Shown here: one piece after another, positions 1-64,000 of the stretch
How positions within the stretch are numbered: the stretch's first letter is position 1
Layout: each line of letters begins with the position of its first letter
Assembly: GCA_014584695.1 (NCBI GenBank)
Contig: JACTMI010000007.1
Coordinates: 1 to 64,000 of the forward strand
Direction: 5' to 3'
Length of the DNA: 64,000 nucleotides
DNA from: Acidobacteriota bacterium
Lineage (GTDB): Bacteria > Acidobacteriota > Thermoanaerobaculia > Multivoradales > JAGPDF01
Position numbers and translations under genes: made by a program
Notes under the pieces: generated by a model
The model's input: only the letters and a program-made list of their open reading frames with translations
Database searches by the model: none
What the model was told of the DNA's origin: nothing

Positions 1-1
1 C

Positions 2-628
2 GGTCTCAACTGGTCGACCCAGGTGCGGTTCGACGGCACCGCCAGCCAGGTGGTCAACGACGGTGGCGTCTCCGGTGGCACGCTGCCGCTGATCCGCGGC
101 CAGTGGGTCGAGCTGCGGGTCGAGATCGATCTCGACGCCGACAACGCGGCCTTCTACTACGACGACCAACTGCTCTACTCCGGCACCTGGACCGGCCAGG
201 TGAGTGGCGGCGGAGCGCTCGACATCGCCGCCGTCGATCTGTTCGCCAACGGCGCCTCGACCATCTACTACGACGACATGAGCCTGGTCGGCGTGCCCCT
301 GCCCTGCGATGATCCCGCGGACCTGCCATGGGTCGGCGTCACCCCGACCAACGGCATCACCCTTCCGGGCGACAGCACGCCGGTCCTGGTCACCTTCGAC
401 TCGACCGGCCTGATACCCGGCACCTACCAGGGCATTCTCTGCGTGACCAGCAACGATCCCGACTCGGGGGCCGGCAACGGCACCAGCCTGGTGGTCGTGC
501 CGCTCGCCCTGGAGGTCACCGAGCCGATTCTCACCCAGGAGATCCCGACCCTGGGTCAGGCCGGCGCGGCCCTCTTCGTCCTCACCCTCGCCGGGCTCGG
601 CCTGCATTCTCTGCGCCGGCGACGCTAG
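2..628 (+). CDS. IPTL-CTERM exported protein, 5' end outside window
   Basis: The reading frame is open from the first bases, so the ATG at 23 in the ORF track is internal and the gene starts upstream of the window. The visible part has a concanavalin/LamG-like stretch rich in DDQLLYSGTW-type strands, then an Ig-like region, and ends in IPTLGQAGAALFVLTLAG followed by an arginine cluster. That is the IPTL-CTERM tripartite signal (motif, transmembrane helix, basic tail), thought to be processed by an exosortase-type sorting system in the envelope. The sequence is very close to the C-terminal third of the complete gene at 15303-17297, so the two are recent paralogues. Its binding target or function is unknown. 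Confidence 0.85.
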   Translation, partial: GLNWSTQVRFDGTASQVVNDGGVSGGTLPLIRGQWVELRVEIDLDADNAAFYYDDQLLYSGTWTGQVSGGGALDIAAVDLFANGASTIYYDDMSLVGVPLPCDDPADLPWVGVTPTNGITLPGDSTPVLVTFDSTGLIPGTYQGILCVTSNDPDSGAGNGTSLVVVPLALEVTEPILTQEIPTLGQAGAALFVLTLAGLGLHSLRRRR

Positions 629-667
629 AAAGCTCCTCGCCGGGGCATCCAACCGGAGGGGCTGCTG

Positions 668-733
668 ATGAGGCGCCAGATCCTCATGGTCGTCGGCATC
701 GCGCTCTACTTCGGCGGCGCCATGCTCGGCTGA
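668..733 (+). CDS. possible 21-residue hydrophobic peptide
   Basis: A short ORF reading MRRQILMVVGIALYFGGAML follows a good Shine-Dalgarno (GGAGGG, 7 bases before ATG). It has two arginines and then one hydrophobic segment, as in small membrane peptides. It lies in the 270-base gap after the IPTL-CTERM gene. No homologue is recognised and the length makes it easy to occur by chance, so it is only a candidate. Confidence 0.2.
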   Translation: MRRQILMVVGIALYFGGAMLG

Positions 734-838
734 GGACGAACAGGGGGGATCGCGGCCCTCCTCGAGGAGGTCGCGGATCACCACGGCGGGGACCGCCTCC
801 TCGCCGTTCTCGAAGGTCTGCAGCCGCGGGAATCGCGC

Positions 839-867
839 TTGACATGCGCCGCGGCCTGCTCGATAAT
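839..867 (+). promoter_or_regulatory. sigma-70-type promoter of the arsR-AHSA1 pair
   Basis: A perfect -35 TTGACA (839-844), a 17-base spacer and GATAAT (862-867, five of six consensus bases) precede the ArsR-family gene. This is unusually close to the housekeeping consensus for such GC-rich DNA. The -10 box overlaps the left arm of the palindrome at 864-885, so repressor binding would block transcription. Confidence 0.75.
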
Positions 868-885
868 TAACCGTGTAGTTAATTA
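864..885 (+). promoter_or_regulatory. palindromic operator, probably ArsR-family autoregulatory site
   Basis: Perfect 8-base inverted arms TAATTAAC and GTTAATTA are separated by CGTGTA. The site is AT-rich in a GC-rich region, overlaps the -10 box and sits 17 bases upstream of the arsR-like GTG start. Dimeric winged-helix ArsR repressors typically bind such sites and repress their own operon. Assigning it to the adjacent regulator is an inference from position. Confidence 0.7.
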
Positions 886-901
886 ACCGACTGGTGAACT
901 C

Positions 902-1288
902 GTGCCCCGAGACCGACTCAGCTCCACCTTCGCCGCCCTCGCCGATCCGACGCGCAGAGCCATGCTCGCCCAGTTGGCGCTGGGTGAAGCGAACGTCACC
1001 GAGCTCGCGCAGCCCTTCCTCGACGACATGAGTCTGCCGGCCGTCACCAAGCACCTCAAGGTGCTCGAGAGCGCCGGGCTGATCGAGAAGACCCGCGACG
1101 CGCAGTGGCGCCCGTGCCGCATCAAGCCCGACGGCTTCAAGGACGTGGCCGAGTGGATGGAGACCTACCGCGCGTGGTGGGAGGAGAGCTTCGACCGCCT
1201 CGACGACTACCTGAAGACCGTCGTTGCCCGACCGACGCCGACGGAGACGACCGCGAAAGGAAAGCGCCATGCCCGCAAGCCGAAGTGA
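902..1288 (+). CDS. ArsR-family winged-helix transcriptional regulator
   Basis: This is a 128-residue protein with a GTG start. The segment FAALADPTRRAMLAQLALGE and then VTKHLKVLESAGLIEK is the typical ArsR-family helix-turn-helix. No metal-binding cysteine motif is visible. This class (SdpR-like) usually sits in front of an AHSA1/SRPBCC gene, as here: the next ATG lies inside this gene's 3' end. The basic C-terminal tail (KGKRHARKPK) overlaps the downstream ribosome-binding region. It probably represses its own promoter through the palindrome at 864-885. The inducer is unknown. Confidence 0.9.
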   Translation: MPRDRLSSTFAALADPTRRAMLAQLALGEANVTELAQPFLDDMSLPAVTKHLKVLESAGLIEKTRDAQWRPCRIKPDGFKDVAEWMETYRAWWEESFDRLDDYLKTVVARPTPTETTAKGKRHARKPK

Positions 1289-2237
1289 GTCGAACGAAAT
1301 CGCGATCACCCGGATCTACGACGCCCCCGTCGCGGCGGTCTGGGATGCCTGGACCGACCCGGAGCAGGTGGCGCAGTGGTGGGGCCCGCGCGGCTTCACC
1401 CTGACCACCCACGCCAAGGACCTCCGTCCCGGCGGCCACTGGGACTACACGATGCACGGCCCGGACGGCAGGGACTACCCGAACGTCACCCGCTATCACC
1501 AGGTCGAGCCGCTCCGGAAGCTCGTCTACGACCACGGCGGCAGCGCCGACACCCCGCCGCTCTTCCGCGTCACCGTGCTCTTCTTCGAGCTCGAGGGCGG
1601 GACCAGGACGCGGATGGAGATGACCATGAGCCTGCCCACCGCGGCGGCGGCGCGGGAGGCGCGCATCTTCATCAAAGCGGCCGGCGGCAACGCCACCTGG
1701 GATCGCCTGGCCGAGTACCTGGAGAAGGCGCGCTCGGGCGGGGAACGGTTCGTCATCCACCGCAGCTTCGACGCGCCGCTGACGACGGTCTTCCAGATGT
1801 GGACCGACCCCGATCACCTGCCGCGGTGGCTGCCGCCGCCGGGATTCTCGATGCGGATCCTCCGCGGCGACATCCGGACCGGCAGCAGCATCCTGCTGGT
1901 CATGACCGGGCCCAACGACGCGCGGCTCCACGCGCGCTTCGATTACGAGGAGATCCGGGATCCCGAGCGGATCGTCTATGTCCAGCGGTTCTGCGACGAG
2001 CACGAGAGGGTGTCGCGCCATCCGATGCCTCCGACCTTCCCCGAGACGCTGCGCGCCACGGTGTCGTTCGCGGCTGAAGGGCCCGAGCAGACGCGCGTGA
2101 CCGTGGTCCTGGAGCCGGTGGGCGCCGTCACGCCCGCGGAGCTCGAGACCTTCGTCCAGGCCCGCGCCGGCATGACCCTGGGTTGGTCCGCCTCCTTCGA
2201 CGCGCTCGAGGAACTGCTGCCGGCCGCCGTGAGGTGA
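1269..2237 (+). CDS. tandem SRPBCC/AHSA1-domain protein
   Basis: The ATG at 1269 is preferred over the ORF-track start at 1224 because it follows GAAAGGA and begins a canonical AHSA1 opening (ITRIYDAPVAAVWDAWTDPE). The 322-residue product contains two AHSA1-like helix-grip folds. The first covers about residues 10-155; the second starts near 160 with FVIHRSFDAPLTTVFQMWTD. Most family members have a single domain, so this is an internal duplication or fusion. These proteins bind hydrophobic ligands in a cavity; the ligand here is unknown. It overlaps the arsR-like gene by 20 bases and is surely co-expressed with it. Confidence 0.88.
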   Translation: MPASRSESNEIAITRIYDAPVAAVWDAWTDPEQVAQWWGPRGFTLTTHAKDLRPGGHWDYTMHGPDGRDYPNVTRYHQVEPLRKLVYDHGGSADTPPLFRVTVLFFELEGGTRTRMEMTMSLPTAAAAREARIFIKAAGGNATWDRLAEYLEKARSGGERFVIHRSFDAPLTTVFQMWTDPDHLPRWLPPPGFSMRILRGDIRTGSSILLVMTGPNDARLHARFDYEEIRDPERIVYVQRFCDEHERVSRHPMPPTFPETLRATVSFAAEGPEQTRVTVVLEPVGAVTPAELETFVQARAGMTLGWSASFDALEELLPAAVR

Positions 2238-2349
2238 GCGCCCGACCAACACGCTCCCCGCTCGGGCGGGCCGCGGCTCCCGGCGAGTCGGCATCGACGG
2301 CTCCCAGGTGGAGGTCTACACTTGGAGCAGCTCGAGAGCGGAGGTCACC

Positions 2350-2538
2350 ATGGCAGGTGGAAGTTACCGCGCGGTCTCCGGTCTGGTGTTCGCGCTGGTG
2401 GCGCTGATGCACTTGGTGCGGGCGGTGCGCGGGTTGCCGGTGCTGGTCGGCGACTGGCAAGTTTCGGTCGCCATGTCGTGGGCCGCCGTGGTCGTGGCCG
2501 GCGGCCTCGCGATCTGGGCCTTCCGCTCGCGCGGGTGA
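2350..2538 (+). CDS. small two-helix membrane protein
   Basis: A 62-residue ORF starts at an ATG 5 bases after GGAGGT, which decides this start over the upstream one in the ORF track. Two hydrophobic segments (about residues 8-24 and 38-57) flank a short loop, and the protein ends in FRSRG. No family is recognised. It follows the AHSA1 gene by about 110 bases, so co-transcription is possible. Confidence 0.6.
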   Translation: MAGGSYRAVSGLVFALVALMHLVRAVRGLPVLVGDWQVSVAMSWAAVVVAGGLAIWAFRSRG

Positions 2539-2572
2539 GCGGCGCTTGGCGCGGCCGCTCACCGCGCGGGGG

Positions 2573-2947
2573 TCAGGCGCTCCACCAGACGAGGCCGGCG
2601 ACGGCGAGGAAGGCGAGCCAGGCGGGGTGGCGGCCGCGTGAGCCGATGGCGACGACGGCGGCGGTGGCGAGACAGGTGCCGGCGACGATCCGGAGCGCCA
2701 CCCGTTCGACGCCCGCCCCGCCCGGCTCGGCCAGCACGAACAGCAGCGCCGCGAAGCCCCACCAGGCGACCGAGGTCACGTGCCAGGCGAAGCGCAGCGT
2801 GCGGCGGGTGAAGTGGTCGCCGCCGAACAGGCGCGGCAGGTCCGGCCGCCGGAACAGACGCATCAGGAGGAAGCGCTCGCCGAGCACCGAGTGGGCGAGG
2901 CCGATCCCGACCAGCAGGAGCGCCGCGGCGACGAGCGGCGCGCTCAC
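2573..2947 (-). CDS. four-helix integral membrane protein, unknown function
   Basis: The 124-residue product has roughly four hydrophobic helices: residues 3-21, about 50-70, about 82-100 and 107-122. A basic loop containing LMRLFRRPDLPRLFGGDHF lies between the first two. I do not recognise a named family. Its ATG overlaps the stop of the upstream single-helix gene by 4 bases (ATGA), so the two are translationally coupled. Confidence 0.65.
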   Translation of the reverse strand: MSAPLVAAALLLVGIGLAHSVLGERFLLMRLFRRPDLPRLFGGDHFTRRTLRFAWHVTSVAWWGFAALLFVLAEPGGAGVERVALRIVAGTCLATAAVVAIGSRGRHPAWLAFLAVAGLVWWSA

Positions 2948-3216
2948 CTCGTCCTCCGCGGCGCCCGGTTCCGCCCCGGCGACGGCGGGTCGGCGGCGGT
3001 CTCACCGGGGGCAGCCGGCTCCTGCCTCGCCTCGACGGTCGCGCGCACCCGCGGCTCGATCAGCGCCTGGACCTCGAGCAGCGCGTTGCCGACACCGCCG
3101 GGGCTGGCGCGGCGGTGGCGGTAGTAGATCCAGCCCCGCCGCTCGGTCGCCAGCGCCAGCCGGTCGAGCCCGAACAGGACCAGGATGGCGACGGCGATTC
3201 CGATGCCGAGGATCAT
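2944..3216 (-). CDS. small single-pass membrane protein, unknown function
   Basis: A 90-residue product starts with one N-terminal helix (MILGIGIAVAILVLFGLDRL). It continues into a basic segment WIYYRHRRA and a proline- and arginine-rich tail. The segment GNALLEVQALIEPRVR could form an amphipathic helix. It is the first gene of a two-gene operon with the four-helix protein (4-base overlap) and diverges from the acetyltransferase at 3262. Confidence 0.6.
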   Translation of the reverse strand: MILGIGIAVAILVLFGLDRLALATERRGWIYYRHRRASPGGVGNALLEVQALIEPRVRATVEARQEPAAPGETAADPPSPGRNRAPRRTR

Positions 3217-3261
3217 CGGCGCGACCCCTTTCGAAGGTGGATGTTACGCTGGATCGCGTCC

Positions 3262-3789
3262 ATGGCCACGGCCCCGTTCACGCTCCGCGACGCGGTCGAA
3301 GACGACGCGGCGGCGCTGCTCGGCATCTACGCGCCGGCGGTCGTCGGCGCGACCATCTCGTTCGAGGTCGAGGTCCCCACCGTGGCGCAGTTCGCGGCAC
3401 GGATCCGCGACTACGGCGACGGCTGGGCCTGGCTGCTCGCCGAGGCCGCGGGCGCGCCGATCGGCTACGCCTACGGCTCGCCCCACCGCGGCCGCGCCGC
3501 CTACCGCTGGTCGGTCGAGACCTCGGCCTACGTCGCGCCCGAGTGGCATCGCCGCGGCGTCGCGCGGGCGCTCTACCTGGCGCTCTTCGAGCGCCTGGCG
3601 GCGCGCGGCTACTGCAACGCCTACGCGGGGGTGACGCTGCCGAACGAGCCGAGCGTCGCCTTCCACCGCGGCCTCGGCTTCGCGCCGATCGGGGTCTTCC
3701 CCCGCGTCGGCCACAAGCTCGGCGCCTGGCACGACGTCGCCTGGTTCCACCGCCCGCTGCGCGACGAGCCGCCGCCGGAAGTGCCGTAG
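3262..3789 (+). CDS. GNAT N-acetyltransferase, phosphinothricin-acetyltransferase-like
   Basis: The 175-residue product matches the PAT/Bar branch of GNAT enzymes. IYAPAVVGATISFE lies near the N-terminus, the acetyl-CoA loop is WHRRGVARALY, and NEPSVAFHRGLGF with a C-terminal WHDVAWFHRPL follows. Family members acetylate amino groups of phosphinothricin, methionine sulfoximine or similar amino acids using acetyl-CoA in the cytosol; the substrate here cannot be read from sequence. ATG 3262 is chosen because the fold starts right after it. ATG 3241 is also in frame. Confidence 0.85.
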   Translation: MATAPFTLRDAVEDDAAALLGIYAPAVVGATISFEVEVPTVAQFAARIRDYGDGWAWLLAEAAGAPIGYAYGSPHRGRAAYRWSVETSAYVAPEWHRRGVARALYLALFERLAARGYCNAYAGVTLPNEPSVAFHRGLGFAPIGVFPRVGHKLGAWHDVAWFHRPLRDEPPPEVP

Positions 3790-3812
3790 CGACACCGCGT
3801 CGAGGCGCCGGG

Positions 3813-4280
3813 TCAGGCCGCCGGCGCGCCGCCGCCCAGGGCAACGAGCGCCTCGGCCTGCGCGTCGCGGCGGCCGCGCCGCACCAGGGTCTCGAGGCTC
3901 ACCGAGGCCAGCGTGCAGCGGACCTGCTCGTCGATCTCGTCGAACAGCGAGCGCAGCGAGCAATGGGCGCTCTGGACGCACTGGCCCTGGTCGTGATCGT
4001 CGAGCAGGCAGCGACCCGGCGGCCGCGGCGGCTCGAAGGCCGCGAGCACGTCGAGCACCGTGGTGCGCGAGGCGGGGCGGGCGAGGCGATAGCCGCCGCC
4101 CACCCCGCGCGTGCCGAGGGCGATGCCGGAGCGCACCAGCTGCCCGACCACCTTGGCGAGCGCCGTCGCCGGGATCCGGTAGCGCGCAGCGACCTGAGCC
4201 ACGGTCACCAGGCTGCCGTCGGCCGCCGCCATCTCGGCGGCGGCGTAGAGCGCGTAGCGCGCCGACTTGCTGAGCGTCAC
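3813..4280 (-). CDS. Rrf2-family transcriptional regulator with three clustered cysteines
   Basis: The 155-residue product begins with a GTG whose GTGA overlaps the stop of the upstream GNAT gene. The winged helix (SKSARYALYAAAEMAA, then GVGGGYRLARP) is typical of Rrf2/IscR/NsrR. Three cysteines spaced C-x9-C-x5-C (RCLLDDHDQGQC, QSAHC) stand where Fe-S cluster ligands occur in IscR and NsrR; the first spacing is longer than usual. It is the last gene of the benzoyl-CoA operon block. An Fe-S- or redox-sensing regulator fits a pathway built on an oxygen-sensitive Fe-S reductase, but its target is inferred from position only. Confidence 0.85.
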   Translation of the reverse strand: MTLSKSARYALYAAAEMAAADGSLVTVAQVAARYRIPATALAKVVGQLVRSGIALGTRGVGGGYRLARPASRTTVLDVLAAFEPPRPPGRCLLDDHDQGQCVQSAHCSLRSLFDEIDEQVRCTLASVSLETLVRRGRRDAQAEALVALGGGAPAA

Positions 4281-4780
4281 TTGGCCCCCGGCGCCGACCC
4301 GGTGTCGAGGTCGAGATCGAGGCAGAGCCGCGCGGCCGGCGTGAAGCCCTCCCGGTGCAGGAAGGCGAGCAGGCCGAGGTTCTCCCAGGCCACCTCGGTC
4401 TGGAGCGTGCGCAGGCCGAGGCCGCGCAGATTCGTCCGCAGCTGGGCGAGCAGCGCGGCGCCGACGTGGTGGCCGAGCAGGTCCGGATGCACGCCGATGA
4501 CGTCCAGGACCGCAGTCCGCTCCGTGATGCCGAACTCGCCGTAGTAGACCCGCGCGAGCAGGAAGCCGACGGTCCTGCCGTCGAGCTCGGCGGCGAGGGA
4601 GAGCGCGATGCCGGTATCGGTGAAAGCCTGGCGCAGCTTCTGACGGAAGAACTCGTCGCGCCGGCGGCCGGTGTGGCGCGCGTCGATCGCGATCACCGCC
4701 TCCTCGTCCTCGGGCGCCAGGCTGCGCACGACGACGGCGGGGTCGGCTCCCGGGCCGGCGTCCAGGCGGTCGTCTCTCAT
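4277..4780 (-). CDS. GNAT-family acetyltransferase (second copy in the benzoyl-CoA block)
   Basis: This is a 167-residue GNAT enzyme. VIAIDARHTGRRRDEFFRQK opens the fold, VIGVHPDLLGHHVGAALLAQL is the acetyl-CoA-binding region and LGLLAFLHREGF is the C-terminal motif. It shares IDA-HTG, AAELDGR and FG motifs with the GNAT at 10400-10870, so the two form a paralogous pair flanking the reductase genes. It lies 58 bases after bcrD and overlaps the Rrf2 start by 4 bases. The substrate is unknown; protein lysine acetylation of pathway enzymes is possible. Confidence 0.82.
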   Translation of the reverse strand: MRDDRLDAGPGADPAVVVRSLAPEDEEAVIAIDARHTGRRRDEFFRQKLRQAFTDTGIALSLAAELDGRTVGFLLARVYYGEFGITERTAVLDVIGVHPDLLGHHVGAALLAQLRTNLRGLGLRTLQTEVAWENLGLLAFLHREGFTPAARLCLDLDLDTGSAPGAK

Positions 4781-4838
4781 CGGCCATCTCCTCGCGGGTC
4801 GCGGTTCCTGCGGTAATCGTCGTCCATGGCGCCCTCGC

Positions 4839-5720
4839 TCAGGCCGCCGGCCGGGCGCCGAGGCCGACGCCGCGCGCCGCCAGCTTGCGGGCGCGGAAGG
4901 CGCCCCAGAGCGCGGCGCCGATCGCCCCGGCGAGCATGGACTGCGGGTGGCTGCGCACCGTGATCGGCGCCGCCTGCTCGGTCGCCAGCTCGCTGAGCGC
5001 GGCGAGCAGACCCTCGTCGGCGGCGAGGCCGCCGGTGACCAGCACCACGCCGCGCACCCCGGCCGAGAGCAGCAGCCGGAGATAGCGGCCGGCCATCGAC
5101 AGGTGGATCCCCTTGAGGATGTCGGGGACGCCGATGCCGCGCGAGACCATGTTGATGACGTCGGTCTCCGCCAGCACGGCGCAGATCGACGAGCAGCGCT
5201 CGGGCCGCTCGGACTGGAGCGAGAGCGGGCCGATCTCTTCGAGCGCGACCCCGAGGTAGCGGGCGATGTTCTCCAGGAACTGTCCGGAGCCGGAGGCGCA
5301 CTGGCTGGTCATCCGGTAGCCGAGCACCTTGGCGCGCTCGTCGATCTGCACCGCGCGGGTGTGGAGCGCGCCGATGTCGATCACGGCCCGCGCCTCGGGG
5401 TCGAGGAAGAGCCCGCCCCGGGCGTGGGTGGTCATGCCGTAGAAGTGGCCGGTGCGGAAGGCGATCCCTTCGCCCTCGCCGGTGGTGGCGATGTAGTCGA
5501 GCTCGCCGGCGTCGACGCCCAGCTCGCGCAGGACATCGCCGAACAGGCCCTCGGCGACGGCCAGCGGGTCGCGGCGGCGGATCCGCTCGGCGCGGCCGCC
5601 GATCAGGGTCTCGCCACCCGCCTCGTCGGTCGAGAGCACCGCCACCTTGATCGCCGCCGAGCCGACGTCGATGCCGGCGGTGAGCCTCCGCGTCGCCTGC
5701 CGTGCCGTGGGGTTGGTCAT
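4839..5720 (-). CDS. bcrD: benzoyl-CoA reductase subunit D (ATPase subunit)
   Basis: The 293-residue product is a BadF/BadG/BcrA/BcrD-type ASKHA ATPase. Phosphate-binding motifs GIDVGSAAIKVAVL and DIGALHTRAVQI are visible. Cysteines in TSQCASGSGQ and CSSICAVLAETDV are placed to bind the [4Fe-4S] cluster shared with BcrA. The DIGALH variant and shorter length mark the D-type rather than the A-type subunit. With BcrA it hydrolyses ATP to push low-potential electrons to BcrBC. ATG 5720 is chosen over TTG 5738 because a GGGAG lies about 9 bases before it. The gene starts 31 bases after bcrA. Confidence 0.93.
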   Translation of the reverse strand: MTNPTARQATRRLTAGIDVGSAAIKVAVLSTDEAGGETLIGGRAERIRRRDPLAVAEGLFGDVLRELGVDAGELDYIATTGEGEGIAFRTGHFYGMTTHARGGLFLDPEARAVIDIGALHTRAVQIDERAKVLGYRMTSQCASGSGQFLENIARYLGVALEEIGPLSLQSERPERCSSICAVLAETDVINMVSRGIGVPDILKGIHLSMAGRYLRLLLSAGVRGVVLVTGGLAADEGLLAALSELATEQAAPITVRSHPQSMLAGAIGAALWGAFRARKLAARGVGLGARPAA

Positions 5721-5751
5721 GGTCCGTCGCTCCCGCAAGGTTCCCGTCCGC

Positions 5752-7065
5752 TCATGCGGCGTGGCTGCCCGCGCGGCCGCGCACCGCGTCCCGATGCGCG
5801 AACAGCGCGGCGCCCAGCGCCCCGGTGTAGATCGAGTCCTCGGAGATGTTGAGCACGAGCTCGCCGTAGTTCTCGAGCACCAGCCGGCCGAGCGCCGCCA
5901 CCGCCGCCGGGTTCCGGGCCACGCCGCCGGTGAAGGTGAGCTCGTTCCTGACCCCGCCGGAGCGGGCGAGCAGCGACATGGCGCGCAGGATGATCGCCCG
6001 GTGCAGCCCGGCCAGGATGTCCTCGCGGCGCTCGCCGAGCGAGAGCCGCTCGCGCAGCTCGGCGCCCGCGAACACGGTGCAGGTCGAGTTGATGCGCACC
6101 GGGCTCGACGAGGCGCAGGCGAGCGGGCCGAGCTCGTGCAGACCGAGGCTCATCTCGTCGGCGATGTAGCCCAGGTAGCGGCCGCAGCCGGCGGCGCAGC
6201 GATCGTTCATCTGGAAGGAGGTGACGATGCCGTCGCCGTCGACCTGGATCGCCTTGGTGTCCTGCCCGCCGATGTCGAGCACGGTGCGCGTCGACGGGAA
6301 CATGGCGTGGGCGCCGAGGCCGTGGCAGAGGATCTCCGAGCGGATCTGACCTTCGGCAAAGGGCAGCCGGGCGCGGCCGTAGCCGGTGCCGACGCTGCCC
6401 GCCTGCTCGAGCTCGACGCTTTCGACGCGCGCGACCGCGGCGGCGAGCGGGGTCTCGGAGGTGCCGGAAGCGGCGAGCGCCGCCCGCGCGTGGTCGGCGA
6501 ACCGGCCGGCCGCCTCGGCGGAGCTCTCGACGTCGAGGATCGCCTTGTCGAACAGGCTCGCCAGCTGGTCGAAGGGCAGGCCCTGGGCGCGCGCCTCGCC
6601 CTCCGCCAGCTCGAGGTAGCGGCTGGCGGCGAGGTCGCGGAAGAAGTCGCTCTTGCGCCGCGCTCCGGCGGCGTAGAGGGCGGTCACCTCGGCCGCCATG
6701 GCGGCGAGGATCCGGTCCAGGGCGGCGTCGAGCGCCGGTGGGCGCATCAGGCTGCGCCGCAGACAGCGGCGCAGCTCGCGGTCGAGCACGGCGAGCTGGG
6801 CGCGGTATTGCTCGGCCCGGAAGCTGCGCTCGAGCGCGCCCACCAGCGCGGCGCGCTCCGTCTCGGCCACGCCGCCGGCGGCGAGCTCGCCGGCGACCAG
6901 GGCGAAGCGGGTGTTGATCAGCGCTTCGCCGAGCGCCACCTGGCAGGCGGCGTCGTAGTTGCTGCGCGAGTTCGTGATGCCGCGGCCGAGAACGTGGCCG
7001 TCTTCGCCCAGCACCACCGCCTTGGTGGTGGTCGAGCCGAGATCGATGCCGACGGTGTACCTCAC
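5752..7065 (-). CDS. bcrA: benzoyl-CoA reductase subunit A (ATPase subunit)
   Basis: The 437-residue ASKHA ATPase starts with GIDLGSTTTKAVVLGEDG and has the second phosphate motif DIGGQDTKAIQVDG. Cluster-ligand cysteines lie in NDRCAAGCGRYLG and INSTCTVFAGAE. The region between about residues 40 and 220 is the insertion seen in long A-type subunits. It is the electron-activating ATPase of class I benzoyl-CoA reductase, cytosolic, paired with BcrD. The start is the GTG at 7065, whose GTGA overlaps the bcrB stop; the ORF-track ORF running to 8403 is a frame artefact. The length matches Thauera-type BcrA. Confidence 0.95.
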   Translation of the reverse strand: MRYTVGIDLGSTTTKAVVLGEDGHVLGRGITNSRSNYDAACQVALGEALINTRFALVAGELAAGGVAETERAALVGALERSFRAEQYRAQLAVLDRELRRCLRRSLMRPPALDAALDRILAAMAAEVTALYAAGARRKSDFFRDLAASRYLELAEGEARAQGLPFDQLASLFDKAILDVESSAEAAGRFADHARAALAASGTSETPLAAAVARVESVELEQAGSVGTGYGRARLPFAEGQIRSEILCHGLGAHAMFPSTRTVLDIGGQDTKAIQVDGDGIVTSFQMNDRCAAGCGRYLGYIADEMSLGLHELGPLACASSSPVRINSTCTVFAGAELRERLSLGERREDILAGLHRAIILRAMSLLARSGGVRNELTFTGGVARNPAAVAALGRLVLENYGELVLNISEDSIYTGALGAALFAHRDAVRGRAGSHAA

Positions 7066-8396
7066 GCGGTCGCCCCCAGCCGCTTCTGCTCGAGCATCTG
7101 GAAATAGGACTCGAGCCGGTTCTTGATGTTCGCCGCCGAGAAGTAGCGCGGATCGACGAGGTCGCTCTCGACGAATCCGCCGGGCTTGCCCGAGCGCTTC
7201 TCCACTTCGCGCAGGATGTGCAGCTGGCCGGCGGAGAACGAGTTGCAGCTCTTGACCGAGTTGATCAGGAAGCCGTCGGCGCGGTACTCGTCGAGGTAGC
7301 GGACGAGCAGCTCGATGCGGGTCGGCAGGCCGAGGTTGGTGTAGCAGCCGAGGCAGTAGTCGGCCAGCGTCTCGAGCGGCCGCTCCGGGTCGTGCCGGAA
7401 GCCGAGGTCGTAGACGCCGCCCACCTTGGTGTAGGTGGACGCCACCGCCACCGCCCCCTCGTCGGCGAACATCTTCCAGAACTGGCGGAAGCTGGTCCAG
7501 TTGGGGGGGCCTTCGACGACCACCCGGTAGCGCTCCCGCTCGACCTCGCCGTCGGGAGTCACCGGGCCCTTGCCCGCCCGCAGGCGCTCGGCGACCTCGG
7601 CGCGCAGCTCGCGGTAGTAGGCCACCGCGTCCTCGGTGCCGCGAAAGGCGGAGAAGATCGGCCCGACGTAGTAGACGGCGCCGAAGAAGGCGTCGATCGG
7701 CGACGGCACGTTGCGCGCCGACTGCAGCACCCAGACCAGGTCGTCCTCCGCCTGCGCCGAGCGGCGCAGCTGCTCGCGCAGGCGGTCCTCGTCGTAGCGC
7801 CGGCCCGAGATCCGCTCGAGCGCCGGGATCACCTCGCCGCGCAGCTGGTCGACCACGTAGCCGCGCATGGCCGGGGTGATCTTGCCCTCGGCCTGGTAGG
7901 GGACGTGGAGCATCGCCACCGGGCAGCGGTACTTCTCGCGCAGCAGCTCGAACCACTTGAGGAAGGTGAAGCAGCCGGTGTAGGAGAGCAGCAGCAGGTC
8001 GGGCAGCGGCAGCCGCTGGCCGGTGGGGCCGACGTTGCCCGACTCGAGCATGCCGATGTCGCTCTTGACGTAGGTGCAGACGTCCTCGGAGTGGCCCTGC
8101 TTCTCGGCGAGCGCGATGTAGTCGGCGGACTTGCCGCGCATCCCCGACTGCAGGGCGTTGATCTCCGGCAGCACCGGCAGCAGGTCGAAGCTGCGCAGCA
8201 GCTCGGTCAGGTTGCCGGGCACGAAGGTGTAGACGCTCTTCTCGCCCGTCTCGGGCGCCGCCGCCAGCCGGTCGTAGTGGCGGGCGATCATCTCCTTCTG
8301 CCGCCGCTGGCTGCTGTCCTTCTGCGCCTCGCCGGGCGCGGCCGCCGCGTGGGCGCCCCGCGGCGCGGGCTCGGGTGTCGGCTCGACTCGGCTCAT
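7062..8396 (-). CDS. bcrB: benzoyl-CoA reductase subunit B
   Basis: The 444-residue product belongs to the HgdB/FldC-like family that forms the catalytic half of benzoyl-CoA reductase together with BcrC. Conserved cysteine sites suited to [4Fe-4S] ligation appear in SYTGCFTFLKWFE, DYCLGCYTNLGL and NSVKSCNSFS. A variable proline/alanine-rich N-terminus (about 35 residues) precedes the conserved RHYDRLAAA start of the fold. The ATG at 8396 overlaps the bcrC stop by 4 bases, and the 3' end overlaps bcrA by 4 bases. Gene order C-B-A-D and length support B rather than C. Confidence 0.93.
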   Translation of the reverse strand: MSRVEPTPEPAPRGAHAAAAPGEAQKDSSQRRQKEMIARHYDRLAAAPETGEKSVYTFVPGNLTELLRSFDLLPVLPEINALQSGMRGKSADYIALAEKQGHSEDVCTYVKSDIGMLESGNVGPTGQRLPLPDLLLLSYTGCFTFLKWFELLREKYRCPVAMLHVPYQAEGKITPAMRGYVVDQLRGEVIPALERISGRRYDEDRLREQLRRSAQAEDDLVWVLQSARNVPSPIDAFFGAVYYVGPIFSAFRGTEDAVAYYRELRAEVAERLRAGKGPVTPDGEVERERYRVVVEGPPNWTSFRQFWKMFADEGAVAVASTYTKVGGVYDLGFRHDPERPLETLADYCLGCYTNLGLPTRIELLVRYLDEYRADGFLINSVKSCNSFSAGQLHILREVEKRSGKPGGFVESDLVDPRYFSAANIKNRLESYFQMLEQKRLGATA

Positions 8397-9613
8397 GCTC
8401 CACTCCACAGTTTGATGGCGTCGGCGAAGGTCCCCGCCTGCTCGCGGATGACCTGGAACTGGCCGCTGTTCTCGGAGTACTTGAAGGCGGTCCACGGGAT
8501 CGCGTCGCGCTCGACCGCTTCGACCAGCATGGGCTGGTCGAGCAGGGCCGGATCGCAGAAGCTGGGCGCGCAGAACAGCACCCCCTCGGCGGCGCTCTCG
8601 CGCGAGCGCTGCCGCAGCTCCTCGCCCTTGACTCCGTCGGCGATGTAGCGGGTGGGGCTGGCGATCCCGTCGTCGAGAAAGGCCCGCACCAGGTTGTCGA
8701 GCGGATCGCCCGCCAGCGGGATGTCGCCGCGGAGGTAGCGGTGGATCTGCACGAAGTCGTCGTCGACGATGTAGCAGCCGGCGCGCTCGAGGGTCTTGAT
8801 CAGGCCGAGCGGCGGCTGCTCGCAGAAGGAGCCGGAGAGCAGCACCCGCGCCTGGTCCATCGGCCGGCGGCCCTCCTCGGCGAGCACCAGCCGGCCGTAG
8901 TCGGCGAGCATCGCCGTCGACTCCTCGACCGGCAGCACCAGGCTCGCCCGCAGCACCACGTAGAGCTCCGAGGTCGGCACCTTCCACGGCTGCTCGCGCC
9001 GCAGCGCGTAGAGCGCACGCACCAGGGCGCGGTTTACGTTGTAGGCGGCGATGGCGGCGCGCAGCGCCTCCGGCTCGAGCGGCCGCGCGCCGCGCGCCGC
9101 GAGGTCCGAGGCCAGCGCCTCGAGCTCGTGGCGCCAGAAGCGGCCGCCGATCTCGGGCGCGAAGTTCTGCGGCACGTCGAGGTAGCGCACCAGCTGGCCG
9201 GGAAACAGCATCCGCCACATCCCCGACAGGTTGCGGATGACGTCGCAGATGGCGGGGAAGAGCAGCCCGTCGAGGCAGTCGAGGCTGCCGTTCAACCCCA
9301 GCTCGATGGTGCTGCGGGGGATGTGGCAGATGTAGGACTGGTAGTAGGCGTCGCCCTTGATGATCTCGAGGTCGTCGCGGCCGCCCATCAGGCCGACCGG
9401 CAGGACGCCCTGCGCCGCCAGCAGCTCGCGCGGCACGTAGATCGGCAGGTAGCCGACCGCGAGCCCGCCGGTGCGCGCCTTCCACTGCCGCACCGCCTCC
9501 AGCCGGTAGTCGCGATAGAGCTCCTCGGCGCGCGCCACCAGCGTTGTGAGGGTCGGGGCACCGGACTCCGCGGATTCGGAATGCGGCTCGCGCGGCGCGA
9601 GGTCGGCGCTCAC
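8393..9613 (-). CDS. bcrC: benzoyl-CoA reductase subunit C
   Basis: The 406-residue product is an HgdB-family protein. Cysteines in SYICHIPRSTIELG, SGSFCEQPPLGL and FCAPSFCDPALL are suited to cluster binding, and PIYVPRELLAAQGVLPVG is a typical N-terminal block. With BcrB it binds benzoyl-CoA and the Fe-S clusters that deliver two electrons to the ring. The GTG at 9613 overlaps the dch stop by 4 bases, and the 3' end overlaps bcrB by 4 bases. The ORF-track start at 10105 lies far inside dch and is rejected. Confidence 0.92.
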   Translation of the reverse strand: MSADLAPREPHSESAESGAPTLTTLVARAEELYRDYRLEAVRQWKARTGGLAVGYLPIYVPRELLAAQGVLPVGLMGGRDDLEIIKGDAYYQSYICHIPRSTIELGLNGSLDCLDGLLFPAICDVIRNLSGMWRMLFPGQLVRYLDVPQNFAPEIGGRFWRHELEALASDLAARGARPLEPEALRAAIAAYNVNRALVRALYALRREQPWKVPTSELYVVLRASLVLPVEESTAMLADYGRLVLAEEGRRPMDQARVLLSGSFCEQPPLGLIKTLERAGCYIVDDDFVQIHRYLRGDIPLAGDPLDNLVRAFLDDGIASPTRYIADGVKGEELRQRSRESAAEGVLFCAPSFCDPALLDQPMLVEAVERDAIPWTAFKYSENSGQFQVIREQAGTFADAIKLWSGA

Positions 9614-10395
9614 CGGTGCCTCCACCGTGGGGAGCGTCGCTCGAGGAAGGCGGCGAGCCCTTCGTGGGCGTCCGCGGTCGCCATCAGCTCGTCGAGGTAG
9701 AGCCGCTCGATCTGTCGGAGCTCGCGCTCGAAGCGCTCGACGAAGCCGGCCCGCACGGCGCGCACCGCGAGCCGCAGGCTCGAGGCCGACTTGCCGGCGA
9801 AGTGGGCGCGGGCGAAGGCGAGCGCCGCGGCCTCCGGATCCTCCGCCACCTCGTCCACCAGGCCGGCGGCCGAGGCCTCGGCGGCGGTGAGCGAACGGCC
9901 GGACAGGCAGAGGTCCTCCGCGACCCCCCGCCCCACCCGCTCGACCAGCGCCACCGACGCGGCCGGCGCGAGCACGCCGAGGGCGATCTCCGGCTGGCCG
10001 AGCCGGGCGTCGGCAGCGGCGTAGATCCGGTGGCAGAGGGTCACCAGCTCGAGCCCGCCCCCCAGGCACTGGCCGCGCACCGCCGCGACCACCGGCAGCT
10101 CGCACGCGAGCAGCGCGGTCAGCAGCTCGTGGAAGCGCGCGAGCATGCCGGCCACCTGGTCCCCCACGTGCTCCGGCACGCTGGCGCCGAACGAGAAGTG
10201 CGGGCCCTGCGCCGTGAGCAGGATCGCGCGCAGATCGGCCGACTCCCGCGCCGCCTGGAACGCCTCGGTCAGCGCCGTCATCGAGCGCTGGTCGAGGATG
10301 TTGCCCTTGCTGCCGCCGAGGACGAATCGGCGCAGCGCCCCGTCGTCGAGCGTCTCGACGACGAGCGGTGGAGATGCGGCGGTCGCCTGGGTCAT
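9610..10395 (-). CDS. dch: cyclohexa-1,5-diene-1-carbonyl-CoA hydratase
   Basis: The 261-residue crotonase-fold protein is the expected length for a dienoyl-CoA hydratase. The oxyanion-hole segment is FSFGASVPEHVGDQ, and VRGQCLGGGLELVTLCHRIY is the typical second block. It hydrates the cyclic dienoyl-CoA made by BcrCBAD to 6-hydroxycyclohex-1-ene-1-carbonyl-CoA. Assignment to Dch rather than a generic enoyl-CoA hydratase rests on its place between Oah and BcrC. ATG 10395 follows GAGGAG by 7 bases. The coding end overlaps bcrC by 4 bases. Confidence 0.9.
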   Translation of the reverse strand: MTQATAASPPLVVETLDDGALRRFVLGGSKGNILDQRSMTALTEAFQAARESADLRAILLTAQGPHFSFGASVPEHVGDQVAGMLARFHELLTALLACELPVVAAVRGQCLGGGLELVTLCHRIYAAADARLGQPEIALGVLAPAASVALVERVGRGVAEDLCLSGRSLTAAEASAAGLVDEVAEDPEAAALAFARAHFAGKSASSLRLAVRAVRAGFVERFERELRQIERLYLDELMATADAHEGLAAFLERRSPRWRHR

Positions 10396-10399
10396 CGAC

Positions 10400-10870
10400 T
10401 CACTCCTCGGCTCCGAGCGGCAGCTCGAGCTCGACGTAGGGGCCGCCGGCGAAGCCGGAGGCGCGGAAGAAGGAGAGCACCGGCACGTCGTTGCGCCGCA
10501 CCATGGTGCGGACCAGGCCCAGGCCGGCCTCGCGGAAGCGGCGGTTGAGCGCCGACAGCAGCCGGCTCGCCACCCCGTGCCGGAGGTGTGGCTCCGCCAC
10601 CCCCACCGCGAACACCCAGCCGCAGGGCTCGGAGCCGAACTCGAAGGCGCGCGCCTCGCCGAAAACGTAGCCGGCCAGGCGCCCGTCGAGCTCGGCGGCG
10701 AGACCGACGCGGAGCGCATCCTCGGCCGGGGCGAGGAAGGCGGCGAAGACCCGCCGCCAGTACTCGGGCTTCGCGGTGCCGGTGTGCCAGGCGTCGATCG
10801 CCACGACCTGGTCGAAGTCGGCCGCCGCGAGCGGCCGGATGGTGGCGACCGCGGTCGTGACCGAGCTCAC
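10400..10870 (-). CDS. GNAT-family acetyltransferase inside the benzoyl-CoA operon
   Basis: The 156-residue product starts at GTG 10870, giving a GTGA overlap with the end of oah. GNAT signatures are VGVAEPHLRHGVASRLLSAL (acetyl-CoA loop) and VPVLSFFRASGF. It is a clear paralogue of the GNAT at 4277-4780. Only 4 bases separate its stop from the dch start, so it is an integral operon member. Rhodopseudomonas palustris controls its benzoate-CoA ligase by lysine acetylation with GNAT enzymes, which makes a protein target attractive here. The sequence alone does not show the substrate. Confidence 0.85.
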   Translation of the reverse strand: MSSVTTAVATIRPLAAADFDQVVAIDAWHTGTAKPEYWRRVFAAFLAPAEDALRVGLAAELDGRLAGYVFGEARAFEFGSEPCGWVFAVGVAEPHLRHGVASRLLSALNRRFREAGLGLVRTMVRRNDVPVLSFFRASGFAGGPYVELELPLGAEE

Positions 10871-11979
10871 GGCTCCCCCCGTCGCGGCAGGATCTCCGCG
10901 GTCAGCTCGGGCCCCCACGCCGCGCCCTCGGCGAGGCGCCGGCGCAGCAGCAGGAAATCGGCCTCGCGCCGCTCCCGCGGGCCCTCGTGGAAGGCGCGGA
11001 AGCCCGCCCGCCCTTCGGTCATCATGTTGAGCGCCAGCCAGGCGCGGTTACTCTCCCGGTTCTCGTTCCAGTGGGACAGCTTGTGCTTGCGCACGCTTTC
11101 CAGGGTCTTGGTCAGACACCCCGGCATGGTGTTGGCGAGCTTCCACACCAGCTCGTCGACCGCGGCATCGAGCGGCGCCAGGTCGACCTCGCCCCGCGCC
11201 AGCAGCCGCTTGCCGGCGTCGCGCTCGGCGCCGCGCCGCCAATCGCCGTAGACCTGCGAGCCGCCTTCGAGCCAGCGATCCGTGACCACCAGCGGATTCG
11301 GCACCAGCTCGCCGTCGACGCGCAGCGCCGGCACCAGCCGGGTCAGCAGCCCCAGCCGCGCCGCGCGATGGGCGCTCCAGGGCTCGCACAGCGTGCAGCT
11401 CTCCATCGCCGCCTCGATGCCCACGAACAGCGGCAGGAAGTCGGTGCTTCCGCCGTCCGGGGCGGAGCCGTGGCGGGGGCCCGCCTGGCCGAAGACCGCC
11501 AGGTCCTGCGCCACGGAGAAGTCGCACGCCATGCCGATCTCCTGGCCGCCGGCGATGCGCATGCCGTTGACCCGGCAGATCACCGGCTTGTCGCAGGCCA
11601 GGATGGCGCTCACCATGTCGTTGAACAGCCGCATGTACTGCCGGTACTCGTCGGGCCGGCCGGCGTAGTGCTCGGCGTACTCGGCGGTGTTGCCGCCGGT
11701 GCAGAAGGCGCGCGTGCCCGCGCCGCTGAACACCACCGCCACCGCGCGGTAGTCGGCCGACGCGCGCCGCATGCCGAGGATCACCTGCTTGACCATCGCG
11801 GTGGTGTAGGAGTTGAGCTGCTCCGGGTTGTCGAGGGTGATGCGGACGACGTGCAGGCCGTCGACGACTCCGCCCTCGGGATCGCGCAGCGGGGTGGTCT
11901 GGTAGCGCACCGTCGGCGGCACGGGCGGCGACGCCGCGGCCGGCGCCGGATCGACCAGCAGGTGGTCTTTGAAGGACAT
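10867..11979 (-). CDS. oah: 6-oxocyclohex-1-ene-1-carbonyl-CoA hydrolase
   Basis: This is a 370-residue crotonase-superfamily hydrolase, longer than ordinary hydratases (about 260), as expected for Oah/BamA. Characteristic blocks are FCTGGNTAEYAEHYAGRPDE, RVNGMRIAGGQEIGMACDFS and FGQAGPRHGSAPDGGSTDF, which contain motifs used to detect BamA. It adds water and cleaves the C-C bond of the ring, giving a 3-hydroxypimelyl-type open chain. ATG 11979 lies 2 bases after the had stop, with GGAG just upstream; the 3' end overlaps the GNAT gene by 4 bases. Confidence 0.94.
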   Translation of the reverse strand: MSFKDHLLVDPAPAAASPPVPPTVRYQTTPLRDPEGGVVDGLHVVRITLDNPEQLNSYTTAMVKQVILGMRRASADYRAVAVVFSGAGTRAFCTGGNTAEYAEHYAGRPDEYRQYMRLFNDMVSAILACDKPVICRVNGMRIAGGQEIGMACDFSVAQDLAVFGQAGPRHGSAPDGGSTDFLPLFVGIEAAMESCTLCEPWSAHRAARLGLLTRLVPALRVDGELVPNPLVVTDRWLEGGSQVYGDWRRGAERDAGKRLLARGEVDLAPLDAAVDELVWKLANTMPGCLTKTLESVRKHKLSHWNENRESNRAWLALNMMTEGRAGFRAFHEGPRERREADFLLLRRRLAEGAAWGPELTAEILPRRGEP

Positions 11980-11981
11980 GG

Positions 11982-13055
11982 TCAACGCTCCGGGACGAGG
12001 ACGATGCGCCGATCGACGCCGCCGGCGTGGACCTCGGCGAAGACTTCGTTGATGGTCGCGAGCGGCCGGTGCTCGACGTAGGACCGGAGCTCGACGCGGC
12101 CGGCGAGCACCAGGTCGAGGATCGCCGGGTAGTGCTCGGGCAGGCAGCCCCAGTTGCCGCGCGCGGTGGCGTCGAGCGCCATCAGGTTCGACAGGCGCAG
12201 CTCGACACTGGCGGGCGTGTACCCGACCACGGAGAGGTAGCCGCCGTGGCCGAGCAGGGCGAAGGCGAGCTGCTGGCCGGCGGGGCTCCCCGAGGTCTCG
12301 AACACCTTGACCCGCCAGGAGGGGACGTTCAGCTGCTTGGCCAGCGCGCGCACCGCCTTGCGCAGGGCGTCGGGCTCGAGGCTGGCGGCATCGAAGGTGG
12401 CGCTCGCGCCGTGGCGGGCCGCCCGCTCGAGCGCCGCGGTCCGGACGTCGATGGCGACCACGCTCGCTCCCATCGCGGCCGCCACCTGGACGCCGAAGCC
12501 GCCGACCCCCCCGGCGCCGACGAAGACCGCCAGGTCGCCGGGCGCCAGACCCGCGCGCAACGCTGCCTGGAATGGCGTCGACACCGCGTCGGCGATGACC
12601 GCGAGGTCGGGCAGCGTCAGGCCCGCCGGGTTGCGCTCCGGGCTGGCGAGGTCGGGCACCGGGCAGAGGCCGGACGCGGGCACCCGCACCGCGGTGCCGA
12701 AGCCGCCGTCGCGATCGTTGCCGGGAAAGAGCTGGCGCGGGCAGATCGAGCCGTGGCCCTCGCGGCAAGCGGCGCACTCTCCGCACGGAATGACCGCGGG
12801 CACGATCACGGCTCGGCCGAGCCACGCCTCGGCGCCGGCGCCCGCCTCGACCACCCGGCCGGCGATCTCGTGGCCGAGCGTGAGCGGCAAGGGCTGCCGC
12901 GTCGGGACCCCGTCGTAGAAGAAGCCGAGATCGGTATGGCAGACCCCGCAGCCCGCCACCTCGACCAGGACCTCCGCCGGCCCGGCGGACTCCACGCGTT
13001 CGGCGAGGACCATCGGCTGGCCCGCTTGCTCGACTCGCCACGACTCGATGCGCAC
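11982..13055 (-). CDS. had: 6-hydroxycyclohex-1-ene-1-carbonyl-CoA dehydrogenase
   Basis: The 357-residue product is a zinc-dependent MDR alcohol dehydrogenase. Catalytic zinc ligands lie in GCGVCHTD and LGHEIAGRV. The structural-zinc lobe reads IPCGECAACREGHGSIC, and the nucleotide site is FVGAGGVGGFGVQVAAAMGA. It oxidises the 6-hydroxy product of Dch to the 6-oxo compound with NAD+. It is the promoter-proximal gene of the operon. The start is a GTG preceded by GGGAGG. Confidence 0.93.
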   Translation of the reverse strand: MRIESWRVEQAGQPMVLAERVESAGPAEVLVEVAGCGVCHTDLGFFYDGVPTRQPLPLTLGHEIAGRVVEAGAGAEAWLGRAVIVPAVIPCGECAACREGHGSICPRQLFPGNDRDGGFGTAVRVPASGLCPVPDLASPERNPAGLTLPDLAVIADAVSTPFQAALRAGLAPGDLAVFVGAGGVGGFGVQVAAAMGASVVAIDVRTAALERAARHGASATFDAASLEPDALRKAVRALAKQLNVPSWRVKVFETSGSPAGQQLAFALLGHGGYLSVVGYTPASVELRLSNLMALDATARGNWGCLPEHYPAILDLVLAGRVELRSYVEHRPLATINEVFAEVHAGGVDRRIVLVPER

Positions 13056-13089
13056 GCCGCCTCCCCCAGGCTCCCCATTCGGGGCTAAT

Positions 13090-13107
13090 TAGGTATTTCA
13101 GTACCTA
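13090..13107. promoter_or_regulatory. palindromic operator-like site between had and the divergent LeuA-like gene
   Basis: Perfect 6-base arms TAGGTA and TACCTA flank TTTCAG. The site lies in an AT-rich island about 35 bases upstream of the had start, in otherwise GC-rich DNA. That is where a repressor or activator of the benzoyl-CoA operon would bind. The regulator is not identified; the operon's own Rrf2 protein or an unlinked TetR/MarR/BadR-type factor are options. Confidence 0.55.
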
Positions 13108-13184
13108 TTTGCTATTATTCCCTCCAGCCGGCCCCGCGTCAAGCCCTTCCCGCCGCGCGCGGCTCGCGTCGCGGACAGCGCGGC

Positions 13185-13213
13185 TTGACCGGTCCGACGC
13201 ACCGACGTACCGT
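13185..13213 (+). promoter_or_regulatory. probable promoter of the LeuA-like gene
   Basis: TTGACC, a 17-base spacer and TACCGT lie about 50 bases upstream of the ATG at 13262. The -35 is a 5/6 match and the -10 a weaker 4/6 match. The position is right for transcription divergent from had. Confidence 0.45.
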
Positions 13214-13261
13214 GCGGCCTGCCACCGCCCGGATCGGCTCGCCCGCGAGAGGAGCACGCGC

Positions 13262-14566
13262 ATGAAGCCCCACCCCGACACCGCCGAGCTCGTCTACGAC
13301 TGGAACACCGCCGGCACCGGCTACCCCCACCGCGAGCGCCCGGTCGAGTTCGACGACGAGACGTTGCGCGACGGCCTGCAGTCGCCCTCGGTCAAGGACC
13401 CGGAGATCGAGACCAAGATCCGCCTCCTCCACCTGATGGAGCAGCTCGGCATCCACACCCTCGACATCGGCCTGCCGGGCGCCGGACCGCGGGCGCGCGC
13501 CGACATCCTGGCGCTGTGCCAGGAGATCTCGCGCGAGCGGATGAAGATCACGCCCAACTGCGCCGTGCGCACGGTGATCTCGGACATCACGCCGCTGGTC
13601 GAGATGTCGCAGAAGGCGGGGATGGCGATCGAGGCCTGCACCTTCATCGGCTCGTCGCCGATCCGCCAGTTCGCGGAGGACTGGACGCTCGACCACATGC
13701 TGGAGCTGACCGAGAAGGCGGTCTCCTACGCGGTCGCCCACGGGCTGCCGGTGATGTTCGTCACCGAGGACACCTGCCGCGCCACCCCGGACACCATCCG
13801 CCGCCTGTTCCGCACCGCGATCGAGGCCGGCGCCAAGCGGGTCTGCATCTGCGACACCGTCGGCCACATCACTCCGCGCGGGGTGCGCAATCTGGTCCCC
13901 TACGTCCGTCAGCTGATCCGCGAGACCGGCGAGGACGTCAAGATCGACTGGCACGGGCACAACGACCGCGGTCTCGGGGTGATCAACACCATCACCGCCA
14001 TGACCTCGGGGGTCGACCGGGTGCACGCCACGGCGCTCGGCATCGGCGAGCGGGTCGGCAACTGCTCGATGGACCAGCTGCTCATCAACCTGAAGCTGAT
14101 GGGCTACATCGACAACGACCTCACCGCGCTCGCCGAGTACGTGCGGGTGGCGAGCGAGGCGACCGAGGTGCCGATCCCGCTCAACTACCCGGTCTTCGGC
14201 CACGACGCCTTCCGCACCGCCACCGGCGTCCACGCGGCGGCGATCATCAAGGCCAAGAAGAAGGGCGACGACTGGCTCGCCGACCGCGTCTACTCGGGAG
14301 TGCCGGCGGGCATGGTCGGAATGCGGCAGAAGATCGAGATCGGCTTCATGTCGGGCCTGTCGAACGTCGTCTTCTGGCTGCACGAGCACGGCATCGAGCC
14401 GACCGACCGCCTGGTCGAGGAGATCTTCCGCGCCGCCAAGGAGCGCAATCGGGTGCTGAGCGACGACGAGCTGCTCGAGATCTGCAAGTTCGCCGCGGCG
14501 GAGGCCGAGGAGCCGCTCCACCTGGACACCCTCGAGAGCTGGAAGGAAGAGGTCGAGGGGGTCTGA
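13262..14566 (+). CDS. LeuA/homocitrate-synthase-like DRE-TIM metallolyase
   Basis: The 434-residue product follows GAGGAG. The DRE-TIM opening FDDETLRDGLQSPSV gives the metal and catalytic residues, ICDTVGHITPRGV is the typical mid-barrel block, and HGHNDRGLGVINT holds the HxH metal ligands. VHATALGIGERVGNCSMDQL is the isopropylmalate/homocitrate synthase signature. Such enzymes condense acetyl-CoA with a 2-oxo acid. No leuBCD or lysine genes lie nearby, and it is divergent from the benzoyl-CoA operon. The true substrate is therefore open. Confidence 0.85.
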   Translation: MKPHPDTAELVYDWNTAGTGYPHRERPVEFDDETLRDGLQSPSVKDPEIETKIRLLHLMEQLGIHTLDIGLPGAGPRARADILALCQEISRERMKITPNCAVRTVISDITPLVEMSQKAGMAIEACTFIGSSPIRQFAEDWTLDHMLELTEKAVSYAVAHGLPVMFVTEDTCRATPDTIRRLFRTAIEAGAKRVCICDTVGHITPRGVRNLVPYVRQLIRETGEDVKIDWHGHNDRGLGVINTITAMTSGVDRVHATALGIGERVGNCSMDQLLINLKLMGYIDNDLTALAEYVRVASEATEVPIPLNYPVFGHDAFRTATGVHAAAIIKAKKKGDDWLADRVYSGVPAGMVGMRQKIEIGFMSGLSNVVFWLHEHGIEPTDRLVEEIFRAAKERNRVLSDDELLEICKFAAAEAEEPLHLDTLESWKEEVEGV

Positions 14567-14567
14567 G

Positions 14568-15110
14568 GTGCTCTCACCCCGCCGCGCCGGCATCCTCGCC
14601 TTCGTCGTTGCGGCGGCCGCGGGGCCCTGGTACACGGCGCCGGGCTACAGCGTCGTCGGCCACGTCATCAGCCAGCTCGGCGCGCAGAACACGCCCAACC
14701 GCGGCATCATGATCGCGGGCTTCCTGGCGCTCGGCGCCGGCCTCGCGATCGACGGCCTGCGCCGCTTCCGCGGGCCGGCCATCCCGCTCACCGCTTTCGG
14801 GCTCGCGATGGCGCTCGCGGGGCTCTTCGGCCACCGGCCGATCGACCCGGCCCTCCCCTATGACGAGCTCGCCGACCAGATCCACTCGCTGCTCGCCACC
14901 GCCGCCGGAATCTCGATCACGGTCGCGCTGGTCTGGCAGGGCGTGCTCACCCGCCCGCGCCGCGAGCGGCTGGCGGCCTTCACTCTCGCCACCCTCTGCC
15001 TCGCCCTGCCGCTCGCCATGCTCGCCTTCCCCGCCTTCCAGGGGCTGATCCAGCGCGCCATGTACCTGCTGATCTTCGCCTGGCTCTGGACCCGCTGGCC
15101 CGCGCCGTAG
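14568..15110 (+). CDS. DUF998-like integral membrane protein
   Basis: The 180-residue product starts at a GTG one base after the LeuA-like stop, so it is co-translated. About six hydrophobic segments are visible, and the sequence GYSVVGHVISQLGAQNTPNRG followed by MIAGFLALGAGL is the DUF998 signature region. The function of the family is unknown. Confidence 0.75.
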   Translation: MLSPRRAGILAFVVAAAAGPWYTAPGYSVVGHVISQLGAQNTPNRGIMIAGFLALGAGLAIDGLRRFRGPAIPLTAFGLAMALAGLFGHRPIDPALPYDELADQIHSLLATAAGISITVALVWQGVLTRPRRERLAAFTLATLCLALPLAMLAFPAFQGLIQRAMYLLIFAWLWTRWPAP

Positions 15111-15116
15111 CGCCGG

Positions 15117-15138
15117 CCCGGGCGGCGGCTCGCCCGGG
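15117..15138 (+). terminator. GC-rich hairpin after the membrane-protein gene
   Basis: Arms CCCGGGCG and CGCCCGGG with a 6-base loop lie 6 bases after the stop at 15110. There is no T-run, so if it ends transcription it does so without the classic intrinsic-terminator tail. Confidence 0.4.
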
Positions 15139-15152
15139 GCGTCGGAGCGAAG

Positions 15153-15180
15153 TTGACGATTCGGCTCGACCTGCTACCAT
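15153..15180 (+). promoter_or_regulatory. possible promoter of the IPTL-CTERM gene
   Basis: TTGACG, a 16-base spacer and TACCAT lie about 120 bases upstream of the ATG at 15303, leaving a long leader. Both boxes are partial matches to the housekeeping consensus. Confidence 0.4.
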
Positions 15181-15302
15181 CGAAAATCGGTACAGTGATC
15201 GTCATTGCAAGTTTCGTCCGTCGCGGCCCGCGGACGCCGGCGGCTTTGTCGCCGGCCTCTCGGACTGGTCGTGCCACCCGTCCCCAGGAAGGAGCACCCC
15301 CG

Positions 15303-17297
15303 ATGAGAGATCGCATGGCGCGGTCGGCTTCTCTGCTCGCCGCCTTCGCGCTCGTGACCACAACCGCGTTCGCCGGCGTGGCGCCCGCACCGATGGGCGA
15401 AGGCACCACCGTCGAGATCTGCAGCAGCCCCGCCCTGGCGATTCCGGACAACCTCCCCGCCGGGGTCGTCGACTCCATCAACTGGGGTGTCGGACTGACG
15501 ATCGTCGACCTCGACGTCTACATCAACGCGACGCACACCTGGGTGGGGGACCTGCGCTTCACGCTGCAGCACGTCCCCTCGGGCACCACGGCGGTTCTCA
15601 TCGACCGGCCCGGCGTCCCGGCCTCGACCTTCGGCTGCTCGGGCAACGACTACGACGTCACGGTCGACGACGAGGGCCCCGACACCGCGATCGAGAGCCA
15701 GTGCTCCAACCTGCCTGCGATCAGTGGTCGGGCGCCCGGCGGCGACCCACCGAACACGTCGCTGCTGGCGGCGTTCGACGGCGAGAGCACCTCCGGCGTC
15801 TGGACGCTGACGGTGGTCGACAACGCCGCGGGGGATACCGGTTCGCTGGCCCAATGGTGCCTGCAGGCCACGGTGATCGGCGAGGCGCCCGACATCGACG
15901 TCGACCCGCTGTCGCTCAGCGCGACCCAGCCCGCGGACACCGTGACCCAGCAGCCCATGACCATCGGCAACCTCGGTGAGGCGGACCTGGAGTGGTCGAT
16001 CTTCGAAGACGCCTCCGGACACCCCGCAGGGGTCGACTGGAGCGACGACTTCGACAGCTATGCCACCGGCAGCCAGCTCCACGGTCAGGGCGGCTGGAAG
16101 GGCTGGTTCAACGACCCGACCGCCGGCGCGCTGACGAGCGGCGCGCAGGCCCGCAGCGCGCCCAATTCGGCCGCGATCGCAGGCGCGAGCGACCTGGTCC
16201 ACGAGTACAGCGGCTACACCAGCGGTCTCTGGACCTTCACCGCGTGGCAGTTCGTGCCCGCCGAATTCACCGGCCAGAGCTACTTCATCCTGCTCAACAC
16301 CTACAACGACGGCGGCGTCGGCCTGAACTGGTCGGCCCAGGTGATGTTCGACGGCGCCGCCAACCAGGTGGTCAACGACGGCGGCGTCTCCGGCGGCTCG
16401 CTGCCGCTGGTCCGCGGCCAGTGGGTCGAGCTGCGGGTCGAGATCAATCTCGACTCCAACAACGGGGCCTTCTACTACAACAACCAGCTGCTCTACTCCG
16501 GCACCTGGACCGGCCAAGTGAGCGGCGGCGGAGCTCTCAACATCGGCGCCGTCGACCTGTTCGCGAACGGGGCCTCGACCGTCTACTACGACGACATGAG
16601 CCTGGTCGGAGTGCCCGTGGCCTGCGATGACCCCGAGGACATTCCGTGGGCCAGCGTCAGCCCGACCAATGGCACCACAGCTCCGGGCGGCAGCTCGCCG
16701 GTCCAGGTCACCTTCGACTCGACCGGCCTGGCGCCCGGCACCTACCTGGCCAGCCTCTGTGTAACCAGCAACGACCCGGACGCGGGCCCCGGCAACGGCA
16801 CCAGTCTGGTCATTGTGCCGCTCGAGCTGGAAGTCACCGAGCCGCAGGACGCGGCGATCACGCTGGCGAAGACGGTCGGCGTCAATCCCGGCGAGTGCGC
16901 GGCCGGCTCGAACATCCTCGTCCCGCCAGGCACCACGGTCTACTACTGCTACACCGTCACCAACATCGGTGACGTCACTCTCAATTCTCACGATCTCGTC
17001 GACAGCGAGCTGGGCGTCCTCCTGAACGCTTTCGCCTACGCGCTCCTGCCGGGTAATTCGGCCTTCCTCGTCGTGCCCGCGGTGATCACCGTCACCACCA
17101 CGAACACCGCGACTTGGACGGCCGCACAGTCGAGCACCGGCGGCGCCCAGGCCGTGGCGGTCGGAACCGCCACGGTCGAGATCCTGGAGCCGCCCATCAT
17201 CCAGGAGATCCCGACCCTGGGAGATGCCGGCGTGGCGCTCTTCGTGCTCACGCTCGCCGGCCTCGGTCTGCGCTCGCTGCGCCGGCGGCACGTGTAG
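15303..17297 (+). CDS. exported P-domain/LamG-like protein with IPTL-CTERM anchor
   Basis: The 664-residue product has a signal peptide (SASLLAAFALVTTTAFAG), then a proprotein-convertase P-like beta domain (about residues 30-195, with WVGDLRFTLQHVPSGT and GVWTLTVVDNAAGDTG). An Ig-like linker, a LamG/concanavalin-like domain (about 235-440), another Ig-like segment and a DUF11-like repeat (YYCYTVTNIGDVTLNSHDL) follow. It ends with IPTLGDAGVALFVLTLAG and RRRH, the sorting signal. The part from 16321 onward closely matches the truncated paralogue at the window's left edge, except that the paralogue lacks the DUF11-like insert. It is probably a surface adhesin-like protein. Confidence 0.88.
   Translation: MRDRMARSASLLAAFALVTTTAFAGVAPAPMGEGTTVEICSSPALAIPDNLPAGVVDSINWGVGLTIVDLDVYINATHTWVGDLRFTLQHVPSGTTAVLIDRPGVPASTFGCSGNDYDVTVDDEGPDTAIESQCSNLPAISGRAPGGDPPNTSLLAAFDGESTSGVWTLTVVDNAAGDTGSLAQWCLQATVIGEAPDIDVDPLSLSATQPADTVTQQPMTIGNLGEADLEWSIFEDASGHPAGVDWSDDFDSYATGSQLHGQGGWKGWFNDPTAGALTSGAQARSAPNSAAIAGASDLVHEYSGYTSGLWTFTAWQFVPAEFTGQSYFILLNTYNDGGVGLNWSAQVMFDGAANQVVNDGGVSGGSLPLVRGQWVELRVEINLDSNNGAFYYNNQLLYSGTWTGQVSGGGALNIGAVDLFANGASTVYYDDMSLVGVPVACDDPEDIPWASVSPTNGTTAPGGSSPVQVTFDSTGLAPGTYLASLCVTSNDPDAGPGNGTSLVIVPLELEVTEPQDAAITLAKTVGVNPGECAAGSNILVPPGTTVYYCYTVTNIGDVTLNSHDLVDSELGVLLNAFAYALLPGNSAFLVVPAVITVTTTNTATWTAAQSSTGGAQAVAVGTATVEILEPPIIQEIPTLGDAGVALFVLTLAGLGLRSLRRRHV
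16321..16853 (+). repeat. direct repeat of positions 2-533 (paralogous gene segment)
   Basis: The DNA from about 16321 to 16853 aligns without large gaps to 2-533, with long identical runs such as CAGTGGGTCGAGCTGCGGGT. Many differences are synonymous. This shows a duplication of a whole coding segment 16 kb apart, and it could support recombination between the two genes. Confidence 0.8.
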
Positions 17298-17328
17298 GCG
17301 CCCCGCCGAAACCAGCGCTCGCCATTCC

Positions 17329-17360
17329 GGGCGGCGGGAGACCTCTCCCGCCGCCCTTTT
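17329..17360 (+). terminator. intrinsic terminator of the IPTL-CTERM gene
   Basis: A perfect 13-base stem (GGGCGGCGGGAGA with TCTCCCGCCGCCC) has a 2-base gap and is followed by TTTT, 32 bases after the stop codon. It is the clearest Rho-independent terminator in the window. Confidence 0.85.
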
Positions 17361-17480
17361 CGCGCCTGCCGACTGCGTCGAGCACTCGCCGCGCGCGATG
17401 CGGAGCCTTCCCGCCGGCCCGGGCGGCTCGCGCTCGTCGGGTAAGCTCGGGGACCCCAACATCTGAAGGAGGAGCGCGGC

Positions 17481-17837
17481 ATGGCCTACGTCGACGGATT
17501 CCTGATCCCGATTCCGAAGCGCAAGGTGGCGGCCTACCGGAAGATCGCGCGGCTGGCCGGCAAGGTCTGGCGGGAGCACGGCGCGGTCGCCTACTGCGAG
17601 TGCGTCGGCGAGGACCTGGCGATTCCGGGCGGCACGTCGTTTCCGAAGCGGGTGCGGGCGAAGCCGGGCGAGACGGTGATCTTCGCCTGGATCCGCTACA
17701 AGTCGCGCGCCCATCGCGACCGAGTCAACGCCAAGGTGCTCCAGGACCCGCGACTCGAGAAGCTCGCCGCCGAACCCATGCCTTTCGACATGAAGCGGAT
17801 GTCCCACGGCGGCTTCGAGATGCTGGTGGACCTGTAG
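17481..17837 (+). CDS. DUF1428-family protein
   Basis: The 118-residue product follows AAGGAGGAG. MAYVDGFLIPIPKRKVAAYR, an EHGAVAYCECVGED block and the C-terminal PFDMKRMSHGGFEMLVDL match the DUF1428 family (ferredoxin-like alpha/beta-barrel dimers of unknown function). Length is typical. It is monocistronic, lying between a terminator and an IS remnant. Confidence 0.88.
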   Translation: MAYVDGFLIPIPKRKVAAYRKIARLAGKVWREHGAVAYCECVGEDLAIPGGTSFPKRVRAKPGETVIFAWIRYKSRAHRDRVNAKVLQDPRLEKLAAEPMPFDMKRMSHGGFEMLVDL

Positions 17838-17955
17838 GTCGACCGGCGGCGAGGCGAGAGCCCGACTTCGACGGGTGCGCCCGACGTCCTGGCGCACCAA
17901 GTCTGCTCGATGGAGGAGTTGAGACGGGACCTCTGGGCGACTGCGTGGGTCACTG

Positions 17956-18784
17956 GAAGCTATCCCTAAACCGGCATAGCGATTGCTCGGATGCGGCATC
18001 ATGCTCAAGATGTCACGCGAAGTACTCGACTGGATCTGTCAGCAGATTCCCGGTCTGTCGAAAAGCCCGCTCAGCGGGAGACCCAGCATCGACAAGCGCA
18101 AGGTCGTCGCCGGCATCTTCTGAATGCTCGACAACGGTGCGAAATGGAAGGACCTTCCACGACGTTCTGGCAGCAGGAGCGCCGTGCATCGCTGGGTCAA
18201 GCGATGGATGGAACAGGGCGTCTTCGAGGAGATCCTCCGCGCCGCGGGAAGTCTCGTCGAAGAGCGCGATGGCTACCGGTTCTACGAGTGCTTCATCGAC
18301 ACCACCTTCTCCAAGGCGAAAGGCGGAGGCGATGGCATCGGACTCACGCGAGTCGGCAAAGGCGTGAAGATCATGGTCTTGCTCGATGCTCACGGCCTCC
18401 CGGCGGCGGTCAACACGGCTTTCGCGAATCGCGCCGAAAGTCATCTCGCACAGCAACTCTTCGACTTCATGATTCCGGAATCGTTGCCCGACCGTGTCGT
18501 CGGCGACAATGCCTACAATAGCGATGCGCTCGACGAGATCCTCTCCGAGCGCGGCATCGAACTCATCGCGCCGCATCGATCGAATCGACTCCCCGAGAAC
18601 AAGACTCAGGATGGTCGATCGCTGCGTCGCTGCAAGCGACGATAGACCGTCGAGCGCTCGATCGCCTGGCTGCAGAACTACCGAAGGCTCCGCATTCGAT
18701 GGGAACGATCGGCTGCACTCTTTCAAACCTTTCTCCACTTCAGCTGCACGCTCCTGCTTCTCAGACAGGTTCTGGGATAGCTTC
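17956..18784 (+). mobile_element. decayed IS5-family insertion sequence
   Basis: The element is about 829 bases long. Imperfect terminal inverted repeats read GAAGCTATCCCTAAACC at the left end (17956-17972), and the complement of the right end (18768-18784) reads GAAGCTATCCCAGAACC, 15 of 17 matching. The size and the transposase inside fit the short IS5 groups (IS427/IS1031-like). The left end begins just after a CTG and the right end is followed by TAGACG; I cannot define a convincing target duplication. The transposase is broken, so the copy is not autonomous. Confidence 0.85.
18001..18780 (+). pseudogene. IS5-family transposase with two in-frame stops
   Basis: One frame runs from ATG 18001 to a final stop in the right inverted repeat. 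It is interrupted by TGA at 18121-18123, where relatives have a tryptophan or tyrosine before LDNGAKWKDLP, and by TAG at 18643-18645. DDE residues are visible in CFIDTTFSKAKGGGDG and VGDNAYNSDALDE. The final glutamate lies in TVERSIAWLQNYRRL, after the second stop, so neither fragment can be catalytic. There is no frameshift, which suggests fairly recent inactivation by point mutation. Confidence 0.88.
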
Positions 18785-18994
18785 TAGACGACGGAGTCAG
18801 CGCCTCAGCAGGGAGACCCCGGTTGGGTTCGTCGCGAGAGGCCGCAGCTGCCGGAGTTGACTGGCGCTCGCGGCCCCGAGAGGTCGAAGCGTATCCGGCA
18901 ACACGCCGCAGGTTTCGACAGGCGACAACACCCGGCAACTCCTGCAGAGCCGGCCCGGTGGTAGAAGCCAACCGAGGCTTCCGGGCTCTCAGGC

Positions 18995-21334
18995 TCAGGG
19001 GTGCGGCTCGAACCTCTCTACCAGACTGTCCGGCTCGCCCGCTCTCCTCGCCGGTCCTCGGCTCTGGCCGGGAGAATCCACCGCTGGAAAGCTCAGGAGC
19101 AACGTCAAGTCCTCGCCGGGGCGGATCTCGTGCTTCTGCGTGAAGCTACCGAGGTCGGGGTGCGAAACGTGGACATGGATCTCGCCAAACCGTCGCAGTC
19201 CCAGGCGGAAGGAACCGTCTGAACCCGTGAGCGTTCCGAGCCCGTCAACGGTGACTCGAGCATGGAGCACCGGCCGGCCGGCCACGTCCGTCACGGTGCC
19301 GAAGAGCGTCGCCGCGCGAAAGAGCCGCAGGTGGGCTCGGCCCGGTCTTTGGTCGTCGCAGCTCACCGCGACGCGGCTTTCGGCAAAGGAGTAACCCTCC
19401 TTCCCCGCTACCACTCGCAGCAAACCGCACGGCAGGGGCTCGAGCGTGAATCGGCCAGCTTTGTTGGTGATCACCGAGGGGAGGGGCGCCGCCGCTGGGG
19501 AGGGGCTGCGACTCTCCTCTTGTCTCTGAACGGTGATCGCGGCGCCAGCTACCGGCAATCCCTCCTCGTCCTCGACGAACCCTTCGACCATGCCGGCCCG
19601 CTCGAGCAGGAGCTCGATCTCGCCCGCCTCATCCGCCGACCTCACGCTGAGCGAGCCCGGCAAGTACCCCCGAGCTTCCACGCGAAGTTCCAACGGCACT
19701 CCCTTCGGCAGACTCGTGAGCTCGAAGCGCCCGGCCTCGTCCGAGTTCCCTGCGGCAGACGGCCCGGAGACCGCCGTCGCACCCCGGCCCTCAGGTCCGC
19801 TGACCGCGACACTCAGCCGGGCCCCCGACACCGCGGCTCGATGTTCGTCGAGCACGCGGCCGACCAGCGCGGCGCCTTGATCCATCACGATATCGCCGAG
19901 GTCGACGCGATCTCCCGGCCCCAGTACTTCGACCTCGTCACTCAGCCACACCGCGAAGCTCTCGGCGCTGACGACGACGCGGTAGCGACCGGGATCCCAC
20001 CGCCCCCGGAGCTCGAAGCCGCCGAGGAGATCAGTGGACGACGAAGCGAGCACCGCCCGCTTGGCGCGGCGCCCCGCCAGCAGGTCACGCAGCGAGCTGT
20101 CGTCGCGGGGGCTCGTTACACGCGCGGTCGCGCCTTCGATGGGCGTACCCGCCGAATCGGTTACGCGGCCCTCGAGGACCACGGAGCCGGCCCCATCCTC
20201 GCTCCGCCGGCCGACCACCAGATCACCGAGATCCTGGAACGGCGTGCCGCTCATGGGTCGGACGATTCGCGAGTTCTCGGGTACTCCCTCGACACACAGG
20301 ACGAGCGACTCGAGCCTGGGCAGCTGTCGCAATGAGAAGCGCCCCTGCGCGTCGGTCGTGGCGGACCAGAACGGCTCGCTGGCTCGCCAGACTCCCCTGA
20401 ACGGCACCGGATCGCCATGTGGATCGACCAGTCGGGCGCGCACTTCCTCGATTCGTTCCGTACGGACGATCAGCTCCTCCGGCCGCGTGGCGTCGACGGT
20501 GCCTCGCCACGATCCTTCAGGACCTTCGAGCTGCAGCGCTCGAATCCGCCAGGACCCGGCGGGCGCCGTCACCGCGAACCTCCCCTTGGGATCCGCGCGA
20601 GCCACTGGAATCTCGTGGTCCCCGAACAGAATCGCGGCCAGGGGCGCTGGCGCGCCGTCGGCATCGACGACCCTGCCGAATCGGGTGACCACTTCTGTGG
20701 GAGCGGGAGCGAGTTGGGAGTTGCCGGTCGCCGGTATCACCACCTCGCCGATCGCCGGATGGAAGGCCACGAGCTCGTCAGCCCCTTCGGGCACCTCGAC
20801 GCGCAGTTCCAGTTGCGGCTGGAGGTGAGAGACCCGCCGTTCCGATACCCAGGCCGCCTCGCAGGTAGCCGCGGGCGTCGCTCCCGCGACGATCGAGAGC
20901 TTACCAAGTCCCGAGCCAACGACGGACGGATGCAGGCCTACGCCGGCCGTCTTGAGGCGCCTGGCCACCAGTGGTGGAAGCACTTGCGATGAGCGAGTCG
21001 CCAGACCGCGCACCCACTGCCTCTCAAGTCCCTCGCCCGAGGCTTCGAGCAGGCTCAGCACACCGCGCGCATCGAGCCGGAAGGAATCCCGCCCTGCCGG
21101 AACGCTCACCGATGCGAACCGGGCCGGCCAGTGCCCTCCCACAACCGTGGGCGCTGGTAGCCAGAAAGCGGGAGCGGCCGGTACGTAAGCTGTGATCTGA
21201 AGCGGCCCTGCGGCCTCGCGGTCCGGGAAAACAATCGACCCGCTAATCTGCCGCGCGCCTTCGGCCGTCTGCTCCGCGAGCGCTGGAGCGAGCGCCACGG
21301 CACAGGCGACAATGACGATGTCACGCAGTGACAC
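18995..21334 (-). CDS. exported carboxypeptidase-regulatory-like repeat protein
   Basis: The roughly 779-residue protein starts at the GTG giving MSLRDIVIVACAVALAPALA, a signal peptide; the ORF track extends in frame to a TTG at 21397 with no good secretion start. From about residue 200 it is built of repeated carboxypeptidase-regulatory (transthyretin-like) domains, seen as recurring GxVxDxxGxPxxGAxV and GRFxLxxLP patterns, at least six in number. These are beta-sandwich modules in the envelope; no enzymatic domain is visible. It lies 66 bases after a small cysteine-rich exported protein, probably in one operon. Confidence 0.8.
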   Translation of the reverse strand: MSLRDIVIVACAVALAPALAEQTAEGARQISGSIVFPDREAAGPLQITAYVPAAPAFWLPAPTVVGGHWPARFASVSVPAGRDSFRLDARGVLSLLEASGEGLERQWVRGLATRSSQVLPPLVARRLKTAGVGLHPSVVGSGLGKLSIVAGATPAATCEAAWVSERRVSHLQPQLELRVEVPEGADELVAFHPAIGEVVIPATGNSQLAPAPTEVVTRFGRVVDADGAPAPLAAILFGDHEIPVARADPKGRFAVTAPAGSWRIRALQLEGPEGSWRGTVDATRPEELIVRTERIEEVRARLVDPHGDPVPFRGVWRASEPFWSATTDAQGRFSLRQLPRLESLVLCVEGVPENSRIVRPMSGTPFQDLGDLVVGRRSEDGAGSVVLEGRVTDSAGTPIEGATARVTSPRDDSSLRDLLAGRRAKRAVLASSSTDLLGGFELRGRWDPGRYRVVVSAESFAVWLSDEVEVLGPGDRVDLGDIVMDQGAALVGRVLDEHRAAVSGARLSVAVSGPEGRGATAVSGPSAAGNSDEAGRFELTSLPKGVPLELRVEARGYLPGSLSVRSADEAGEIELLLERAGMVEGFVEDEEGLPVAGAAITVQRQEESRSPSPAAAPLPSVITNKAGRFTLEPLPCGLLRVVAGKEGYSFAESRVAVSCDDQRPGRAHLRLFRAATLFGTVTDVAGRPVLHARVTVDGLGTLTGSDGSFRLGLRRFGEIHVHVSHPDLGSFTQKHEIRPGEDLTLLLSFPAVDSPGQSRGPARRAGEPDSLVERFEPHP

Positions 21335-21400
21335 GCGGGTACCGCCTTGGGTCGGCTCAGGCTGATGGGGCCCGTGCAACACCATCCCGGGCTTCAACGG

Positions 21401-21802
21401 CTAACACCAGTCGTTGTCCATTGGAATCCCGCTTCCGTTGTCGAAGCAATAGACTGCGCCGTCAGCAGCCTGTCCCTTGTACGCGCCCTCGCACTCGATC
21501 TCGACAGGTTGCCCGCCCTCCTGCTCTGGAGGACATCTTGCACCGGCAAGGCATCTTTCCTCGTTGCATTGGACCCACCAATAGGGGTCCAAGCTCGGGT
21601 CACCATCCTCGGGGTGAAAGCCTCCGCTGCAGAAGCCTGGATTCTGGATGCTCAAGTTGCAGTCATGGGCCCACCCGCCCGTGTTGCCGCCCCACCACCA
21701 GCTCCCGGGGCCGAGATCGGGGTTCTCTGGCGCTTCCGGCGGCGCGAGTCCCAGGAATGCCGCAATGAGAATCGCCACTCGCCCCAACGGACCCAGTCTC
21801 AT
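21401..21802 (-). CDS. small exported cysteine-rich protein
   Basis: The ATG at 21802 follows GGGAGG and gives 133 residues. A short signal peptide (MRLGPLGRVAILIAAFLGLA) is followed by a tryptophan- and glycine-rich region (GSWWWGGNTGGWAHDC). Seven or so cysteines are spread over the remainder, so disulfide bonds are likely after export. No family is recognised. It is upstream of, and probably co-transcribed with, the carboxypeptidase-regulatory-like protein. Confidence 0.65.
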   Translation of the reverse strand: MRLGPLGRVAILIAAFLGLAPPEAPENPDLGPGSWWWGGNTGGWAHDCNLSIQNPGFCSGGFHPEDGDPSLDPYWWVQCNEERCLAGARCPPEQEGGQPVEIECEGAYKGQAADGAVYCFDNGSGIPMDNDWC

Positions 21803-21962
21803 GTCAACCTCCCGTTGCCTGGACCTCAACTAGAAAGCCACCATCCAGCATCGCGCCATTCAGCAAGTCCTGCAGCTCTTCATCGGGCAAGAGTATGCCG
21901 CCGCTACACCGCCTGAAGACTCCTCGAACTCCCGAAGCGTGGCGCGAAGAAGGCTAGCGCCG

Positions 21963-22205
21963 ATGATACTGGCCTCGCCGCTCCTGTCAAGGAGTTCGCG
22001 CCAGCTCGAAGCGGCCGCCGGGCTCGGCGCCGACGCCGTGATCCTCCAGCACGCCGGAATCTGCCTCGGCGTCTCCCCCGCCCCCCAAGGTCTCACCCTC
22101 CACGACCACCGCATCCCGCTCGGCCTGGCGATCGCCATCGAAGAGCGCTGGCCCGAGCCTCCGAGGGCGCTTCCCTCCCCGCGTGGTGAAGCGCCGAAAG
22201 AGTGA
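21963..22205 (+). CDS. possible small hypothetical protein or gene remnant
   Basis: An 80-codon frame has the high third-position GC seen in the genes here, including LEAAAGLGADAVILQHAGIC and HDHRIPLGLAIAIEERW. I recognise no family. It sits in a 700-base gap with no clear ribosome-binding site; the rest of the gap, up to 22498, has only a repeat-family copy near 22396. It may be the tail of a decayed gene. Confidence 0.3.
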   Translation: MILASPLLSRSSRQLEAAAGLGADAVILQHAGICLGVSPAPQGLTLHDHRIPLGLAIAIEERWPEPPRALPSPRGEAPKE

Positions 22206-22498
22206 GGTACCTCATCTGCCGCAATTGGCGCAATGGGTCGCACCGGACGAAGGCCAAGGCCGAAAAAAAGGACCACCGAAGGAGACGCTCGCGAGCGCTG
22301 GGGCCCTGGTGGCAAGGTCGCCCCAGCCGTCGCCGGCGCCGGCACCAGCGACCGGCCGGCCGGCCGCCCGAAACCGGGGCCGCTCCCCGGTCATTCCCTG
22401 CTATGGAGCTTCTTGCTCCTCGCGCGGACGAGGCCGCCTCGGACTCGCGAGTGGCGGGACACGGGTCGCGAGTCGGTCGACGACGCGGCGTCAGGACC

Positions 22499-25400
22499 TC
22501 ATGGGCAGGCCGCCGCCGCCCCGCTCGACCAGGCGCAGCTGTCGCCGCTCTCGAAGCTGTCGGCGAACATCGGCACTTCGGCCTGGCAGGTGTCGAAGAA
22601 GCGCTGCAGCACCAGGCCCCGGTTCGCTTCGCTCATCGCCTCGAGGGGGAAGGCGAGGAAGGTCGTGAAGTAGGTCGGTCCGAGCTTCGAGACCGCGCCG
22701 AGGTTGGTGTTGCCCGCCGGCAGATCGCCGCGGAAGGCGGTCTGGCCGCTACCCAACGTCAACGTGTCCGAGAAGTCGCTGAACAGTCCGGCGTAGGTGA
22801 GCGTCAGATCCTGGTAGGGGGAGTAGACGTTCTCGCCGTCGACCCGGGTGTAGTCGCCGCTGTCAGAGGCCACCTGGCTGAAACCGAGGTATTGCTGCAT
22901 GAACGCGTTCGCGGCCTGCGTGCCGGAGCCCAACATGTCCCAGCCGTAGTCCTGGGAGGAGAGGAAGAGGCAGCGGCCGTTCTGCAGGTAGAGCGCGAGG
23001 GCATCCTGCGCCGCCGCCTGGGGCCCGGCCGAGGGGCTGGTCGAGCCGGTGAACCGGTCGCCGGAGAACCAGACCACCGACCGGTAGGGCCGCAAGTCGT
23101 CGAGGGTCGGCTCGCCCCCTTCGACGACCACGTCCCAGACGTCGTAGACGGCGAGCGAGTTGAGCGTCGTCTGGTAGCGGTCCTGGACGTTCGGCGTGTC
23201 GTCGTCGTCGTCGACCAGGAGCACGGTCGGATTCGCGGTGTGGAACTCGAAGGCGGCCGAGACCGTCTGGCCGCAGGCATTGCCGCCGGTGACGCGCCAG
23301 AAGTAGGTCGTGTCGCCGTCCAACGCCGGCGTGACCTCCCAGCTCGTGCCGGGGACGGTGGTCGAGCGGACGATCGAGCCGAAGCCGGCGTCGATCGCGA
23401 CCTCGACCAGATAGCTCGCCGCCTGGGCCGCGGCGCTCCACGACAGCGTCGGCCGCCGCGGCACGTCGAGCGCGCCGTCGGCGGGGGTGAGCAGCGTCGC
23501 CGCGGCGGGGTTCCCGGTGAAGACCTCCAGGCCGACGTCGCGCGTCTTGACGCCGGTCGTGCTCGAGCCCTGGATCTCGATCGAGTAGGAACCGGCGCTG
23601 GCGCCGGCGGTGTTGCCGATGGTCAGGGTCGAGGAGTTGCCCGGCGTCACCGGGTTGGGCACGAAGGTCGCGGTGGTGCCCGCCGGGTGACCGCTCGCGC
23701 CGAGCGTGACCGGGTTGGAGAAACCGAGGACCGAGCCGACGTCGACGGTGTAGACGGCGTTCGCCCCCGCGCAGATCGATTGGCTCGCCGGGCCGGCGCC
23801 GAGCGTGAAGTCGGCCTGGAGCGCGCAGTTCCAGCAGACCAGCGCGAAGTCCTGGTCGGTCGGGTCGCCGTTGAGCGGCACGCCGTCGCCGGCGATCAGG
23901 GTCGCGGCGACGGTGATGGTCGCCGAGCCGCCGGGGCTCTGGACGAAGACGTTCTCGACGTTGCTGCGGATGTCTGCGGTGCCGCCGGTCGCCGACCAGC
24001 CGCTGACGAAGCGGTTGCCGAGGTAGGTGTTGCCGTTGTTCTCGACCACCAGGTCGAGGTTGTTGACCAGCGCCGGGTTGGCGCCCAGCGCGCCCGGGGC
24101 GTCGGTCCAGGCGAGCGAGACCTTGAGCGGCTTCGTCGCGTCGGGCACGCCGAGGGTGACCTGGAACTGCTGGCCGGTGTCGCTCAGGAGCTCATTCTGG
24201 TCCCAGAGCGCGCGGGAGACGGTCGGCGTGATCATCGAGGGCAGGTGGATCCGCCCCCAGCCCTCGTTGTTGTTCGGGATGTCGGCGGTCCCCATGTCGA
24301 CCGTGCCGTTGACCAGCAGCGCCTTGAGCATCGCCGGGCTGGGATCGCCGGCGGCCGGGAACTCCTGCCGCCACCATTCGGTCAGCAGGACGGCGGCGCC
24401 GGAGACGTGCGGCGCGGCCATGCTGGTGCCGGTGCAGAAGGCGTAGAGGTTGTTGGTGCCGGCGATCGCGGTCGCGCAGAGGCCGCCGAGGTCGTTGCGC
24501 GAGGAGGCGATCTGCGTGCCCGGCGCGGCGACCGTGGGCAGGATGCGGCCGTCCACCGCCGGCCCGCGGCTGCTCGAGTTGGTGATGACGTCGATGCTGC
24601 CGGCCCGGAAGTTCTGCGAGTTGGCGACCGAGATCATGTTCTTGGCCTCTTTGGGCGCCGTCAAGGTGCTGGCGCCCGGGCCCGAGTTGCCCGCGGAGAA
24701 GACCAGGGTGAAGGGCTCGGCGACGGCTGGGGTGTCGAAGTTGCCGTCGCGCACCATGAAGTCGTGGGTCCGCTCGGAGGCCTGGTAGCCGTGGGCGGTC
24801 CCCTCGCCGGTGGTCCACGAGTTGTTGCTGCCGATGGCGCCGCCGAGCAGGGCTCGCTTGGTGTGCTCCTGCCAGCCGCCGGCCGGCGGCCAGGCGGATC
24901 CCGACAGCGAGTTCATGGCGTAGATGCCGTAGGCGGGCGCGACACCCAACCCGTAGAGGAAGCCGTTGGCGTCCGCGAACAGGCCGCTGGCGTCGCCGCC
25001 GACGATGCCGGCGACGTGCGTGCCGTGGCCGCCGCCGCTGCAGTCCGAGCCGGGCTGGCCCGGCGGGTCACAGGCGCCGGCGAAGGAGGAGCCGCCGACG
25101 ATGTGCGGGCCGAGGTCGGGGTGGTCGTAGTCGACGCCGGTGTCGACGATCGCCCAGGTCACGCCGCTGCCGTCGAGGCCCACGGAGGAGAGCCAGGTGT
25201 TGTAGCCGATGAACGGGACGCCGGCGGTGTAGTTGCCGGCGACGATCTGCGAGGACATCTCGTCGTCGAGGGTCGGCCGCGGGCTCTCGTAGCCGAGCCA
25301 GACCACCTCGGGCAGCGCCGCGATCTCGGCCAGCAGCTCCGCGCCCACCTGCACGATGGCGTCCCAGAAGGCGCCGTCGGGCTGGGCGGCGTGGGACTGG

Positions 25401-26050
25401 AGGACGGTGGCGCCGAGCGTTTCGAGGGCGCGCAGCGTCGGCTCGGGATCGCCGGCGTTGAAGAAGCTGACGTCGACGTTCTCGATCCGGCCACTCTTGG
25501 CGAGCAGCTGCTCGCTGATCTTGTAGGCGGGGTGCAGGAGGCCCTGCCAGCGGACGAAGTCGAGCGTCTCGGCGGCTTCGATCTGGCTCTCCCCCGCCCA
25601 GACGAGGTAGGTGTGGTGCGGGTAGTACTGCAGCACCCGCAGGCCCGCCGCCGCCAGCTGACCGATCCACTCGGTCCGCGTCGGCCCGATCAGATGGACC
25701 AGCCGGAGCTGCTCGCCCGCCGAGCTGGCGCGGCTCGCCGCGGGCAGCGCGGGCTCGCCTTCGGCCAGCGGATCGAAGCGGTGGGCGCCCACCCGCACCT
25801 GACCCGCCTCGGCCACCTCCTCGAAGCGGACGCCGCGCGCCTCGAGGTCGCGCAGCCCCGATTCGGTCAGGACCAGCCAGCGGAAGCTGCCGTAGTCGAG
25901 GCTCCGCTCGGCGGGGATGCCCGCGAGCCGGGCGGCCTCCTCGGCGGGGACGCGGACGAAGTGCGAGCCGCGCGCCGTGTCGGCGTCGGCGGCGAGCGGA
26001 GCGAGCAGCCAGAGGGCCGCCGCGGCGAAGCGATAGCTGAGTCGGAACAT
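22499..26050 (-). CDS. secreted S8 subtilisin-like serine protease
   Basis: The 1183-residue product has an N-terminal signal (MFRLSYRFAAAALWLLAPLA), which fixes ATG 26050 rather than the longer ORF. A pro-region of about 270 residues precedes the catalytic domain. The Asp motif is IVDTGVDYDHPDL (about residue 303), the His motif GGHGTHVAGIVGG (about 342), the oxyanion Asn in FSAGNSGPG (about 453) and the Ser motif GTSMAAPHVSG (about 542). C-terminal beta domains follow, including a fibronectin-like block (PRRPTLSWSAAAQAASYLVE). The protein ends in FADSFESGDSCAWSS, a tail also found in the FG-GAP protein at 37351. It is an extracellular protease. Confidence 0.93.
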   Translation of the reverse strand: MFRLSYRFAAAALWLLAPLAADADTARGSHFVRVPAEEAARLAGIPAERSLDYGSFRWLVLTESGLRDLEARGVRFEEVAEAGQVRVGAHRFDPLAEGEPALPAASRASSAGEQLRLVHLIGPTRTEWIGQLAAAGLRVLQYYPHHTYLVWAGESQIEAAETLDFVRWQGLLHPAYKISEQLLAKSGRIENVDVSFFNAGDPEPTLRALETLGATVLQSHAAQPDGAFWDAIVQVGAELLAEIAALPEVVWLGYESPRPTLDDEMSSQIVAGNYTAGVPFIGYNTWLSSVGLDGSGVTWAIVDTGVDYDHPDLGPHIVGGSSFAGACDPPGQPGSDCSGGGHGTHVAGIVGGDASGLFADANGFLYGLGVAPAYGIYAMNSLSGSAWPPAGGWQEHTKRALLGGAIGSNNSWTTGEGTAHGYQASERTHDFMVRDGNFDTPAVAEPFTLVFSAGNSGPGASTLTAPKEAKNMISVANSQNFRAGSIDVITNSSSRGPAVDGRILPTVAAPGTQIASSRNDLGGLCATAIAGTNNLYAFCTGTSMAAPHVSGAAVLLTEWWRQEFPAAGDPSPAMLKALLVNGTVDMGTADIPNNNEGWGRIHLPSMITPTVSRALWDQNELLSDTGQQFQVTLGVPDATKPLKVSLAWTDAPGALGANPALVNNLDLVVENNGNTYLGNRFVSGWSATGGTADIRSNVENVFVQSPGGSATITVAATLIAGDGVPLNGDPTDQDFALVCWNCALQADFTLGAGPASQSICAGANAVYTVDVGSVLGFSNPVTLGASGHPAGTTATFVPNPVTPGNSSTLTIGNTAGASAGSYSIEIQGSSTTGVKTRDVGLEVFTGNPAAATLLTPADGALDVPRRPTLSWSAAAQAASYLVEVAIDAGFGSIVRSTTVPGTSWEVTPALDGDTTYFWRVTGGNACGQTVSAAFEFHTANPTVLLVDDDDDTPNVQDRYQTTLNSLAVYDVWDVVVEGGEPTLDDLRPYRSVVWFSGDRFTGSTSPSAGPQAAAQDALALYLQNGRCLFLSSQDYGWDMLGSGTQAANAFMQQYLGFSQVASDSGDYTRVDGENVYSPYQDLTLTYAGLFSDFSDTLTLGSGQTAFRGDLPAGNTNLGAVSKLGPTYFTTFLAFPLEAMSEANRGLVLQRFFDTCQAEVPMFADSFESGDSCAWSSGAAAACP

Positions 26051-26247
26051 GGTGGGCCCTCTCGACTGAAGAGCCCTCGCCGAGGCAAGCGGCGGCGCGA
26101 GCTCCGTGGACGCCGGTTCGAATCGAACGACGCAGAAACTACCACGAGCGGCGGCCCGGCGTGGTCGCGTCCGGGCGCTGGCCGACGGTTTTCCATTGCC
26201 GCTAGACTGAGGTTTCACGAAGCTCGCTTCGCACGGCGGAGGCCGAC

Positions 26248-27096
26248 ATGAGCCGATCTGGACCGGACTTCTCGAACCCGACCCGCCGCGCCGCCGCGGC
26301 CTGGAGTCTGCCGGCGTCGGGGGTGGCCGCGCTGCTCCTGGCCGCGCTGGCGGCGCCGCTCGCGGGCCAGGGCCGGTGCGACGCTTGCGGCCAGCGACCC
26401 TACGTCTGCGAGGTCGAGATCCGCGCCGCGCGCGGCGGCGAACGGCCGCGCGAGATCGATCCCCGGCGCGGGTTGCGGCTCTCGGCCGGCGAGACGATCG
26501 ACCTGGAGATCCAGGGCATCGACCAGTCGGGGCGGCGCTTCCCCGCCGAGCGCGCCGCCTTCGGCCTCGACCTCGACCGGCGCTGCCCGCGCGGCTTCGT
26601 GCGGGTCGAGGAGCGCGGCGACGGCCGCTTCCGGATCTCCCCCGGCGGCGGCCGCGGCGAGTGCGATCTCTGGCTCTGGGTGCCGGGCAATCTCAACCTC
26701 GAGTGGCGGCTGCCGCTCACCGTCGGCGCGACCGCGCTCGACGGCTACTCGCGGGCGCAGGCGGAGACGATCGCGCGCGCCCTCTACCAGGCGCTGCTCG
26801 GCCGCGACGCCGACCCGCCCGGGCTCGCGGCCGCGGTGGCCGAGATCCAGCGCGGCCGGCTCTCGTCCCAGATCGAGGGGATGGCGCGCAGCCCCGAGTT
26901 CTCGTCCCGCCGCTCCGGCCTTTCGGCCGGCCAGTTGCTCGACTCGTTCTACCTCGGCCTGCTCGGCCGCGAGGCCGACTCGAGCGGCGTCCGCACCTAC
27001 CTGCGCGACGTCGAGCGCGGCAAGATCGCCGAGGTGGTGATGGACATCGTCCGCTCGGAGGAGTTCGAGAGCCGGCTCGCCTCCGGGCGGCGGTGA
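26248..27096 (+). CDS. exported DUF4214-domain protein
   Basis: The 282-residue product has an Ala/Leu-rich export signal ending near LAGQGRC. A beta-rich middle follows, then a C-terminal DUF4214 helical region: ALYQALLGRDADPPGL and SFYLGLLGREADSSGVRTYL are the two repeats. DUF4214 is common in surface and secreted proteins and often mediates self-association. It is transcribed away from the protease gene and lies 19 bases before the carbonic anhydrase gene. Confidence 0.82.
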   Translation: MSRSGPDFSNPTRRAAAAWSLPASGVAALLLAALAAPLAGQGRCDACGQRPYVCEVEIRAARGGERPREIDPRRGLRLSAGETIDLEIQGIDQSGRRFPAERAAFGLDLDRRCPRGFVRVEERGDGRFRISPGGGRGECDLWLWVPGNLNLEWRLPLTVGATALDGYSRAQAETIARALYQALLGRDADPPGLAAAVAEIQRGRLSSQIEGMARSPEFSSRRSGLSAGQLLDSFYLGLLGREADSSGVRTYLRDVERGKIAEVVMDIVRSEEFESRLASGRR

Positions 27097-27115
27097 GCCG
27101 CGGGAGCGCGACGCC

Positions 27116-27718
27116 ATGCCGCACCTGAGCGAGCTGCTGGCGAGGAACCGGGCCTGGGCGGCGCGCCAGGTGGCGGGGGATGCGGGCTACTTCCAGCGCC
27201 TGACCGACATCCAGCGCCCCGACTACCTCTGGATCGGCTGCTCGGACAGCCGTGTCCCCGCCAACCAGATCGTCGATCTCGACCCCGGCCAGATGTTCGT
27301 CCACCGCAACGTCGCCAACCAGGTGTCGCCCGGCGACGCCAACGGCATGGCGGTCGTGACCTACGCGGTCGAGGTCCTGGAGGTGCGCGGCATCATCGTC
27401 TGCGGCCACTACGGCTGCGGCGGCGTGCGCGCCGCCCTGGCGGGCGGTGCGCGAGGGGTGGTCGCCGAATGGCTCGACCCGCTCGCCGAGCTGGCGCGCG
27501 TCCACCGCGCCGCGCTCGCCGCCGAGCCCGACGACGACTCCCGCTGGGCGCGGCTGTGCGAGCTCAATGTCGCCGCGCAGGTGCGGCGGCTGGCGGCGAC
27601 GGAGGTCGTCCGCGCCGCCCGGCGCCGCGACCCGCCGCTCACCCTCCACGGCTGGATCTACGACCTGCGCGATGGCCTGCTGCGCGATCTGGCCGTGGGC
27701 GACGCCGAGGCCCGCTGA
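27116..27718 (+). CDS. beta-class carbonic anhydrase
   Basis: The 200-residue product has the complete active site: zinc ligands in GCSDSRVP (Cys, with the Asp-Arg dyad) and in VCGHYGCGGV (His and Cys). NVANQV is the conserved loop. It interconverts CO2 and bicarbonate in the cytosol. Length and motifs match the Can/CynT-type enzymes closely. It follows the DUF4214 gene by 19 bases. Confidence 0.94.
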   Translation: MPHLSELLARNRAWAARQVAGDAGYFQRLTDIQRPDYLWIGCSDSRVPANQIVDLDPGQMFVHRNVANQVSPGDANGMAVVTYAVEVLEVRGIIVCGHYGCGGVRAALAGGARGVVAEWLDPLAELARVHRAALAAEPDDDSRWARLCELNVAAQVRRLAATEVVRAARRRDPPLTLHGWIYDLRDGLLRDLAVGDAEAR

Positions 27719-27858
27719 GCGAACGGGCCGCGCGCCGGCTCGCCCCGGCTCGCGGCGGGGGCGTCGAGCGCGATAAGCTTCGGCCGCCGCCCTCCCCGGG
27801 CGGCCCGCCCGTCCGGTTCCCCGGCCTTCGGCAGCTCCGTTTCGGAGGGAGTCCGTCC

Positions 27859-29187
27859 ATGAAGATATGCGTCGTCGGCAGCGGCTACGTCGGTCTGGTG
27901 ACCGGCGCCTGCCTCGCCGAGTTCGGCATGCACGTCACCGGCGTCGACAAGGACGCCACGAAGATCGCCGCGCTCGAGCGCGGCGAGATCCCGATCTACG
28001 AGCCGGGCCTCGAAGAGGTGGTCGAGAAGAACGTCAAGGCCGGCCGCCTCCACTTCACCACCGACCTGGCCCCGGCCATTCGCGACGCCAAGGCGGTGTT
28101 CATCGCCGTCGGCACGCCGCCGCTGCCCGACGGCCGCGCCGACCTCTCTTTCGTCCGCCAGGTGGCCGAGGCGATCGGCGACAACCTGAACGGCTACAAG
28201 GTGGTGATCACCAAGTCGACGGTGCCGGTGGGCACCGGCCAGATGGTCGAGCGGGTGGTGCGCGAGCGCTCCGGCGGCGGCCAGGAGTTCGCGGTGGTGT
28301 CGAACCCCGAGTTCCTGCGCGAGGGCTCGGCGCTCGAGGACTTCTTCCGCCCCGACCGCGTGGTGATCGGCGCCCGCACCCAGCGGGCGATCGACGTCAT
28401 GCTCGACATCTACGCGCCGCTCAAGGCGGCGGGGGTGCCGTTCGTGATCGCCAACGTCGAGTCGGCCGAGATGATCAAGTACGCCTCGAACGGCTTCCTG
28501 GCGACCAAGATCTCGTTCATCAACGAGGTCGCCGAACTGTGCGAGCGCGTCGGCGCCGACGTCGAGGTGGTGGCGCGCGGCATGGGGCTCGACAACCGGA
28601 TCAACCCGAAGTTCCTCCACCCCGGCCCCGGCTACGGCGGCTCCTGCTTCCCCAAGGACACCCGCGCCGTGGCCCAGATCGCCGAAGAGCACGGCATGCG
28701 CTTCGAGATCATCGAGGCGGTGCTGTCGGCCAACGAGAGGATCCGCCAGCGGATGATCGGCAAGATCGAGACCGCCTTCGGCGGTTTGGCCGGCAAGACC
28801 GTGGCCGTGCTCGGCCTCGCCTTCAAGGGCGACACCGACGACATGCGCGAGTCGCCGGCGATCCCGGTGGTCGAGGGGCTGGTGGCGCGCGGCGCCCGCG
28901 TGCGCGCCTTCGACCCGGCGGCGATGGCGGCGGCCAGGCCACTGCTGCCGCCGATCGACTACTGCGCCGATCCCTACGAGGCCGCCGCCGGGGCCGACGG
29001 GCTGGTCATCGCCACCGAGTGGAACCAGTTCCGCGCGCTCGACCTGGCGCAGCTGAAGACCCGGCTGGCGGCGCCGCTGGTGGTCGACCTGCGCAACCTC
29101 TACGAGCCGGCGCGGGTGGCGGCGGAGGGCTTCCGCTACGTGTCCGTCGGCCGGGACGTGGCGGCCCCGGCGGAGGCGGGCGCTTGA
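27859..29187 (+). CDS. ugd: UDP-glucose 6-dehydrogenase
   Basis: The 442-residue product has the NAD site [17 protein letters not shown]. The catalytic Cys lies in [15 protein letters not shown], with the conserved [11 protein letters not shown] block before it. It oxidises UDP-glucose to UDP-glucuronate with NAD+. The ATG at 27859 follows GGAGGGAG. The stop overlaps the next gene's TTG start (TTGA), so product and consumer of UDP-glucuronate are coupled. Confidence 0.95.
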
Positions 29188-30146
29188 AGCGGGCGGTCGT
29201 CACCGGCGGCGCCGGCTTCCTCGGCTCCCACCTGTGCGAGCGCCTGCTCGCCGAGGGCATCGCGGTGGTCGCGATCGACAACCTGATCACCGGCAAGCGC
29301 GAGAACCTCGCCCACCTTCTCGGGCGGCCCGATTTCTCGCTCCAGCTCCACGACGTCTCGCGGCCGATCGAGCTCGAGGGGGCGGTCGACTACGTCCTCC
29401 ACTTCGCCTCCCCCGCCTCGCCGATCGACTATCTCGAGCTGCCGATCCAGACCCTCAAGGTCGGCTCGCTCGGCACCCACAACTCGCTCGGCCTGGCCAA
29501 GGCCAAGGGGGCGCGCTACCTGCTCGCGTCGACCTCCGAGGTCTACGGCGACCCGCTCGTCCACCCGCAGCCCGAGAGCTACTGGGGCAACGTCAACCCG
29601 GTCGGGCCGCGCGGCGTCTACGACGAGGCGAAGCGCTTCGCCGAGGCGATGACCATGGCCTACCACCGGGTCCACGGCGTCGAGACCCGGATCGTGCGCA
29701 TCTTCAACACCTACGGTCCGCGCATGCGCCCGCGCGACGGCCGGGTGGTGCCCGCCTTCGTCGCCCAGGCGATCGCGGGCGAGCCGTTGACCGTCTTCGG
29801 CGACGGCGGCCAGACCCGCTCGTTCTGCTACGTCGACGACCTGATCGAGGGGATCTACCGGCTGCTGCTCTCCGACGAGGTCGAGCCGACCAACATCGGC
29901 AACCCGCACGAGATGACGATCCTCGAGTTCGCCGAGACGATCCGTGACGCGGTCGGCTCGCGCTCGGAGATCGTCTTCGCGCCGCTGCCGGTCGACGATC
30001 CCAAGACGCGGCAGCCGGACATCACCAAGGCGCGCGCGGTGCTCGGCTGGGAGCCGGGCGTGCCGCTCGCGCGGGGTCTGGAGCGGACCATCGCCTACTT
30101 CCGCTCGCTCCAGCCCGCGGGCGCCGGCACGGGAGCGCCCCGATGA
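29184..30146 (+). CDS. UDP-glucuronate decarboxylase (UDP-xylose synthase)
   Basis: The 320-residue extended SDR has [28 protein letters not shown], the catalytic YDEAK with STSEVYGDP, and the UXS marker HYASPASP-like block [29 protein letters not shown] is also typical. It converts UDP-glucuronate to UDP-xylose, giving a precursor for envelope polysaccharide. The start is a TTG overlapping the ugd stop. Downstream genes overlap in turn, forming an operon. Confidence 0.92.
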
Positions 30147-30397
30147 GCGCCGGCTTCGCCTGCGCCCGCTGCGGCGGCGACGGCCCGCGGCTCACCCGGG
30201 CGCCGTTCGGCGGCGCGCTCGGCCGCGAGATCCTCGACCGCGTCTGTTCGTCGTGCTGGTCGGAGTGGCAGCGCGCCGAGGTCATGGTGATCAACGAGCT
30301 GCGGCTCAACTTCATGGACCCGTCGGCGCAGGAGGAGCTGGCCACCCACATGCGCCAGTTCCTCGCGCTCGACGGCGGACCGGAAGCGCCGCGCTGA
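30143..30397 (+). CDS. Fe(2+)-trafficking YggX-like protein with added CxxC pairs
   Basis: The 84-residue product has the YggX core ([38 protein letters not shown]), so it belongs to the oxidative-damage protection/iron-trafficking family. Unlike E. coli YggX, which has one N-terminal cysteine, it has CARC near residue 7 and CSSC near residue 35, which together could form a zinc-ribbon-like or Fe-S site. It overlaps the uxs stop by 4 bases (ATGA). Confidence 0.85.
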
Positions 30398-31167
30398 GCC
30401 CGCACCTGCCGGAGTCGCTCGCGCCGCACCCGGCCGGCGCGCCGCCGGGGTCCCCGCGACGCGCGCTGATCCGCTTCGCCATCCTGGTCGTGCTGATCGC
30501 CGGCAGCTTCGCCGCGGTCCGCTTCACGCCGCTCCGGGAGCTGCTGACCGCCGAGCGGCTGGGCGCGCTGCTCGAGACCGCGCGCGGCCACTGGTGGACG
30601 CCGCTCGCGCTGGTCGGCCTCTACGGCGTGCTCTGCCCGCTCGGCGTGCCGGCGTCGCCGATGATCGTGGTCGGCGGCGCGATCTTCGGCTTCGGCTGGG
30701 GGACGTTCTGGAACTGGCTCGGCGGGCTGGTCGGGGCCACCGTCTCGTTCCTGCTCGCCCGCTTCCTCGGCCGCGAGTTCGTGGAGAAGATCGGCGGCAG
30801 CAAGATGCGGCGCGCCGAGCAGATGCTCTCCCGCCGCGGCTGGCCGATGCTGATCGGCATGCGCTTCCTGCCCGTCCCCTTCGCGCTCGCCAACTCGGCG
30901 GCCGCCGTGGTGGGCGTCCGCCTGCTGCCGTTCCTCGTCACCACGGCGATCGGCCTGGTGCCGCCGATGGCGGTGCTGACCTACGCCGCGACGGCGCTGC
31001 TCGCCGCCGCCGAGGGCAGCCGCGGCGAGATCCTGCGCAACCTGACGCTGGTCTTCCTGCTGTTCGGCTCGCTGGTGATCTTCCCGGTGATGATCCGCCG
31101 CCGCCTGCGCAAGCGCCGCCTGGCCCGCATCCTCGCCCGCCGCGCCGCCCGCACCAACGGCGCCTGA
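30394..31167 (+). CDS. TVP38/TMEM64 (DedA-like) family membrane protein
   Basis: About six transmembrane segments begin at LIRFAILVVLIAGSFAAVRF. The SNARE-associated (VTT) core reads SPMIVVGGAIFGFGWGTFWN, then FLGREFVEKIGG and GMRFLPVPFALANSAAAVVG. Family members are linked to lipid transport across membranes. The start is uncertain. No ATG or GTG fits before the first helix, and a CTG at 30394 overlaps the yggX stop as CTGA, mirroring the neighbouring overlaps. Confidence 0.8.
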   Translation: MSPHLPESLAPHPAGAPPGSPRRALIRFAILVVLIAGSFAAVRFTPLRELLTAERLGALLETARGHWWTPLALVGLYGVLCPLGVPASPMIVVGGAIFGFGWGTFWNWLGGLVGATVSFLLARFLGREFVEKIGGSKMRRAEQMLSRRGWPMLIGMRFLPVPFALANSAAAVVGVRLLPFLVTTAIGLVPPMAVLTYAATALLAAAEGSRGEILRNLTLVFLLFGSLVIFPVMIRRRLRKRRLARILARRAARTNGA

Positions 31168-31190
31168 ACGCCACCTCCGCGACGCCAAGC

Positions 31191-31280
31191 AGAGGAGCGA
31201 GCTGAGGAGGCGAGCGACCGCGGTGGGGTGAGGCCGCCGGATTCACTCCGGCGGCCGAGGGGAGGGCGCGTGCCCTCCCC
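31191..31280. repeat. twin-hairpin dispersed repeat, copy 1
   Basis: Stem 1 is GGCCGCCGGA/TCCGGCGGCC with loop TTCAC (31232-31256). Stem 2 is GGGGAGGGC/GCCCTCCCC with loop GCGT (31259-31280). It lies between two convergent genes, so a bidirectional terminator role is likely. A second copy is at 55692-55779. Confidence 0.85.
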
Positions 31281-31282
31281 CT

Positions 31283-32989
31283 TCAGACAAACAGCGGCAC
31301 GCGTTCGAAACGGTCGACGTCGACCAGGCCCTGGTCGGTCAGCTTGAGGCTGGGGATCACCTCGAGGGCGAGGAAGCTCATCGCCATGAAGGGATCGTGG
31401 AGCGTGCTGCCGAGCGCGCGCGCGGCGGCGATCGCCTCGTCGAGCCGGCGGCGGACCTCCTCGATCGGGCGGTCGCTCATCAGGCCGCCGAGCGGCAAGG
31501 GCACCTCGGCCGCCACGCTCTCGCCCTCCGCGACCACCAGCCCGCCGCCGAGCGCCGCGGCGCGCCGGACGGCGGTCGTCATCGACGCGTCGTCGGCGCC
31601 GATCACCACCAGGTTGTGGTGGTCGTGGGCGACCGAGGAGGCGAGCGCGCCGCGCCGCAGGCCGAGGCCGCGCACGAAGCCCTTGCCCACCGCCCCCGAG
31701 GCATGGTGGCGCTCGACCACCGCCATCGCCAGCAGATCGCGCTCGGGATCCGCCACCGCGCGGCCGCCGCGCACGGTCGGGCGGTCGATCTGGTGCTCGG
31801 TGATCAGCTGGTCCGGGATGGCGCCGATGACCCGCAGCCGGTCGCCGGCCACGGCCACCGTCAGATCGAGGCTCGCCCAGTCGACGTTCATCGTCCCGCG
31901 CAGCCGGGGCAGCGCCGGGCGCTCCGCGCCGCCCACCAGCGCGCCGTCGCGCGCCGCCAGCTGGCCGCCGCGCCAGACCAGGTGCGGGCGCGGGGCGGTC
32001 AGGTCGCGGAAGGCGATCAGGTCGGCGCGCCGCCCGGGGGTGATGGCGCCGCGGTCGCGCAGGCGGAAGTAGTCGGCCGGGCTGGCGGTCGCCAGCCGGA
32101 GAGCCACCACCGGCTCGACCCCGGCGGCGATCGCCATCCGCACCAGGTGATCGACGTGGCCCTCGTCGAGCAGATCGGCCGGCTGGCGGTCGTCGGTGCA
32201 GAGGCAGAGCCGCGGGGAGTTGAGCGGCGTGACCAGCGGCAGCAGGGTCGCGAGATTGCGCGCGTTGGTCGCCTCGCGCAGGAAGACGGTCATGCCCAGG
32301 CGCAGCTTCTCGCGCGCCTCCTCGACCGTGGTCGACTCGTGGTCGGAGCCGATGCCGGCGGCGGCGTAGGCGGCGAGCGGCCGCCCGGTGAGACCCGGAG
32401 CGTGGCCGTCGATCGGCTTGCCGGCGAAGGCCTCGAGCTTGGCGAGCACGTCGGGGTCGCCGTGGACGACGCCGGGGTAGTTCATCACCTCGGCCAGGCC
32501 GAGCACCCAGGGGCTCGAGCTGAAGGAGGCGAGGTCGACCGCGTCGAGGCTGGCGCCGGAGGTCTCCATGCCGGTCGCCGGCACGCACGAGGGCGCCATC
32601 ACCAGCATCGACAGCGGCGACCCCTTGGCGCACTCGAGCATGAAGCGGATCCCCTCGAGGCCGAGGACGTTGGCGATCTCGTGGGGATCGGTGACCACGG
32701 TGGTGGTGCCGCGCGGCACCACCGCGCGCGCGAACTCCGCCGGCGTCACCAGCGAGCTCTCGACGTGGACGTGGGCGTCGATCAGCCCGGGAGCGAGATA
32801 GGCGCCGCCCAGGTCGACCACCTGGCGGGCGCGGTACCCCGAGCCGACCCCGACCACGAAGCGGCCGGAGATCGCCACCTCGGCCGGGTAGATCTCCCCC
32901 GCCAGCACGTCGACCAGCTTCAGGTGGGTGAGCAGCAGGTCCGCCGGCTCGTGCCCCGCCGCCTGCCGGATCCTGGTCGCGAGCTCCAT
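31283..32989 (-). CDS. ade: adenine deaminase
   Basis: The 568-residue amidohydrolase has metal-binding LIDAHVHVESSLVTP near the N-terminus. VTDPHEIANVLG, then GKPIDGHAPGLTG and GIGSDHEST, are the conserved blocks of bacterial AdeC enzymes, and the C-terminal domain has SVAHDHHNLVVIG. It deaminates adenine to hypoxanthine in purine salvage. ATG 32989 follows GGAGG. The gene is alone on this strand, with a terminator-like repeat 3 bases after its stop. Confidence 0.94.
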   Translation of the reverse strand: MELATRIRQAAGHEPADLLLTHLKLVDVLAGEIYPAEVAISGRFVVGVGSGYRARQVVDLGGAYLAPGLIDAHVHVESSLVTPAEFARAVVPRGTTTVVTDPHEIANVLGLEGIRFMLECAKGSPLSMLVMAPSCVPATGMETSGASLDAVDLASFSSSPWVLGLAEVMNYPGVVHGDPDVLAKLEAFAGKPIDGHAPGLTGRPLAAYAAAGIGSDHESTTVEEAREKLRLGMTVFLREATNARNLATLLPLVTPLNSPRLCLCTDDRQPADLLDEGHVDHLVRMAIAAGVEPVVALRLATASPADYFRLRDRGAITPGRRADLIAFRDLTAPRPHLVWRGGQLAARDGALVGGAERPALPRLRGTMNVDWASLDLTVAVAGDRLRVIGAIPDQLITEHQIDRPTVRGGRAVADPERDLLAMAVVERHHASGAVGKGFVRGLGLRRGALASSVAHDHHNLVVIGADDASMTTAVRRAAALGGGLVVAEGESVAAEVPLPLGGLMSDRPIEEVRRRLDEAIAAARALGSTLHDPFMAMSFLALEVIPSLKLTDQGLVDVDRFERVPLFV

Positions 32990-33671
32990 CGCGCAGCCTC
33001 CGCGCGAAGTGTAGCGCCGAATCCTCGAATGACAGGGAGAGGCAAGGCTGGGTCGATCCGACGAAGCAACGGGGAAGCTCCTCCCCATTCTCCGACCGGG
33101 CGAGATGGCACGGCTCGTTGCCCGGGCGAGGGCTGCTCCGCTGCAATCGGAGCGCCTGCCGGGCTAGCTTCGCTCCGCCTGACCCAGGGCAACTGAATCC
33201 ACGAGGTCGAAGCCTCGGCCGTATGCGCGAATAGGGGATGGTTCCCAGACCGCGAACCAGGATCGGTGACGACACTCCGGGGTACTCAGTAGTGCTCGAG
33301 GGGCTCGGCGAGACGTTGGGCGCTCACGCGCGGGCACCTCCTAAAGCTCTCCTTTGTTCCTCGGGTGGGAAGCGCGATTCAACGAGACGAGTCGCTTCCA
33401 GCTTGAGGTTCCGGGCGCTCCAATCCCGATTGCTCTTGAAGCCTGGGCCTGCCGAGCGCCCGAATCTGTCGCCTGGTTCGTTCTCGGAGTAGCCGTTCAA
33501 CCGGCCGATCGCCCTTCGGGCGGCGAAGTCCAGCGAGGCATCGCTTCGGGTTGCTCCCTGGGGATCCGAAGCGCTGAGGGTCAGGGTCAGCCGGCAGCGG
33601 GGGGGCTGAAAGGGCAAGCAGGCCACAGCTTCGAGATACCGGACAGGCATCGGGATCGCAAAGGAGGCGGA
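32990..33671. other. 680-base intergenic region, no supported gene
   Basis: Between adenine deaminase and the exported HETLH protein I see no frame with coding-like third-position GC and no known family. It has lower GC and several short inverted repeats. A promoter for the 33672 operon is expected here, but no convincing -35/-10 pair is visible. A minus-strand ORF (33324-33680) has no recognisable motif. Confidence 0.5.
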
Positions 33672-34436
33672 ATGGAACATCGGAGTCGGAGGCTGCTGGC
33701 TTGCCTCATGGTTGCATGTGGCTTGGTCCTCTCGGTAAAGCCTGCGGTGGCATGGGGCTATGAAGCGTGCGGCATGGGCTGTATCTGCGTGAATTGGCGA
33801 CTCACGCCGGGCTGGGAGTACATCGAGGTGAGATGCTCCCTCGGCATAGGGACGTGGGTGCAGACGATTCCCCCACCGGGGACAACGCCGCCCGACGGAG
33901 TTGGAAGTTTCGGCGGAAACGGTACACCGCAGAGCATCCCAACTCCGCTTCCAGGAAATCCACTGACGCCGCAGCAGTTGCAGAAACTCGACCTCGCGAA
34001 GCCCAAGGCGACCTCAAAGCTCCTCGAGGTGAAGGAACCAGACACACCACCCGGTACGAGATTCGCCACGACTTGCTCTGCGCTCTTCGAGAACAATCCC
34101 ATGGGTCGAAAGGGGGCTGACCTGCTGGCTAATTATGTGATCTTCCGCGACGGAACGGGCGTCAAGGCACCGGGCACACAAACGGTAGTCTGCAACTCTG
34201 ACACGAAAGCGTGGACAACATGCTGTCTTCACAACCGAGTCGTATATCTTTGCAATAGCTTCGGAGCGACAACGAATATCGACGAACTCGCGTATTTCCT
34301 CATCCATGAGACGCTGCATGTTGCTGGGCAGAAGGAGGACTTGAACACAACTGTCGGCCCCGGGAACCCGCCATCCTCCGGACAGATCCAAGACGTCGTT
34401 CGGGCGGCTTGCGCGACTCCGACTAGAATCGAATAG
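33672..34436 (+). CDS. exported putative zinc metalloprotease (HExxH)
   Basis: The 254-residue product has a strong AAGGAGG and a signal peptide (LLACLMVACGLVLSVKPAVA). A proline- and glycine-rich low-complexity segment follows (about residues 65-100). Near the C-terminus, FLIHETLHVAG carries HETLH, the HExxH zincin signature. Several cysteines (ACGMGCIC, TTCC) suggest disulfides. No named family is recognised; the peptidase call rests on that motif. It is in an operon with the helical exported protein 12 bases downstream. Confidence 0.6.
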   Translation: MEHRSRRLLACLMVACGLVLSVKPAVAWGYEACGMGCICVNWRLTPGWEYIEVRCSLGIGTWVQTIPPPGTTPPDGVGSFGGNGTPQSIPTPLPGNPLTPQQLQKLDLAKPKATSKLLEVKEPDTPPGTRFATTCSALFENNPMGRKGADLLANYVIFRDGTGVKAPGTQTVVCNSDTKAWTTCCLHNRVVYLCNSFGATTNIDELAYFLIHETLHVAGQKEDLNTTVGPGNPPSSGQIQDVVRAACATPTRIE

Positions 34437-34448
34437 GAGACAACCTCG

Positions 34449-35231
34449 ATGAACGTAGAAAAGGCAGCCTTCTCTCGAATGACTCTCCTGATGGCGCTTC
34501 TGGTCAGCATTGGCGGGACTGCCCTCCTCGGAGCAGAACCGGCCTCGACAGGTAACGCGCCCGCGTGCGATGCCGTCGTGGCCCGAGCCGAAGCGCTCTT
34601 AAAGGGGACCGCGCGCGGACCCTCGAATGGGCACGAGCTTGCCGCCCTTGTCGAAAGGGCCCTGAGAGATTGCAACAATGGTTCAGTCGAGGCGAGAACT
34701 CGAGGTCGAGTGCTGTTGGCCGCCTCCATCGCTGGCAGCGACGAACGCGATTCTCTCTCCATGTTGCAGGAAGCCGATCAGGTCCTTCGAGAGGACGCTC
34801 CTCGGGCGAAGGAGCGTGTGATTGTCCTCGAGTATCTCGCTACCAACTGGTTGCGAGCAGGCGCCTTCGACCTGGCGACGACGGCAGCTGAAAAGAGCGC
34901 ACTACTACGACGGGATCTGTGGGGCTCGACAAGCCCAGAGGCCATTGACGGTAGGACGTTCTTGTCCTACTTCTTTATGTCGCAGTCGGAGTTCAGGGCC
35001 CCGGAAGAGAACCTCCAACGTGCACGCCGTGAGGCGCAGTCCGCCGTGGACGAGGGTGTAGCATTTCTCGGTTCGAACGCTAGAGCAACCATGCGGGCTC
35101 GCGTTGCACTTGCAAGCGCTCTGCGCGCCGAAGGCCAGAGAGCTCGGGCGAGTGAGATCATGGAGCAACTCGCCGACACCGACCTCGCGACGCTTTCGGA
35201 GGACCTCAGAGAGGTGCCTCCGGGGCCTTAG
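34449..35231 (+). CDS. exported helical-repeat protein, unknown function
   Basis: The 260-residue product has an N-terminal signal (MTLLMALLVSIGGTALLG) and then an almost wholly helical sequence. TPR-like helices are visible: VIVLEYLATNWLRAGAFDLA, and MRARVALASALRAEGQRARA. Codon use is less GC-biased than in most of the window, as in the preceding gene, so the pair may have been acquired together. It probably works with the HExxH protein. Confidence 0.6.
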   Translation: MNVEKAAFSRMTLLMALLVSIGGTALLGAEPASTGNAPACDAVVARAEALLKGTARGPSNGHELAALVERALRDCNNGSVEARTRGRVLLAASIAGSDERDSLSMLQEADQVLREDAPRAKERVIVLEYLATNWLRAGAFDLATTAAEKSALLRRDLWGSTSPEAIDGRTFLSYFFMSQSEFRAPEENLQRARREAQSAVDEGVAFLGSNARATMRARVALASALRAEGQRARASEIMEQLADTDLATLSEDLREVPPGP

Positions 35232-35520
35232 GCCGGCCCGTAGCCCGGCTTGGACCCACCAAGTCAGGGCTGGACGTTCCCCAGGCCTGCCCTGCTCAAT
35301 CCTGCGGGCTCAGGAAGCCGAGCGCACGCCACACCGCCGCCGGGCCCTTGCCGCTGCATCCAACAGCTGCCGCGGCTTGAACAGTCGCGGCAGAGACTGC
35401 CACTTGCCTCGCGACTCGGGCCGCCCCCCCCGGCAGATCCGAGTGTGCCCGCGAGTCTGCCGGTCTAGGCGCGATCGGAATTCGCACCTTTGTTCGCGCC
35501 GCGCTCGGGACACGTCCGGC

Positions 35521-36354
35521 TCAAGACATCTCGAGGAACAAGATCAGGTGAGCCATTGCACGCCGCAAAGCTCGGCGTGCGCCTTCCGCAGAGCGACAAT
35601 GCAGCGTCGACAGCTCATCGTCGGACGCGGCGAAGAGCAACCGCCCCACGAGCAGCTCCTGCTCTTGCCTCGGGAGTGAGCACAAACCGCGCAGAATGCG
35701 TCGTCGACTCTCGGATTCCGCCGCGTTCACAAACTGCGATGGTTCCGACGAGGCTTCTTGGGCTGGCGTGAGCAACTGCGTCTCGCCGATCTGACTACGT
35801 CGAAGCTCGTCTCGGACTTGATTGCGGATGCAAGTGCAGAGAAAGCTCGCGAGCGCCGGCGGATTATCGAAGCTTGCATCCCCTCGGGCCAGCGCCTTGC
35901 AACAGGCGTCTTGAACAAGATCCTCTGGATCATAGCGCCGCCGGCTCGACGCGGGAGAAGTGCGCTTGGCGAATCTCTCGAGTTTAGGCAAGAGAGGCCC
36001 CAACCAGACCGCCACCTGGCCACTGCTCTCTTCGTACCGAACGTCAGCCGGAACGGCCTCACCAACCGATTCAGAAGAGCCCACGGATGGCGGAGGATCG
36101 AGCGGAACTTCCCGTGGCCCATTTCGGCGCCCAGCGTTTGACATTCGCTTCGTTACGAAGCGCACCCATTCCTCAGGCGCGACGGGTGGTTCACCGCTCC
36201 TTCTGAGCAAGGCGCGCACCGCTGCCTGCGCGAGATCCTCGGCGTCCGCGTGCGAGAATCCAAGCCGCTGCGCCACCGTGTGGGCGATTTGAAGAAGGCT
36301 CTGGATCGAGCCCGTTCGAGAAGGCCGCGGGCGACGGAGCAGTCCTGCTTCCAT
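35521..36354 (-). CDS. sigma-70-like factor with two region-2-like segments
   Basis: The 277-residue product starts at ATG 36354, 8 bases after GGAGG. Two segments resemble sigma region 2: residues about 15-75 (LGFSHADAEDLAQAAVRALL) and about 105-165 (RYDPEDLVQDACCKALAR with IRNQVRDELRR). A region-4-like helix-turn-helix follows (LPRQEQELLVGRLLFA). Normal ECF factors are about 180-200 residues with one region 2. No anti-sigma gene is adjacent. The 289 bases after it contain only a hairpin near 35367-35393. Confidence 0.7.
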   Translation of the reverse strand: MEAGLLRRPRPSRTGSIQSLLQIAHTVAQRLGFSHADAEDLAQAAVRALLRRSGEPPVAPEEWVRFVTKRMSNAGRRNGPREVPLDPPPSVGSSESVGEAVPADVRYEESSGQVAVWLGPLLPKLERFAKRTSPASSRRRYDPEDLVQDACCKALARGDASFDNPPALASFLCTCIRNQVRDELRRSQIGETQLLTPAQEASSEPSQFVNAAESESRRRILRGLCSLPRQEQELLVGRLLFAASDDELSTLHCRSAEGARRALRRAMAHLILFLEMS

Positions 36355-36456
36355 AGCGATGACCTCCAATTGATCCACCGGCCAGGGCCAAGGGGTCGTA
36401 GATTCCCTTTCCGGCCCGACATCCTAGCGGCCAAGAGCCCGCCGGCAGGCGCCGAC

Positions 36457-37323
36457 CTAGCGGGGCGCGTGGCAGCTTGCAATCATACCCCCGAACGGGG
36501 ATCCAGGGGCCTGGCCCTGGCCGGGCTTTTGCGCCAGGTAGACGAAGCGCGAGACGCGGCGCTCGCTGGTCAGGCGGTGCACGGTGGAAAAGAACCGCTG
36601 CAGCCCCGCGAACCGCTCCTTGCCCTCGATCTCCAGCAGCGCCTCGCGCGCCGCGGCGCGCGCGTCGTGCCAGCGCTTCGAGACGAGCGCCGCGTTGTCG
36701 GTCGCGTCCTCTCGTCGCTCGAGCTCGAACCCCGCTTCACGGATCAGCCGCTCGTTCGTGTCCGGCGCGGAGAAGAGGAAATACCCGATCGAGCTCCGCT
36801 CCGCGAGCTCCTCGTTCGAGACGAGTCCGGTCACGACGACGGGATCGGTGAACAGCACCCGACCCGCGGGCGCGAGCACGCGCCGCCATTCCAGCAACAC
36901 GCGGCGCCGGTGCGGAAAGTGGTTCGCCGAGTCGACGCAGACGATCGCGTCGAACGAGCCATCCGCGAAGGGGAGCCGAGAGTCGGCGTCCACGACCTGA
37001 AAGGTCGTCCGGTCGGCCAGACCCTTCGCCCGCGCCATCTGGACCGCGGCGGCGACTCCGTGGCCGTTGATGTCGATGCCGGTGACGCGGCAACCGCACA
37101 GCCGCGCGAGGAAGATCGCGGGGCCGCCCGAGCCGCTCGCCACTTCCAGGACGCGCGACGACTCGCGCAGGTCGATCCAGCGTGCCCAGCGGCGGTACTC
37201 CTCCGCCGTGGTCCAGCTGTTCTGACCAAAATCCTCGCCGAACGTCTGACCGCGAACTCGCGCCAGAACCTCGGTCTCGAAGTGGCTGTAAGTGCTGTCG
37301 AACAGGTCGATTCCACGGCTCAT
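36457..37323 (-). CDS. class I SAM-dependent methyltransferase
   Basis: The 288-residue product has motif I VLEVASGSGGPAIFLARLCG, acidic post-I VTGIDINGHG, and motif IV FDAIVCVDSANHFPHRRR. LAPAGRVLFTDPVVV follows. The order and the FTDPVVVTG segment resemble small-molecule N- or C-methyltransferases of the sarcosine/phosphoethanolamine type. The substrate is unknown. It is 27 bases upstream, on the opposite side, from the end of the FG-GAP gene and is transcribed after it. Confidence 0.82.
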   Translation of the reverse strand: MSRGIDLFDSTYSHFETEVLARVRGQTFGEDFGQNSWTTAEEYRRWARWIDLRESSRVLEVASGSGGPAIFLARLCGCRVTGIDINGHGVAAAVQMARAKGLADRTTFQVVDADSRLPFADGSFDAIVCVDSANHFPHRRRVLLEWRRVLAPAGRVLFTDPVVVTGLVSNEELAERSSIGYFLFSAPDTNERLIREAGFELERREDATDNAALVSKRWHDARAAAREALLEIEGKERFAGLQRFFSTVHRLTSERRVSRFVYLAQKPGQGQAPGSPFGGMIASCHAPR

Positions 37324-37350
37324 GGTGGCGTCTCCGCGGGCCCGAGCGGT

Positions 37351-39024
37351 TCAGGGCGCCGCGCTCGACCAGGCAGCCGAGTTTCCGGTCTCGAAGCCAT
37401 CCGCGAAGAGCTGGCCGTAGAGGACCGCCACCGCGCCGGTGTCCACCTGGTGGGTCGGCGTGAAGCGGTCCCGGTACGGTGCCCCGATCGCCAGGTCGGC
37501 GAAGCCATTGCCGTCGAAGTCCCCGGCCGCCAGGGAGGAGCCATAGCGCGGCTCCCCGCCGCGATAGTCGGGAATCAGCCCGGCCGGGTCGAGGATGTCG
37601 GGGATGAAGATCCCTCCCGCCGGCCGGAGCTGGCGCGCTGGCAGGGTGAGACCCTGGACCGGCCGGCCGGCCACGACCGAGACCGCCCCGGTGGCCGAGA
37701 CGAACGGCACGAGCTGCTCGCCGGGAGTCCCGATCGCCAGGTCGTCGACGCCGTCGCCGTTGAAGTCACCGGCGGCGAGGGCGCTGCCGAACTGATCGAA
37801 CAGCTCGCTGTTGCCCGGACCGTGGAGGATGTGCTCGGTGATCCAATGCACCCGAGTCGGGTCGAGCGGTGGCCCGTAGACGACCGCCACCAGGCCGATG
37901 TCCGCCTGGGACGGCCCCTGGCCGTCGTAGAGCGGCGCGCCGATCGCCAAATCGTCCCGGCCGTCGCCGTCGAAGTCGCCTGCGGTCAGCACGGCACCGA
38001 AGCGCATTCCGGGCTGCGACTCGCCACCGAGCTCGAAGCTGCCGAAGTAGCGATGCGAGGGGAAGACCAGCGACACCGGGCTGCCGTAGACCACCAGCAC
38101 CTTGCCGACCTCGTCCTTACCCGGGATGCCGATCGCCAGGTCGTCGAAGCCGTCGCCGTTGAAGTCTCCCGCGGCCAGGGAGAAGCCGAACTCGTCGCCG
38201 TTCGACATCTGGTCGGGCAGGCCGTCGCTCCCCAACAGCATGGCGAACCCCGCGAGCGGGACCAACCCGCCGGAGTGCCCGTGCACGACGTGCACCCCGC
38301 CGGTCGGGATCAGCTCGCCGGTGGGGACGACGACCAACCCCCGATTGCGGGGCATCCCGATCGCCAGATCGTCATGGCCGTCGCCATCGAAGTCACCGAC
38401 CGCGAGCGCATGGCCGAACCGCTCATCGTCATGGGGCCTGTCCCCGAGGGGTAACTGCTGATTCTGAATGAATTGCTCCGCCGCGACCTGAATGCCGCTG
38501 GGCAGCCCGAAGTGGACCTGGACCGCGCCGACCTGCGCGGGGTTCCCCGCATGGTCCGGCCCCCAATCTCCAGGGATGCCCACGACGAGGTCGTCGTAGC
38601 CGTCGTGGTCGAAATCGCCGACGGCGAGCGCGCGGCCGTACTCCTCGAAGGCCTCGGCCGGCTCCGGGGCGTCGGGGTGCGCGGGGTCGAGTTTCAGCGC
38701 CGCCGCGAGCGCCCCGCCGAAGCGTACTTGCACCGAGCCGCAGTCCCAGGTCACGACGTCGCAGTCGTTGCCGGGAATACCGCTCGCCAGGTCGTCGAGA
38801 CCGTCGTTGTTGAAGTCCCCAGCGGCGACCGCGAAGCCGAACAGGTCGGCGGCGCCGGGGGAGTGCGGATACTGGCCGACCTCGCCCAGGATCCGAGCGC
38901 CCGGCGCGGCGAGGCCGATCCAGGGAATCTGCTGGGCGCGTGTCGGCGCCGGCGGCGCCACTGACGCGACGATCAGCAGCGCCAGGAAGGACAGTCGTGA
39001 CGGCTTCTGGAGGAGAGTCTTCAT
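37351..39024 (-). CDS. exported FG-GAP (integrin-alpha-like) beta-propeller protein
   Basis: The 557-residue product has a signal peptide (LSFLALLIVASVAPPAPTRA). Seven FG-GAP repeats follow, each of the form AxGDFxxDGxDDLAIGxPG with a calcium-binding DxDxDG-like loop. Seven blades fit one complete beta-propeller. It ends in LFADGFETGNSAAWSSAAP, matching the C-terminal tail of the S8 protease at 22499. It is probably a secreted or surface calcium-binding protein. Confidence 0.9.
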   Translation of the reverse strand: MKTLLQKPSRLSFLALLIVASVAPPAPTRAQQIPWIGLAAPGARILGEVGQYPHSPGAADLFGFAVAAGDFNNDGLDDLASGIPGNDCDVVTWDCGSVQVRFGGALAAALKLDPAHPDAPEPAEAFEEYGRALAVGDFDHDGYDDLVVGIPGDWGPDHAGNPAQVGAVQVHFGLPSGIQVAAEQFIQNQQLPLGDRPHDDERFGHALAVGDFDGDGHDDLAIGMPRNRGLVVVPTGELIPTGGVHVVHGHSGGLVPLAGFAMLLGSDGLPDQMSNGDEFGFSLAAGDFNGDGFDDLAIGIPGKDEVGKVLVVYGSPVSLVFPSHRYFGSFELGGESQPGMRFGAVLTAGDFDGDGRDDLAIGAPLYDGQGPSQADIGLVAVVYGPPLDPTRVHWITEHILHGPGNSELFDQFGSALAAGDFNGDGVDDLAIGTPGEQLVPFVSATGAVSVVAGRPVQGLTLPARQLRPAGGIFIPDILDPAGLIPDYRGGEPRYGSSLAAGDFDGNGFADLAIGAPYRDRFTPTHQVDTGAVAVLYGQLFADGFETGNSAAWSSAAP

Positions 39025-39218
39025 GTCGATTACGCGCAATCGCCGCGAACGAGGGCCACGGCGTGACGACGACGTCGACGCGAGCAGTCGACACGTCACG
39101 CGGCCGCGCAGCGTCGATCCCCGTCGCTCCAGGGTGCCCAGCCACCGCGAGTCCGGGCCGAAGTGGAACGCTCCGCGGTCGCGAGATTGCGCTCATTGGT
39201 CGCCGCGCGCGGCCGGGC

Positions 39219-39770
39219 TCACGACCCGAGGGCGTCTGGATCGCCGGCCGGCTCCTCACCGCCTTCGGTGATCGGCAGGTTGAACTGCGCCTGATGGGCA
39301 CCGAACGCGAAGCTCCCGGCGACGCCAGTGGCGTCCAGGCGCGACAACTTCAGACGACCCGAGAGGTTGTCGTAGGCGTCGGTCGTCCCTTCGTAGGCGG
39401 GCGGGTCCTGGGCGGAGAGCACGTGGTAGCCGCGCAGCGCGCCCTTGTCCCGGCCGATGGAGAGCATCAGGTAGGCGCCCGCCATCCCGGTGAAGTCCCA
39501 GCGCGACACTTTGCCGTCGGCCATCAGGGCGGCGCGGTCGAAGGGTCGGTCGTAGAAGACCACGACGATCTCGTCGTACCCTTGGTCGTTCTCCGGAAAG
39601 GCGATGGCGTCGGCGATGGCTCGGGACTCACCGGCGACCTCGAAGCGGCCGGCGAACGGCGAGCTCGCGTCGAGCGGGGCCGGGGCTTCGGGGGTGGCCT
39701 TGGAACAGCCACAGCAGGCGACCAGCAGACCGAGACTCAACAGGCGCGGCAGGGAACGGGGGTGGATCAT
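39219..39770 (-). CDS. lipoprotein, unknown function
   Basis: The 183-residue product follows GAGGAGG. A type II signal with lipobox-like LLVAC/CGC (RLLSLGLLVACCGCS) makes it a membrane-anchored lipoprotein. The body has FAGRFEVAGESRAIADAIAF and ends acidic (GGEEPAGDPDALGS). No family is recognised. It is divergent from the outer-membrane barrel gene. Confidence 0.7.
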   Translation of the reverse strand: MIHPRSLPRLLSLGLLVACCGCSKATPEAPAPLDASSPFAGRFEVAGESRAIADAIAFPENDQGYDEIVVVFYDRPFDRAALMADGKVSRWDFTGMAGAYLMLSIGRDKGALRGYHVLSAQDPPAYEGTTDAYDNLSGRLKLSRLDATGVAGSFAFGAHQAQFNLPITEGGEEPAGDPDALGS

Positions 39771-39905
39771 GGTCGTTTTCCTCCTCAGTTGACCAGGAAA
39801 CGAGAGCCGCCGCGCTTTCGGGACACCGGGCGCTGGCGTGGACTGCTCCATCGCGCCGCGACCGCGGCTCGGGCTAGGGTCCATCGCCATCCAGAGGGGG
39901 GATCG

Positions 39906-40748
39906 ATGACGCGACGCTGCCGCCGCCGGACCGCCTGCGCCTGGGTGCTACCGCTCGCGCTGCTCGTCGCGGCCTCGCCCGCCGCCGCCCAGCCGCGCGA
40001 CCCCGGCTTCGAGCTGCGCGCCGACCTCTTCCGCGCGTCGTTCGACTCCGCCGTGCGATTCGACTCGCGCCAGCTCGGCATCGGCACCGATCTCGACCTC
40101 GAGCGCGACCTCGCCGTCGCGGACGAGTCCGATCTGCTGCGCGCCGAACTGCTCTTCCGCACCGGCCGGCGCAGCCGTTTGACGATCGACTACACGGCGT
40201 TCGACCGCGAGGGCGAGGGGCGGGTCGGCCGCACCTTCCGCTTCGGCGACTCCACCTTCCGCGCCGACGCCGACGTGGTGACCAGGACCGAAACGAGCTT
40301 CGCCGCCCTCGGCTGGCGCTACGCGATCTACCAGGACGACCGCTCGGAGCTGGGGCTGTCGCTGTCGGTGGCTTGGGTCGACATTTCGGCCTCGGTGACG
40401 GGCCTGGTGGTCGTCCAAGGGGGCCCTTCGATCGCGGTCGAGGAGCGCGGCGACGCCGAGGGTCCGGTCCCGATGCTGGGGCTCCACGGCACCTGGTGGC
40501 TCGGGCGCGGCCTGCGCTTGGCCGCCGCCGGCCGCTACCTCGAGATCGACGACCTCGACGGTTGGGGCGGCAGCGCGCTCGACCTCTCGGCGCGTCTCGA
40601 CTGGTTCTTCCTCGACCACCTGGGCGTCGGTGTCGGCTACTCCGCCACCCGGCTGGAGGCCGCCAGCAACGATCCCGCCGACGACGGCCTCACCCGAGCC
40701 GAATCCTCCTTCGACGGCTTCCGGATCGGGCTCACCGTCGTGTTCTGA
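39906..40748 (+). CDS. outer-membrane beta-barrel protein
   Basis: The 280-residue product has a signal peptide (WVLPLALLVAASPAAAQ) and alternating beta-strands such as SRLTIDYTAFDREGEGRVG and LGVGVGYSATRLEA. It ends in LTVVF, a terminal phenylalanine as used for barrel assembly. No specific porin family is recognised. The 280 bases after it hold three copies of the GCTCCATAGAAGGGG repeat family and no gene. Confidence 0.75.
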   Translation: MTRRCRRRTACAWVLPLALLVAASPAAAQPRDPGFELRADLFRASFDSAVRFDSRQLGIGTDLDLERDLAVADESDLLRAELLFRTGRRSRLTIDYTAFDREGEGRVGRTFRFGDSTFRADADVVTRTETSFAALGWRYAIYQDDRSELGLSLSVAWVDISASVTGLVVVQGGPSIAVEERGDAEGPVPMLGLHGTWWLGRGLRLAAAGRYLEIDDLDGWGGSALDLSARLDWFFLDHLGVGVGYSATRLEAASNDPADDGLTRAESSFDGFRIGLTVVF

Positions 40749-41026
40749 GCCGAGAGACGAAGGCTCGTCCATTCGAGGTCGGGCGCTTCATCGGCCGCGG
40801 AGGGGCGCGGTATTGGAAAGCCAAGCCTCGAGGAAAAGACCATAGAAGGGGTGACCTGCTAGGCACGGGGGGTCCGACCGGAACTGTCCCCATCCGCGCG
40901 ACGGCCACGCCGAAGGCACATCGGCACACAACCGAGCCTTTCCCTCTATGGGCTTTTCAAGACCTCGCGAGCGCGGAACAAGCGTGGGCTCGCGAGGCAC
41001 TCGAGAGCTCCATTGAAGGGGCGACC

Positions 41027-42220
41027 TCAGCTCTTGCGCGCGTGCCAGGCGGCGAGCAGGGCGCTCTCGCGCTCGGGAGAGAGGCCGGCGCGCAGCTGGG
41101 CGCGGCGCTCCGCCGGTTGCGCGGCGAACCACTCGAGGGTATCGAGCGCCGTTCTGGCGAGCGGCCGGCAGGTCAGTCCGGCGGCCACCGCGGCGCGGTT
41201 CGACCGGCTGCCGAAGCCACCGGTCTCCGGCCCGCCGGGGACCCAGACCGGCATGTCGCTCCAGGGGGCGACCTTCTGCTCCTCGAGGAAAGCGACCGGC
41301 AGCCAGGTCAGGCGCGGCCCGGCGTCGGTCGCCGCCTGGAGGCCACAGAGCATCTCGCCCATGGTCAGCGGATGGGTCGGGCCGACGGCGTTGAACTTGC
41401 CGAAGCGCCGCGCCTCGACCATGCGGATCGTCCACTCCGCCAGGTCCCGCGCGTCGATCACCTGGACCCGGTCCGCGCCGTCGCCCGGCGCGGCGACCTC
41501 GCCGCCGCGGTCGAGCCGCACCGGCCAGTAGGTGAAGCGATCGGTCTCGTCACCCGGGCCGACGATCAGGCCGGGCCGGATCACGGTCGTGATGCCCGGG
41601 AACCACTTCTCGGCCTCCTGCTCGGCGCGGGCCTTGAGCGGACCGTAGAGCGCGAAGCCGCTCGCCCGCACCGCCTCGATCGTCTCCTGCATGGCGTCGG
41701 GCCCGGTGTACTCGTGGGTCGCGGCGCTCTCGTCGGCGTCGGGCGTCGCGTCGGAGGCGTAGGCCGAGAGGGTCGAGATGAAGACGAACTGGCCGACCTT
41801 CCCCTGGAGCAGCTGGCCGGCGTCGCGCACCCAGGCGGGCAGCGTCGTCGGGTTGTCGATGCAGACGTCCCACTCGCGCCCCTGGAGCGCCGCCAGATCC
41901 CCGGTGTTGCGGTCACCGGAGAGCTCCTCGACCTCCCCCGGCCACTCCTTGGGCCGGCGGCCGCGATTGAACAGCGTCAGCTTGTGGCCGCGGGCGAGCG
42001 CGTAGCGGACCTGGTGCGGCCCGGTGAAGCCGGTGCCGCCCAGGATCAGGATGCGCAGCGGCTTGGCCGCCCGCTCGACGCCGCCCAGCGGGGCGACCGG
42101 CACCGGCTTGGGGGCCGGCGTCGGGGCGGGGGTCTGGCCGCGCAGGAACGACGGCGCCAGGCCGAATCCGACGGCGCCGGTGGCGGTGAGCTTGAGCAGA
42201 TCTCTACGGGAAGTCGGCAT
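41027..42220 (-). CDS. Tat-exported NAD-dependent epimerase/dehydratase-like protein
   Basis: The 397-residue product opens with a twin-arginine signal (TSRRDLLKLTATGAVGFGLA). A proline-rich linker (TPAPTPAPKPVP) follows, then an extended-SDR fold with ILGGTGFTGPHQVRYALARG. The usual YxxxK is replaced around FALYGPLKARAEQEAEKW (YGPLK), so the catalytic pair may be kept. Export of a nucleotide-binding SDR is notable; related proteins carry Tat signals in several environmental phyla. The substrate is unknown. Confidence 0.8.
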   Translation of the reverse strand: MPTSRRDLLKLTATGAVGFGLAPSFLRGQTPAPTPAPKPVPVAPLGGVERAAKPLRILILGGTGFTGPHQVRYALARGHKLTLFNRGRRPKEWPGEVEELSGDRNTGDLAALQGREWDVCIDNPTTLPAWVRDAGQLLQGKVGQFVFISTLSAYASDATPDADESAATHEYTGPDAMQETIEAVRASGFALYGPLKARAEQEAEKWFPGITTVIRPGLIVGPGDETDRFTYWPVRLDRGGEVAAPGDGADRVQVIDARDLAEWTIRMVEARRFGKFNAVGPTHPLTMGEMLCGLQAATDAGPRLTWLPVAFLEEQKVAPWSDMPVWVPGGPETGGFGSRSNRAAVAAGLTCRPLARTALDTLEWFAAQPAERRAQLRAGLSPERESALLAAWHARKS

Positions 42221-42325
42221 GGGGGGCTCCAATCGGTGAAAGACGGGGGCTTCCTCTCGCTGCGGGAGGTCTCCGGGTGATACGGCGCCGGGTCGCTCCG
42301 GGTTCTGCCGATCCGCGGCGAGGGC

Positions 42326-43402
42326 TCAGAGGTTGGCGACGGCCCGGTCGACCTGCGGCAGGTCGATGACGACCACCCCTTCCCGGGCGCTCTTTTCGGG
42401 CTGGAGCTCGAGATCGCGCACGACGCGCCGGAAGACCTCCTTGAGAGCGCGGGCGCCGAGCCGCGGCTGGCGGGCGGCCGCGCGCGCGATGGCGGTGACG
42501 GCGTTGGGCGAGATGGCCAGCTTGACGCCGCGGCTGTCGAAGTAGGCCCTGGTCTGGTGCAGGCCGGAATCGGGCGAGTCGAGGAAGATCCGCTCGAGCT
42601 CCTCCTCGGTCAGGTCCTGGAGCAGGACGACGGCGTCGAAACGGGAGAGGAACTGCGGGCTCATGCCGTAGTCGAAGAGATCCTCGTTGCGCAGCCAGTC
42701 GGAGAGGTGGAAGACCAGCTTCTCGCTGACTCTGCCGCCCTCGACCACGGTCACCGGCTGGAGCGCCCCCTTGTCGGCGCCGATCGTCACCCGGTCGAAG
42801 ACCGCGTCGTAAAGCCCCTCGAAGGCGCCGGCGCAGACGAACAGCAGCCCGCTCGAGTCGACCGTCACCGCGCCGCCGCCCATCCAGGCCGGCAGCTCGA
42901 ACGGCACCGCTTCGTTCTCGATCAGGGTCAGCAGCGCCTCCTGCGCCCGGATGCCGCGCACGTTGACGGTGTCGCCGACCTGGGAGCGGATCTTGTCGAC
43001 CTCGTCGACGAACACCAAGCCGTGCATCGCGCGCGCCAGGTAGGCCTCGATCGGCGCTGCGACGCCGAGCTGCTCGCGCGCCCGCTCCAGCAGGCGCCGC
43101 AGCACCGCCTCGCCCGGCCGGCCGGCCGCGGCCTCTTCGCCGAGGACGTTGGCGTGCAGGCGGATCACGGTCGAGCGGATGGCGAGCTCGGGATCGCCGG
43201 CGAGGTAGGACTCGACGGCGCGCATCAGCGTCGTCTTGCCGGTGCCCGAGGAGCCGATCATCAGGATGTTGCCGACGCGCAGGCCGGCGAGCTTCTTCGA
43301 CAGCGCGATCGCCATCTCGCGCACCGCCGACCCCTGGCCGATGACGCGGCGGGAGAGGGCCTCGGAGATCTCGATCGGCGACGGGGCCGCGGTGGGAGCC
43401 AT
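42326..43402 (-). CDS. ClpX-like AAA+ ATPase without zinc finger
   Basis: The 358-residue product has Walker A GSSGTGKTTLMR, Walker B LVFVDEVDKI, sensor and arginine-finger-like segments (PQFLSRFDAVVLLQDLTEEE), and a ClpX-type C-domain (GARALKEVFRRVVRDLEL). It lacks the N-terminal zinc-binding domain and there is no clpP next to it, so it is not the housekeeping ClpX. It may be a stand-alone unfoldase. It is divergent from the TPR gene at 43496. Confidence 0.82.
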   Translation of the reverse strand: MAPTAAPSPIEISEALSRRVIGQGSAVREMAIALSKKLAGLRVGNILMIGSSGTGKTTLMRAVESYLAGDPELAIRSTVIRLHANVLGEEAAAGRPGEAVLRRLLERAREQLGVAAPIEAYLARAMHGLVFVDEVDKIRSQVGDTVNVRGIRAQEALLTLIENEAVPFELPAWMGGGAVTVDSSGLLFVCAGAFEGLYDAVFDRVTIGADKGALQPVTVVEGGRVSEKLVFHLSDWLRNEDLFDYGMSPQFLSRFDAVVLLQDLTEEELERIFLDSPDSGLHQTRAYFDSRGVKLAISPNAVTAIARAAARQPRLGARALKEVFRRVVRDLELQPEKSAREGVVVIDLPQVDRAVANL

Positions 43403-43495
43403 GGCGCGATTCTACGTCCAGCCCTCTGGCGCCGCCGGCGGTCCGTGGCCGGGTGCCCTCGCGGCGCCGCGAGCCCTCGCGATAGATTCCTGCCG

Positions 43496-44485
43496 ATGCG
43501 ACCCGCCCCCGCCGCGCTCGTCCTCCTGTTCGCCCTCGCCGCCCCCCCGCTCCCCGCCCAGGCCCCCGGCGGGGATCCGCTCGCCCAGGCCGAGCAGCTG
43601 CTCGCCGGCGGCCGGACCGACGAGGCGCTGCGGCTCGCCGAAGGGGTCCTCGCCCGGGAGCCCAAGAACGCGCGGGCGCTGCTGCTGCGCTCGACGCTCC
43701 GCTGCATGGAGGGGGAGATCGAGCGCTGCAAGGCCGACCTCGACCGCGCGCTGACGCTCGAACCGACGCTGCGGCAGGGCTGGCTCAACCGCTCGGCGCT
43801 GGCGATCAGCGAGCGGCGGTACGCGGAGGCGCTGGCGGCGCTGGTCGAGGCCGAGCGGCTGGACCCGCAGGCGCCCGACAACGCCCTCAACCAGGGCGCG
43901 GTGCTGCTGCTCGACGGGCGGCTCGAGCCCGCGACGGAGCAGTTCCGCCGCTACCTCGAGCGCAACCCGCGCTCGGCCGACGCCTTCTACCTCGTGGCCT
44001 CGAACTACGCCCTCTCGGGCTACGGCGCGCTCGCCCTGCAGACGCTCGAGCGCGCGGTGGCGATCGACGAGCGCCAACGGGCCCGCGCCCGCGTCGATCC
44101 CAACTTCGCCGACCTCGCCGGCAACCCGGCCTTCGGCCGGCTGCTCTCGACCGACGGCTACCAGCTCCCCGCCGGCGCGGCGTTCGCGACCCGCACTTAC
44201 GACCTGCCCTGGCGGGGCGGCGAATCCCGCCTGCTGGTCGCGACCCTGAACGCGCTCCAGACGATGCGATGGCCGCTCGAGTCGCGGGTCGAGGTCGCGG
44301 AGAGCTGGGCGCTGATCTGGTCGGAGGCGCGGATCAAGATCGCGCGCCAGGGCGAGAGTCAGACGGTGCTCGAGCTGTCCGCCCCCCCGGGGCGCTTCAG
44401 CGAAGAGGCCTGGCGGCAGCGCACCGAGGCTCTGCTGTCGGGAATCGAGCTCGAATTGCTGCGGCTGGAGCGGCGCAGAGACTGA
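43496..44485 (+). CDS. exported TPR protein
   Basis: The 329-residue product has a signal peptide (APAALVLLFALAAPPLPAQA). TPR repeats cover about residues 25-185 (AEQLLAGGRTDEALRLAEGV, NRSALAISERRYAEALAALV). A C-terminal alpha/beta domain of about 120 residues (SRLLVATLNALQTMRWPLES) follows. It is probably a periplasmic scaffold. A strong hairpin terminator lies 65 bases after its stop. Confidence 0.78.
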   Translation: MRPAPAALVLLFALAAPPLPAQAPGGDPLAQAEQLLAGGRTDEALRLAEGVLAREPKNARALLLRSTLRCMEGEIERCKADLDRALTLEPTLRQGWLNRSALAISERRYAEALAALVEAERLDPQAPDNALNQGAVLLLDGRLEPATEQFRRYLERNPRSADAFYLVASNYALSGYGALALQTLERAVAIDERQRARARVDPNFADLAGNPAFGRLLSTDGYQLPAGAAFATRTYDLPWRGGESRLLVATLNALQTMRWPLESRVEVAESWALIWSEARIKIARQGESQTVLELSAPPGRFSEEAWRQRTEALLSGIELELLRLERRRD

Positions 44486-44549
44486 GCCGCCGGTCCCACC
44501 CTTCCTCGACCTCGCGGCCGAGGTCCCGCCCGCGGTTCTGTCGACCTCT

Positions 44550-44595
44550 CGAGCTCCCTTTGCTCCGCGAGTCTCCGCGGGGCAAAGGGAGCTCG
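44550..44595. terminator. bidirectional hairpin terminator
   Basis: Perfect 14-base arms CGAGCTCCCTTTGC and GCAAAGGGAGCTCG with an 18-base loop lie between the convergent stops of the TPR gene and the lipoprotein gene. Confidence 0.75.
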
Positions 44596-44607
44596 CGGAA
44601 TCACGAC

Positions 44608-45330
44608 TCAGTGGGAGCCGCCGGAGTCGCCGGTCTCGGGCGGCGCGGCGTCTTCGCTCGGGGCGCCGGCGCCGGCGGTGCGCAGGCCGTTGAGGGAGTC
44701 GACCAGCCGGCTGTGGAACGCGGTGATGGTCTCGCGCTCCTTGCGGTTGAGCGAGAGCTTCTCCGGGCAGTCGCGGCAGTTGATCACGGTGCGGTCGAAC
44801 TCGGTGATCTGCGCCGCCACGTCGACGACTCCCTTCTGCACCCGCTCCGCGTCGGCCAGCAGGTTGCGCTCGCGCTGTTCCATCCGCCCGAGGATGGCGT
44901 CGGCCTTGCCCTCGGTGCGGCCGGCGGTGGCTCCCACCTGCTCGACCTGCGCCGCCAGCTTCTGGTTCTCCTCGCGCATCACCGCGAACGCCTTGCGGAC
45001 GTCGCCGGCGAACTTGGCGAGATAGGAATCGACCTGCGTCCGCACCGCCTCCGGCAGCTGCTGGAGGAACGCCGACTTCTCCGCTTCGATCTGGCCCAGC
45101 ACCGCCGGCGCCTGGGTCTGGAGCGAAGTCGCCAGCTCCTCCCAACGCTGCGCCTCCTGCGCCGCGTTCTCCTGGCAGGCGGCGACCGCGGTCACCGCCT
45201 GCGTCCGCTCGGCCTCGCAGGCCGCGAGCTTCGCCACCACCTCGTCGTGCTGCTTCTTGGCGACGCACCCGCTCGCCAGCAGAGCCACCCCGAGCGCGCC
45301 GACCCAAAGACCCATCCGCTGTCGCACCAT
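44608..45330 (-). CDS. coiled-coil lipoprotein
   Basis: The 240-residue product follows GGGAGG. The lipobox is LLASGC. The mature part is almost entirely helical with heptads (DEVVAKLAACEAERTQAV, REENQKLAAQVEQVGA). A CRDCPEKL motif (CxxC) near residue 190 precedes a short acidic tail. It is probably an envelope structural lipoprotein; the family is not identified. Confidence 0.72.
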   Translation of the reverse strand: MVRQRMGLWVGALGVALLASGCVAKKQHDEVVAKLAACEAERTQAVTAVAACQENAAQEAQRWEELATSLQTQAPAVLGQIEAEKSAFLQQLPEAVRTQVDSYLAKFAGDVRKAFAVMREENQKLAAQVEQVGATAGRTEGKADAILGRMEQRERNLLADAERVQKGVVDVAAQITEFDRTVINCRDCPEKLSLNRKERETITAFHSRLVDSLNGLRTAGAGAPSEDAAPPETGDSGGSH

Positions 45331-45469
45331 GGAAACCTCCCTTTCCTGGAGAAAGACTCGCGATTTCTCGTGTGCTGGAGACGCTAACACACCCCTCACC
45401 TCTCCGCAGCGACGAGAGCTCCACCGCGGCACGCTCCGGGTTCAGCGACGAGCTGCTGCGCGACCGACG

Positions 45470-45725
45470 CGGCAGCCTGGTCGCGACCGAGGCAGCATCC
45501 TGCTTCTCGATTCGACCGGTGCCGCACGCGCGAAAAGCAGAAAAGCTCCTCAGAAGGGAGCGCTACCGAGGGCGAGCCGATCGTGGCGAGGTCGAGGCGG
45601 CAGCCTGGTCGCGACCGAGGCAGGATCCTGCTTTTCGATTCGACCGGTGCCGCACGCTCTAAAAGCAGAAAAGCTCCTTAGAAGGGCGCGCTTCCGTGGG
45701 CGAGCCGACCGTGGCCAGGTCGGGG
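45470..45725. repeat. two tandem copies of a 128-base unit
   Basis: Copies at 45470-45597 and 45598-45725 are near-identical, starting CGGCAGCCTGGTCGCGACCG. Each contains GCAGAAAAGCTCC followed by TAGAAGGG or CAGAAGGG. There is no coding signal. They fill part of the 733-base gap between the lipoprotein and FabH genes. Confidence 0.85.
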
Positions 45726-45785
45726 CCGCAGCCGAGCGGGCAATCAGATCGCGACCGCGTCTGCGGTCCACACCCTCGCTCTGCA

Positions 45786-46055
45786 TCGCTCTTCTTCGAG
45801 CGACGAACCCAACCCATCCGCCGCGAGCTCGCCACCGAAGCGCCGGCCAGGACCCCTTCTATGGAGCTTCTAGCTTCGAGCGATAAACACCACACACCCG
45901 CCGCGAGCTCGCCTCCGAGGCCCCATCCACGGCCCCTTCGATGGAGCCTCTAGCTTCTAGCTTCTAGCTACTGGCTTTTGGCTTCGAGCGACAAGCAACT
46001 CCCACGCGCCGCGAGCTCGCGACGGCGGCCCCCGCCACGACCCGGTCGATGGAGC
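45786..46055. repeat. three degenerate tandem copies of an 80-110-base unit
   Basis: Each copy has CTTCGAGCGA, then CGCCGCGAGCTCGC (or GCGCCGCGAGCTCGC), and ends with CCCCTTCTATGGAGC or a variant (CCCCTTCGATGGAGC, CCCGGTCGATGGAGC). Short CTTCTAG direct repeats occur between copies 2 and 3. Together with 45470-45725, they make the whole gap repetitive and apparently gene-free. Confidence 0.75.
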
Positions 46056-46063
46056 TGTTCTGG

Positions 46064-47137
46064 TCAGAGGCGGAGCAGGACCGAGCCCCAGTGGAGGCCG
46101 GCGCCCAGGGCGGTGAAGGCGACCAGGGAGCCGTCGCCGACCTTGCCCAGCTGGCGCGCCTCGTGGAAGGCGAGCGGCAGCGTGGCCGAGGTGGTGTTGC
46201 CGTACTTCTGGATGTTGTTGTGGACCTTCTCGTCGGGCAGGCCGAGCTGCCGCTGCGCCGCCTCGTTGATGCGCAGGTTGGCCTGGTGCATTACCAGCAG
46301 GTCGAGGTCGTCCAAGGTGTAGCCGTGGCGAGCCAGCAGATTGCGGGTCGCCTCCGGCATCCGGGTCACCGCCAGCTTGAAGACCTGACGCCCCTCCATG
46401 ATCGGGAAGGTGTCGGCCTCCTCGATCGCCTGCGGCGTGACGAACGGCCGCCGCCCCGAGCCCAACCCGGGGACGAAGAGGATCTCCTTCTGGGCGCCGT
46501 CGCCGAAGAGCGCGGCGCCCAGGATGCCGCGGCCGTCCTCCGCCTCGTGGGCGCGGAAGACCATCGCCCCGGCGGCGTCGCCGAACAGCACGAGCAGATG
46601 GCGAAACCGGCTGTTGCGCTCGAAATCCTCCGGCGGGATCGGCCCCGGCTCGCGCCCCTCGATCACCGCCCAGGTGGCGTCCGAGAAGGGCATCAGCGCG
46701 GTGTGGACGTCGCAGCCGACCAGCAGCACCGTGCGCGCCACCCCGGCGCCGATCAGCGCGTCGACCATCTGCAAGCCGTAGGCGAAGCCGGCGCACTGCT
46801 GACGGATGTCGAGCGCCGGCAGCGGCGGCATGCCGAGCTTCTGCTGGATCAGCGTGCCGCTGCCCGGAAAGTAGTGGTCCGGCGTCATGGTGGCGCAGAT
46901 CAGGTAGTCGACCTCGGCCGGCGCGATGCCCGCGTCCGCGAGCGCCGCGCGCGCCGCCTCGGCGCCCAGATCGGAGGCGCCGACCCCCTTCTCGACGTAG
47001 CGCCGCTGCTCGATGCCGCTGCGCTCCCGGATCCAGTCGTCCTGGGTGTCCATTACCTTGGCCAGGGTGGCGTTGTCGACCACCCGCGGCGGCAGCGCGA
47101 TGCCGCTGCCCACGAACCGCGCGCGCGGACGGCTCAC
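46064..47137 (-). CDS. 3-oxoacyl-ACP synthase III (FabH-like ketosynthase)
   Basis: The 357-residue product has the full thiolase-fold triad: Cys115 in IRQQCAGFAYGL, His in VMHQANLRINEA, and Asn in KYGNTTSATLPLA. FabH condenses acetyl-CoA or other acyl-CoA with malonyl-ACP to start fatty-acid chains. No other fab genes are near, so a dedicated role is possible. The GTG start overlaps the GWxTD gene stop by 4 bases. Confidence 0.9.
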   Translation of the reverse strand: MSRPRARFVGSGIALPPRVVDNATLAKVMDTQDDWIRERSGIEQRRYVEKGVGASDLGAEAARAALADAGIAPAEVDYLICATMTPDHYFPGSGTLIQQKLGMPPLPALDIRQQCAGFAYGLQMVDALIGAGVARTVLLVGCDVHTALMPFSDATWAVIEGREPGPIPPEDFERNSRFRHLLVLFGDAAGAMVFRAHEAEDGRGILGAALFGDGAQKEILFVPGLGSGRRPFVTPQAIEEADTFPIMEGRQVFKLAVTRMPEATRNLLARHGYTLDDLDLLVMHQANLRINEAAQRQLGLPDEKVHNNIQKYGNTTSATLPLAFHEARQLGKVGDGSLVAFTALGAGLHWGSVLLRL

Positions 47138-47739
47138 CGGCGCCCCCCGACCGGCTGGCCCGGCGTGCGCAGCTGGGGCCGCGATGGCCGCGCGCCGGGG
47201 ACGTACAGCACCACCTCGCCGTCGCGCTCGACGAAGCGATAGCGGCGATCGGGGCGCTTGCCGTCGAGCCCGGCCGGCGCGCGGGGGGGATAGCGCCAGA
47301 CCTCGAGCGGCGGGTCGCCGCGGAACTCGCCCGGCTCGTACTCGATCTTCTCCGGCTCGCCGTAGAGGACCAGGATCGTGCCCCGGTCGGTTCGGCGCCC
47401 CGGATAGGCACCCTGGGTGAAGCGCCGGTCGGCCTCGGCGGCGCGCGTCTCCGCACCCTGGCGCACCGGGTTGCCGGGGCGCTCGGGGTCGGGATCGCGC
47501 CGGGCCCAGAAGCGCTCGATGAATTGACGCGCGGAAGCGTCGTCGACCAGACCGAGGAACTCGCGGCGCTCTTCCTTCGAAGCCATCCGTCCGTGGGCGC
47601 CCACCAGCCAGGTCGCCAGCTCGGGCGACAGCCGGAGGTTCAGCAGATCGACCGGGTCACGGGGCGCCGCCGGCGCCGCCGCCAGCGCGCCGAGCAGGAG
47701 GGCCACCGCGAGCGCCCGGGCGCCGCTGGGCTCAGACAT
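47134..47739 (-). CDS. exported GWxTD-domain protein
   Basis: The 201-residue product has a signal peptide (ALAVALLLGALAAAPAA). The GWxTD-domain core is FIERFWARRDPDPERPGNPV, then TDRGTILVLYGEPEKIEYEP and PLEVWRYP. This domain is frequent in Acidobacteriota and related phyla; its function is unknown. It overlaps the end of folE by 8 bases and the start of the FabH gene by 4 bases, so the three are one operon. Confidence 0.85.
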   Translation of the reverse strand: MSEPSGARALAVALLLGALAAAPAAPRDPVDLLNLRLSPELATWLVGAHGRMASKEERREFLGLVDDASARQFIERFWARRDPDPERPGNPVRQGAETRAAEADRRFTQGAYPGRRTDRGTILVLYGEPEKIEYEPGEFRGDPPLEVWRYPPRAPAGLDGKRPDRRYRFVERDGEVVLYVPGARPSRPQLRTPGQPVGGRR

Positions 47740-48355
47740 CGCTGCGCCGGACCAGGTCGAGGAACTCCTCCCGCACCGGCTTCTGGTGGAAGATGCCGCG
47801 AATGGCGGAGGTGACCGTCACCGCCCCGGATTTCTTGACGCCGCGCATCTCGACGCACAGATGGCGCGCCTCGACCACGACCATGACCCCCTGCGGCGCG
47901 AGCTTGTTCTCCAGGTAGTTGGCGACCTGCTCGGTCAGCCGCTCCTGGAGCTGGGGGCGCTTGGCGTAGAACTCCAGGATGCGGGAGAATTTCGACAGCC
48001 CGAGGATGGTGTCGTTCGGAATATAGGCGAGGTGCGCGTGGCCGTAGAAGGGCACCAGGTGATGCGCGCACATGGAGTAGAACGGGATCTGTTTCTCGAT
48101 CACCATGGCGCTGTAGCGCTCTTCGTTCGGGAAGGTGGTGATCGCCGGCTCGGCACCCTCCTCGAGACCGTGGAACATCTCCAGGTAGAGCTTGGCCACC
48201 CGGCGGTCGGTCTCGGTGAGGTTGGGATCCGCCAGGTCGAGCCCGAGCTCGGTCAGGATGCCGCGCACGTGGCGCGCGATCCGCTCGATCCTCGGATCCG
48301 GACTGCCGGCGCCGGCGTCGACGACGGAGACGAGGCCGCGCTCCCGCTCGCTCAT
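47732..48355 (-). CDS. folE: GTP cyclohydrolase I
   Basis: The 207-residue product has the zinc and active-site motif FYSMCAHHLVPFYG and VVEARHLCVEMRGVKKSG with the second zinc cysteine. LGLSKFSRILEFYAKRPQLQ is conserved. It converts GTP to dihydroneopterin triphosphate for folate or pterin synthesis. It heads an operon with the GWxTD and FabH genes. A PTPS-like enzyme that could use its product lies 3 kb away. Confidence 0.95.
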   Translation of the reverse strand: MSERERGLVSVVDAGAGSPDPRIERIARHVRGILTELGLDLADPNLTETDRRVAKLYLEMFHGLEEGAEPAITTFPNEERYSAMVIEKQIPFYSMCAHHLVPFYGHAHLAYIPNDTILGLSKFSRILEFYAKRPQLQERLTEQVANYLENKLAPQGVMVVVEARHLCVEMRGVKKSGAVTVTSAIRGIFHQKPVREEFLDLVRRSDV

Positions 48356-48395
48356 CGCCTCGGATACTACTCCACGATCTAGAATCAGCTCCCGA

Positions 48396-49613
48396 ATGCT
48401 CGTTCCCTTCGATCCCGGCCCGCGCGACCCGCGGACCGATACGCTGCTCGGCGAATTCCCGTCCGCGGAGTTCGACGACCGGTTCTTCCGCTGCTGCGAG
48501 CTGGTCGACCGCTACTCGCTCGATCACGCGCTCGACCTGGCGCGGGCACTGCGGCTCGAACCGGCGCTCACCGGCGGCGCCACGGTGGCCGAGGTGGCCG
48601 ACCGGCTGGCGGTCCCCGCCGCGTTCGAGCCGGCGCTCGCTTGGCTGCTCGAACGGCTCGCCGCCGGCGGTGAGCTCGAAGTCGAGGCGGTTGATCCGCC
48701 GCGCTTCCGCTCGCGGGGCCCCCTGCGCGCCGGCGAGACCGCCGAGCTGCGCGCCCTCGGCGAGGCGCTCGACCCGGGCATCGCCCGGACGCTCGACCTG
48801 TTCGACGCCGCCGCGGCCGCCTGGCCAGCCGTCGCCTCGGGCCGCTCGACCGGTGAGCAAGAGCTCTTCTCCATGGGGCGGATCGGCCTCTGGATCGCTT
48901 ACTTCCACAACGCCAATCGCGCCTACGCGATCAGCAACCGGATGGCCGCGGTGGCGGCGGCCAACCGGCTGCGGCCGGGCGGCGGCCTGCGCATCCTGGA
49001 GATCGGCGCCGGGGCGGGCAGCGCCGCGGAGGCGCTGCTCGACGAGCTCGCGCGCCGGGGCCGCCTCGCCGACCTCGAGCTCTACCTCGCCACCGAGCCA
49101 TCGCCCTTCTTCCGCCGCCGCGCCGAGCGCGACCTCAAGGCGCGCTTCGCCGGCGCGCCGCTCCGCTTCGCCGGCGCCGACGTCGACCTGCCGCTCGACG
49201 AGCAGGGGATCGGCGACGGCTTCGATCTGGTGCTCGGCGTCAACGTTCTGCACGTCGCCCGAGACCTGGTGGGCGCGGTGTCCAGGCTGCGCTCGGTCCT
49301 CGCCCCCGGCGGCTGGCTGGTCGCCGGCGAGTGCCTGCGGCTCTTCTCCGGCCAGCCGGTACCGGCCGAGCTCGTCTTCCAGCTGTTCAAGAGCTTCCAC
49401 GAGGTCGAGACCGACCCGCGCTTGCGTCCCTTGCACGGCTTCCTCGAGCCGCGCCATTGGCGGGAGATCCTCGCCGCCGCCGGCTTCGACGAGGTGGCGG
49501 TGCTGCCGGACCTCGACCGCATTCGCGAGCACTACCCCCGGTTCTTCGCGGGCGTCGCGGTCGGCCGCGCGCCGCGCGCCCCCGAACCGGCCACCCCAGG
49601 GAGTCACCGATGA
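48396..49613 (+). CDS. SAM-dependent methyltransferase (type 12-like)
   Basis: The 405-residue product has an N-terminal winged-helix-like region (VAEVADRLAVPAAFEPALAW). The methyltransferase fold follows with LRILEIGAGAGSAAEALLDE, FDLVLGVNVLHVARDL and LAPGGWLVAGECL. It resembles stand-alone polyketide C-methyltransferase-like domains. Its stop overlaps the selenoprotein start (ATGA), so the operon is methyltransferase, selenoprotein, glycosyltransferase. Confidence 0.8.
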   Translation: MLVPFDPGPRDPRTDTLLGEFPSAEFDDRFFRCCELVDRYSLDHALDLARALRLEPALTGGATVAEVADRLAVPAAFEPALAWLLERLAAGGELEVEAVDPPRFRSRGPLRAGETAELRALGEALDPGIARTLDLFDAAAAAWPAVASGRSTGEQELFSMGRIGLWIAYFHNANRAYAISNRMAAVAAANRLRPGGGLRILEIGAGAGSAAEALLDELARRGRLADLELYLATEPSPFFRRRAERDLKARFAGAPLRFAGADVDLPLDEQGIGDGFDLVLGVNVLHVARDLVGAVSRLRSVLAPGGWLVAGECLRLFSGQPVPAELVFQLFKSFHEVETDPRLRPLHGFLEPRHWREILAAAGFDEVAVLPDLDRIREHYPRFFAGVAVGRAPRAPEPATPGSHR

Positions 49614-49873
49614 GCCGACCGAACGCCGACGCCGAAGCCGAGATCACGATCGAGTACTGCCTGGTCTGAAACTACGGGCCACGGGCCGCGGGTCTCGCGG
49701 CCGAGCTCGCAACACGATTTGGCATCGAGCCGCGTCTGATCAAGGGGAGCGGCGGGGTGTTCGAAGTGAAACTGGGCGAGGAGGTCCTCTTTTCGAAGAA
49801 GAGCCTCGGCCGCCACGCCGAGCCGGGGGAGGTCGCCGCCACTCTCGCGGCGCGCCTCGGCCGGCCGGGGTGA
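49610..49873 (+). CDS. SelW-like (Rdx family) selenoprotein with in-frame UGA as Sec
   Basis: The frame ATG 49610 to TGA 49871 is interrupted only by TGA at 49667-49669. Reading that codon as selenocysteine gives an 87-residue Rdx protein with EYCLVU (Cys17-x-x-Sec20), the redox motif of SelW/SelT/SelH. The sequence after it fits the family (GGVFEVKLGEEVLFSKKSLG, then HAEPGEV). Start ATG overlaps the methyltransferase stop and the true stop overlaps the next GTG, so the translation unit fits only if UGA is read through. ORF callers split it into a 20-codon stub. A SECIS-like hairpin follows the UGA. Confidence 0.87.
49684..49702 (+). promoter_or_regulatory. bacterial SECIS-like hairpin of the SelW-like gene
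   Basis: A perfect 7-base stem (GGCCGCG/CGCGGCC) carries loop GGTCT, the same apical loop as the E. coli fdhF SECIS recognised by SelB. The loop starts 21 bases after the UGA, within the usual spacing. Confidence 0.75.
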
Positions 49874-50982
49874 ACGTCGCGGCGCTCGCCGCGGCGGCGC
49901 TCCTGCTCGCCTGCGCGCTGCGCCTGCGCGCGGCGCGGCGCCTGGCTCCGCCACTGCCGCCGCTGCCGCCGGCCGCCGAGCCCCCCCCGACCACGATCCT
50001 CCTGCCGGCGCGCGACGAGGCGGGCCAGATCGAAGGCTGCGTCCGGTCGCTCGCGGCGCAGCGCGGCGCCGCGCGGGTGGTGGTCGTCGACGATCACTCG
50101 ACCGACGCCACGCCGCGGATCCTGGCGCGGCTCGCGCCCGAGCTGCCCTCCCTGCGGCGGCTGGCGGCGCGCCCGCTCGCGCCGCCCTGGGGGGGAAAGC
50201 TCAATGCCCTCCAGTCGGCGATCGAGCTGGAGGAGGAGCCGCCCGCGCCCTGGCTCCTCTTCACCGACGCGGACACCGTCCACGCCCCGGAGCTGCTCGC
50301 CCGGGCCCACGCCGCCGCGGCCGAGCACGCTCTCGACGCGCTCTCACTCGCCGGCCGGCAGCTCTGCCGCGGCGCCGGGGAAGCGCTGCTGGTGCCGGCG
50401 GTCTTCGCGCTGCTCGACTCGCTCCTGGGCGACTGGCGGCCGCACGCGCGCGGCGAGGCGCGGCCGCCGGTCGCCAACGGCCAGTTCTTCCTCCTCCGGC
50501 GGGCGGCGCTCGAGCGGGCCGGTGGATTGGCGCGGATCGCCGGCGACCCGCTCGACGACGTCGCCCTGGCCGCGGCCCTCGCCGCGAGCGGCGCGCGGGT
50601 CGGATTCCGGCGCGCCGGCGCGGCGCTCGAAGTCCGCATGTACCGGGGCCTCGCGGCGGCGATGGCCGGCTGGCGACGCAACCTCGCGCTCTTCCTCGGC
50701 CGCCGCCCGCTCCGGCTGACCCTGCTCTGCGCGCTCGCGCTGGCCGCGCCCGCGCTGCTCGGCGTCCTGCTCGGCACCGGCGCGTGGGTCGCGGCGCTCG
50801 GGCTCTATCTCGCCGGCACGGTCGCCTCCGCGCTCACCCGGGAGGGCGCCGACGCCCGCTGGGCACCCCTCTGGCCGGCCGAGCTGACACTGCTCGGGGC
50901 GACCCTGGCGCTCGCCACGATCGACCGCGCGCGCGGCCGCACCCGCTGGCGCGGCCGCGAGATCCCCCTGCGGCAGCGATAG
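49870..50982 (+). CDS. family 2 glycosyltransferase, HpnB-like
   Basis: The 370-residue product has an N-terminal helix. The GT-A fold has LPARDEAGQIEGCVRSL, VVDDHSTDATP, the DxD-type LFTDADTVHAPEL and DPLDDVALAAAL, and WRRNLA near residue 280. C-terminal transmembrane helices follow (TLLCALALAAPALLGVLLG). The pattern matches hopene-associated or carotenoid glycosyltransferases (HpnB/CrtQ). The GTG start overlaps the selenoprotein stop (GTGA). Confidence 0.82.
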   Translation: MNVAALAAAALLLACALRLRAARRLAPPLPPLPPAAEPPPTTILLPARDEAGQIEGCVRSLAAQRGAARVVVVDDHSTDATPRILARLAPELPSLRRLAARPLAPPWGGKLNALQSAIELEEEPPAPWLLFTDADTVHAPELLARAHAAAAEHALDALSLAGRQLCRGAGEALLVPAVFALLDSLLGDWRPHARGEARPPVANGQFFLLRRAALERAGGLARIAGDPLDDVALAAALAASGARVGFRRAGAALEVRMYRGLAAAMAGWRRNLALFLGRRPLRLTLLCALALAAPALLGVLLGTGAWVAALGLYLAGTVASALTREGADARWAPLWPAELTLLGATLALATIDRARGRTRWRGREIPLRQR

Positions 50983-50988
50983 CGTCGG

Positions 50989-51107
50989 GCCGCCCTCCGG
51001 GCGCGCGTCCCCGCAGCGCAGCGCGAGGGGTCCCCGCACCTCCAGCAAATAGATCCAGGTACAGCGGGGTGTCGCGGGCGCGAGGAGACCCGAGCCCGGA
51101 GGGCGGC
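50989..51107. terminator. long-range inverted repeat between convergent genes
   Basis: Perfect 14-base arms GCCGCCCTCCGGGC (50989-51002) and GCCCGGAGGGCGGC (51094-51107) enclose about 90 bases. They lie between the convergent ends of the glycosyltransferase and PTPS-like genes and probably act on both transcripts. Confidence 0.55.
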
Positions 51108-51138
51108 GCGACGCGGCGGCCGCCCGCGGACGTCGCGC

Positions 51139-51633
51139 TCAGCCGGCGGCGAGCTCCGCGCGGTAGCGGCAGCTCTGCCCGTCGGTCTCCTCGATCTCGA
51201 CCGCCAGCGCCACCACCGGCACGTCTCCCAGGTGCGCGGCGAGCGCGCGCCAGAAGTACCGGGCCAGCAGCTCCATCGAGATGTTCTCGAGCGGCAGCAG
51301 CGCGACCTCGCTCGCCGGGAAGCGGTAGCGCCGCTCCCGGAAGCGGACCTCGACCTCCTCGCCGCTCTGCGCCACCTCGATCCAGGGGCTCTTCTCGGGC
51401 AGGAGCACCCGGTCGTCGAGCTGGCGGCAGAGCTCGCGCACCCGCTTCTTCATCGGGCCGGCGTCGACCAGCAGCCCCGAGGGGTCGAGCCGACCGCCCT
51501 CGAGATCGACCCGCACCTGGTAGTTGTGGCCGTGGAGCGGCTCGGCCTCGGTGGGCGAGAAGAGGGTGAAATGGGCGACCGAGAACTTGAGATCGCGCTT
51601 GGCCAGCCGGAGGAGAAAGACCGGGCTCGTCAC
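51139..51633 (-). CDS. 6-pyruvoyltetrahydropterin synthase/QueD-family protein
   Basis: The 164-residue product has FSVAHFTLFSPTEAEPLHGHNY with the zinc-binding His residues of the family. LDDRVLLPEKSPWIEVA and PLENISMELLARYFW are conserved blocks. Family members act on dihydroneopterin triphosphate, giving pterins or the queuosine precursor. folE lies nearby at 47732-48355. The catalytic cysteine seen in canonical PTPS is not evident in the N-terminal part, so the exact reaction is uncertain. GTG start. Confidence 0.78.
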   Translation of the reverse strand: MTSPVFLLRLAKRDLKFSVAHFTLFSPTEAEPLHGHNYQVRVDLEGGRLDPSGLLVDAGPMKKRVRELCRQLDDRVLLPEKSPWIEVAQSGEEVEVRFRERRYRFPASEVALLPLENISMELLARYFWRALAAHLGDVPVVALAVEIEETDGQSCRYRAELAAG

Positions 51634-51704
51634 GGCGCGACTCTACCCCGCCCGGCGGCCGCGCCGCGCGCGCCGTCGCCGCCTGGATGCGATAGAAAGA
51701 GGGG

Positions 51705-53069
51705 ATGCGCGCGAATCTACTCGCTTTCGTCGCGGCGCTGGCGCTCGCCACGGCGCCACTCGTCGCCCAGGATCTGGCCGCCGAGCGGCGGCTGCTGCTC
51801 GTCTCGATCGACGGCCTCGCCCCGGCGAGCTACCTCGAGCCAGACGCCCAGGGCCTCGCGATCCCTCACCTGCGCGCGCTCTCGGCGCGCGGCGCCACGG
51901 CGCGGGGCGTGACCGGGGTCCTGCCGACCGTCACCTATCCCATCCACACCACGCTGCTGACCGGCGTGCCGCCGCGCGTGCACGGCATCCTGGGCAACCA
52001 GATCTTCGACCCGGAGCGGAAGAGCAACCAAGCGTGGCACTGGTACGCCGACGAGGTGCGGGTGCCGACGCTCCTGTCGGCCGCCTACCGGGCGGGCCGC
52101 ATCACCGGCGCCATCGGCTGGCCGGTGACGGTGGGGCTCGAGATCGACGCGCTGGTGCCGGAGTTCTGGCGCACCGGCTCCAGCCACCCCGCCGACAAGC
52201 GGCTGCTCGAGCAGCTCTCGTCGACTTCGCTCTTCGCCGAGGTCGAGGCGAAGCTCGGCGCCCCGCTGCCCTATCCCTTCACCGACCGCGAACGGACCGA
52301 GCTGGCGCTGCACGTGCTCACGACGCGCAAGCCCCACCTGCTCGCCGTTCACTTCGTCGACCACGACTTCGCCCAGCACGACTTCGGCCCCGATTCGGCC
52401 CAGGCGCGCGCCGCGCTCGAGCGGGTCGACGCCGAGCTCGGCCGGCTGCTCGCGGCGCTCGACGAGCTGGGGCTCTCGGAGCGCACCCTCGTCGTCGTGG
52501 TCTCCGACCACGGTTTCGTGCCGGTCGCGCGCGAGCTGCGCCCGAACACCCTGTTGCGACGCGCCGGCCTGCTCGAGGTCGACGGCGCCGGCCGGCCGAC
52601 GAGCTGGCGCGCCCAGTTCGGCGCCCACGGCGGCACCGCGCTGCTCCACCTGGCCGAGCCCGGCGACACCGGCACCCTGGCGGCGGTCCGCCGGCTGTTC
52701 GAGCAGCGCGCCGCGGAGCCCGGCGCGGGACTCCGGGCCGTTCTCGGCGCGCCGGAGATCGCCGCCCTGGGGGGCGACCCGGCGGCGAATCCGCTCGCCC
52801 TCGACGCCCGCGAGGGCTTCCACTTCGGCGACGCCGCGGAGGGCGACTGGAGCGTCCCCGCCCGCCAGCGGGGGCACCACGGCCATGCGCCGGTCCGCCC
52901 CGAGATGGAGTCGGCGCTGATCGTGGCCGGACCCGGGCTCACCGCCCGCGGCGATCTCGGCACCGTCTCGATCCTCCGCATCGCCCCGACGCTGGCCCGC
53001 TACCTCGGCCTCGAGCTCGCCGCGGAAGCCGGCGAGCCGCTGCGCTGGCTGGCCCCGCCCGCGCCCTGA
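51705..53069 (+). CDS. exported type I phosphodiesterase/nucleotide-pyrophosphatase-like protein
   Basis: The 454-residue product has a signal peptide (LLAFVAALALATAPLVAQ). The alkaline-phosphatase-superfamily metal sites are LLLVSIDGLAPASYL, the nucleophile Thr in LPTVTYPIHTTLLTGV, HFVDHDFAQHDFG and VVVVSDHGFVPV. HHGHAPVRPEMES holds the last His. It hydrolyses phosphodiester or pyrophosphate bonds in the periplasm. Structure and length are typical. Confidence 0.88.
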   Translation: MRANLLAFVAALALATAPLVAQDLAAERRLLLVSIDGLAPASYLEPDAQGLAIPHLRALSARGATARGVTGVLPTVTYPIHTTLLTGVPPRVHGILGNQIFDPERKSNQAWHWYADEVRVPTLLSAAYRAGRITGAIGWPVTVGLEIDALVPEFWRTGSSHPADKRLLEQLSSTSLFAEVEAKLGAPLPYPFTDRERTELALHVLTTRKPHLLAVHFVDHDFAQHDFGPDSAQARAALERVDAELGRLLAALDELGLSERTLVVVVSDHGFVPVARELRPNTLLRRAGLLEVDGAGRPTSWRAQFGAHGGTALLHLAEPGDTGTLAAVRRLFEQRAAEPGAGLRAVLGAPEIAALGGDPAANPLALDAREGFHFGDAAEGDWSVPARQRGHHGHAPVRPEMESALIVAGPGLTARGDLGTVSILRIAPTLARYLGLELAAEAGEPLRWLAPPAP

Positions 53070-53183
53070 ACCCGCGCGCGCTCGCTACCCGTCAGCGACT
53101 GCCTCTCGAAATCGACCGGACGCTCCGCGCTCGCCCGCAGCGCTCCGCCCGGGGTCGGGTCCCGGCGGTAGACTGCGGGCAGC

Positions 53184-55226
53184 GTGATCGCCCCCGCGCT
53201 CGAAGCGCTCCTGCTCCAAGCGACGATCCTGCTCGGCGTCGCGGTCGTCGTGCTGCTCGCCAGCCACCGGCTGCGCCTGCCGCCGATCGTCGGCCTGCTC
53301 GTGACCGGCGCCCTGATCGGCCCCTCGGGGCTCGGCCTGGTCTCCGATCCGGTGGCGGTCGAGGTCTCGGCCGAGATCGGCGTCGTCTTCCTGCTCTTCA
53401 CCATCGGCCTCGAGCTCTCGCTGGCCCGCCTCAGGGAGCTGGCGCGGATGTTCTGGGTCGGCGGCTCGATCCAGACCTTGACCACCATCGCGCTCGCGGC
53501 CGGCGTGGCGCTGGCCTTCGGGCTGCCGTGGCCGGCGGCGCTGGTGCTCGGCTTCGTCGCCGCCCCTTCGAGCACCGCGATCGTGCTCAAGCTCTACCGC
53601 GACCGGCGTGAGCTCGAATCGCCGCAGGGCCGGACGGCGCTCGGCATCCTGCTCTTCCAGGACGTCATGCTGGTGCCGATGCTGGTCGCGCTGCCGCTGC
53701 TGGCGGCGCGCGGTGGCCGGCCGCTCGAACAGGTCGGCCGGCTGCTCCTCGCGGCGCTGGTGGGCGGCGTCGCCTTCGTTCTGGCGCGCCGCCTGCTGCC
53801 GGGGCTGCTCGAGCGGGTGGCGCGGACGCGGGCGCGCGAGGTCTTCCTCTTCGGCTCCCTCTTCGCCTGTCTCGGCCTCGCCTATCTGACCGAGAAGCTC
53901 GGCTTCTCGCTCGCCCTGGGGGCCTTCGTCGCCGGCTTGCTGGTGGCCGAATCCGACTATCGCTCCCAGGTGGTGGCCGACGTCGAGCCCTTCCGCGACC
54001 TGTTCGCCAGCGTCTTCTTCGTCTCGATCGGCATGCTGGTCGACGTCGCCGCCGGCCTCGCGCGCCTGCCCACGATCGCCGCCGCGGTGGCGGCGCTGGT
54101 GCTGATCAAGGTCCTGACCGCGGCCGTCGCCGTGCGGGCGGTCGGCTTCCCCTCCCGCATCGCGGCGCTGGTCGCCTTCGGGCTGGCGCAGATCGGTGAG
54201 TTCTCCTTCGTCGTCGCGGCCGCGGCGCGCGCGCTCGGGCTGATCGACTCCGACCTGCACGCCGTGGTCATCGCGGCCGCGGCGCTGACCCTGCTGGCGA
54301 CGCCGGGCCTGGTCGCCGCCGCGCCGGCGCTCGCCGAGCACCTGCCGGCGCCGGTCGCGCGCTGGCTCGACCGCCGGGCGACGCTCGACGGCGCCCCGGC
54401 CCCCCCGGAGCCGGTGAAGGACCACGTCGTCATCGTCGGCTTCGGCGCCGGGGGACGGACGCTGGCGCGGGTCCTCGCCGAAGCTCGGATCCGTTACCAG
54501 GTGATCGAGGCCGACGCCGAGATCGTGGCGCGGGCGCGCAGGACCGGCGAGCCGATCCTCTACGGCGACGCCACCCGGCCGGAGATCCTGCGCGCCGCCG
54601 AGATCGGCCGGGCGCGCATGGCGGTGTTCGCGATCTCCGATCCGGAGGCCACGCGGCGCGCGTTGGGGCTGGCGCTCGCCGCCGCGCCGCAGGCCCACCT
54701 GCTGGTCCGGACCCGCCTGGTGGCCGAGATCGAGCGCCTGCGCGCGGCGGGGGCGCACGAGGTGATCGCCGAGGAGTTCGAGAGCTCGATCGAGATCTTC
54801 ACCCGCGTCCTCGAGACCTACCGCGTGCCGCGCAACGTCGTGCGCGCGCAGACCCGCGTCCTGCGCGGCGAGGACTACCGGATGCTGCGGGCGCCCGCGA
54901 CCGGCGGCCAGGTCTCGGCGGCGGTGCTCGACGCCCTCGCCGCCGGCACCACCGAGGTCGCGCGCGTCGAGCCGGGCAGCCCCGCGGCCGGACGGACGCT
55001 GGGCGAGCTCGAGCTGCGCCGGCGCGCGGGGGCGACGGTGATCGCGGTCGTCCGCGGCGAGCGCTCGCGCACCAACCCCCCGGCGGATTTCCGCTTCGAG
55101 GTCGGCGACGACCTCGTCCTGGTCGGCAGCCACCAGGAGATCGAGTCGGCCTTCGCGCTGCTCGAGCCGGCGGCGGCCACGACGGCCGACGCCGCGCCCG
55201 CGCCAGTCACCCCGGCGTCGAGCTAG
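53184..55226 (+). CDS. Kef-type monovalent cation:proton antiporter (CPA2)
   Basis: The 680-residue protein has about 12 transmembrane segments (residues 1-385). [20 protein letters not shown] and the [17 protein letters not shown] region are typical of CPA2 exchangers. A TrkA-N (RCK) domain starts at [20 protein letters not shown], and a TrkA-C domain lies near [20 protein letters not shown]. It exports K+ in exchange for H+ under cytosolic ligand control. GTG start. Confidence 0.9.
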
Positions 55227-55235
55227 GATCCGCGC

Positions 55236-55637
55236 GTGGCCGGGTCCGAGGTCCGCATCGACAAGTGGCTCCACGTGGCGCGCGTGTTCAAGAGCCGCGC
55301 GCTCGCCAGTCGCGCCTGCCAGCTCTCGCGCGTGCGGGTCAACGGCAGCGCGGTGAAGCCCCACCGCCCCCTGACGGTCGGGGATCGGATCGAGGCCGAG
55401 GTCGGCGGCGACTGGACGCGCGTGCTGGTGGTGCGCGAGCTCGCCGACAAGACCCTGCCCAAGGCCGAGGTGCCGCGCCTGTTCGAGGACCTGTCGCCGC
55501 CGCGGCCGAGCGCCGATCCGCTGACCCGCCTGCTGCGCCGCCCGCTGGTCCGGCGCGAGGCCGGCGCGGGCCGACCCACCAAGCGAGAGCGCCGCGCGAT
55601 GGAAGCCTACGAGAGCTTCCTCGCCGACGACGACTGA
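55236..55637 (+). CDS. S4-domain RNA-binding protein (Hsp15/HslR-like)
   Basis: The 133-residue product starts at GTG 9 bases after the antiporter stop. The S4 domain is [20 protein letters not shown] and [12 protein letters not shown] basic C-terminus ([20 protein letters not shown]) matches HslR-type proteins, which bind stalled 50S subunits with nascent chains. Length is typical. Confidence 0.88.
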
Positions 55638-55691
55638 GCACCAGCTCCCAGAATCCCCACGCCCAGCGCACCGTCCGATGGCGTGCAACCC

Positions 55692-55779
55692 CAGGAGCGA
55701 GCCGCCAGGCGAGCGACCGCGGAGGGGTGAGGCCAGCGGATTCACTCCGCTGGCCGAGGGGAGGGCGCGTGCCCTCCCC
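55692..55779. repeat. twin-hairpin dispersed repeat, copy 2
   Basis: Stem 1 is GGCCAGCGGA/TCCGCTGGCC with loop TTCAC; stem 2 is GGGGAGGGC/GCCCTCCCC with loop GCGT. Flanks share AGGAGCGAGC and GGCGAGCGACCGCGG with copy 1. It follows the S4 gene. The rest of this 308-base gap, to 55945, shows nothing else. Confidence 0.85.
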
Positions 55780-55945
55780 TGTGCAGTCGACCGCCCTTCG
55801 CCGCGGTGCGGCAACGAATCCCCACCCGGGCGCGCAGCGCTCACCCACCCGATCGGCGGGTCCCGCCGGGCCGCGCGGCGGGCACCCTGTTTCTGGAGCG
55901 ATCGAGCAGGGCTCCGCGAAGCCGGAGACCCGGGGTGGAGGGGAG

Positions 55946-57250
55946 ATGGCGGGCGAAAAGAGGATCGAAGTCGGCGCGCCGCCCGCGCGCGCGGCGGCGG
56001 CGGGCGACGAGGTGCACCGTTTCGCTTTCGTCGTCCATCCGCTGACGATCGACTTCATCTACCGCCACCCGTCCTATCGCTGGACCCGTTTCCTGCTGCC
56101 GCGCGCGCTGACCGAGCGGCTCGCGGCGCTGATGCCGCCGCGCCACATGGGGCGCGTCACCGGCGGCCGCTCGCCCGCCACCGGCCAGCAGATCGAAGGG
56201 CTCCTCTATGCGCTCGGCGCCACGCCGAAACAGCTGCTCACCCGCCCCGCGCGGCGCACCTACGACGCGCTGGTCGCCGCCTCCCGCATGGCGCGCGCGC
56301 GCGGGGCGCGGATCATGGGCCTGGGCGCCTTCACCAAGGTCGTCGGCGACGCGGGCGTCACCGTCGCGCGCGAAGCGCCGATTCCCGTCACCTCCGGCAA
56401 CAGCCTGACCATCGCCGCCACGCTCGAGACCGCCAAGATCGCGGTGCGCCGGATGGGCGCACCCGACCTCGCGCGCGGCCGCGCCATGGTGGTCGGCGCC
56501 ACCGGCGCGATCGGCTCGGTCTGCGCGCGCCTGATCGCCCAGGCGATCGGCGACCTGGTGCTGGTCTCGATCGAGCCCGAGCGGCTGATCGCCCTGAAAG
56601 AGAGGATCGAGCGCGAGGTGCCGGGCTGCCGGGTCGAGGTGGCGCTCGAGGCGCGCGGCTTGGCGGGCGAGTGCGACCTGATCATCACCGCCACCTCGGC
56701 CTTCGGCCAGCGCGTGCTCGATCTCTCCGAATGCAAGCCGGGCGCGGTGATCTGCGACGTCGCCCTGCCGAGCGACATCAGCGCCGAGGAGGCCGCGGTG
56801 CGGCCCGACCTGCTGGTGGTCGAGAGCGGCGAGGTGCGCATCCCCGGGCCGGTCCGCATCGGCTACGACATCGGGCTGCCGCCCGGGGTCGCTTACGCCT
56901 GCCTGGCCGAGGCCGCGCTGCTGGCGATGGAGGGCCGCTTCGAGTGCTACACGCTGGGCCGCGACATCGATCTCGAGCGGGTGAAGCAGATCTTCCGCCT
57001 CTTTCGCAAGCACGACTACGAGATCGCCGAGCTGCGCGCCCACGGCCGGGAACTCTCGGAGGCCGACTTCGCCCATCGCCGCGAGCTGGCGCGCTCGCTG
57101 CTCGCCGATTCCGAGCTGCTCGCCCGCACGCGCGCCGAAGCCGCCGCCAAGCTGGCTCGCATCCCCCCCCGCTCCAAGGGGGTGCCAGCCACGACCGCGC
57201 CGGAAAACGGCCTGGCGCGCCTCCTACGGCGCGACGCCACCGTCGCCTGA
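55946..57250 (+). CDS. long-chain fatty acyl-ACP/acyl-CoA reductase (cyanobacterial AAR-like)
   Basis: The 434-residue product follows GGAGGGGAG. Its middle matches cyanobacterial aldehyde-forming acyl-ACP reductase: [40 protein letters not shown], and the NADPH site [16 protein letters not shown]. The segment [19 protein letters not shown] aligns with the AAR catalytic-cysteine block (ACFAEAMLLEFEG). It likely reduces an acyl thioester to a fatty aldehyde. No aldehyde-deformylating oxygenase is nearby. Its end overlaps recQ convergently by 27 bases. Confidence 0.75.
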
Positions 57251-59122
57251 GGCTCGGCCCGGGCCCTGGCCCGAGCTGGGCTCGGCGGCCGCGATCTGCT
57301 CGAGCAACGCGGCGCCGTAGCGCTCGAGCTTCTTCTCACCCAGGCCGTGGACATCGGCGAGGTCGGCCAGGCTGGTCGGCCGGCGCGCCGCGATCTCGCG
57401 CAGGGTGCGGTCGTGGAAGACGACGTAGGCGGGGACGCCGTGCTGGTCGGCCACCGCGCGGCGCCAGGCGGCGAGGCGGTCGAACAGCTCGCCTCCGACT
57501 TCCGCGAGAGCCGGCTCCCCCTCCGGCCGCCGGCGGCGGGCCCGGCCGCGCGGCGGGCGCTCGCGCTCGCCCCGCAACGTGATCGTCGCCTCGCCGCGCA
57601 GCACCGGCGTCGCCTCGGCGGCGAGGCGGAGCGCGCCGTATCCCTCCTCGTCCGGCAGCAGCAGGCCGCGCACCACGAGCTGCCGGAACAGCGAGCGCCA
57701 CTGGCGCTCGGACAGCTCCTTGCCGATGCCGAACACCGACAGCCGGTCGTGGCCGAGCCGCGCCGCCCGCTCGTCGCCCTCGCCGCGCAGGACGCGCGCG
57801 ACGTGCTGGGCGCCGAAGCGCTGGCCGGTCCGGTAGACGGCCGACAGGGCCTTGCGCACCGGCTCGGTGGCATCCCAGGCCGGCGCCGGCTCGAGGCAGT
57901 TGTCGCAGGCGCCGCAAGGCCCCTGGTAGCGCTCGCCGAAGTGGCGCAGCAGGACCTCGCGCCGGCAGGCGGTGGTCTCGCAGTAGCCGGCGATGGCGTC
58001 GAGCTGGCGGCGCTCGATCCGCTGGCGCTCGGCGTCGGCGCCGGAGCCGTCGATCCGCCGCCGCGCGAGCACCAGGTCGTCGAGCCCCCAGGCGAGCCAG
58101 GCGTCGGCCGGCGCACCGTCGCGGCCGGCGCGCCCCGACTCCTGGTAGTAGGCCTCGGGCGAGGGCGGCAGGTCGGCGTGGGCGACGAAGCGGACGTCGG
58201 GCTTGTCGATCCCCATGCCGAAGGCGACGGTGGCGACGATCACCACGCCGTCCTCGGCGCGGAAGCGCTCCTGGTGGCGGGAGCGGGTGCCGGCGTCGAG
58301 CCCGGCGTGGTACGGCAGCGCCTCGAAGCCGCGCGCGGCGAGGAAGGCGGCGCTTTTTTCGACCGCGTCGCGGGTCCGGCGGTAGACGATGCCGCTCGCC
58401 CCCCGGTGCGGGGCGAGGAAGGCTGCGAGCTGGGCATTGCCACCGTCGCGCTCGACCACGCGGTAGAGCAGGTTCGGCCGATCGAAGCTCGACACCACCA
58501 CCGGCGCGCCGGGCAGCAGCAGGCGGTCGGCGATCTCGCGCCGGGTCGCCGGGTCGGCGGTGGCGGTGAGCGCCAGCCTCGGCACCGCCGCGTAGCGCTC
58601 GCGCAGCAGTCCGAGCTGGAGGTACTCGGGGCGGAAGTCGTGCCCCCACTGGGCGACGCAGTGCGCTTCGTCGATCGCGAAGAGGGCCAGCCGGCTGGCG
58701 TCGAGCAGCTCCAGGAACCGCTCGGTGACCAGCCGCTCCGGGGCGACGTAGAGCAGGTCGAGCTCGCCCGCGCGGAATCGCCGCTCGCGCCCCTCGGCCT
58801 CCCCCGGCGCCAGGCCGGAGTGGACCGCCGCGGCGGCGACGCCGAGCTCCTCGAGCGCCGCCACCTGGTCCTCCATCAGCGAGATGAGCGGCGAGACCAC
58901 CACCGCGCCGCCCGGCCGCAGGAGCGCCGGCAATTGGTAGCAGAGCGACTTGCCGCCCCCGGTCGGCATCAGCACCAGCGCGTCGCCGCCCGCGGCGACC
59001 GTCTCGATCACCTCGCGCTGCCGGCCGCGGAACTCCGAGTAGCCGAACACCGACCGGAGCAGCTCGTGGGCGCGATCCGGCACGGCTCCGATCTCTATCA
59101 CGCCTCGCCTGGTCGAGAGCAT
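57224..59122 (-). CDS. recQ: ATP-dependent DNA helicase RecQ
   Basis: The 632-residue product has Walker [22 protein letters not shown] box [18 protein letters not shown], and motif [12 protein letters not shown]. The RQC zinc-binding region is [17 protein letters not shown], then CGACDNC. A C-terminal HRDC domain ([16 protein letters not shown]) completes the standard layout. It unwinds DNA 3'-5' in recombination repair. ATG 59122 is chosen over the TTG at 59125. The 328 bases upstream hold CTTCTCTGGGC-type degenerate tandem repeats and one CCCCTTCTATGGGC copy. Confidence 0.95.
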
Positions 59123-59459
59123 CAAGACGGAGAGACGGAATCGACCCTCGCAGCCTCGCGCCCGCCGAGAGAAAGCCAGCTCTTAACCGGCCTGCCTGGG
59201 TCAACAGAAAAGCAAAGGCCCAGAGAGGGAAGCAGCCAGAGCCTGCCGAGCTCCCAGGAGCCGACGACGCCGCCCGGATCTCCGCACCGGCCCGGTGCTC
59301 TCACCCCCTTCTATGGGCTTCTTCTCTGGGCGTCTCTTATCTGGGTCTTTCTTCTCTGGGCTTCGCTCTTATGAGGCTTCCTTCTTTGGGCTCGTCAATC
59401 AGGAGACTCGCTCTTCCCGACCAGAACCCCGGGCTCGTGGGCAACTTAGAATGAGCCTA

Positions 59460-59831
59460 ATGGCGAAGGTCGATCTCTTCTACGCGCGCCCCTCCTGAGG
59501 CAGCTGCGAGGGCACCCGGGAGGTGCTCGCGAAAGCTCGAGCGCGGGTCGGGGCCGAGCGCTCGACGCGCCAGGCGCCGCTCGGCGACGACGAGGTCGAC
59601 GCGCTGCTCGCCGAGGTCGACGAGGTCATCCTGGTCCGCGGCCGGCGCCCCGAGCGCCGCCCCGCCGCCGCCGTCCAGCGCGACGACCTGCGCGGCCCCA
59701 CCGGCAACTACCGCGCGCCGATCGTCCGCATCGGGCCGACCCTCCTGGTCGGCTACCACCCCCCCACCCTCGCCGACCTCCTGCGCCAGCGCCCCCCCGG
59801 CCACCCCCGGCGCCCCGCCACCGCCCGCTGA
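59460..59831 (+). CDS. ArsC/glutaredoxin-like selenoprotein with UGSC motif (UGA as Sec)
   Basis: The frame from ATG 59460 (alternative ATG 59451) to the stop at 59829-59831 contains one internal TGA at 59496-59498. Read as Sec it gives 123 residues starting KVDLFYARPSUGSCEGTREV, a beta strand followed by Sec13-x-x-Cys16 as in thioredoxin-fold redox proteins. The C-terminal NYRAPIVRIGPTLLVGYHPP contains the cis-Pro and strand pattern of glutaredoxins and ArsC. The ORF track shows only the two halves, in the same frame. A SECIS-like hairpin follows the UGA. The electron donor and substrate are unknown. Confidence 0.78.
59506..59530 (+). promoter_or_regulatory. SECIS-like hairpin of the UGSC gene
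   Basis: GCGAG pairs with CTCGC and CACC with GGTG, with a two-G bulge and a CGGGA loop that starts 18 bases after the UGA. Spacing and a G in the second loop position fit bacterial SECIS rules. The stem is less perfect than that of the SelW-like gene. Confidence 0.6.
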
Positions 59832-59910
59832 CGGTGGCGGCAGACCGATCCGGCCCGCCGAAGCGGGTGCGCGGAAGGCCGCCGCCGCTCGCTTCGATGG
59901 TGGCCGCGCC

Positions 59911-60035
59911 GGTCGCCGTTCCGGTCGCCGTTCCGGTCGCCGCGCCGGTCGCCGTTCCGGGCGTCGTTCCGGTCGCCGCGCCGGTCGCCGTTCCGGGCGC
60001 CGTTCCGGTAGGGGCGCAGCGCGCTGCGCCCCTAC
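59911..60035. repeat. 12-base tandem array ending in a 28-base perfect palindrome (copy 1)
   Basis: Eight units of GGTCGCCGTTCC and variants (GGTCGCCGCGCC, GGGCGCCGTTCC) run from 59911 to 60006. A self-complementary 28-mer follows at 60008-60035, with half-site GTAGGGGCGCAGCG. No gene is present in 59832-60267; the long ORFs there are shadows of the repeat. Confidence 0.85.
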
Positions 60036-60172
60036 GCCTCCACGACCCGACGACCCCGCGACCCCACGACCCCACAACCCCACGACCCTGCGACCCGCCC
60101 GCCGGCGTCGGTGAAACGACCGTGGTCCCCGTCGCCGACCCACGGAACGATGCGCGCGAAGATCCGGGCACC

Positions 60173-60249
60173 GGTCGCCGCGCCGGGCGCCGTTCCGGGC
60201 GCCGTTCCGGGCGCCGGTCCGGTAGGGGCGCAGCGCGCTGCGCCCCTAC
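60173..60249. repeat. 12-base tandem array ending in the same palindrome (copy 2)
   Basis: Four units (GGTCGCCGCGCC, GGGCGCCGTTCC twice, GGGCGCCGGTCC) are followed by the identical 28-base palindrome at 60222-60249. Between the two copies, 60041-60090 holds a further short tandem repeat of CGACCCCAC type. The palindrome is 18 bases beyond the receptor gene stop and may end its transcript. Confidence 0.85.
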
Positions 60250-60267
60250 GGATCCTCCCGATCCCGG

Positions 60268-62589
60268 CTAGAAGGCGAGGCGGTAGCTCAGGCGGAGGTC
60301 TCTGCCGGGCAGGGGCGCCAGGTCCTTCAAGTAAGAGGCGTGGACGCGGGACTCCTGGTCGGTGAGGTTGCGGCCGGAGAGGACGACGTCGTGGACGGTG
60401 CCGGCGAGGAAGAAGCGGTAGCCGATCGCGGCGTCGATCCGCGTGGAGGCCGCCGTTTCCGTCTCGAAGGCCGCCAGCCGGTCCTGCTTGGCGACGCGCA
60501 TCGCCTCGATCTTCCCGAACCAGCTCTCGCTCTGGTAATTGAGGCCGACGCCGTAGCGCAGCGGTGGGATCCGCGGCAGCGGCTGGCCGCTCGCGCGCTC
60601 CTCGGCGCGCACGCCGTCGAGCGAGAGGTGGAGCTCGAGGTGGTTGGGATGCGCGTGGACGAGGCCGAGGTGGGCGTCGATCTCGAAGCCCGAGAGCTCG
60701 GCGTCGACCGCGCCGAAGCGGACCACCGGCAGCCCGTCCTCCTCCTCGCCCGTGAGGCGCTCGACGATGAAGTCGTCGACGCGGTTGTGGAACAGGCTCG
60801 CCTCGACGCGGATCCGCTCGGAGTCGAAGCGGAAGCCGAGGTCGCCGCCCAGGCTCACCTCCTCGCCGAGCGTGACGTCGCCGATCTCGTAGACGCGGGT
60901 CGCGGCGTGCGGGCCGTCCGAGTAGAGCGCCTCCGGATTCGGCAGCGTCACCGAGCGCGACAGAGCGAGCGAAGAGGAGACGCTCTCCGAGAGCTTCCAG
61001 ACCAGGCCGAGCGATCCAGAGACGCCCGAGAAGGAGCGGTCCGGGAGCTCCGCCGGGCGGACGTCGATCTGCTGCGACTCGTAGCGGGCGCCGAACTGCC
61101 AGGTGAGCGGCCCGGCGGCGACCTCCTCGAAGGCGAAGAGCGCCCAGCTGTCGGTGCGGCTGGGAGGCACGAACGCCTCTTCGCCCTCCGCTTCGAAATC
61201 GCGCCGGCCGACCTGCAGACCCCAGGCCCCGGTGACGGAACCGAAGGGCCGGTGGGCCGCCTCGAGGCGCCCCTCCCAGCCGTCGGTCTCGAACCGGGTG
61301 CCGACCTCGTCCCCCTCGAGCTCGAGGTGCCGGTAGTCGTAGTGACCGAAGCGGAACTTCAGCCGCTTCACCGGACCGAAGCCGCGCGCGAGCTCTCCCC
61401 GCAGGTCGACGCGGCGCTGCTCGAGGTCGATCCGAACCGGCTCCTCCTCGCCGTGCTCCTCGCCTTCGTGGTCGTGCTCCTCCCCGTCCTCGTCGTGGCC
61501 GTGCCCGTGGGCATGGCCGGGGACGCCGTAGAGGGTGTCGAAACCCGACACCGAGACGCCGAGAAACCCCGCCTTGCCCACCCACGAGAGACCCAGGCGG
61601 GCGCCGCCGCTCTCGATCGCGCTGTTGGGGAGCACGCCGAAGGCCAGCTCTTCTTCCTCCTCTTCGTCCTCGCCGTGCCCGTGCTCGGCCTCGCGCAGCG
61701 CGCGCGTCTCGGCGAAACCGGGGATCTCGAGGTCCTTCGCCTCGCGCTTCGAGCCGCTCGCGAACCAGGCCAGGCGGCCCAGGTTGCCGGCGAGCTCGAC
61801 CGCGCCCGCGCGCTCGTCCGCCGCCGTGCCGCCGCGCAGCGTGACCGCGCCGGAGATGGGCCGCCCCGGCAGGACTTCCGCGATCGACCCATCGATGACG
61901 TTGACGACACCCCCCACCGCGCTCGACCCGTAGAGCAGCGTCGCCGGCCCGCGCACGATCTCGATCCGCTCGGTCGAGAGCGGCTCCAGGCCGACGGCGT
62001 GGTCGGGGCTGGTGCTCGAGACGTCGCCGGTGCCGAGACCGTTGTCGAGGATGCGGATCCGGTCGCCGCCCAGGCCGCGGATCACCGGCCGGCTGGCGCC
62101 GGGGCCGAAATAGGTGGTCGAGACCCCCGGCTGGCGCGCCAGGGTCTCGCCGAGCGAGGCCTCGGCGGCCACCAGCAGCTCGCTGCCTTGGAGCACCGAG
62201 ACCGGCCGGGCGACATCCCCGGCGGCGCGGGCGTCGGGCGCCGCGGTGACGGTGATCGCCTCGGCGTGGAGAAGGACGTCGAGCTCGATCTCGACCTCCA
62301 CCCTCGCCCCGGCGGCGAGCTCGACGCGCGCGATGGCGCGCCCGTGGCGCGGGCTCGAGGCCTCGATCACGTAGCGGCCCGGAGGCAAGCCGGCGATCTC
62401 GAAGCGGCCCTCGGCGTCCGCCGTCGCCGTCCGCGAGGTGCCGACGACCCGCAAGGTGGCGCCCGCGGCGATCGCGCCGCCGTGGGTCACCGCGCGCCCA
62501 GAGATCGTGCCCTCGTCGGCGGCGTAGGCGGGCGGCGCGACGGCCAGTGTGAAACAGAGGAGAGAAATCGAGAACAGGACCTTCCGCAT
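60268..62589 (-). CDS. TonB-dependent receptor, ZnuD-like (zinc uptake candidate)
   Basis: The 773-residue protein has a signal peptide (VLFSISLLCFTLAVAPPAYA). A carboxypeptidase-regulatory domain (about 28-105) follows, then the plug (ARQPGVSTTYFGPGASRPVI, IRGLGGDRIRILDNG) and a barrel ending in LRLSYRLAF. Two extracellular-loop-like insertions are very rich in His, Glu and Asp (EHGHGEDEEEEEEL; HAHGHGHDEDGEEHDHEGEE), as in the zinc receptor ZnuD. It probably imports zinc or a related metal across the outer membrane. A His-rich exported protein is encoded just upstream. Confidence 0.88.
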   Translation of the reverse strand: MRKVLFSISLLCFTLAVAPPAYAADEGTISGRAVTHGGAIAAGATLRVVGTSRTATADAEGRFEIAGLPPGRYVIEASSPRHGRAIARVELAAGARVEVEIELDVLLHAEAITVTAAPDARAAGDVARPVSVLQGSELLVAAEASLGETLARQPGVSTTYFGPGASRPVIRGLGGDRIRILDNGLGTGDVSSTSPDHAVGLEPLSTERIEIVRGPATLLYGSSAVGGVVNVIDGSIAEVLPGRPISGAVTLRGGTAADERAGAVELAGNLGRLAWFASGSKREAKDLEIPGFAETRALREAEHGHGEDEEEEEELAFGVLPNSAIESGGARLGLSWVGKAGFLGVSVSGFDTLYGVPGHAHGHGHDEDGEEHDHEGEEHGEEEPVRIDLEQRRVDLRGELARGFGPVKRLKFRFGHYDYRHLELEGDEVGTRFETDGWEGRLEAAHRPFGSVTGAWGLQVGRRDFEAEGEEAFVPPSRTDSWALFAFEEVAAGPLTWQFGARYESQQIDVRPAELPDRSFSGVSGSLGLVWKLSESVSSSLALSRSVTLPNPEALYSDGPHAATRVYEIGDVTLGEEVSLGGDLGFRFDSERIRVEASLFHNRVDDFIVERLTGEEEDGLPVVRFGAVDAELSGFEIDAHLGLVHAHPNHLELHLSLDGVRAEERASGQPLPRIPPLRYGVGLNYQSESWFGKIEAMRVAKQDRLAAFETETAASTRIDAAIGYRFFLAGTVHDVVLSGRNLTDQESRVHASYLKDLAPLPGRDLRLSYRLAF

Positions 62590-62692
62590 GAGTCGACTCC
62601 CGAAGGACCGGCGCGCCCTGGCGCGCGGGTGGAGAACGCTCCGCCCGGCCACGCGCCGAACGGACGGGCCGCTACCGCGGCGCGGGAGGGAA

Positions 62693-63067
62693 TCAGGCGG
62701 TGGGCGGGGCGCGACCCGGAGCGATCGCGACCGCGGCCGGACGCGGCGAGCGCTCGGCGGCGGCGGCTTCGACCGGGGAGGCGGTGACGACGGCGGTCGC
62801 GAGCAGTTGCGGCGTGCCGGCGGCGACCTTGCGCGCCGCGGCGAGGCAGGCGCCGCACTGCTCGGCGTGGAGGCCGGCGGTCGCTTCGAAGTGAGCCTCG
62901 TCGCCGTGGTGGACGGCGGCCGACTCGACCAGGTGGATCACGGCCTCGTGGTGCCCCGAGCGGTCGGCGTCCGCGTGGGTTGCGAGCAGGCCGGGGAGGA
63001 AGCAGGCCAGCGTCAGCAGGCCGACGAGTCCCCGGTCGAGCCGGCGGCGGGGCGAGAGCGCGCTCAC
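62693..63067 (-). CDS. small exported His/Cys-containing metal-binding-like protein
   Basis: The 124-residue product starts at GTG 63067 with a signal-like helix (LVGLLTLACFLPGLLATHAD). It contains clustered histidines (GHHEAVIHLVES, VHHGDEAHFEA, LHAEQCGACLAA with CxxC). It lies 103 bases upstream of the ZnuD-like receptor on the same strand, so a metal-related partner role is likely. No ribosome-binding site is visible. AT-rich sequence directly upstream (63068-63088) may hold a -10-like TATAGA and a weak palindrome, consistent with a very short leader. Confidence 0.65.
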   Translation of the reverse strand: MSALSPRRRLDRGLVGLLTLACFLPGLLATHADADRSGHHEAVIHLVESAAVHHGDEAHFEATAGLHAEQCGACLAAARKVAAGTPQLLATAVVTASPVEAAAAERSPRPAAVAIAPGRAPPTA

Positions 63068-63121
63068 TAATGAGAAGTCTATATCATCTGGCCGAGCGTT
63101 CGAGCGGCCCCCGCCGGCGGG

Positions 63122-64000
63122 TCACGACTCCCCCCCTCCGCCGGGCTCGGTCTGCGCGCGGGCGTCGAGCAGGGCGGCCAGCTCGGCCGCCGGCAGCACC
63201 TCCCGCTCGAGGCAGAGCTGGCGGACGGTCTTGCCGGTCGCGACCGCCTCCTGGGCGATCGCCGCGGCGGCGTCGTAGCCGAGGCGCGGCACCAGCGCGG
63301 TGACCATGGCGAGCGACAGCTCGACCAGCTCGGCACAGCGCTCGCGGTTCGCCTGGAGCCCCTCGACGCAGCGCTCGGCGAGCAGCCGGCTCGCCGCCGC
63401 CAGGATCTCGATCGACTCCAGCAGGTCGTGGGCGACGAGCGGCATCATGACGTTGAGCTCGAAGCTGCCCGACATCCCGGCCAGCGTGATCGTCGTGTGA
63501 TTGCCCGCCACCTTGGTGGCGACCATGAGCGCCATCTCCGGAATCACCGGGTTCACCTTGCCCGGCATGATCGAGCTGCCCGGCTGGAGTGAGGGGAGCG
63601 TGATCTCGCCCAGGCCGCAGCGCGGCCCCGAGGCCATCCAGCGCAGGTCGTTGGCGATCTTGGTGATCGAGACGGCGACGGTCGAGAGCGCGCCCGAAAC
63701 CTCGACCGCCGCGTCCTTCGCCGCTAGCGCCTCGAACCGGTTGCGGGCCGGCACGAAGGGGTGGCCGGTCGCCGCGGCCAAGCGCGCGATGACGCGGTCG
63801 GCGAAGCCGGGCGGCGCGTTCAAGCCGGTGCCGACGGCGGTGCCCCCGAGCGCCAGCTCGGCCAGCCGGACGCGCGTCCCGGCGAGCCGCTCGAGGCCGT
63901 TCTCGATCTGCTGCGCATAGCCGCCGAAGACCTGCCCGAGGCGAATCGGCACCGCGTCCTGCAAGTGGGTGCGCCCGATCTTCACCACGTCGTCGAAGGC
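63122..64000 (-). CDS. class II fumarate hydratase/aspartase family, 5' end outside window
   Basis: The visible C-terminal 292 residues contain the superfamily signature [11 protein letters not shown] and [15 protein letters not shown] near the left side. [20 protein letters not shown] and GPRCGLGEI support fumarase; NPVIPE after the signature is also seen in aspartases, so fumarase is likely but not certain. It converts fumarate to malate in the TCA cycle. The frame continues beyond position 64000. Confidence 0.85.

Follow-up and report, generated by a model that had tools for sequence, protein, structure and literature searches.

A putative chimeric ECF sigma factor with two sigma2 domains of different lineages in an Acidobacteriota genome

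We found that a gene of an Acidobacteriota bacterium encodes a protein with a sigma2-sigma2-sigma4 layout, which among the genomes searched is a singleton variant of ECF sigma factors. Our data indicate that the gene is a fusion of two ECF paralogue lineages, in which a truncated sigma factor is joined to a complete one. We hypothesize, with a probability of about 0.45, that this natural fusion combines a working C-terminal sigma factor with an N-terminal sigma2 domain that would compete with it or capture a regulator.

Gene and domain architecture

The gene lies within the 64,000-nucleotide stretch of DNA analyzed here (the window), at positions 35521-36354 of the minus strand, as determined from the open frame and its translation. 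It comprises 277 codons plus a stop and begins with an ATG at 36354, and the plus strand over 35521-36354 is closed, with no open frame. A preliminary description of this DNA had given the same coordinates, correctly but without the strand, and had placed two region-2 segments before one region 4 in a 277-residue protein, a layout that it considered different from that of a standard ECF factor. Both of these claims hold, since Pfam matches region 2 twice and the order of the three domains is supported by TIGR02937 and AlphaFold2. The features are as follows.

35521-36354, minus strand: chimeric sigma factor gene (open frame; two Sigma70_r2 matches; TIGR02937 sigma70-ECF, 58 bits)
36363-36367, minus strand: Shine-Dalgarno sequence GGAGG, 8 nt 5' of the ATG (conservation with L003, a sigma factor gene of the same genome)
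36124-36318, minus strand: first sigma2 domain, L003 type, residues 13-77 (Pfam 21.1 bits alone; 56% identity to L003; AlphaFold2; tree support 100/99)
36040-36123, minus strand: linker, residues 78-105 (alignment with L003; pLDDT below 50 in most of the linker)
36001-36003, minus strand: possible internal start TTG at residue 118, with AGGTGG 8 nt upstream (a candidate from the sequence)
35776-36039, minus strand: second sigma2 domain, L004/L002 type, residues 106-193 (Pfam 39 bits; pLDDT mostly 80-97; tree support 95/95)
35527-35736, minus strand: sigma4 domain, diverged, residues 207-276 (TIGR02937; AlphaFold2; family-profile score)

The domains of sigma factors are few and follow a set order; an ECF factor usually has a single sigma2 and a single sigma4. 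We found that Pfam Sigma70_r2 matches the full protein twice (57 bits over two stretches, the best at residues 122-188), and that none of the other open frames that account for the 34 region-2 matches in its genome has a second one. When each half was searched separately against region 2, a check that the preliminary description had proposed, the C half scored 39 bits (E 6.8e-10) and the N half 21.1 bits (E 2.8e-4), just below the Pfam cut-off of 24 bits. The same description had named a first segment that is not sigma-like as grounds for giving up its claim, and the profile searches did not give that result; the segment falls below the cut-off but is 56% identical to L003, and this identity is better evidence for its nature than the Pfam score. 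Furthermore, with the chimeric protein excluded from the C-half family, the first segment can be aligned in register to that family's region-2 block (hhalign E 4.7e-4). The polymerase-contact motif DxxDxxQ is kept by both sigma2 domains, as DAEDLAQ at residues 37-43 of the first and DPEDLVQ at residues 142-148 of the second, and both contain a 2.3/2.4-like helix, which in the first domain includes W63. The chimeric protein, a putative sigma factor, may bind core RNA polymerase and direct transcription.

A complete ECF-type unit of sigma2 and sigma4 spans residues 106-276. Although both Pfam region-4 models found no match in the chimeric protein, region 4 is present, because NCBIfam TIGR02937 (sigma70-ECF, 58 bits) covers residues 124-270; L002 and L004, two paralogues, likewise give weak matches to these models. 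Compared with ECF factors (group 4), as defined by TIGR02937 or by Sigma70_r2 with a sigma4, the C half has the same domain order and length with DxxDxxQ, its sigma2 is recognized by Pfam at 39 bits, and its sigma4 is joined to sigma2 by a short linker without sigma3 (TIGR02937, AlphaFold2). The chimeric protein differs from this group in that it contains two sigma2 domains rather than exactly one sigma2 and one sigma4, the additional 5' sigma2 being of another ECF lineage and recognized by its homology to L003, and in that its sigma4 is unusually diverged.

Structure prediction is consistent with this architecture. From the single sequence, AlphaFold2 folded the first segment into three helices within residues 17-77, mostly at pLDDT 65-85. 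When supplied with an alignment, which took in 43 relatives, it formed the first sigma2 from helices 13-30, 35-53, and 60-77, followed by sigma2 at 106-193 and sigma4 at 207-276, with most of the latter two domains above pLDDT 85 and the sigma4 helices at 91-98. The pTM of 0.41 means that the model does not fix how the domains are placed relative to one another. The top Foldseek matches of the alignment-based model were ECF sigma factors in polymerase complexes, and those of the single-sequence model were weak (E > 0.04).

Origin of the two halves

The two halves have different nearest relatives within the same genome. Residues 2-105 match L003 in register at 56% identity over 104 residues, while residues 91-271 and 118-270 match L002 and L004 at 40-41%. 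L003 has the usual sigma2-sigma4 layout (region 2 at 39.4 bits and region 4 in Pfam), and unlike the chimera, L003, L002, and L004 each have a single sigma2-sigma4 unit. Aligned locally, the two halves score 42 with each other; the N half scores 264 with L003, and the C half 233-252 with L004/L002. A tree of 76 region-2 domains, which is built on a short alignment and has bootstraps that are not fully settled, pairs the N domain with L003 (support 100/99) and puts the second sigma2 in a clade with L004, L002, and the family relatives L005, L019, L021, and L006 (support 95/95). Since the tree and the scores assign the two sigma2 domains to different ECF lineages, our data indicate a fusion rather than a duplication. 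Internal duplication of region 2 was rejected because the copies are not each other's nearest relatives, and the term "duplicated region 2" in the preliminary description therefore has to be abandoned for two barely similar domains. Similarity of the N half to L003 stops in the linker at approximately residue 105, just 5' of region 4 in L003, and this end of the linker, before the place where L003 region 4 would begin, is the fusion joint.

The similarity to L003 extends to the start of the gene. Around the Shine-Dalgarno sequence, a stretch of 31 bases shares 84% identity with the 5' end of L003, whose own start codon is GTG. The weight given to this ribosome-binding site rests on the conservation with L003, because the GGAGG pattern by itself is not rare in the window (three found versus two expected). 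A promoter and terminator scan found neither. An assembly chimera is unlikely, since the halves are only 56% and approximately 40% identical to other places in the genome, not near-identical, and since GC3 is equally low in both halves (0.63 and 0.67).

Distribution

None of the 59 near genomes, 149 genomes of the class, and 396 genomes of the phylum searched contained a match across both halves, nor did a GTDB-wide scan with the C-half alignment reveal one; that scan returned 45 relatives, mostly from Acidobacteriota. An exact-pattern GTDB scan using the protein alone and a plasmid search also gave no match. A local region-2 profile detected a convincing second domain in none of the 45 C-half relatives. 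Weak second region-2 hits from a home-made profile in L012, L142, L122, L017, and L003 were taken as chance because Pfam gave one region 2 each in L012, L142, and L003. The double-sigma2 fusion is known from one genome, a draft assembly of 48 contigs, and no more than three other genomes, 90-93% complete, represent the genus. Our literature search returned no account of ECF factors with two sigma2 domains, a sigma2 extension, or a duplicated domain; the main ECF re-classification paper lay outside this search, and an earlier description there is possible.

Proposed function and alternatives

We propose that the 5' part of an L003-like gene, comprising the ribosome-binding site, sigma2, and most of the linker, was cut before sigma4 and joined to a whole L004/L002-like gene. 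ECF sigma2-sigma4 linkers pass through the polymerase cleft and exit channel (PMC6372665), and the acidic sigma2.2 motif (DAED, DxxDxxQ) contacts beta' (PMC8999054, PMC13147305). The C-terminal sigma2-sigma4 pair would be the working sigma factor, because only the second sigma2 and the sigma4 share a linker of normal length that can thread the polymerase. The N-terminal sigma2 would either compete in cis for the beta' clamp site, since it retains the acidic clamp-contact motif (DAED, where the second sigma2 has DPED), or be bound by a regulator of L003-type sigma factors. The extra sigma2 would thereby set how readily the factor enters the holoenzyme. A further proposal, that the foreign sigma2 acts in cis as a built-in competitor for the clamp or selects promoters, uniting two ECF regulons in one protein, is unlikely in our estimate.

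This layout would act like an ECF sigma factor with a regulatory extension, the extension itself being a sigma domain. N- or C-terminal regulatory extensions occur in at least 26 ECF groups and have been described as SnoaL-like, TPR, cysteine-rich, WD40, or anti-sigma domains (PMC8999054). The chimera resembles such factors in combining a two-domain sigma with an extra domain on the same chain and in having no adjacent anti-sigma gene (PMC8999054, PMC3426412), while differing from them in its extension, which is N-terminal and consists of a sigma2 rather than of a SnoaL, TPR, cysteine-rich, or anti-sigma domain. The extension may control the activity of the chimeric sigma factor. A natural sigma2-sigma2-sigma4 protein of mixed origin would mean that paralogous sigma factors do fuse at the level of domains, and it offers a ready test case for a sigma2 that regulates a sigma factor in cis; a single gene from a single draft genome carries limited weight.

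The main rival, and a serious one, is that the fusion is inert or decaying, a lineage accident that brought no new regulation, with a drifting C half or an N domain carried along without harm; we regard this as somewhat unlikely. Its occurrence as a singleton and the silence of both Pfam region-4 models fit such a reading, as does the divergence of the C half. Our data indicate that the C-terminal half evolves fast and that its sigma4 is unusually diverged: in the region-2 tree the branch leading to the C half is long (1.49 versus a median of 0.26), this half scores 110 bits against its own family profile (near relatives 138-215), and region 4 scores 29.6 bits (near relatives 57.5-89.2). The helix-turn-helix of the C half carries a one-residue deletion in its turn, which L066 shares, and the low region-4 score could reflect loss of -35 recognition. 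Low GC3 also fits decay; a value of 0.65 is common to the sigma gene and the two genes beyond it, compared with 0.88-0.97 in most flanking genes, and it could reflect weak expression or relaxed selection. Against decay, the frame is open across 277 codons, the start and Shine-Dalgarno sequence are intact, both DxxDxxQ motifs and the invariant positions of the family are retained in the chimeric protein, and all three domains are folded by AlphaFold2. Furthermore, both halves look constrained, with a dN/dS of approximately 0.34 between the N half and L003 and of 0.39-0.46 between the C half and L004/L002; these values are rough since dS exceeds 1.

We consider it improbable that the locus makes a normal two-domain sigma factor from the TTG at 36003 in addition to a longer form with the extra sigma2. 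The AGGTGG lies 8 nt 5' of this in-frame TTG at the joint, and initiation there could yield a stand-alone C-terminal sigma factor of approximately 160 residues that keeps nearly all of region 2 plus region 4; Pfam still scores region 2 at 39 bits in 35521-36003. However, TTG is a weak start, a single short purine-rich match easily arises by chance, and the first helix of the second sigma2 starts earlier, at residue 106.

It is quite improbable that the N-terminal sigma2 is a decoy that soaks up a regulator of L003-type sigma factors and links two regulons as a sigma mimic. Its 56% identity to L003 would suffice to retain a partner surface, and sigma mimicry is known (PMC8999054). The chimera shares with PhyR-type mimicry (EcfG/NepR/PhyR) a sigma-like domain outside the working sigma factor; it differs in lacking a receiver domain and in that the mimic would be fused to the sigma factor, and PF22029 (PhyR_sigma2) has no match in the chimeric protein. 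A decoy is opposed by the genes nearby, as Pfam found no anti-sigma domain in the proteins encoded beside the chimeric gene, in agreement with the preliminary description, and the reading frames that surround L003 include no apparent anti-sigma gene. Least probable is that the N-terminal sigma2 reads the promoter together with the C-terminal sigma4 while the middle sigma2 is a spacer, or that both sigma2 domains serve two promoter classes: the polymerase motif and the 2.3/2.4-like helix kept in both domains would allow it, but a folded sigma2 of approximately 85 residues would then sit in the linker that threads the cleft and exit channel (PMC6372665).

Genomic neighborhood

Upstream of the chimeric gene, on the same strand, are a methyltransferase gene and a gene for an FG-GAP protein. 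Downstream and convergent are a gene for a secreted HExxH peptidase-like protein (33663-34436, plus strand) and one for a TPR protein with a signal peptide (34449-35231, plus strand), both without a clear Pfam family. The peptidase-TPR pair recurs in genomes G022 (L089), G005 (L090), and G037 (L096), and a partial peptidase gene lies beside a TPR gene on contig 32 of the same genome as the chimera (L097). A module of the sigma factor with the peptidase and TPR genes was considered and dropped, since the pair recurs elsewhere without a chimeric sigma factor. GC content between positions 33000 and 36500, the segment of the genes with GC3 of 0.65, is 0.56-0.68 in 500-base steps within a window of 72% GC, and this segment may have been acquired or may be under relaxed selection. 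In a synteny test for an island or empty site, the methyltransferase had no match in the seven nearest genomes. Beside L003 a small secreted protein (LSALAIL.WASGAAAQ) is encoded twice in tandem (L057, 6740-9366), and the 3' end of L003 continues into a simple repeat (KSEERRAKSKEQRAEQ).

We also considered activation by a Ser/Thr kinase of the ECF43-like type. In ECF43-like factors, which have a neighboring kinase gene, the DAED/DxxD motif is replaced by uncharged residues (PMC8999054, PMC13147305); this mode was rejected here because DAED and DPED are present instead, and a Hanks-kinase motif scan of the window gave no match. Among the 45 C-half relatives, only seven have a Hanks kinase within approximately 4 kb, located upstream on the opposite strand in six (L106, L108, L109, L115, L128, and L132) and downstream in L127. 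These locations suggest kinase-linked control in part of the C-half ECF family. Elsewhere in the window, a plus-strand frame at 18124-18645 that starts MLDNGAKWKDLPRR resembles part of an IS5-type transposase and has a GC3 of 0.73.
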